Source: Campylobacterales bacterium
Lineage (GTDB): Bacteria; Campylobacterota; Campylobacteria; Campylobacterales; Hydrogenimonadaceae
Direction: 5' to 3'
Assembly: GCA_027065515.1 (NCBI GenBank)
Contig: JAMOOM010000158.1
Coordinates: forward strand, 1-34,629
DNA: 34,629 nt
The translations under genes were made by a program, and so were the position numbers. Within the stretch, counting starts at the first letter, position 1; every line of letters starts with the position of its first letter. Of this stretch, positions 1 to 34,629 are shown one piece after another. The notes under the pieces were generated by a model. The model did not search any database. It was not told the DNA's origin and worked only from the letters and a program-made list of their open reading frames with translations.

Positions 1-184
1 AAATCTCCGATGCCGGATCGGTCAAAATACGCTCGAAAAAGAGTTTCAATCTGCCGGTGATCTCGTCGCCGTAATTGCTGTTTTGAAAATGGATATTTTC
101 AAAACAGTGCGAGGTGAGAAACTGACAAGCATAGCCATCGAGATCGGTATGGGAAAGATGGTAAACGGATTCGGGTTTTTTCAT
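1..184 (-). CDS. DHH-family phosphoesterase-like protein, N-terminal part (3' end outside window)
   Basis: Manual reverse-strand translation from CAT at 182-184: MKKPESVYHLSHTDLDGYACQFLTSHCFENIHFQNSNYGDEITGRLKLFFERILTDPASEI...; the 'SHTDLDGY' motif resembles the DHH phosphoesterase N-terminus. Confidence 0.6.
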   Translation of the reverse strand, partial: MKKPESVYHLSHTDLDGYACQFLTSHCFENIHFQNSNYGDEITGRLKLFFERILTDPASEI

Positions 185-215
185 CGATAATGCCTTTTGT
201 ATAGTTTGAATTTCT

Positions 216-2372
216 TTAGAGCTGCTCTATATCTACGCTTGCGAGTACTTCGAATTTCGCGTTCGGATCGATCTCTGCATGGCTGAGCACGACAATATCG
301 AGACCGAACCGCTCGAATATTTCGGCCAGCGGTTTTCTTAGCATCGGATCTACTATCAAAATGACAGGTGCGATCCCCTTTTGGAGCACTTTTTGTGCCT
401 CTTCGCTGAGTGTTTCGACAATCTTGTTGATCTGTCCCACATTCAAAAGCAGCTGGCGCCCACCTTCGGTCTCTTTCAGGTGGTCGAGAAGTTTCTGCTC
501 AGTGGGAGCGTCGAGTGTGAGCAGCTTTATGACGCCTTCTTGGTCTTTGTACAGACTGGTGATGACGCGCGCGAGCCTCGCTCTTACCTGTTCGACGATG
601 ATATCGACGTTTTTGGTATATTCGGCGACATCTGCGATCGTCTCCAGGATCGTCACCATGTCCCTGATCGGCACCCCTTCGTGCAACAGCTGCTTCAAAA
701 CCCGCTGGATGAGGCCAAGCGATGCAACTTTCATCGCGTCTTCCACGACGACAGGGTAATCTTTTTTGACTTTTTCCAGCAACTCTTGAACCTCTTGTCG
801 GGTAAGCAGATCTTCGGCGTGTTTTTTGACCAGTTCGCTCATATGGGTAGTGATGACGGTGGCGGGATCGATGACGGTGTATCCCTTGATGATCGCCTCC
901 TCTTTTCTGTCCGCATCTATCCAGATCGCATCGAGCCCGAAAGCCGGCTCTTTGGTATGGATGCCCTCTATCTCTTCGGTCGCCATTCCGCTGTTCATCG
1001 CCAAAAACTTGTCAGGATATACCTCTCCGCTGCCTATTTCGACCCCTTTGAGCAGAATCTGATATCTGTTTGGAGGCAGTTGCAGGTTGTCTCTGATGCG
1101 CACTTGCGGCATCAAGAAGCCGTAGTCGGAGGCTATTTTGCGCCGCATGCTTCGTATGCGCTCGAGCAGATCCCCGCCGTGGGATTTGTCGGCCAGCTTG
1201 ATCAGCTGATAGCCAAGATCGAGTTCGAGCATTTCGACTTTGAGGATATCCTCCAGCGCCGCCTCTTCCTCCTCTTTACTGGGAGCCGATTTGGCAGGAG
1301 CCGCCTCCTCGGCGGCAGCGGCCATCCTCTCCTCTTCCGGAGGAAGAAGCGATGTTTCGATCCCCTCTTTGCGTATCATATATCCAAGTCCCAGAAAAAG
1401 AAGCCCCACAAAGGTAAGAGGCAGGGTGGGAAGCCCCGGTACCATGGCGAAAAGCAGCAGAATGAAGCCTACGATAAATAGGGTTTTGTACTCTTTGATA
1501 AGCTGATTGATCGCCCCTTCGGCGAAATTTTTCTCCTCTTCTTTGTTGGCACGGGTTATGATGATGCCTGTCGCGGTAGAGAGAATGAGAGCCGGAATCT
1601 GAGAGACCAGGCCGTCGCCGATGGTGAGCAGCGTGAAAGTCTGGGCCGCTTCGGCCATCGGCATATCGTGTTGGAACATCCCGATCAGAAAACCGCCTAT
1701 GATGTTGATTATGGTAATGATGATACCGGCAACCGCATCGCCCTTGACAAACTTACTCGAACCATCCATCGCCCCGTAGAAGCTGGCTTCCTGCAAAATT
1801 TCGGCGCGTCTGCGTTTGGCTTCGTTTTCGTCGATGAGACCTGCGTTTAGGTCGGCGTCGATCGCCATCTGCTTGCCGGGCATCGCATCGAGCGTAAAGC
1901 GTGCGGCCACTTCGGCTACGCGTGTGGCGCCTTTGGTGACCACTATGAAGTTGATGATGACGATGATCGAAAAGACTACGATTCCGATGACATAGTTACC
2001 CCCTACGACGAAATCGCCGAAACTGGTGATGATATCGCTGACGGCTTCCGGTCCCTCGTGCCCTTTGCTTAAAATCATCCTCGTCGTGGCTATATTCAGT
2101 GAGAGGCGAAAAAGGGTGACCAACAGGATCATCGTAGGAAACGTGGTGAAGTCGGTCGGTTTTTCGATGAAAACCGAGATCAGAATCATCAGCACGGAGA
2201 GCGCGATGGAGACTGTGAGAAAAAAGTCGAGTACAGGGCTTGGGAGCGGAACGATAATGATCGCCATGATGGCGACGATAAACGCGACGATCGTAAGATC
2301 TTTTGCATTCGTAATGGTTTCCAAAAGCGGAATAGCACGTTTGAGAAGTGTTGATCGTGTCGCTTTAGCCAA
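216..2372 (-). CDS. flhA: Flagellar biosynthesis protein FlhA
   Basis: 718 aa; N-terminal multi-TM domain with the FHIPEP-type segment ([30 protein letters not shown]) and a typical cytoplasmic domain. Confidence 0.97.
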
Positions 2373-2475
2373 TCTCGATACTTTCTATTTTTTATTTATG
2401 CAGGCTGGAGAAAAGCCTATGGCCGGGAAGGGAGTGGTCACCTCTTCTTGCCTCTTTCGGCCCATTTGGCATTGT

Positions 2476-2937
2476 CTATTTTTGTTCTTGCTCTATGGTT
2501 TGGCTCTTCATTTGGGAATGGCAGTTTTCACGTTCCGGCATCAAAATATCCCTGAGCGTGAGTTTTTTTAAAAATCCATCTATCTCCCCCTGGAGACGAT
2601 TCAGAAACGGCCAGATGACACAAGATCCTGCCTGATCGTTCGGGCAGGAGGATTTTGATGGTGAACACTCGAAAACGGAAGGTGGCTTGCCCTCCGCCGC
2701 TTTGATCACTTCCAGAATGGAGATCTGATCGTAAGGCCTGCTGAGTGCAAATCCTCCTTTTGCCCCCTTGTACGATACAAGAATCCCTTTTCTGGCGAGT
2801 CCTTGCAGGATTTTAGCCAGAAAGCTTTTTGATATATTCAGCTGTTTTGAGAGTGTATCCACATCTTTTGGCTCACCGCTTTCGCCTATAAGCGCAATTG
2901 AGAGTAGTGCATATTCGCTTGCGCGTGTAAACAACAT
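2476..2937 (-). CDS. Rrf2-family transcriptional regulator with three-Cys cluster motif
   Basis: MLFTRASEYALLSIALIGE... wHTH, KGAKGGFALSRP wing, then C-x6-C-x7-C (ECSPSKSSCPNDQAGSCVIWPF), as in Fe-S Rrf2 regulators. Confidence 0.88.
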   Translation of the reverse strand: MLFTRASEYALLSIALIGESGEPKDVDTLSKQLNISKSFLAKILQGLARKGILVSYKGAKGGFALSRPYDQISILEVIKAAEGKPPSVFECSPSKSSCPNDQAGSCVIWPFLNRLQGEIDGFLKKLTLRDILMPERENCHSQMKSQTIEQEQK

Positions 2938-2993
2938 AATTCCCCCTGTTCTGATTGTAAATATATTTTAATCTAATTAATGTAAATCTTTGC

Positions 2994-3008
2994 TTTTTTG
3001 TGTATAAT
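2994..3008 (+). promoter_or_regulatory. Putative rpsO promoter, extended -10 (TGTGTATAAT)
   Basis: TATAAT at 3003-3008 preceded by TGTG, 55 bp upstream of the rpsO ATG. Confidence 0.5.
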
Positions 3009-3062
3009 TGCGCACTTCTCAAGGTCAATCTTGGAAGAAATCAACCAATCAGGAGGTCAGCA

Positions 3063-3335
3063 ATGGCTTTGGATTCGGCTAAAAAGCTTGAAATCATCAA
3101 ACAATTCGGACGCGGTGAGGGCGATACAGGTTCTCCGGAAGTACAGGTCGCACTTTTGACAGAACGTATCAAATATCTGACGGATCACCTCAAAGAGAAC
3201 AAAAAAGACCACTCTTCCAGACTGGGACTTCTCAAGCTCGTTGGGCAGCGCAAAAGACTGCTTCGCTATCTCAAGCGTAAAAACTACGAAAGTTATACCA
3301 ATCTCATTGGTGAATTGGGTATCCGAGACAAGTAA
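3063..3335 (+). CDS. rpsO: 30S ribosomal protein S15
   Basis: 90 aa [77 protein letters not shown] at 3063 preceded by AGGAGG. Confidence 0.98.
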
Positions 3336-3348
3336 TTTTTTTCACCCG

Positions 3349-3379
3349 CCGGCCTATTTGGCCGGTTTCCTCTTTTTTT
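3349..3379 (+). terminator. Rho-independent terminator of rpsO
   Basis: CCGGCC-TATTT-GGCCGG stem-loop followed by TTTCCTCTTTTTTT. Confidence 0.85.
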
Positions 3380-3410
3380 CTTGACAATTTCTTCAAAACA
3401 GCACACCCTA

Positions 3411-3508
3411 ATCATCCATCATCCATCATCCATCATCCATCATCCATCATCCATCATCCATCATCCATCATCCATCATCCATCATCCATCATCCATCATC
3501 CATCATCC
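3411..3508. repeat. Perfect heptanucleotide tandem repeat (ATCATCC)x14
   Basis: Counted by base: 14 uninterrupted copies, 98 bp, between the rpsO terminator and the hrcA promoter. Confidence 0.98.
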
Positions 3509-3512
3509 AATG

Positions 3513-3533
3513 CTTCTCACTTCTCACTTCTCA
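3513..3533. repeat. Second heptanucleotide tandem repeat (CTTCTCA)x3
   Basis: CTTCTCACTTCTCACTTCTCA, four bases downstream of the ATCATCC array. Confidence 0.95.
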
Positions 3534-3539
3534 ATATAC

Positions 3540-3569
3540 TTGACACTGAAGCACTCAATGTAGTATAAT
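3540..3569 (+). promoter_or_regulatory. Sigma-70-type promoter of hrcA-grpE-dnaK
   Basis: TTGACA (3540-3545), 18 bp spacer, TATAAT (3564-3569). Confidence 0.75.
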
Positions 3570-3609
3570 CCTCTTGGCATTTAAGAAAATAAGTGCTAAG
3601 ATTGATAAA

Positions 3610-4395
3610 ATGAAAACAAAATACGAAGAGATCCTGGAAGCCGTTGTCAAGACGTTTTTGCAAACTCGTGAGCCGATCGGGTCGGCTGTGCTCAAAGAGA
3701 AGCTGCCGTTCCAGATCGCACCGGCGACGATACGTTATTATTTTAACAAAATGTCCCAGCGAGGAGAGCTGATACAGCTTCATAAAAGCAGTGGTCGCAT
3801 TCCTACCGAAAGCACTATGCGTCTTTACTGGAGAAAACATTTGCGCGATTTGGAGCTGATATGTCACATGATGGATGAATTGGTGCGTATCAGCGAAAAA
3901 GAGGATTTTTTCATGCTCGTCAAGCCTATCCGGGTGAATCGCCTTCAGGGTATCGAAAGGGCCGGATCGAAATATTTGATTCTCGTTTTCGATGCGGACG
4001 AATATGTGGTTCGGTATCAGAGCCAGACGGAATCGTTTTTAAGCGATTTGATCGGATATACGCTCGAAGAGATCAAACAGATCGCAAGAGATGTCGGAAT
4101 GATGTCGCTCTATCATAAAATGAGAGCGAAAAACGATGAAGAGATCAATGCGATCAATCCCGAATCGATCATCCGTGTCGCAGGAGCCCATAGTGGATGG
4201 GGAAAGAGGTATGTACGTCAATTCCTGGATGGCGATATAATCGAAGATTTGGGGCGAGGATTGCATTTCGAGCCGATGTTGCCAAAAGGATATATGGCAT
4301 TGCAGACAGAAACAGTCGTCGATGAAAAGCCGGCGAAAGTGCTCTGCATCGGCGCGATAGATCATGATTTTACCAAGATATTCAAGGAGGTATAA
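3610..4395 (+). CDS. hrcA: Heat-inducible transcription repressor HrcA
   Basis: MKTKYEEILEAVVKTFLQTREPIGSAVLKEKLPFQIAPATIRYYFNKMSQRGELIQLHKSSGRIPTESTMRLYW; HrcA N-terminal HTH. Start set at the ATG at 3610 rather than the TTG at 3574. Followed by grpE and dnaK. Confidence 0.93.
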   Translation: MKTKYEEILEAVVKTFLQTREPIGSAVLKEKLPFQIAPATIRYYFNKMSQRGELIQLHKSSGRIPTESTMRLYWRKHLRDLELICHMMDELVRISEKEDFFMLVKPIRVNRLQGIERAGSKYLILVFDADEYVVRYQSQTESFLSDLIGYTLEEIKQIARDVGMMSLYHKMRAKNDEEINAINPESIIRVAGAHSGWGKRYVRQFLDGDIIEDLGRGLHFEPMLPKGYMALQTETVVDEKPAKVLCIGAIDHDFTKIFKEV

Positions 4396-4397
4396 AT

Positions 4398-4973
4398 ATG
4401 GCTGAAAAGAGAAAAAAGCGGCACTCGAACGAAGAGAGTGAAAAGAAAAATATCGAAGTGACCGAGAGCGAAGAGAAACAAGAAGGTGAAGAGATGAACG
4501 CTTCCGAAGAGGAAAACGAGTTGCAAAAATGTAAAGAGGAGCTTCAGGCATGTGAAGATAAATATCTGCGGATGCATGCGGAGTTTGAAAATATCAGAAA
4601 GAGGATGGAACGCGATAAAGAGAAAAGTGTCGCCTACGCCCAAGAGCAGTTTGCGCGCGATCTGCTTCCTGTAATGGATTCGCTGGAGCTCGCGCTCGCT
4701 TCCATACCGACAGAAGAGGAGGGGGGCGACGAACATTTGGCAAAGTTGCGTGAAGGCGTAAAGTTGACACTCGATCAATTCATCAAAACTTTTGAAAAGC
4801 ATAAAATCAAAGTGGTGGATATAGATGAGGGTTTCGATCCCAACTTCCACGATGCCGTGATGCAGGTGGAGAGCGACCAGCACAAAAAAGGCGAGATCGT
4901 TCAGGTTCTGCAAAAAGGATACACTTTCAAAGACCGTTTGCTTCGCCCTGCAATGGTAAGTGTGGCGAAATAG
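4398..4973 (+). CDS. grpE: Nucleotide exchange factor GrpE
   Basis: 191 aa; KYLRMHAEFENIRKRMERDKEK...LLPVMDSLELAL...GFDPNFHDAVMQVES...GYTFKDRLLRPAMVSVAK. Confidence 0.97.
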   Translation: MAEKRKKRHSNEESEKKNIEVTESEEKQEGEEMNASEEENELQKCKEELQACEDKYLRMHAEFENIRKRMERDKEKSVAYAQEQFARDLLPVMDSLELALASIPTEEEGGDEHLAKLREGVKLTLDQFIKTFEKHKIKVVDIDEGFDPNFHDAVMQVESDQHKKGEIVQVLQKGYTFKDRLLRPAMVSVAK

Positions 4974-4982
4974 GATGGTTTT

Positions 4983-4998
4983 TGCAACCTAGGTTGCA
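4983..4998. promoter_or_regulatory. Perfect 16-bp palindrome in the grpE-dnaK intergenic region
   Basis: TGCAACCTAGGTTGCA equals its own reverse complement; 22 bp upstream of a TATAAT at 5020-5025. Confidence 0.6.
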
Positions 4999-5019
4999 GA
5001 AGTGTCAGAAAAAGTTGAG

Positions 5020-5025
5020 TATAAT
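5020..5025 (+). promoter_or_regulatory. Putative dnaK -10 element (TATAAT)
   Basis: TTGAGTATAATACAC 33 bp upstream of the dnaK ATG; no well-spaced -35. Confidence 0.45.
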
Positions 5026-5057
5026 ACACTCAAATTAAATTAGTTAAGGAGAAAAAT

Positions 5058-6936
<1,879 letters not shown>

Positions 6937-6953
<17 letters not shown>

Positions 6954-7470
6954 AACCGATACTTCATCGAGCACGGCGGGCTTTTCCGCCGTGCACCCCT
7001 TTCCTCCAATTATCTACACAGATTCCAAAATTCTTATACTCGGAAGTTTTCCAAGTCTTAAATCGTTCGAAAACGCATTTTACTATGCACATCCAAGAAA
7101 CCAATTCTGGAGACTGCTTGGCGATATTTTTCAAAAGCCTGCTACAACCAGACAGACAAAAAGATGGCTTTTGAAAAGTACCGGTATAGCGCTTTGGGAT
7201 GTAATAGCCTCCTGCGAGCGTAAAAACTCCGCAGACAGCAATCTCAAAGCGTGCGAGACGAACGATATTTTAGCCCTTCTTGAAGAGTATCCAAATATCG
7301 AGGCGATTGGATTTACCGGAAAAAAAGCCCAATCTTTATTTATGCGCCATTTCGGAAAGAGCATCGATCTTCCGACTTTTCTACTCCCCTCCCCATCACC
7401 AGCATATGCCGCACTTTCTTACGAAGAGAAGTTGAAACGATGGAGTGCCATACTCTCGAAATTTCTTTAA
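6937..7470 (+). CDS. Hypoxanthine/deoxyinosine-DNA glycosylase-like protein (UDG superfamily)
   Basis: [46 protein letters not shown]...[21 protein letters not shown]...[11 protein letters not shown]. Start uncertain: ATG 6937 (overlaps dnaK) or GTG 6991. Confidence 0.85.
6971..6994 (+). terminator. Strong GC hairpin just after dnaK, inside the 5' part of the glycosylase ORF
   Basis: GCACGGCGG-GCTTTT-CCGCCGTGC; 9-bp perfect stem, no clear T-tract after it (ACCCCTTTCC). Confidence 0.5.
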
Positions 7471-7493
7471 GGGAAGCAGAGCGCTCCATGGAA

Positions 7494-7544
7494 GCGTTTA
7501 TAAAATTCTATAAACGCCACTTTGCAGTCAAGTCACAAAGTGGC
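7494..7544. terminator. Two tandem hairpins between convergent genes
   Basis: GCGTTTATA-AAATTC-TATAAACGC (7494-7517) and GCCACTTTG-N11-CAAAGTGGC (7516-7544), between the glycosylase and feoB stop codons. Confidence 0.6.
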
Positions 7545-7552
7545 AATGGTGT

Positions 7553-9619
7553 TCAGGTGAGAATGTTGTAACTGATAAATGCAAGAATCCATGCCAGAAC
7601 ATTGGGATAGATCGTATAGAATGCGCGCCATGCCCATTGTGGGATTTCGGCATAGAAGGTGCTCATCGCCGCCAGGCATGGCGAGTAGATCATTATCAGA
7701 ATGATCATGGAAATGGCAGCGGCGAAAGGTATGTTTTTCTTGATCACATCGGTCAGATTCTTGTCTTCGTCGCTTGTGTGGTAGAGTACAGCCAATGTGG
7801 AGACGACTACCTCTTTCGCTGCCAGGCCAGAGATTGCCGCCACGCTCATTTTCCAGTCGAAACCGATAGGTCGAAGGACGGGTTCGATCGCTTTACCCAT
7901 GTCGGCCAGGTAGCTGTGTTCGAGAATCCATGAATTTTTTTCGATTTCGAGCCTGCTCTTTTCATTGTCGCTTTGAGCCATTTCGATCTTTTTGTCAAAC
8001 TGCTCTATTTGTGCTGAATTGACAGGATAGCTGCTTAGAAACCAGATGATAAAAGCGGCGGTAGCGATGAATGTTCCCGCCTTTTTCAGATACATCTTCG
8101 TCTTGATCCATAGATCGAGTCCCAGCGCCTTCAGAGAAGGAAAGCGATACTTTGGCATCTCCATGACAAAAGGCTCAGGCTCTCCTTTGAAGAGTGTAAG
8201 GCGCAACACTTTCGCGGTGATAAGCCCAAGTATCGCTCCTCCTATATAGATGCCGAACATCACATCCGACTGTATAGCCGGAGCGAAAAACGCACCTACC
8301 AGCAGTACATAGACAGGAAGCCTGGCGCCACAACTCATAAATCCAAGTACCAGCATCGTTATCAGTCTGTCTTTGGGGTTTTTGAGCGTTCTTGCCGCCA
8401 TATATGCAGGCACTGTACACCCAAAACCGCTTACAAGCGGGATGAAGGATTTGCCTTGAAGTCCGAAATGCTTCAAAACACCATCCATTACATAGGCCGC
8501 TCTGGCCATATATCCTGTCTGCTCCAAAATATTTATACCGAAAAAGAGAATCAAAATATTCGGAAGAAACATCACCACAGCGCCCACGGCCGGGATAATA
8601 CCTTCGCTTATCGCACTGTTTACAAATCCTTCGGGCAACATTCGGGCCGAAGCTTCGGAGATATTTCCAAAAACAGTATCGATATAGTCCATCGGAATGG
8701 ACCCCACTTCGAAAGTGAGCCAAAATATTGCATACATGAAAAAAAGAAATATAGGAAGCCCGAGTATCGGGTGAATCAAAATATTGTCGATTTTATCCGT
8801 CAATGTCTCTTTTTTTGGCGCTTTGAGGATCTGGTGGACGATTCCCTTGGCCAATGCGACACGCTCGTCGGCAAACACATCCTTTATGTCCTCTTCGTCG
8901 AATTCGATTTTAAGACGTTCTATCGCTTTTTGAAGCGGCTCGTGTACCTCTAAAAATATTGGGCGATCGTGCACCATCTGGTAGATATCCGGGTCTTCTT
9001 GTAGAAGTCTTATCGCGATAAATCGCGCGGGAAGCTTAAATTTCTCTTTTTCGAGAATTTTTGCAATTTTTCTCGCCTCCTCTTCGATACGCTCATCGTA
9101 AGAGAGTTTGCATTTGTATGTACTGTCGTTGTACGCCTGGATAGAGATGTCGAAAAGCTTTTCCACCCCCGTTTTCTCTTTGGCGGAAGTGTTTACCGCC
9201 TTGATACCCGTAATGTCGAAAAAACGGTCGGTGTCGATATCGCCGCCCATCTTTTTTATTTCGTCGTACATATTGAAAGCTACGACCATCTTCTTTTCAA
9301 GTGTGCAAAGCTGTAGTGTCAGATTGAGGTTTCGGGCGATCGTATTGGCGTCCACTACATTGATGATGAGATCGTAATCCTCATTCATTAGATACTTTTT
9401 CGTGACCTCTTCTTCGGGTGTGTATGCGTCTAGTGAATAGAGACCGGGAAGATCGATCATTTCGATATGATAGTCTCCTCTATCGAATTCGACTTTTTTA
9501 TATTCGACCGTGACGCCCGAAAAGTTGCCCACATGAAGATGTGCGCCGCTGATTGCGTTTATGAGCTGGCTTTTGCCTACATTCGGCTGCCCTACGAGAG
9601 CTATTTTGATCGTTTTCAT
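7553..9619 (-). CDS. feoB: Ferrous iron transport protein B
   Basis: 688 aa; GQPNVGKSQLINAISGAHLHVGNFSGVTVEYK G domain, then Gate/Nucleoside-recognition TM core (PLVSGFGCTVPAYMAARTL). Confidence 0.97.
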   Translation of the reverse strand: MKTIKIALVGQPNVGKSQLINAISGAHLHVGNFSGVTVEYKKVEFDRGDYHIEMIDLPGLYSLDAYTPEEEVTKKYLMNEDYDLIINVVDANTIARNLNLTLQLCTLEKKMVVAFNMYDEIKKMGGDIDTDRFFDITGIKAVNTSAKEKTGVEKLFDISIQAYNDSTYKCKLSYDERIEEEARKIAKILEKEKFKLPARFIAIRLLQEDPDIYQMVHDRPIFLEVHEPLQKAIERLKIEFDEEDIKDVFADERVALAKGIVHQILKAPKKETLTDKIDNILIHPILGLPIFLFFMYAIFWLTFEVGSIPMDYIDTVFGNISEASARMLPEGFVNSAISEGIIPAVGAVVMFLPNILILFFGINILEQTGYMARAAYVMDGVLKHFGLQGKSFIPLVSGFGCTVPAYMAARTLKNPKDRLITMLVLGFMSCGARLPVYVLLVGAFFAPAIQSDVMFGIYIGGAILGLITAKVLRLTLFKGEPEPFVMEMPKYRFPSLKALGLDLWIKTKMYLKKAGTFIATAAFIIWFLSSYPVNSAQIEQFDKKIEMAQSDNEKSRLEIEKNSWILEHSYLADMGKAIEPVLRPIGFDWKMSVAAISGLAAKEVVVSTLAVLYHTSDEDKNLTDVIKKNIPFAAAISMIILIMIYSPCLAAMSTFYAEIPQWAWRAFYTIYPNVLAWILAFISYNILT

Positions 9620-9843
9620 ATCTCCTCCACCTCTATGCTTTCCGCTTCCTCTTTTCTCAGTGCCACGCGGCTATCTGCGGCGCTTATCTCATAAGTGCCT
9701 TTGGCCAGCGTAAATTTTAGCATCTGCACCGTTTCTCCCTTTGCCAATCCCAGCGAGTGAAGTCTATTTTTTATACCTTCGTCGGAAGTGGTTATCTTTT
9801 TTATCTTCGCTTTCTGCCCGATAGGCAATTCGCTAAGTTTCAT
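9616..9843 (-). CDS. feoA: Ferrous iron transport protein A
   Basis: 75 aa SH3-like FeoA; overlaps the feoB start by 4 nt. Confidence 0.9.
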   Translation of the reverse strand: MKLSELPIGQKAKIKKITTSDEGIKNRLHSLGLAKGETVQMLKFTLAKGTYEISAADSRVALRKEEAESIEVEEI

Positions 9844-11084
9844 AATAGTGCCTTAAAATTATAATTTAAAATTATCCGCAACTGATCATAGTCGGAGTCG
9901 GCTGTGGTTTTATCGTCAACGATAGCGTAGGCCAAAGTCGCATTGAACGTTTCGCCGATGGCGTACTCCAGGCTTAAATCGGTCTCCGCGGTTTCATAAT
10001 TGTAGCTATTATCCGCTTTAAAAGACCCATATACCACGCCCGCACTCAATCCTTCGACTCCGATCTGACCAAAGTCGTATCCTGCCCCCACGATCCATGC
10101 GTCGCCTTTTTGACCGATAGCATCGATGGTCTGATCCTCCAAAGAGGTAAAAAACGGTCCGCCGCCAAGGCTTCCAAACGCGCCGGTATCGCCATTGTCG
10201 CTGTTGTAGGCAGCTGTCAATGCCAGGCCGTTTTCAAATCCTGCTTCTGCGCTCACGCCCCATGTGGAGCTGTCGATGTCGCCAGTTAGTTTGTCGCCCC
10301 GGTCGCTTGCCGTGTCGTACTGTAAAGCGAAGGAGAGGGTCGCGAAATCGGTCGGAATTTCGTAGCCCGCTTCCAGATATACTACATCCGCGATATCGTC
10401 GATATCATAGTACCATGCCTGCAAAGATAGATTTTCGATACCTTCATAAACCGCGCTCGCTAGATAGATGCCGTTCGTGCTTTTGGCTGCACCAAGCACC
10501 TTTTCGACCGAGATGAATTTTCTGGCATCTATTCCGTTTTCCCATCCGGCCATCTGGTCGATTTTACCAAGGGTTAGAGTCAATCCCCCGATGTCGGTGT
10601 TTGTCAGCAGGTACGCCATGAAGTAGTTTGGCATCATACGGATATCGTCGCTGTCTGCATGAGGAGTATCTACTCTTTGGCGCCCGATTTTTACTTCGGT
10701 ATTGCCCCATTTGCCGTCGATAAATGCTTGGCTGAGCGTGGCGAAACCCTCTTTGTTTGCATCGAAAAAGTCTCCATTGACCTTGTTTGGATCGTCGTCT
10801 TGAAGCCCCATATCCTCGACGAAGTACCCTTCGACTCCCGCCATGATGCCGTTCCAGCGTTTGGAATCCAGGTGCACATGGCCACCTACGGCGAAGGCAT
10901 GAGTATCAGAAGAGCTGTTTTTACCTTCCGCGTCCCAATTTATATATCCTGTACGAATCTGTGCTTCGGTGTGCTTCAAAGGCTTGACCTGCCCGATAGT
11001 TTTCCTTGGTGATTGAAGCTCCTCCGCTATCAGTTGACCCGTTATCAGTGCCGCCACCGAGACTGAAATAATAATGCGTTGCAT
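9840..11084 (-). CDS. OprD-like outer-membrane porin
   Basis: 414 aa; signal peptide; KIGRQRVDTPHADSDDIRMMPNYFMAYLLTNTDIGGLTLTLGKI motif; C-terminal LRIILNYNFKALL. The stop overlaps the feoA start as ATGA. Confidence 0.85.
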   Translation of the reverse strand: MQRIIISVSVAALITGQLIAEELQSPRKTIGQVKPLKHTEAQIRTGYINWDAEGKNSSSDTHAFAVGGHVHLDSKRWNGIMAGVEGYFVEDMGLQDDDPNKVNGDFFDANKEGFATLSQAFIDGKWGNTEVKIGRQRVDTPHADSDDIRMMPNYFMAYLLTNTDIGGLTLTLGKIDQMAGWENGIDARKFISVEKVLGAAKSTNGIYLASAVYEGIENLSLQAWYYDIDDIADVVYLEAGYEIPTDFATLSFALQYDTASDRGDKLTGDIDSSTWGVSAEAGFENGLALTAAYNSDNGDTGAFGSLGGGPFFTSLEDQTIDAIGQKGDAWIVGAGYDFGQIGVEGLSAGVVYGSFKADNSYNYETAETDLSLEYAIGETFNATLAYAIVDDKTTADSDYDQLRIILNYNFKALL

Positions 11085-11105
11085 GTCATCCCTTTTTTAT
11101 AAATA

Positions 11106-11120
11106 TGATAATTGATATCA
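11106..11120. promoter_or_regulatory. Fur-box-like site (7-1-7), near consensus
   Basis: TGATAAT-T-GATATCA, 22 bp upstream of the porin start codon. Confidence 0.65.
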
Positions 11121-11167
11121 AATCAATGCCGGAATCTTGGCAGAAAATGGCTTAATACAAAATAAAA

Positions 11168-11182
11168 TGATAATAATTATCA
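11168..11182. promoter_or_regulatory. Fur-box-like site (7-1-7), perfect inverted repeat
   Basis: TGATAAT-A-ATTATCA, matching the classical Fur 7-1-7 consensus. Confidence 0.8.
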
Positions 11183-11336
11183 GTAGCCAATAAAAAGCAC
11201 AGAAAATTTATGAAAAATGAAACTTCTTGGAAGATGCGCTTGTAAATTATAGAGTATGCCAACTAAAAAGTCGGCATCTATTTCGATGACGAAGATATTG
11301 AAAAGCTTATGGATACTTTTAAGATGGCTTTGAGTT

Positions 11337-12191
11337 TTATGCTTTAGATATCGTCGGGGCGAAGGCTTTGGTGCTGACGGTGACGATATCTCCAATGGAT
11401 AGGGTATTGGCTTCCGCCTCATCGAGCACCACTTCGACGATCTGCTGGCCGATGGCGACAACGGCGATATGGATGACATCGCGCTTCAGGATGTCGAGCA
11501 GTTCACCTTTGAAAGAGAATTTCTGGCTTCCGGCAGTTTTGAGAAGCACTTCGGCGGGTGTGCCGTCTTGGATGATTTTCCCATGATCGAGCACCACGAC
11601 ACGGTCTGCGAGGCGATAGATCTCGCTTGGGTCGTGGCTGACCATCAGGCTGGTGGTGCCAAACTCTTTGTGCAGGCGCAGGATATCGAACTGCAACCTG
11701 GTGCGCATCGCCGGATCGAGTGCGGAGAGAGGCTCGTCCATGAGCAGTAGTTTGGGTCGCTTCATCAAGGCACGGCAAAGAGCCGCCCGCTGCTTCTGGC
11801 CGCCGCTGAGTGTGGCGGGGTGCCTGTGGGCCAGCTCTTCTAGCGATGTGAGATTCAGCAGGTGAGTAGCCAGCGTTTTATCGTTTTCCACGAACAGAAG
11901 ATTCTGGAGGATCGTCATATTTTCAAAAAGGGCGTAATCTTGAAAAACGAAGCCGATTTTACGTTTTTGCGGAGGCAGGGAGGATTTTGCATCCAGCCAT
12001 ATTTCATCGCCGACAGTGATCTTTCCATCCGCCTTTTCGAGGCCCGCTACGGTGCGGAGCAGTGTCGTTTTTCCGCTTCCGCTCTCTCCTGCGATAGCTA
12101 CAAAAGCGTGCTCTTCTATCTCGATGCTAACTTGCAGAGTCATCTCTCCCATGCTTCCTGCTAGGGGCTTTCGAATATCGATAGCTATCAT
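11337..12191 (-). CDS. modC: Molybdate ABC transporter ATP-binding protein
   Basis: [18 protein letters not shown] Walker [16 protein letters not shown] signature, [11 protein letters not shown] Walker B; C-terminal TOBE-like domain. Confidence 0.93.
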
Positions 12192-12877
12192 CGAAAGGCT
12201 CCGAATTTTCGTTTTTGGTAGCGGTTGAAAATATAGACGCCAAGCAATACGATGAAACTGATTGCCACCATGACGGCACTGTAGATATGGGCTGTGGAGT
12301 AATCCATCGTCTCGACCAGCTCGTAGATCGCGACGGAAGCGACTTTCGTTTCGCCGGGGATCGATCCGCCCACCATCAATACCACGCCGAACTCTCCGAC
12401 AGTGTGGGCGAACGTGACGATGAGCGCGGTCATCAGGGATGGTTTGATGTTTGGAAGCGCTACTTTGAAGAGAGTCTGGACAGGGCTTTTGCCGGCGATG
12501 TAGGCCGCTTCTATCATATTTTCATTGAGGCTTTCGAAACCGCTTTGCAGCGGCTGCACCATGAAAGGAAAGGAGTAGAGGCAGCTGGCGATAACGAGCC
12601 CGGTGAAGTTGAATACAAGCTGCACTCCGAAAAGATCGTTGAAAAAGGAGCCGATCGGAGAGTTTATAGATAGCCCCCAGAGTATATAGAAGCCTAGCAC
12701 CGACGGCGGCAGAACGATCGGAAGCGATGTGATCGCCTCGGCGGCGGGCTTTAGTCGCGTGCGCGTGCGGCTGAGCCACCAAGCGGTGGGGAGGGCTATG
12801 AAAAACAAGATTACCGTCGTCACGGCCGCAAGTTTGAATGAAAGAATGAAAGGGGTCCAGTTGATCGTATTCATCAA
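12188..12877 (-). CDS. modB: Molybdate ABC transporter permease
   Basis: 229 aa; [18 protein letters not shown]...[32 protein letters not shown]. Confidence 0.95.
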
Positions 12878-13269
12878 AGCACCTTCAAAATTGAGAGTTC
12901 GCTTGCCTGAAAGAGAGCGATGGCGGTATCGCCCGGCGCGAAAGAGAGATTTGCAAGTGCGGCTTTGGGAACGACGCTTTCGACGGTTATATCTTCAAAT
13001 AGTAGCGTCAGCGAAACGAGAATGTTGCCTTTCGTGATTTTTTCGATCGTCATGGGAATCTGGTTGGATATCGCAGCATTCGGAAGCCGGTGTGAGCAGA
13101 GGGCTATATGGGTCGATTTGACGCCAAGCTCCACCTCTTTTTCTCTCTTTATACCCTGGGGAAGTTCGAGGGAGATCATCGTCAAACTCTCGCCGAAAGC
13201 GTCGAAAGTTACGCACGATATACCTTCATATACCTGGATGTTCACAATACGCGCGGGTATGCGGTTCAT
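12874..13269 (-). CDS. Molybdenum-binding TOBE (Mop) domain protein
   Basis: 131 aa with two Mop/TOBE-like repeats; sits between modA and modB with 4-nt overlaps. Confidence 0.75.
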
Positions 13270-14027
13270 GGGAGCATATATCCATATCTTCGAAAGATCG
13301 CACGCGCCTGTGGGCCTAGAATAAAGTTGTAGAAAGCGCGACAGGAAGCGTCGTTTTTGGCGTTTTTGAGCAGGACGATTCCCTGGTCGATCGGGGTGTA
13401 GAGCGAAGGATCTACCTCTGCCCAGTGACGACCCTTCTTGAAGCGCTGCATCTTGGGGCTATAGAGTGAGGATTTGGCGACTATTCCGATATCCGCGGCC
13501 GTCATCGCGTAGGCTACAGTCTGCGAAATGCTTTCGGCGAAGATGATTTTTGGTTTGATGCGCGTGAAAAGAGCGCTGTTTTTCAGCGCTTCGACCGCCG
13601 CCTTGCCGTAGGGTGCAGTGTTGGGGTTGGCGACGGCGATACGCCGGATGGCGGGAGAATCGAGCAGAAAAAGCCCTTTGGAGAAGTTGCGTGGTTTGGG
13701 GGAGAAGAGCGCCAATACGCCTCTTGCATACACTCGTGGCTTCGTGATGGCGATCTTTTGCTCAAAAAGTGCCCTGGGATAGGAGATATCGGCCGATATG
13801 AAGATCTGAAACGGCGCGCCGTTTCGTATCTGGGCGGTCAGCTTGCCACTGCTTCCCATGATCGTGCGCACCCTGATATCGGGATGTTTTTTGGCAAAAG
13901 CCGCCTTGAGATCGTTCAGGGCGTAGCTGACATTCGCGGCTACGGCGACGGTGATCTCTTTGGCATGCACCGCCGTGAATCCAAAAACCATCCATGCGAT
14001 GACGATACCGAGCCACTTTTTTTTCAT
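13266..14027 (-). CDS. modA: Molybdate ABC transporter substrate-binding protein
   Basis: Signal peptide; EITVAVAANVSYALNDLKAAFAKKHPDIRVRTIMGSSGKLTAQIRNGAPFQIFISAD. Confidence 0.95.
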   Translation of the reverse strand: MKKKWLGIVIAWMVFGFTAVHAKEITVAVAANVSYALNDLKAAFAKKHPDIRVRTIMGSSGKLTAQIRNGAPFQIFISADISYPRALFEQKIAITKPRVYARGVLALFSPKPRNFSKGLFLLDSPAIRRIAVANPNTAPYGKAAVEALKNSALFTRIKPKIIFAESISQTVAYAMTAADIGIVAKSSLYSPKMQRFKKGRHWAEVDPSLYTPIDQGIVLLKNAKNDASCRAFYNFILGPQARAIFRRYGYMLP

Positions 14028-14043
14028 GCGACACTCCTCTTTT

Positions 14044-15612
14044 TCAAAATAGATAGTTCATCTCCAAACGATACTCGCTGTATGAAGGATCCGAGCCATC
14101 GAGATTTTTGTCGGCATCGACAAACCCCATCCGAATCCTCGCTTCGAGTCCCGGTATTTGCGATATTTTCCATATGGCACCCAACTCCAGAATTTTACGA
14201 TCGGAGGGGGTGAGGGGGATCCATTTGGCTTTTGCGGTATCGTATATCTTTTTGGTCTCGTCGAAATCTTCCACAACGAAGCGGAACATTGCCGTAATAT
14301 CTTCGGCGCTCCCCACTCCGTTTAGGTCGTAATCTCCACGTATCATCCATGTATCGGTATTCGCAAACCAGTTGTACTGTCCCATTGCACGGGTAAAGCC
14401 GCCGGTTGGAAACCCTCTCCAGGGAGCTACGATATCCGCCTTGTCGCCAGTGTGCGAATAACCAAGCCGCACTCTGTATGGCGTGTCCCGTTGCAGGTCG
14501 ATACGGGCGGCAAGCAGCCAGCCGTCCAGTGAGTGCGGGTTGCGATAGCCTCCATCCTGGCCCGATGTCGTGGTATGCCATGGGCTTAAAAGTCCAACCA
14601 GGGCCGCGCCTCCCACTTTCCCTCCACCGTTGTCCAGCTGATGCAGGTATCGCAATCCGGGCGCGATTTTCCATGTACCTGCCGTGAATTTATAATGCGC
14701 CTCCACAGTCGCACTGGAGAGCACCCCCGGTACGGCTGTATAGTTGAGCATCGCTTTTAGATTGGGCGTCGATGAGCTCCATATTTCGGCTATCAGGAGA
14801 TCGTGATGCGTTTTTTTGCCCGATTTTTTGTAGTTGTCGTACGAAAGGCCTTTGTGCATCGCCGAATCGTCGTTGTTGCTCCATATGTGGATCAGCCTCT
14901 CTTTGTCGGTGAGATTGGAGAGTGAGCAGTCGGCGTATGTAAGCGGATCGTGAAAGTTTGCATGGCTGCGCAGCTTCTGCCTGGTAAACCATGCCAGTTT
15001 GAGTGTATGTTTTGGCAGATCATGGCTGGTTATCGAGATGCCTTTGAAAGTGTTTGGAATCATTTTGGAGTCGTTGCTTTTCGCCAACAGACTTTCGAAT
15101 TTCTGACGGCCGTACTTGAGGCTCGTATTTCCAAGCCGATATTCCGCGTACAATTGGGCAATGACGTTTATGCAGTAATTGCCATCGAGATAGACATCCT
15201 TCCGGCTCAGGAGATCTTTGCCGGATTTGAGAAACCTGATATCGTTTTTATCCATATGCCATGGATTTTGACTGGTGTAGGCGTCGATCGTGGCGCCCAA
15301 TCCGCGCAGATATGCGGTTTTGAATGTCAAGCTGCCGCCGACTCCTGTAGCCCAGTTGTCTTTAGTTTTTCCTTCTATCTCCTCTTTCCAGTCATAAAAG
15401 AGAGCGTGCATACGCAGCCGGCCGTACCACACGCCTTTCTCGAAAAGCTCTCCAAGGCTCTTTGCATCGGAAGGGAGCACGTTGTATGTAAGGGTGCGGT
15501 TGGAGTTTAGGGTCCGTTTTGCGTGATAGACGTGTTCGGATGTCCCGGATGCCTGAACCGCAGAGGAGATGATGGCCGTCAGGAAAAAACCGGTTGAAAA
15601 AAAAGATCGCAT
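14044..15612 (-). CDS. OprD-like outer-membrane porin within the mod operon
   Basis: 522 aa; signal peptide; SLKYGRQKFESLLAKSNDSKMIPNTFKGISI motif shared with the feo porin; C-terminal YRLEMNYLF. Confidence 0.85.
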   Translation of the reverse strand: MRSFFSTGFFLTAIISSAVQASGTSEHVYHAKRTLNSNRTLTYNVLPSDAKSLGELFEKGVWYGRLRMHALFYDWKEEIEGKTKDNWATGVGGSLTFKTAYLRGLGATIDAYTSQNPWHMDKNDIRFLKSGKDLLSRKDVYLDGNYCINVIAQLYAEYRLGNTSLKYGRQKFESLLAKSNDSKMIPNTFKGISITSHDLPKHTLKLAWFTRQKLRSHANFHDPLTYADCSLSNLTDKERLIHIWSNNDDSAMHKGLSYDNYKKSGKKTHHDLLIAEIWSSSTPNLKAMLNYTAVPGVLSSATVEAHYKFTAGTWKIAPGLRYLHQLDNGGGKVGGAALVGLLSPWHTTTSGQDGGYRNPHSLDGWLLAARIDLQRDTPYRVRLGYSHTGDKADIVAPWRGFPTGGFTRAMGQYNWFANTDTWMIRGDYDLNGVGSAEDITAMFRFVVEDFDETKKIYDTAKAKWIPLTPSDRKILELGAIWKISQIPGLEARIRMGFVDADKNLDGSDPSYSEYRLEMNYLF

Positions 15613-15622
15613 GAAATATCCT

Positions 15623-16414
15623 TCAATAAATACCGATCATGATCTGGCTCGCTTTGCAAAAAGCTGCAACCTCCATCCCGACTTCCAGTGCAAGTGATTC
15701 AAGCGCCTGTGTGCCAAGCTGTGCGCACAGGCGTGCCCCGCCATCCAAAGATACGATGACATCGTGATTGACACTTCCTCTTTCGATGCGCTCCACGATG
15801 CCCTCGAATCGGTTTTCCACTCCCAGTCTCAGGCTCATATCGGTCGAAAGAAGCAGAGCATTGGCTTTGAAGAGTGCGTAGAGACTGGAGCCTGTAGAGA
15901 TGTCGAGCTCGCTTAGGGAGTCGTTGGTGATCGTAGCCGTCAAGGGGTGTCCGCCTTTAAGATGCAGGGTGATCTGGGAGTTGACGGCACCTCGCTCGAT
16001 CCGTACCACTTCTCCGGCAAGCTGGTTTCTGGCGCTTATGCGCATCGACATGGAGTTGAGCAGTCGCAAATGTCCATCCTTTTCGTTGATACGGCGAGAG
16101 AGGTTGTGCAAAAACCGTTCATGCTCCTCTTCGAGGATGCGGAAGGTCTCCACCACCTCCCGGCCATAATCGGTCAGGCGTGTGCCGCCGCCGCCCTTTC
16201 CGCCGGTGACCCGCTCCACCAGGGGCTTTTCGGCCAGGTTGTTCATCGCGTCCACCGCGTCCCATGCCGCCTTGTAGCTCATCTTCATTGCTTTGGCCGC
16301 TTTGGAGATGGAGCCGGTTTCGTCGATGAGACGCAGAAGCTCCATCCGTCCATGTCCGAGAAAGGCGTGCTTCTCTTTTCCCAGCCAGAGGCGACCCTCC
16401 ACTTCGTTGCGCAT
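15623..16414 (-). CDS. modE: Molybdate-responsive transcriptional regulator ModE
   Basis: wHTH (MELLRLIDETGSISKAAKAMKMSYKAAWDAVDAMNNL...GGKGGGGTRLTDYG) plus two Mop/TOBE repeats. Confidence 0.95.
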   Translation of the reverse strand: MRNEVEGRLWLGKEKHAFLGHGRMELLRLIDETGSISKAAKAMKMSYKAAWDAVDAMNNLAEKPLVERVTGGKGGGGTRLTDYGREVVETFRILEEEHERFLHNLSRRINEKDGHLRLLNSMSMRISARNQLAGEVVRIERGAVNSQITLHLKGGHPLTATITNDSLSELDISTGSSLYALFKANALLLSTDMSLRLGVENRFEGIVERIERGSVNHDVIVSLDGGARLCAQLGTQALESLALEVGMEVAAFCKASQIMIGIY

Positions 16415-16415
16415 C

Positions 16416-17249
16416 TTAAGCTCTTTCCATTTCTACACCGATGTCGGCAGGCCCGGCAAAGTAGTAGGGTGCAGTGGTGATAAGTCCGTCCACGCCCGTG
16501 GCGGCATACTCTGCAACATTTTCAAGACGGATGCCTCCGGTGGCAAGAAGCCTGATATCCGGGTATCGTCGCTTTAGCAGTTTCACGCTGTTTCGAAGAT
16601 CCAAAGGGGAGAACTTTTCGAGTTGAAAAAGCCGCACACCGTATTCGGCGAACAAAAGAGTCTCATCCAAAGAGTCCGTTTCTACAGCCAGAGTCTTTTC
16701 GAGCAGCGCCTCTTTTGGCAGGCTGGAGATTTTTTGAAGCAACTTTTCGGGGTCCATAAAGATGCGGTGGTTGTCAAAAAGCAAGAAAGTCTCGGAAAGA
16801 CCCAACCGGTGCGGGTGACCGCCCCCGCTTACGACCGCTTTCATTGCGATTTTTTTGAATCCGGGTGGTGATTTACGGGTGGTAAAAAGAGGAATGTCGC
16901 CGGCTATTTCGACCATTTCATGGGTATAGGTGGCGATACCGCCTGCATACTCGAGGAGATTTTGACACACTTTCCATGCCTGATGAAGCACGCCTGCGCA
17001 GCCTTCGGCTTCCAGGAGGGTCGTCCCCGCCTCGGCACACTGCCCGGAAGGAAGAATCGAGATATTACGAGCACCCAGTTTTTCAAGAATCCGTTTCGCC
17101 TCTTCGGTGCAGGCTGCAATAGACTTTTCGCGGCAGATATAACGGATGCGTCCTTTTTGCTCTTCTATGCCGAGAGCTCGTGTCGTGAGATCGGAATATG
17201 GAAGATCCTCTTCGATGAGCCGGTCGATTTCAAGGTCGGAGAAAAACAT
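16416..17249 (-). CDS. modD: ModD, nicotinate-nucleotide pyrophosphorylase-like protein
   Basis: QPRTase fold: EEDLPYSDLTTRALGIE...TRKSPPGFKKIAMKAVVSGGGHPHRLGLSETFLLFDNH; first gene of the mod operon. Confidence 0.92.
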   Translation of the reverse strand: MFFSDLEIDRLIEEDLPYSDLTTRALGIEEQKGRIRYICREKSIAACTEEAKRILEKLGARNISILPSGQCAEAGTTLLEAEGCAGVLHQAWKVCQNLLEYAGGIATYTHEMVEIAGDIPLFTTRKSPPGFKKIAMKAVVSGGGHPHRLGLSETFLLFDNHRIFMDPEKLLQKISSLPKEALLEKTLAVETDSLDETLLFAEYGVRLFQLEKFSPLDLRNSVKLLKRRYPDIRLLATGGIRLENVAEYAATGVDGLITTAPYYFAGPADIGVEMERA

Positions 17250-17277
17250 GCGTCATATCCTCTTTGACAAAATTGTT

Positions 17278-17305
17278 ATCGTAGTATATCTAAATATATA
17301 ACGCT
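17278..17305. promoter_or_regulatory. ModE-box-like operator upstream of modD
   Basis: ATCGtagTATA-tctaaa-TATATAACGct compared with the E. coli-type ModE consensus ATCGnTATATA-N6-TATATAACGAT; 29 bp upstream of the modD start. Confidence 0.72.
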
Positions 17306-17392
17306 TTTCCAGGCTCAAACCTGCCGGAATTTACTATAAATTTACAATAAATCGATATAATCTTCATAGATTTATGCGACGAAGGATGAGCG

Positions 17393-19159
17393 ATGAAAAA
17401 ATGGTTGATTCCGCTTTTGGCTCCGATGATACTGTTGGGAGCTTTTTTGAGCGTGGACGAAGCGTTCAAGCCTTCGGTTTCGATGGAAAAGAGACATTTT
17501 CATGTAAAGATAAAAATCGCCGATCATATCCATTTGAGCAAAAAGGCGCTCAAGTTCGCAGTCGAGCCAGCTGGCAAGATAGAGCTGGGCGGATACGCTT
17601 TGCCTCCCGCACAGAAGGATGAGTTCGGTGATGAGGTCTATTCCGGTATTTTCGAGCTCGATATCCCTTTCGATATCAAAGACGATTCCGTTGGGCAGGC
17701 TGTTTTCGTTCTTGGATACCAGGGTTGCTCGGATCGCGGTATATGCTATCCTCCTGTGGAGAAAAGATTTAAATTCTCTCTCAAATCGCCGCAGGAAGTT
17801 TCGAGCAAGGCTGCCGCTTTGGCGGATACGAAGAGCGGCAGGAAGAGTGCAACGGCAGGGATTTCCGAGGAGCAAAGCATTGCAGACACCCTCAAAACCA
17901 AGAGTTTTGGCATAGTGATGCTTACATTTTTTGGTTTCGGCCTTCTTTTGGCGTTGACTCCTTGTATATTTCCGATGATCCCGATTCTTAGCTCCATCAT
18001 CGTCGCACAGGGAGAGGGTATGACGGCACGTCGTGGTCTTGCGCTTTCGCTGGTGTATGTCTTTTTTATGGCGCTCACCTACGCGATAGCCGGAATCGTG
18101 GCGGGATTGTTCGGCGCCAATCTTCAAGCGGCGTTGCAAAATCCATGGGCTATCTCGGCTTTCGCGCTGCTTTTCGTGGCATTGGCGTTTTCGATGTTCG
18201 GTTTTTATGAATTGCAGCTTCCGGCCTATGTGCAAAGCAAGCTGAGCAGAACGAGCAGCGAGGCGGGCAAAAAAGGTGGGCTTGCCGGTGTGGCGATCAT
18301 GGGTTTTCTCTCGGCTCTTATAGTGGGGCCGTGCGTAGCGCCGCCTCTGGCCGGGGCACTGATCTACATAGGACAGACAGGCGATGCGTTTCTTGGCGGG
18401 ATGGCGCTTTTTGTAATGGGGCTTGGGATGGGAGTTCCATTGCTTCTCATAGGAGTCGGTGCCGGAAAATTTATGCCAAAACCCGGAGGGTGGATGACGA
18501 TCGTCAGCAATATTTTCGGCGTAGTCATGCTGGGTGTGGCGATCTGGATGCTTTCGCGCATTATTCCGGGAAGTGTAACGCTGGGGCTTTGGGCTCTGCT
18601 TTTCATCATCGGCGCCGTCTATATGGGGGCTTTCGAGCCGCTTGAGGAAAAGAGGAGCTGGGACGCCTTCTGGAAAGGGCTGGGCATAGTTATGGCGGCA
18701 TACGGCCTGATGCTTCTTTTCGGTGCTTTTACCGGTGCGTCCAATCCCCTGGATCCTTTGAAGGTTTTGAAAGAACAGAGGTTGAATATCGCTCCCGATA
18801 CCGCGTCTTTGCACTTCGAGAGGGTCTCTTCGCTTGAAGATCTGTTGAAAACGATCGAGCGAAGCGAAAAGCCTGTCATGGTGGATTTCAGAGCCGACTG
18901 GTGTGTCAGCTGCAAGGAGCTTGAAGAGAGCACATTCAAAGATCCCAAAGTGATCGAAGCGCTCAAGGGATATAGATTGCTGCAGGTGGATGTCACCGAA
19001 AATGGGCAAAAAGATAAAGAGATGATGGAGCATTTTGGAATATTCGGGCCGCCTGCGATTATTTTCTTCGAGAATGGACGCGAAATAGCCTCCAAGAGAA
19101 TATCCGGATACAAATCCGCCGAGGAGTTTGTGTCGATCGTGAAAAAAGGACGACAATGA
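17393..19159 (+). CDS. dsbD: Thiol:disulfide interchange protein DsbD
   Basis: 588 aa; N-terminal GYQGCSDRGICYPP; TM core LTPCIFPMIPIL and VGPCVAPPLAGAL; C-terminal thioredoxin DFRADWCVSCKELE. Confidence 0.95.
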   Translation: MKKWLIPLLAPMILLGAFLSVDEAFKPSVSMEKRHFHVKIKIADHIHLSKKALKFAVEPAGKIELGGYALPPAQKDEFGDEVYSGIFELDIPFDIKDDSVGQAVFVLGYQGCSDRGICYPPVEKRFKFSLKSPQEVSSKAAALADTKSGRKSATAGISEEQSIADTLKTKSFGIVMLTFFGFGLLLALTPCIFPMIPILSSIIVAQGEGMTARRGLALSLVYVFFMALTYAIAGIVAGLFGANLQAALQNPWAISAFALLFVALAFSMFGFYELQLPAYVQSKLSRTSSEAGKKGGLAGVAIMGFLSALIVGPCVAPPLAGALIYIGQTGDAFLGGMALFVMGLGMGVPLLLIGVGAGKFMPKPGGWMTIVSNIFGVVMLGVAIWMLSRIIPGSVTLGLWALLFIIGAVYMGAFEPLEEKRSWDAFWKGLGIVMAAYGLMLLFGAFTGASNPLDPLKVLKEQRLNIAPDTASLHFERVSSLEDLLKTIERSEKPVMVDFRADWCVSCKELEESTFKDPKVIEALKGYRLLQVDVTENGQKDKEMMEHFGIFGPPAIIFFENGREIASKRISGYKSAEEFVSIVKKGRQ

Positions 19160-19566
19160 AAAAGATCGTTTTGACGATTCTGGTGGCTGCCGCAACCCTT
19201 TTTGCGGATGTGGATTGGGCGATCGATTATCAGGATGCTCTTTTGGAGTCGAAAGAGAGTGGGAAACCGGTCTTCGTGATGATAAGCAGTGAGGGGTGCA
19301 ACTACTGCTATTTTATGAAAAGTCAAGTATTTACACAGAAAAAAGTGTCGGAATTTTTGAATGAAAATTTCATTCCCGTAGAGCTGGATCTGAAAAACGA
19401 TCCACTCCCTGACTATTTAAAGCCATACGGCACACCCACTTTCTATATCGTTTATATCTCTGGAAAGAGAAAGAGAGTGTCGCGTCCGATCGTTGGCGCG
19501 GCCAAGGCCGATGCATTTTTACAGCGCATAAAAAAGGAGCTCGAAGCTTTTCGAAAAAAGGTTTGA
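19156..19566 (+). CDS. Periplasmic thioredoxin-like protein
   Basis: Signal peptide; FVMISSEGCNYCYFMKSQVF (CxxC); GTPTFYIVY; overlaps the dsbD stop by 4 nt. Confidence 0.85.
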   Translation: MKKIVLTILVAAATLFADVDWAIDYQDALLESKESGKPVFVMISSEGCNYCYFMKSQVFTQKKVSEFLNENFIPVELDLKNDPLPDYLKPYGTPTFYIVYISGKRKRVSRPIVGAAKADAFLQRIKKELEAFRKKV

Positions 19567-19598
19567 GCCAGTTATCTATCAGTTATCGAAGGAGTTTC

Positions 19599-20789
19599 AT
19601 GGTCATCAAAAATGGCATGGTGGTTACCGAAAACGGCATACAGAATGTGGATGTGCTGATCGAAAATGGAAAGATTGCCAAAATCGCTCCCAATCTGTCT
19701 GGTGAAAGAGTGGTGGATGCGAAAGGGCGCTATGTGATGCCGGCATTGGTGGATATCGGCAGCAGGGTTCTGGATGGAAAGATTCGTGCAGGCACCCTGA
19801 AAGATCTTTCGAAAAAAGCGCAGCGTAACGGCTTTGCGAAAGTGGCGCTTTCTGCACTTTGTGAGCCTCGGATCGATAGCGAAGTCGCGCTCGAATTTGC
19901 CAAATCACAATTTTCCATATGCGATGGTGCCGATATCTGCTCTTTGGTTGCAGGGATTCGTGAAGATGGCAGATTGAGCGATATATCCATTCTTTTGAAA
20001 GATGGCGCTATGGGAATCGAATTTTCGAGCGATACCGATGGCAACATGGTTCGGCGAATGATGGAGTATGCTCTGATGCACGATGTCAGGCTTTTTTGTC
20101 ATGCCGACGATACCGCTTTGCATGGCGATGGCGTAATGCACGAGGGGAAGGTGTCGGCGCGCCTTGGGTTGAGCGGAGTGCCTGCCGTGGCCGAGTCGTC
20201 GCAGGTGGCGCGCATAGGGGAGCTTGCAGATTTCTATGGCGTCAATGTAGTCGTACTCGGCGCATCCACACCGCAAACTCTTCGCATCTGTCAGCAAAAT
20301 CCATGGCTGCATTCGCAGGTCTCCTTGCATCACCTTCTGCTTACGGACGATGCATGCGACAATTATAACACCGCAGGAAAGATCTGGCCGCCTCTTAGGG
20401 ACACTCTCTTGAGGGATTTGATGCAAGAATCTCTGGCTCGCGGCGGGGTCTCTATGCTCACTTCCTTGCATACGCCAGTCTCCAGAAGCGCCAAGGATGC
20501 CGTATTTGCCGAGGCTGCGTACGGTATCGACGGAATGGAGAATTTTCTGCCTCTTTGCTACACCTATTTGGTGGAAAGCGGCATCGTTTCAATGGAAAAA
20601 CTGATAGATCTCGTCGCAACGAAGCCGGCGGCGGCTGCAGGCTTCAAAGATCGTATCGGCAAAATAGAGATAGGCTACGATGCCAAAATAGTGATTTTCG
20701 ATCCTGCGGCCAAAAGTTGCATAGAGTCGGAATCTTCTCCTTATTTCGGGCGTGCGATATATGGAAAAATCGAAATTGTATCAGGCTGA
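19599..20789 (+). CDS. Dihydroorotase-like protein, probably catalytically inactive
   Basis: Amidohydrolase/DHOase architecture (VIKNGMVVTENGIQNVDVLIENGKIAKIAPNL; HHLLLTDDACDNYNTAGKIWPPLR; EAAYGIDGMENFLPL) but no HxH. Start at ATG 19599 with a GGAG RBS. Confidence 0.83.
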   Translation: MVIKNGMVVTENGIQNVDVLIENGKIAKIAPNLSGERVVDAKGRYVMPALVDIGSRVLDGKIRAGTLKDLSKKAQRNGFAKVALSALCEPRIDSEVALEFAKSQFSICDGADICSLVAGIREDGRLSDISILLKDGAMGIEFSSDTDGNMVRRMMEYALMHDVRLFCHADDTALHGDGVMHEGKVSARLGLSGVPAVAESSQVARIGELADFYGVNVVVLGASTPQTLRICQQNPWLHSQVSLHHLLLTDDACDNYNTAGKIWPPLRDTLLRDLMQESLARGGVSMLTSLHTPVSRSAKDAVFAEAAYGIDGMENFLPLCYTYLVESGIVSMEKLIDLVATKPAAAAGFKDRIGKIEIGYDAKIVIFDPAAKSCIESESSPYFGRAIYGKIEIVSG

Positions 20790-20809
20790 GTTAAAACCTT
20801 AAAGATTCC

Positions 20810-20838
20810 TTGACAAAAATATATTAAAAAGATAGAAT
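20810..20838 (+). promoter_or_regulatory. Sigma-70-type promoter for the radical SAM gene
   Basis: TTGACA (20810-20815), 17 bp spacer, TAGAAT (20833-20838). Confidence 0.72.
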
Positions 20839-20849
20839 AGTTTCAGATT

Positions 20850-20872
20850 GAGGCCTTTAATATAAAGGTTTC
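20850..20872 (+). promoter_or_regulatory. 5'-UTR hairpin upstream of the radical SAM gene
   Basis: GAGGCCTTTA-ATA-TAAAGGTTTC, 10-bp stem including two G-U pairs; begins about 12 nt after the -10, near the likely transcript 5' end. Confidence 0.5.
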
Positions 20873-20890
20873 TCAGCAAGGAGGCTAAAT

Positions 20891-21883
20891 ATGGAATATT
20901 ATAAAACGGAACCCGAAAAGAGCAGAATCACCTGTCTTCTTTGCAGGCATTATTGTAAATTGAAAGAGGGGCAGGTCGGTATATGCGGGGTGAACAAAAA
21001 TGTGAATGGTCAGTTGGAAACTTTGGTGTATGGGCACCCGAGCGCATTGAACGTGGATCCTGTCGAAAAGAAACCTATTTATCATATGCTTCCCGGATCT
21101 ACAGCCCTCTCTTTTGGAACGGTGGGGTGTAACTTCAAATGTCCGTTTTGCCAGAATTGGCAGATTTCACAGGAGACAAAGGTGAATGAAGAGATATATG
21201 TTTCCAGCGAAAAGATGGTCGATCTGGCTATCGAGCATGGGGCAGAATCGATTGCCTATACGTACAACGAACCGACAATATTCTACCCTTATGCGAAAGA
21301 TATCGGCGTGATCGCAAAAGAGAGAGGAGTGAAAAACATCTTCGTCACCAACGGTTTTGAAACTCCGGAGATCATCAAGGATATGCCGGGCTGGCTCGAT
21401 GCGGCCAACGTGGATCTCAAAAGTTGGGATGAAGGGTACTACAAAAAGGTACTCAAAGGAGGCCTGGAAGCTGTAAAAGATACACTTCGAATGATGGTGG
21501 ACGAAGGTATCTGGGTGGAAGTGACTACGCTGCTGATAGAGGGTGAAAACGACAGCGATAAAGATCTGAACGAGATGGCCGAATTTATCGCCAACGATTT
21601 GGGCCGTCATGTGCCATGGCATCTGAGCGCTTTTCACCCCGACTACAAGATGACAGATCATCAGTGGACAGGGATGGACACTCTAAAGCGTGCAGATGCC
21701 ATCGCTAAAAAAGCGGGGCTTTATTATGTATATCTTGGCAATGTGCCTGTGCATGGAGATACTTATTGTCCCGATTGCGGAGAGCTGCTGATTGATCGGA
21801 CGGGCTACAATGTGACGGTCAACAAGCTGGTCGATGGCCACTGCCCAAAATGCAACCGCGCTATCGAAGGTATCTGGAAATAA
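20891..21883 (+). CDS. AmmeMemoRadiSam-type radical SAM enzyme
   Basis: GTVGCNFKCPFCQNWQIS (CxxxCxxC); N-terminal TCLLCRHYCKLKEGQVGICGV; C-terminal CPDCGELLIDRTGYNVTVNKLVDGHCPKCNRAIEG. Confidence 0.93.
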   Translation: MEYYKTEPEKSRITCLLCRHYCKLKEGQVGICGVNKNVNGQLETLVYGHPSALNVDPVEKKPIYHMLPGSTALSFGTVGCNFKCPFCQNWQISQETKVNEEIYVSSEKMVDLAIEHGAESIAYTYNEPTIFYPYAKDIGVIAKERGVKNIFVTNGFETPEIIKDMPGWLDAANVDLKSWDEGYYKKVLKGGLEAVKDTLRMMVDEGIWVEVTTLLIEGENDSDKDLNEMAEFIANDLGRHVPWHLSAFHPDYKMTDHQWTGMDTLKRADAIAKKAGLYYVYLGNVPVHGDTYCPDCGELLIDRTGYNVTVNKLVDGHCPKCNRAIEGIWK

Positions 21884-21895
21884 GGAGAAAGAGAT

Positions 21896-22699
21896 ATGAA
21901 AATAAGAGAAACGGCTGTTGCGGGACAGTTCTATCCTGCAAGTGCGGAAGAGATAGAGGCGATGTTCGCACATTTCAACAAAGTGCTCGAGGAGAACATC
22001 AAAGACCCAAAACTGCTTCAGATGAAGACAAGAGCGGTGATAGTGCCGCATGCGGGTTATGTGTATAGTGGCTTTACGGCCAATATAGCCCATAGATTGC
22101 TCGGTAACAGCAGAGTGAAGCGTGTGGTGGTGATCGGTCCAAGCCACAGAGTCTATGTATCTGGTACGAGTGTGGGTCAATATGACTTATACGAAACACC
22201 GCTTGGAGATCTGCCGGTCGATCGTGTATTGGCCGACGAGATTATCCAGAAATTCGGGATGAGCTTCATACCGGATGCGCACCATGAGCACAGTACGGAG
22301 GTGCAGATGCCTTTCATCAAAAAATATCTTCCCGATGCGAGGGTCGTGGAGATGGTCTATGGTGACGAATCTCCCATCCGCTTGGCTCCTGTTATCGAAT
22401 GGCTGCTTGCAGATCCTGCCACGGGTGTGGTGATCAGCACCGATTTGAGTCATTATTACGATATCGAAAAAGCGAAGCGGCTTGACAGCATATGTCTCGA
22501 TGCGGTAAGCAGGCTCGATCCGGCCGAACTGCATCGAGGTTGTGAAGCGTGCGGAAAAATAGGGGTAGAGGCGATGCTTATCGCTGCCCGTAACCTGGGG
22601 CTTGAGCCGATGCTGCTCGATTATCGCACCAGTGCAGATGCCAGCGGAGATACCTCTCAGGTGGTAGGCTACATGAGCGCCGCGTTCATGGAAGATTAG
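21896..22699 (+). CDS. AmmeMemoRadiSam-type Memo-family protein
   Basis: ETAVAGQFYPASAEEI...PHAGYVYSGFTANIAHRLL...IGPSHRVYVSGTS...EHSTEVQMPFIKKYLPDARVV. Confidence 0.93.
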   Translation: MKIRETAVAGQFYPASAEEIEAMFAHFNKVLEENIKDPKLLQMKTRAVIVPHAGYVYSGFTANIAHRLLGNSRVKRVVVIGPSHRVYVSGTSVGQYDLYETPLGDLPVDRVLADEIIQKFGMSFIPDAHHEHSTEVQMPFIKKYLPDARVVEMVYGDESPIRLAPVIEWLLADPATGVVISTDLSHYYDIEKAKRLDSICLDAVSRLDPAELHRGCEACGKIGVEAMLIAARNLGLEPMLLDYRTSADASGDTSQVVGYMSAAFMED

Positions 22700-22702
22700 A
22701 TT

Positions 22703-23359
22703 ATGACTGTAGATCAATTCATGGCGCAGCAGGCCAATGTGGCCATAGTGGGGGACAATGTGATTTTGCCGGGGCTTCTGGCTATTCCCAAAGGAGCAAA
22801 ATCACTCGTTGTATTCGCCCATGGCAGCGGCAGCAGTCGTCTGAGTCGCAGAAACAACTATGTTGCCGGCGTTTTGCATGAAGCTGGTATCGCGACTTTG
22901 CTTTTCGATCTTTTGATGGAGGACGAAGCTATTGATAGGCAAAATGTCTTCGATATCGACCTCTTGGCATCCAGGCTGCTTTTGGCGACAGACTGGGCCT
23001 TGAATCATCCGGATTTGTCTGGAATGGAAATAGGTTATTTTGGCGCCAGCACCGGATCTGCCGCCGCTTTGAAGGCATCGGTCCTGACATCCGTCAAGAT
23101 AGGTGCTATCGTATCGCGGGGAGGAAGACCGGATCTGGCAGCCGATGTGCTTGAGATGGTGAGTGCGCCTACATTGCTGATCGTCGGAGGGAACGATGAT
23201 CTGGTAATCGAGCTCAACGAAGCGGCTTTTGCAATGCTTAAATGCGAAAAAGAGATGAAGATTGTGCCGGGCGCAACCCATCTTTTCGAAGAACCCGGTG
23301 CCCTGGAGATCGTAGCGGAGCTTGCAAGAGAGTGGTTCGTCAGACACCTCGAAGTTTGA
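22703..23359 (+). CDS. Dienelactone-hydrolase-like alpha/beta hydrolase
   Basis: VVFAHGSGSSRLSRRNNYVA; nucleophile elbow GASTGS; VGGNDDLV; PGATHLFEEPGALE; 3 nt after the Memo stop. Confidence 0.87.
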   Translation: MTVDQFMAQQANVAIVGDNVILPGLLAIPKGAKSLVVFAHGSGSSRLSRRNNYVAGVLHEAGIATLLFDLLMEDEAIDRQNVFDIDLLASRLLLATDWALNHPDLSGMEIGYFGASTGSAAALKASVLTSVKIGAIVSRGGRPDLAADVLEMVSAPTLLIVGGNDDLVIELNEAAFAMLKCEKEMKIVPGATHLFEEPGALEIVAELAREWFVRHLEV

Positions 23360-24734
23360 AATAGGCGGCGGCGACAAAAGCCAATAGCGACAAGAGAGCG
23401 GCCAGCAGTGCCCAAGGTAGTTGGGTCTTCACGTGAGCGATAAGATCACATCCCGCGGCCATCGCGGCAATGATCGTGGTATCCGAAATAGGGGAGGCGT
23501 GATCGCCGAAAATCCCTCCCGAGATAACTGCGGCCACCACCAGCGGAAGCAGGGCATCGCTTTCCGTTGGCGGCATATTGGTGCAGATGGTGACGGCTAT
23601 GGGCATCATGATCGAAAACGTTCCCCAGCTGGTACCGGTAGAAAAAGAGATTATCGCAGAGAGCAAGAATATGCCTGCCGGCAGAAACATCGGATGCCCG
23701 ATGAGGTGGGCAAAATGTGCCATATATGCTCCTGTGCCCATCTTTACGGTCACATCTCCTATGGCGAAGGCGAATATGATGATGGCTGCGATCGGAAACA
23801 TCGTTTTTGCGCCATGAAAAATTGCAGGCAGGATATCTTTGGGCGGCATACTCTTTCTAAGAAGATAGTAGATGGATGAGATAAAAACAGAGCCCGCCAC
23901 AGCCGCAAAGACTGCAGTGGAGCCATCACCTTCGAGGGGATTTCCACGACCCGTCACGAACAAAAAAACAAGAACCAGCAACAGAAGCGACAATACAGGC
24001 ACCAGCAGAGCGAAAATATCTCCTTTGCGGCCTGCAATTTTGATTCGAGGGGTTTGTATTTTGGTGTATGATGGAAAATCGATTCCTGCCAGGATCGTAA
24101 AAAGTACCAGCAAAATCGAAAAAAATGCATAGAAATTGAAAAGCAGAGCGCTTCCAAGGAGCATCATCGGCTCTTGTGAAATCACTCCGGCTTCGACCTG
24201 GGCGCTGATGAGTCCAAGCAGAAGAGCTCCCCATGCGTTAAGCGGAAACATTGCGCATACGGGTGCCGCCGTCGAGTCGCAAATATAGGCCAGTTTTTCC
24301 CGTGATGTGCCGAATCGATCCGTCAGGGGTCTGCTGACCGTTCCTGCTATCAAAGATGTGATCGAAGATTCGATAAAGATCGCCAAGCCTATGAAAAAAG
24401 CCAGAAGTTCAGCCTCTTTCTTGTTCGTCACGAGTTTTTTTCTCTTTTGTAAAAATTCGACGAACCCTTCCACTCCACCGCTTCGCTGTACAAGTTCGAT
24501 AATGGAGCCGACGAAAATGGCGAATATCACCGTTTTGAGCACCCATCCTTTTTGCAAAAGATAGACTATTCCATGAAAGCTTTCAACCAGCGCCGATGCG
24601 ATATTTTGCTCCATGATGTAGTATCCGCTCACAATTCCGATCAAAAGCGAAAAGATGACATTTCTTGATACGATGGCCAAAACGATCGCGATAAGGGGAG
24701 GTAGAAGTGAATAGGCGCCGTAACTCTCCTGCAT
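23340..24734 (-). CDS. NhaC-family Na+/H+ antiporter
   Basis: 464 aa, multi-TM; TSLIAGTVSRPLTDRFGTSREKLAYICDSTAAPVCAMFPLNAWGA; FSTGTSWGTFSIMMPIA; GDHASPISDTTIIAAMAAGCD. Confidence 0.9.
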   Translation of the reverse strand: MQESYGAYSLLPPLIAIVLAIVSRNVIFSLLIGIVSGYYIMEQNIASALVESFHGIVYLLQKGWVLKTVIFAIFVGSIIELVQRSGGVEGFVEFLQKRKKLVTNKKEAELLAFFIGLAIFIESSITSLIAGTVSRPLTDRFGTSREKLAYICDSTAAPVCAMFPLNAWGALLLGLISAQVEAGVISQEPMMLLGSALLFNFYAFFSILLVLFTILAGIDFPSYTKIQTPRIKIAGRKGDIFALLVPVLSLLLLVLVFLFVTGRGNPLEGDGSTAVFAAVAGSVFISSIYYLLRKSMPPKDILPAIFHGAKTMFPIAAIIIFAFAIGDVTVKMGTGAYMAHFAHLIGHPMFLPAGIFLLSAIISFSTGTSWGTFSIMMPIAVTICTNMPPTESDALLPLVVAAVISGGIFGDHASPISDTTIIAAMAAGCDLIAHVKTQLPWALLAALLSLLAFVAAAYFKLRGV

Positions 24735-24744
24735 CTGTTTTCCT

Positions 24745-25473
24745 TTAGTATGTTACGCGTGCAAGGTAAAGACCTTGTGGTGGCGCAAGGTATGTGGTAA
24801 AGAGCTGTTTCCCGGCAAGCTGCCTCTCTATCTGCTCTATCGATAAGCCGCCCTGCGCATAACGTATAGCCGCACCTGCGAGCATACGCACCTGTGCACG
24901 TAAAAAACCGTTCGCCTCGAGATACAAGATGGTGTAGTTTTTGAAATTGCGCACTTCGCTGCGCCATATCGTGCGCACTGTGGATCCAGGATCGCTCCCT
25001 TTTTTGTGAAAGAGAGAAAAATCGTGGGTACCTCTGAATAGATGCAGGGCCTCTTCCAGTTTTTTCATATCGCATTTGCCGATATACGTACAGTAGGCAT
25101 TTTCGAATGGGGTAGTTGGAATACTTTTAAGAACGTACCTGTAGATACGTCGCTTCGCATCGAAGCGTGCATGGAACGTATCATGGACAGGGGTTATCGT
25201 TTTGATCTGAATAGAAGGCTGTAAGAGTCTGTTGAAAACGATTTTCAGCTTTTTGAGATCTTCCTGCCAGTGTTCGGGCAGGTCGAAATGGATTACCTGT
25301 CCGGTAGCGTGCACATTTCGGTCGGTCCTGCCACTTCCAACGACAGGGCTGTGGATCCCCAGTTTTTTGGCAGCCGTTTCGATGCGGCCGGTAATTGTGT
25401 GCGGGGTCGTCTTTTGTGACTGAAATCCGAAAAAATGGGATCCATCGTAGGCTATTACAGCTTTGATACGCAT
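24745..25473 (-). CDS. truA: tRNA pseudouridine(38-40) synthase TruA
   Basis: MRIKAVIAYDGSHFFGFQSQ...GSGRTDRNVHATGQVIHFDL; start trimmed to 25473. Confidence 0.96.
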   Translation of the reverse strand: MRIKAVIAYDGSHFFGFQSQKTTPHTITGRIETAAKKLGIHSPVVGSGRTDRNVHATGQVIHFDLPEHWQEDLKKLKIVFNRLLQPSIQIKTITPVHDTFHARFDAKRRIYRYVLKSIPTTPFENAYCTYIGKCDMKKLEEALHLFRGTHDFSLFHKKGSDPGSTVRTIWRSEVRNFKNYTILYLEANGFLRAQVRMLAGAAIRYAQGGLSIEQIERQLAGKQLFTTYLAPPQGLYLARVTY

Positions 25474-25475
25474 AG

Positions 25476-26492
25476 TCAGAATCTTTTTTGAACCCGAAAA
25501 TGAAAGAGTGCGATACCGGTTGCCACAAAAAGAGTCACAAACAGCCCAGTAGCCAAAATGGAGCTCTTGGCTATGGCCGATATGGCACCATAGTAGATGC
25601 CGGTGGCTGCCAGAATGGTAAGATAGCCCCAATTTCTATGATAACGTGGGTGGATGATTCCAAAAGCGAAAGCGATATATAGTGTAGCAAGCGGAAAGAG
25701 ACTGATTGCAACGAAAATGGCTAAATCTTTCAAACGTTTTCTGTCGGTTTTGGCTTTGAGCCAATAGGCCTTGAGATTTTCGTATGTAAAAGGGTTATAC
25801 TCGTGTGTATCGTATATTTTCATAATACCGTAATCTATCTCATCCACTCTGTCGTCGCCTACCTGAAACGCTTGGCCATTCTTTAGCATCAGCCCCAAAA
25901 CTCCTCCTTCGTTTATAAAGCCGCCTTCTTTGGCGATAAGAAGCTGCTCTTTTTCTGGATCGGTGGCGTTGTAAAGAACGATATTTCGAAGCTTGTCCGC
26001 CTCTTTGGATTCCAGAAATACAAACCAGTCACCAAATTTCTGACCGAACTCGCTCGCTTCTATGTTTAGGACCGCATGCATGCTTTTATAGCTGATGAAC
26101 GATTTGGTCAGCTGTTTGGTGAGTGGCATCAGCGCCAAAGAGAGCAGAAGCAAAAGTGCCGTAAGTAGCGATACCAGGGGATAGAAAAAGGCCACCAGTT
26201 TGCGTGGCGAGATACCGAATGAGAAAAAGACGATATTTTCGAATTCGTTGGATAGCTTGATCAGGGTGAGCACAAGTGCGGCAAAAAAGATAACAGGCAG
26301 AGTGTAAAAGACAATGGTGGGCAGGGCGTATCCATACATCAGCAACATTTCGGATGCACTCATCTGTACAACTTCGGTCATCTTTGCGATGCGCACAAAC
26401 AGTATCAGCGATCCTATGACGATAATCGGCAAAAATATCGAAAAAAACATGGCGCTGAAGCTTTTGAGCAGATATGCGGAGGTTTTAGGCAT
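25476..26492 (-). CDS. LptF/LptG-family LPS export permease
   Basis: About 338 aa from ATG 26492; N-terminal TM block and periplasmic domain of YjgP/YjgQ type; LYIAFAFGIIHPRYHRNWG near the C-terminus. Confidence 0.88.
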   Translation of the reverse strand: MPKTSAYLLKSFSAMFFSIFLPIIVIGSLILFVRIAKMTEVVQMSASEMLLMYGYALPTIVFYTLPVIFFAALVLTLIKLSNEFENIVFFSFGISPRKLVAFFYPLVSLLTALLLLLSLALMPLTKQLTKSFISYKSMHAVLNIEASEFGQKFGDWFVFLESKEADKLRNIVLYNATDPEKEQLLIAKEGGFINEGGVLGLMLKNGQAFQVGDDRVDEIDYGIMKIYDTHEYNPFTYENLKAYWLKAKTDRKRLKDLAIFVAISLFPLATLYIAFAFGIIHPRYHRNWGYLTILAATGIYYGAISAIAKSSILATGLFVTLFVATGIALFHFRVQKRF

Positions 26493-27270
26493 AGAGCATG
26501 GACCACCAGTGTCTGAATGTAGGAGCGAAGATATATACAATCCATGTTGCAAGCGCCAAAAAAGGCACAAATGGAACCATATGCTTTCGTGCAAAAAGCG
26601 CTGGCACTATCGCAAGCAGTGCAGCGATATATATAGCTATCAATACCAGCGGGAACCCAAGTAGCGCCCCCATTGTCGCAGCGATGATAATATCGGCTTC
26701 ACCGAGGGCATCTTTTTTTATAGCAAACTTGACGAGTTGTCCGAGTATGAAAAATGCCAGCCCCATAATCGCGGCATTTTTGAAAGAGAGTATCAGGGCA
26801 TGACGGTATGTGTCGAAATTTTCCAGATCACCGACAAACCAGTCCCACCCAAAATCAAAAAGCGGCAGCAATAATGCAAGGATAAGCGCCGTAAAGTTGA
26901 GCGAATCGGGTACGGCGTAATATTTTAAATCTATTACCGACAGAGCAAGAAGAAGGGCGAATATGAGACTTGCGACAAACCAGTGCGCATTCAATCCCGT
27001 TTTCATCGCCACACTTACGAAGATAAGTCCGGTGAACAGTTCTACAATGGGGTACAGTTTGCTGATAGGGCTTTGGCAATAGGCGCATTTGCCCCGAAGC
27101 ATGATCCACGATACAAGCGGAATGTTGTGCCACCATCTAAGCGGATTGTCGCATTTGGGGCAATGCGAGGGAGGAAATGCGACATTTTCACCCTTTGGGA
27201 TGCGCACGATGAGTACATTCAAAAAAGAGCCGATAACCAAGCCTGTAAAAAAAGCGAAAAGCAGACCCAT
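26485..27270 (-). CDS. Prepilin peptidase (A24 aspartic protease)
   Basis: GLVIGSFLNVLIVRIPKGENVAFPPSHCPKCDNPLRWWHNIPLVSWIMLRGKCAYCQSPIS; DLKYYAVPD; GEADIIIAATMGALLG. Confidence 0.95.
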   Translation of the reverse strand: MGLLFAFFTGLVIGSFLNVLIVRIPKGENVAFPPSHCPKCDNPLRWWHNIPLVSWIMLRGKCAYCQSPISKLYPIVELFTGLIFVSVAMKTGLNAHWFVASLIFALLLALSVIDLKYYAVPDSLNFTALILALLLPLFDFGWDWFVGDLENFDTYRHALILSFKNAAIMGLAFFILGQLVKFAIKKDALGEADIIIAATMGALLGFPLVLIAIYIAALLAIVPALFARKHMVPFVPFLALATWIVYIFAPTFRHWWSMLYA

Positions 27271-27953
27271 CAGATACCTCCGAAGCGCCTGTGGCGCTTT
27301 TTGAAATCTTCGATAATTCTCTCGAGCTCTTCGGGGTCGAAGTCCGGCCAGAGCGTGGAGGTGAAGAAAAGTTCGGCATAGGCGGATTGCCAGAGCAGGA
27401 AATTCGAAAGCCTCTGTTCGCCGCCTGTACGGATCAGGATATCTACAGGGCCAAACTGTGCGCTTTCAAGACTCTTTTCGAGATTTTCGGTATCGATCTC
27501 TTTGCCTGTTTCACATAGATTTCTGGCCGCTCTGGCGATTTCATCCTGCGAGCCGTAGTTGAGAGCGAGAACCTGCGTCAGCTTTTTGAAATGGCCGGTA
27601 CGCTGTTTCATTGTCTCTATCTGTTTGCGAAGAGCGGGTGAAAATCGAGAGAGATCGCCTATTGTTTCGAAACGGACTTCATTTTTGATATAGGTTGGCA
27701 ACTCGTTTTTGAGATAGTTGCCAAGAAGCCGCATCAGAAATTCCACCTCCATTTTGGGCCGTTTCCAGTTTTCGGTACTGAAAGCGTACAGCGTGAGCAC
27801 TTCTATGTCGGGATGGTTGGAGGCGTGGATGGTGATAGTGCGTACCACTTCTGCACCGCGTTCGTGACCTTTGATACGTTTCAGTCCGCGTTCATTTGCC
27901 CAGCGACCGTTGCCATCCATGATGATGGCGATATGTCTGGCTGTATTGCCCAT
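27270..27953 (-). CDS. uppS: Undecaprenyl diphosphate synthase
   Basis: HIAIIMDGNGRWANERGLKRIKGHERGAEVVR...LTLYAFSTENWKRP...DILIRTGGEQRLSNFLLWQSAYAELFFT; start trimmed to 27953. Confidence 0.97.
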   Translation of the reverse strand: MGNTARHIAIIMDGNGRWANERGLKRIKGHERGAEVVRTITIHASNHPDIEVLTLYAFSTENWKRPKMEVEFLMRLLGNYLKNELPTYIKNEVRFETIGDLSRFSPALRKQIETMKQRTGHFKKLTQVLALNYGSQDEIARAARNLCETGKEIDTENLEKSLESAQFGPVDILIRTGGEQRLSNFLLWQSAYAELFFTSTLWPDFDPEELERIIEDFKKRHRRFGGI

Positions 27954-27955
27954 AA

Positions 27956-28714
27956 CTATCCTTTGATATCCAGCAAAGTGGCCTTTTCTCCATCCCAAAA
28001 CGGCTTCACCGCTGCAGGGGACTGCTCGATGGCGACCGTTGCGAACCCGTGTAGGCTCTCTTTGTTCCGCTCCAAAAGCTCGATACTTTTAGAGTAGTGG
28101 AGAAACAGTTTCAGATCTTTTCGGGAGCCTGTCTGGATGATAACCCCCACCAGTGGCCCTATATTGCTCATAGCTGCATAAAATTCTACACTTTTTTGGT
28201 TTAAATCACGGTTTTGTCTTTTTTTGCGCATCTGCAACAGCATCGGTCTTCCCTGCTCTTTTATCGGTAAAGAGACGACCCCTTGGTGAAGTGACATGAG
28301 AAGCTGGGTAAGGTTTTGAAAACTATCTTTCGTCGTAGCGGCAGCCATTTGATGCAAAAGATGATCCCTGAAGCCACCAGCCGGATCTTTCTTTTTTGCT
28401 AGATTTTCCAAAAGAGCCAGATCGAAAGAGAGCGAATCGGCCATTTTGAGCATTGCCGGCTTTGGCATCAGTCTTTGGAGGTGAATGACCCCGCCTTTAC
28501 TCTGGCGCATCTGCGCCCAATACTCACGTCCGGGCTCAAGTGGCTGGTCGCTCTTTGTAGTAAAGGTATGCTGCCCCAATTTTATAAGATAGGTGCCGTC
28601 ATTTCTGGCTTTTAGCACTTCGATTCCAAGTTGAAGCAGGGCGTTGACTTCGATTTTACTTAGACCAAGAAGTGTTTTTTGCGCTGCGCTCAGGGGCGTC
28701 AGACCGTGTATCAT
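27956..28714 (-). CDS. Hypothetical protein with FliK C-terminal-like region
   Basis: 252 aa; L(X)LPIKEQGRPMLLQMRKKRQNRDLNQKSVEFYAAMSNIGPLVGVIIQTGSRKDLKLFLHYSKSIELLERNKESLHG resembles the Flg_hook domain pattern. Family call is by eye only. Confidence 0.6.
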   Translation of the reverse strand: MIHGLTPLSAAQKTLLGLSKIEVNALLQLGIEVLKARNDGTYLIKLGQHTFTTKSDQPLEPGREYWAQMRQSKGGVIHLQRLMPKPAMLKMADSLSFDLALLENLAKKKDPAGGFRDHLLHQMAAATTKDSFQNLTQLLMSLHQGVVSLPIKEQGRPMLLQMRKKRQNRDLNQKSVEFYAAMSNIGPLVGVIIQTGSRKDLKLFLHYSKSIELLERNKESLHGFATVAIEQSPAAVKPFWDGEKATLLDIKG

Positions 28715-29976
28715 AGCGTTTCCAGCTTCTCCAGCAAAGAGAGCGCCACATCGGTTTTTGTGGCTCTTGGGATCTCGATTGTCTCCTCTTCCGTCAGGAG
28801 CGTTATCGTATTGGTATCGCTGCCAAATCCATGCTTTGGATCGAGTACATTGAGCGCTACGGCATCTACCTTTTTGCTTTTCAGCGTTTTGCGAGCGTGC
28901 TCGAGCGCCCTGTCAGGATCCATTTCGGCCTTGAAAGCGAGAGTTTTTATACCTGTTTTGTCTATGGAAGCTACAATATCTGGATTTTCAACAAGCTCGA
29001 GCCGCCATCTATCGCCCAATGAATCTTTTTTCAGTTTTCCGCTTTGCGGGTAGGCCGGAGTGTAGTCGCCAACAGCTGCCGCCATGAAGAGCCAGGGAGT
29101 TTTTTGGATCAATTCCGGGCGTCCTGTCTCGGAGTGGAAGGAGGGCTTGGTCAGCAACCCTTTTTTGGCCGAATTGAGGCTCTCTTGAATATATTGGAGC
29201 ATCTCTTTTGCATTTTCGACCTTTATGACGTGCACAGGCGGTATCGAGCGCGGCTCTTTGGTGGTGATATAGCATACATCGGCCCCTTTTGCATAAAGAG
29301 CGGTTACGAGAGCTTCGGCCATCTTTCCGGATGAGAAGTTGCCTATGAACCGAACATCGTCGATCCGCTCGATCGTCCCTCCTCCAGTTACCACGACGCG
29401 ACGGTTTTTCCAGTAGTCGTCCTCGAAAAAGTATTTGAGTGAAACGGAGAAGATCGTCTCCGGTTCAGCCATCGCACCTTTCCCTTCAGTCTGGCACGCC
29501 AGAAGCGAGCTGCGCGGTTCCACCACCTCTATGCGATGAAGCTTGAGAAGCTTCAGGTTCGCGGTGGTGATCGGGTGTTCGATCATGCGGGTATTGGCGG
29601 CAGGGCACAACAGGATCGTTTTGGGATAGGCCAGGGCTGTCTGAAGCAACAGATTGTCGGCGATTCCATTGCCCATTTTGTTGATCGTGTTGGCTGTGGC
29701 GGGAGCGATAACAAAGATATCCGCCCACTCGCCGATCGCTATATGGTTGAGCACGTTTTCCCAGTTTTCACTCTCTGCGTGAAGAACCGAATGTCCGCTG
29801 AGTGCTTCGAATGTCAAAGGTGAAACGAACCGCTTGGCCGCCTCGCTCATTATGACTCGCACCTCTGCGCCGGCCTTGACATAAAGGCGCACCAGTTCGC
29901 ACGCTTTGTAGGCGGCTATGCTGCCGGTGACTCCTATCAGAACTTTTTTTTCATCGAGTCTTATCTGTTGGATCAC
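28711..29976 (-). CDS. coaBC: Phosphopantothenoylcysteine decarboxylase / phosphopantothenate-cysteine ligase
   Basis: [38 protein letters not shown]...[20 protein letters not shown]-terminal [26 protein letters not shown]. Confidence 0.96.
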
Positions 29977-31274
29977 TTAACGCTCTTTTTGCTGAAATAT
30001 TTATAAAAAAAGTTTTCGACAATCTTTTGTGGAGTTCTGGATATGGCAAGCGAACCTTTTTGTATATCTTCGGTTACGGTGCTCCCGGCGGCTATTATTA
30101 CGTCGTCTTCGATTTTTACGGGCGCTACGAGTTGCGTATCCGAACCGATGAATACATTTTTGCCTATAAAGGTTTTGTGCTTGCCTATTCCGTCATAGTT
30201 GCAGGTGATCGTTCCTGCGCCGATATTCGTGCCTTCATCTATCGTCGCATCCCCAAGATAGCTCAGGTGGCCGGCTTTGACCCTTTTTAGATGTGACTTT
30301 TTGACTTCCACGAAATTGCCTATATGCGAATCTTCGATTATAGAGCCGGGCCGTATCCGCGCCATGGGCCCACAGGTGGAATTTTTTATGTCGGCATCTT
30401 CCACGACGGTGTGCGATCTGATATGGCTATGGGTGATGATGGTTTCACCGTGAATCGTAACGCCATTGTCGAGCGTGCAGTCACCTTCAAATACGGCTCT
30501 GGAATCGATATAGATCGTCGAAGGCAGATGCATCGTAACTCCGTTGCGCATCCATTTTTCCTTGATGCGATCTTGCATCAACTCTTCCGCGTTTGCCAGA
30601 TCATATCTGCTGTTGACCCCTTTGAAAGAGGTCTCATCGACCCAGACAGGTTTGATATGCAGACCATCTTCTCGTGCCATTTTGACGATATCGGTCAGAT
30701 AGTACTCGGCCTGGGCATTGTCGTTGGACAGGAGAGGAAGATAGCGATCTAGAACCTCTTTTTTGAAAAGATAGACGCCCGCGTTGACCGTTTTTATCTT
30801 TTTTTGCTCTTTGGTACAATCTTTCTCTTCCACTATCGCCATCACTTCGCCGTTTTCTATGACGACACGCCCATATCCTGAAGGATTGTCGAGATCGAAA
30901 ACGCTCATTACTATATCGGCGTCGCACAGGATGAGAGGCTCGAGAGATTCGGATGTGACCAGCGGCATATCGCCGTTTAGCACCAGCACCTTGTCGTGCA
31001 TCGTTTCTATATTCATAACCGCACCGCCGGTTCCGGGATACCTTGCGTGATCTTGGATTTTGAATTTCACATCGGAAAAACGGGCTCTGACCGCGGTTTC
31101 GATCCTTTTGGCTTGATGAAACAGTATGACTGTAATATCGTCGCTTAGAGTCTTGGCGGCTTCTATGACATAATAGAGCATCGGCTGGCCGCTGATCGGA
31201 TGGAGCACTTTTGGAAGATCGGATTTCATTCGCGTACCCTGACCGGCCGCGAGAACGATGACAGATAAAGACAT
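29973..31274 (-). CDS. glmU: Bifunctional UDP-N-acetylglucosamine pyrophosphorylase / glucosamine-1-phosphate N-acetyltransferase
   Basis: [34 protein letters not shown]-terminal left-handed beta-helix hexapeptide repeats. Confidence 0.97.
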
Positions 31275-31457
31275 ACTATTTCCTATTAACGATGTAATTT
31301 GTCGGCGGCACCATTTTGGAGGTGACCTTTAGGTGATTTTAACGCAACAAAGATTAAAATGTGCCCAATTCCAATTGGTTTATATAGAGGTGTTTTTTGG
31401 AAATAATTGTTTTCGAGGCCCGTGAATTTTTGCAATATTTATGTAGCTTTTGAAATT

Positions 31458-31465
31458 GCCGATAT
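31458..31465 (+). promoter_or_regulatory. Possible FliA (sigma-28) -10 element upstream of motA
   Basis: GCCGATAT against consensus GCCGATAA, 31 bp upstream of the motA ATG; the -35 match is poor. Confidence 0.5.
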
Positions 31466-31496
31466 TGTTTTTATCTTTAAATAGTCAGGAGTGTCG

Positions 31497-32261
31497 ATGG
31501 ACTTAGGCAGCGTCATCGGATTGGTATTGATTTTGGGCCTGCTGTTCGGTGCGATGGCGATGGGTGTGGGAATCGGTGCGTATATCGATATCCCTTCCGT
31601 ATTGATCGTTATCGGGGGGTCCATTGGAGCTCTTCTTGTGGCGTTCAAGATGGAGCAGATGAAAAATTTCGTCAAAATTTTCATGATCGCCATAAAGCCT
31701 CCCCAAGAAAACGTTCCAGAGCTCATCAAGAAGCTGGTCGAATACTCCACGCAGGCGCGCCGTGATGGAATCCTCTCTCTCGAGGCGGCCGCCAACAGCG
31801 AAACCAATGAATTTTTGAAAAAAGGCCTTTCGATGGCTGTAGATGGGAATGAGCCGGACACGATTCGGGATCTGCTCGAGATCGAAATGGAGCAGACAAG
31901 TGAACGACACAAGGGAAATGCGGCGATTTTCGGGCAGTGGGCGGGCCTGGCAGGCGCTATGGGTATGATCGGCACTCTGATCGGACTGGTCGCGATGCTT
32001 TTGAACATGTCCGATCCCAGTGCCATTGGTCCATCGATGGCAGTCGCGTTGCTTACAACGATGTATGGGGCGATGATAGGAAACATCTTCGGCGCGCCGG
32101 TCGCCAATATTCTGAATATTCGAGATGCCGACGAGGTGCTTGTCAAAACAATCATTTTGGAGGGGATCATGTCTATCCAGGCTGGCGACAACCCCCGTAC
32201 TCTCGAGGCGAAACTTCTTTCGTTCCTCCCTCCAAATGAACGTGTGAGTCAGTTTGAGTAG
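31497..32261 (+). CDS. motA: Flagellar motor stator protein MotA
   Basis: MDLGSVIGLVLILGLLFGAMAMGVGIGAYIDIPSVLIVIGGSIGALLVAF...; ATG 31497 with TCAGGA upstream. Confidence 0.95.
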   Translation: MDLGSVIGLVLILGLLFGAMAMGVGIGAYIDIPSVLIVIGGSIGALLVAFKMEQMKNFVKIFMIAIKPPQENVPELIKKLVEYSTQARRDGILSLEAAANSETNEFLKKGLSMAVDGNEPDTIRDLLEIEMEQTSERHKGNAAIFGQWAGLAGAMGMIGTLIGLVAMLLNMSDPSAIGPSMAVALLTTMYGAMIGNIFGAPVANILNIRDADEVLVKTIILEGIMSIQAGDNPRTLEAKLLSFLPPNERVSQFE

Positions 32262-32271
32262 GGCTTCTTAG

Positions 32272-33105
32272 ATGGCAAAACAGAAATGTCCCGAGTGTCC
32301 CGAATGTATGCCGGAATGGTTGGCGGCGTTTGGGGACCTGATGAGTCTTCTTCTATGTTTTTTCGTTCTTCTTCTTTCGATGTCCACGATGGATGCAAAA
32401 AAGCTCGAAGAGGCGATAGGATCGCTCGCAGGTGCACTGAGCGTACTCGAAGGAGGGGAGCGTTCCGAGCTTCAGGAGAGGCGCATGGAGAGCGGCACCG
32501 GCGGAGGTACCGCCGCTACCGCCCCTACACAGATAGAAACGTCGCAACAATCGCAGTCGAAGATGATCAAGCAAATCAGCAAGATCTGGATGCAGATGAT
32601 TTCACTGAAAAATGAGATCAATGAAATTGCAGTAAGCCAGGGGGCTACGCCTGTCACGATGGAGGAGTCGGAAAAAGGCTTTCTTCTCAGGCTGCCGGCC
32701 GAACTTCTTTTCAAGCCGGGTGAAGCAAAGATCGACAACATGGATGCGATTTTGTTCCTCAAGCGTATCGCGATGATTATTCACAAGCTTCCAAATACAC
32801 TCGAAATCAGTGTCAGAGGGCATACCGACAATGTTCCGCCAGGGCCCAATAGCCCATTTCGAGATAACTGGGAGCTTTCGGCAGCCAGAGCGGTATCGGT
32901 CGTCAAAGAGTTGATCAAAGATGGAGTGCAGCCAAAAAGACTCACTGCATGCGGAAGCGCACAATATAAACCGATTGCATCCAATGCCACTCCCGAAGGC
33001 CGTGCCAAAAACCGTCGAGTGGAACTCTACTTCTTCTCCACGGAGCCGGAACTTGAAGGAAAGGCAAGAAAATCGATTCTCGATTCGGGTCCGAAGGCGC
33101 CATGA
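32272..33105 (+). CDS. motB: Flagellar motor protein MotB
   Basis: PECMPEWLAAFGDLMSLLLCFFVLLLSMSTMDAKK plug/TM; OmpA-like ISVRGHTDNVPPG...NWELSAARAVSVVKEL...NRRVELYF. Confidence 0.96.
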   Translation: MAKQKCPECPECMPEWLAAFGDLMSLLLCFFVLLLSMSTMDAKKLEEAIGSLAGALSVLEGGERSELQERRMESGTGGGTAATAPTQIETSQQSQSKMIKQISKIWMQMISLKNEINEIAVSQGATPVTMEESEKGFLLRLPAELLFKPGEAKIDNMDAILFLKRIAMIIHKLPNTLEISVRGHTDNVPPGPNSPFRDNWELSAARAVSVVKELIKDGVQPKRLTACGSAQYKPIASNATPEGRAKNRRVELYFFSTEPELEGKARKSILDSGPKAP

Positions 33106-33845
33106 GAATCAGACGGTTTTTACCGATATTCCTGCTTCTTGTCGCGGCGGTTCCGCTCTTTTCGGCTGTGGATATACCCACGGTAAATCTTTCGCTTAGT
33201 ACCCCCACGGAGCCAAAAGAGCTGGTCAATACTCTCAATATTCTCGTTGTTCTGACACTATTGGTATTGGCTCCTTCGCTGATTCTTGTAATGACCAGTT
33301 TTATTCGCCTTATCGTAGTGTTTGCCTTTTTGAGGCAGGCTCTAGGTACCCAGCAGACGCCGCCGACGCAGCTTTTGGTCTCTTTGGCGCTTGTGGTGAC
33401 GCTGTTTATCATGGAGCCTATGGGCAAAGAGGCCTACAACGATGCGATCAAGCCATATATGGATAAAAAGATAGGTTACGACGTGGCATTCGATAAAGCG
33501 GTGGTTCCTTTCAAACATTTTATGCTTAGAAATACCAGAGAATCGGATCTGGCACTGTTTTACCGCATCAGAAAACTTCCCAACCCCAAAACCGAAGAGG
33601 AGGTTACACTGCCGATACTGCTGCCGGCTTTCATGATCAGTGAGCTAAAGACCGCGTTTGAGATCGGATTTTTGATATTCCTCCCTTTCTTGGTGATCGA
33701 TATGGTGGTCAGCTCGGTTTTGATGAGTATGGGTATGATGATGTTGCCGCCTGTCATGATATCGCTGCCTTTCAAGATATTGATTTTCGTTCTTGTGGAT
33801 GGATGGCATCTGTTGGTAGGCAATCTGGTGGAAAGTTTCAAATAA
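33102..33845 (+). CDS. fliP: Flagellar biosynthesis protein FliP
   Basis: 247 aa; SFIRLIVVFAFLRQALGTQQTPPTQLLVSLAL; FLPFLVIDMVVSSVLMSMGMMMLPPVMISLPFKILIFVLVDGW. Confidence 0.97.
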   Translation: MRIRRFLPIFLLLVAAVPLFSAVDIPTVNLSLSTPTEPKELVNTLNILVVLTLLVLAPSLILVMTSFIRLIVVFAFLRQALGTQQTPPTQLLVSLALVVTLFIMEPMGKEAYNDAIKPYMDKKIGYDVAFDKAVVPFKHFMLRNTRESDLALFYRIRKLPNPKTEEEVTLPILLPAFMISELKTAFEIGFLIFLPFLVIDMVVSSVLMSMGMMMLPPVMISLPFKILIFVLVDGWHLLVGNLVESFK

Positions 33846-33868
33846 AGAGCACGCTAAAAGGATAATTT

Positions 33869-34629
33869 TTGGAATGTAGTCACTTTAAAGAGTGCGGAAG
33901 CTGCACTTTATATCAGGAGAGCTATCCGGCCCAGGTAGCCCAAAAGATGGGACGGCTTAGCGGAATGCTTGCACCTTTTTACAAAGGAGCGATCACTCCG
34001 TATTCTTCAAGGAGCGATCACTACCGTGCAAGAGCCGAGTACAAAGTTTTTCACGATGGCGAAGGGTGCAGATACGCTATGCGTTCACTCGATAAAAAGC
34101 GGTACGTGATAATCGAAGAGTGCCCGATGGTTGCAGAGCCGATCGAAAAAAGAATGTGGAAGCTGCTGGAGTCGATCAATGCGGATAGAGAGCTCTCTTT
34201 CAGGCTTTTTGGCATAGAGTTTTTATCGACTACCACCGATGAGGTCCTGGTCACGATGCTTTATCACAGAAAGCTCGAAGAGGAGTGGACGCAGCGCGCA
34301 AGATCGCTTGAGGATTCATTGCGTATCAAAGTGATAGGCCGCAGCCGCAAGCAGAAGATCGTATTGGGTGATGAGTTCGTCACAGAAAGGCTTTTGGTCT
34401 CGGGAAAGCCCTATCTGTATCGTCACTACGAGCAGAGTTTCACCCAGCCCAATCCCCACGTGAACGAAAATATGATTGGATGGGCAATGTTGCAGGCATC
34501 GCGTTATAGGCAGGGAGATTTTTGTGAGCTCTATGCAGGTGCGGGAAATTTTACGATTCCGCTTTCTACGCTTTTTGAAAAAGTGATAGCTACGGAAATT
34601 TCAAAACGGTCCATCAAGGCAGCTATAGA
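33869..34629 (+). CDS. trmA: tRNA (uracil-5-)-methyltransferase TrmA, truncated by window end
   Basis: Manual translation from TTG 33869 (AAAAGGA 6 nt upstream): MECSHFKECGSCTLYQESYPAQVAQKM...YEQSFTQPNPHVNENMIGWAM...DFCELYAGAGNFTIPLSTLF. Confidence 0.88.
   Translation, partial: MECSHFKECGSCTLYQESYPAQVAQKMGRLSGMLAPFYKGAITPYSSRSDHYRARAEYKVFHDGEGCRYAMRSLDKKRYVIIEECPMVAEPIEKRMWKLLESINADRELSFRLFGIEFLSTTTDEVLVTMLYHRKLEEEWTQRARSLEDSLRIKVIGRSRKQKIVLGDEFVTERLLVSGKPYLYRHYEQSFTQPNPHVNENMIGWAMLQASRYRQGDFCELYAGAGNFTIPLSTLFEKVIATEISKRSIKAAI

Follow-up and report, generated by a model that had tools for sequence, protein, structure and literature searches.

Introduction

Molybdate and similar oxyanions are usually assumed to pass the outer membrane via general porins, and the outer-membrane passage of such trace oxyanions has hardly been studied. 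With respect to fold, the closest described systems are the OprD/Occ channels of P. aeruginosa and A. baumannii (OccD1, OccK1/OpdK, OpdQ and OccAB2), 18-strand barrels for carboxylates in which a basic ladder, with R389, R391 and R410 as its central residues in OccD1, has been described (PMC3260308). Alike in concept are the phosphate porins OprP and OprO, where a dedicated porin and an arginine ladder serve an inorganic oxyanion (Moraes 2007, as cited in PMC3260308). In case of molybdate itself, the outer-membrane protein IcmP of P. aeruginosa has been proposed to act in acquisition together with T6SS-secreted ModA (cited in PMC8602904). Finally, Fur-regulated porins beside feoAB in Geobacter have likewise been assigned to one metal based on operon and regulator box (PMC545781), although there the metal is iron and the proteins belong to other porin families than the one described here.

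Here, we analyze a stretch of 34,629 nucleotides (the window) from a Campylobacterales bacterium (assembly GCA_027065515.1, contig JAMOOM010000158.1, positions 1 to 34,629) in which an OprD-type porin gene is embedded in a molybdate operon. A first-pass annotation of this DNA had proposed that the porin is a dedicated, co-regulated molybdate/tungstate channel and as such a new component. We could not find any description of a molybdate-, thiosulfate- or modABC-linked OprD porin in the open-access literature, but IcmP constitutes a precedent in P. aeruginosa. Our best reading of the data is that the porin is a channel dedicated to molybdate, and probably also to tungstate, and is accessory to the uptake system, with substrate, transport and direction all being inferred.

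Results and discussion

The porin gene (14044-15612, minus strand, ATG start) encodes a 522-residue protein of the OprD/Occ superfamily and is part of a seven-gene minus-strand run with the order modD-modE-porin-modA-mop-modB-modC. The run starts with modD (16416-17249; TIGR01334, above cut-off), followed by the gene for the molybdate-responsive regulator ModE (15623-16414), which contains an HTH, a ModE_repress and two Mop/TOBE domains. Downstream of the porin lie modA, encoding the molybdate-binding protein (13266-14027; TIGR01256, above cut-off), a gene for a small Mop/TOBE-like protein of 131 residues identified by domain match (12874-13269), the permease gene modB (12188-12877; TIGR02141, above cut-off) and the gene for a 284-residue ModC-type ATPase (11337-12191), which scores below the curated ModC cut-off and was named from context. 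Spacing is 1 nt between modD and modE, 10 nt between modE and the porin and 16 nt between the porin and modA, with 4-nt overlaps thereafter. The description of a tight run with gaps of about 20 nt at most therefore holds, with measured gaps of no more than 16 nt and a confirmed porin reading frame. A separate promoter and terminator around the porin had been named as a finding that would refute the proposal. No minus-strand promoter-like site was detected at the modE-porin or porin-modA junction and no minus-strand terminator-like site between modD and modA. Both the spacing and the missing terminator are consistent with co-transcription of the porin and the mod genes, which we infer in the absence of expression data. 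With the Mop/TOBE-like protein standing between modA and modB, the ModC-type ATPase itself gives no TOBE match; this domain seemingly forms a stand-alone protein in many relatives.

Using the published ModE consensus ATCGNTATATA-N6-TATATANCGAT (PMC545781), a palindromic ModE box was identified at 17278-17305 (AGCGTTATATATTTAGATATACTACGAT on the minus strand), upstream of modD and overlapping a -10-like TATACT hexamer. It deviates from the consensus at 3 of the 20 specified bases and is the sole match in the window (0 matches in 100 shuffles) as well as in the whole 1.94-Mb genome to which the window belongs. That a ModE-box-like site precedes the run, with the porin downstream, is thus confirmed at the sequence level, while binding data are lacking. 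With the same restriction, the locus has all the elements by which we define a ModE-regulated uptake operon, namely the genes modABC and modE plus a promoter with a ModE box. On this basis, the porin is probably under ModE control, with repression being inferred.

A second OprD-type porin gene (9840-11084, minus strand) is located in the window directly before feoA (9616-9843) and feoB (7553-9619), and a Fur-box-like site with 2 mismatches is found at it (11163-11181). In genomes of the same genus (L098, L129, L131 and L132), this feoAB-linked porin adjoins the mod operon. Judged by its neighbors and the putative box, it appears to be the equivalent of the molybdate porin for iron.

The porin has a signal-peptide-like N-terminus, a C-terminal phenylalanine and an AAGGA ribosome site, all judged by eye. 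The Pfam OprD model (PF03573) matches with 44.9 bits against a cut-off of 25 (E=1e-11), which suffices for assignment to the superfamily. The match is restricted to residues 79-227 and covers just the first half of the protein; the predicted fold confirms the remainder. An AlphaFold model based on the 68-row family alignment contains 18 barrel strands (pLDDT 93, pTM 0.89), and the best PDB matches returned by Foldseek are all Occ/OprD proteins (OpdK, OprE, OccAB3, OpdG and others), so that by strand count and top ranks the protein qualifies as an 18-strand OprD/Occ barrel (TM by target about 0.80). OprP and OprO are absent among the 50 Foldseek matches listed and also differ from this porin in regulator and inferred substrate.

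Similarity to the OprD/Occ channels extends to the central basic ladder. R492, R494 and R515 have basic residues at the aligned positions in OccAB2 (5dl6) and OpdQ (3t24) and, based on spacing, are inferred to be the counterparts of R389, R391 and R410 of OccD1. Position 492 is K or R and positions 494 and 515 are R in all 68 rows of the family alignment, with R65, R67, R169, K183, K213, R215, R321, R370, R399, R408 and K454 as further invariant or near-invariant basic residues. The L3 motif 'ND-K/R-P' is also common to both groups. In contrast, sequence identity is only 11-16%, the porin exceeds these channels by ca. 100 residues and has long loops, and its family is distinguished by a family-wide loop-7 motif, 'APWRGFPTGG-TRAM-QYNW'. 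No named NCBIfam Opr subfamily fits (best score 24 bits, cut-off 150), so that the porin fails this criterion for the OccD and OccK subfamilies. Cargo would differ as well, with carboxylates in the known channels and inorganic oxyanions suggested by genomic context here.

We screened 249 genomes of one order, inferred to be Campylobacterales from a contig in common with a named Helicobacteraceae MAG, and 81 of them contain porin homologues (E<1e-20). Examination of the neighborhoods of 95 porin genes, window included, placed 27 of them (again including the window) in mod operons and 32 directly after soxB in thiosulfate-oxidation operons. Two are found with WtpABC and MoeA in a tungstate context (FdhD confirmed in one), one precedes Sbp-CysTWA (L094), one follows moaD-moaE-moeA (neighbors identified by eye) and the context of another 32 is uninformative. 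A mod-linked label for L094 was rejected given its sulfate operon, and tree counts use the corrected label. In mod loci, the distance from the end of the porin gene to modA is usually between -4 and 23 nt, with 8-20 nt being typical, and several of these operons begin with the porin. Several genomes hold paralogues in differing contexts, with genome G137 carrying three, one each in a sox, a mod and a sulfate context. In L082 (genome G148), the porin is directly followed by mop-modB-modC in an operon without modA, which is found on a different contig. Locus L070 encodes a 109-aa porin fragment (8565-8894) and, beside wtpABC, moeA and fdhD, a protein of 243 residues whose C-terminal part is a ModE-type HTH domain (11745-12473), possibly an unusual ModE-like regulator judging from this domain. 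A strong ModE-like box (2 mismatches) lies directly upstream of a sox-linked porin inside the sox operon of L083 (8821-8926, genome G089); if functional, it could possibly mean Mo control of a sox gene.

We searched the 250 bp before each porin start for ModE boxes, allowing up to 4 mismatches. Of the mod-labelled loci, 10 of 28 contain such a box, compared with 1 of 32 sox loci and 2 of the 32 loci grouped as other. Fisher's test gives p=2e-4, which is only indicative as the loci are related. A reversed ModE pattern is unsuitable as a control in such short regions since in mod loci its matches coincide with genuine boxes, and contexts were therefore compared with each other. Several mod loci without a porin-proximal box carry one before modE or modD instead, as seen in the window. 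One of the two boxes in the other loci (L088:8895-8933, genome G181) is located just upstream of an unlinked paralogue of the porin, and G181 has a mod-linked copy besides.

In a maximum-likelihood tree, mod-linked porins occupy at least four places: the window porin groups with two relatives of its genus, seven porins form a second group, thirteen from other families a third and four a distant one. Sox-linked porins are placed between these groups. Based on a quick tree, a single mod-linked clade is rejected (AU p=3e-8) and the mod label needs 6 changes. Because the mod-linked porins do not form one clade, several separate recruitments into mod operons have occurred. The first-pass annotation had suggested looking for mod-linked homologues across Campylobacterota, and this check yielded linkage in several families and of several origins.

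While modA is present in 222 of the 249 genomes, the porin is part of the mod operon in only about 27 of these 222 (ca. 12%), and no substitute porin was found in the modE-modA slot of the porin-free mod operons examined. In the nearest porin-free operon (genome G195; ModE 78% and ModA 76% identical), modE and modA are adjacent or overlapping, and the family porin of G195 belongs to the sox operon. The porin thus represents an added, accessory cassette and not a core component, and is dispensable to molybdate uptake in general. Both the G195 operon and the porin-free majority would also be expected if an ordinary porin had been inserted by chance or hitch-hiked neutrally without any part in Mo uptake. 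We strongly disfavor this idea and give it very little credence, as 27 mod-linked loci in several families and of several origins, the tight modA spacing and the ModE boxes before the porin all speak against it. Judged from gene neighborhoods and tree, repeated independent arrival beside modA would be hard to explain by drift.

Concerning the substrate, molybdate alone proved too narrow for the family as a whole, given its sox, wtp and cys contexts, whereas recurrent mod linkage supports the molybdate/tungstate assignment for the porin studied here. Since members occur just as often in sox operons and in a few cases beside transporters for tungstate or sulfate, the substrate class is best described as divalent tetrahedral oxyanions. 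We consider it somewhat more probable than its negation that these proteins form an unrecognized Campylobacterales family for such oxyanions, members of which are repeatedly exchanged among operons for molybdate, tungstate, sulfate and thiosulfate, adopt the regulation of each and provide each system with its own channel.

In many Campylobacterales sox operons (L105-L119 and others), the family porin lies between soxB and a gene for a SoxH-like metallohydrolase. By position, the sox-linked porin is a candidate thiosulfate channel, seemingly undescribed. For Sulfurovum indicum, soxB (RS08600) and soxH1 (RS08590) have been reported, and the available part of that report does not discuss the porin slot; from these locus tags we infer that the one gene left between them corresponds to it. 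A sox role was rejected for the window porin: soxB is absent from its genome according to both a protein search and a curated model, which makes a thiosulfate function of this copy unlikely. The same genome contains only three OprD genes and seven molybdopterin-oxidoreductase matches.

A broader reading would be that the porin passes sulfate- and thiosulfate-type anions without preference for molybdate, so that the mod operon merely lends ModE control and the main benefit is general anion flux. The 32 loci after soxB and the one with sbp-cysTWA fit this reading, as does the lack of specificity residues: in the 68-row alignment, no clear residues separate mod- from sox-linked porins, with only six weak columns and a few aromatic/aliphatic swaps, and selectivity for molybdate over sulfate is consequently unsupported. 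However, ModE control is sensible only if Mo or W matters, recruitment into mod operons has been repeated and independent, wtp and moeA contexts occur as well and the window genome has no soxB. We thus regard general anion flux as unlikely, if worth keeping in mind.

It is also conceivable that, instead of importing free molybdate, the porin admits Mo in complexed form, either as thiomolybdate or within a small organic chelate, or serves to export surplus oxyanion. The sulfidic habitats of many relatives would favor thiomolybdates. Organic carboxylates are the classical Occ cargo (PMC3260308). Yet the operon contains no chelate biosynthesis genes, a ModE-type box overlapping the promoter fits import under scarcity and relatives adjoin sulfate and thiosulfate systems, leaving this possibility quite improbable.

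With good though not high confidence, we explain the locus by the porin being the outer-membrane entry channel of this ModE-controlled molybdate uptake system. At low intracellular molybdate, ModE would dissociate from its box (17278-17305), followed by transcription of the entire modD-to-modC run, as inferred from box and spacing. In the 18-strand Occ-type barrel, R492, R494, R515 and other R/K residues may then draw MoO4(2-), and probably WO4(2-), to the loop constriction, a step relying on a predicted fold, an aligned ladder and an inferred substrate. Periplasmic ModA would bind the ion and ModBC would import it. Other family members are located in sox, wtp and cys operons, and entry into mod operons has taken place several times. 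Gene order, ModE-box sequence, predicted fold, conservation and independent recruitment are the observations on which this scheme is built; expression, conductance and uptake data are not available.

Conclusions

In summary, a concrete candidate for molybdate passage across the outer membrane now exists at 27 genomic loci, ModE boxes being present at many of them, and natural pairs of mod operons with and without the porin are available for comparison. For sulfur-oxidizing Campylobacterales, the sox-linked members offer a candidate channel for the thiosulfate used by the sox system, and the paralogue set could reveal how one barrel fold selects ions. As porins of this family have repeatedly joined molybdate, tungstate, sulfate and thiosulfate operons, the porin described here probably provides such closely similar ions with an entrance of their own.
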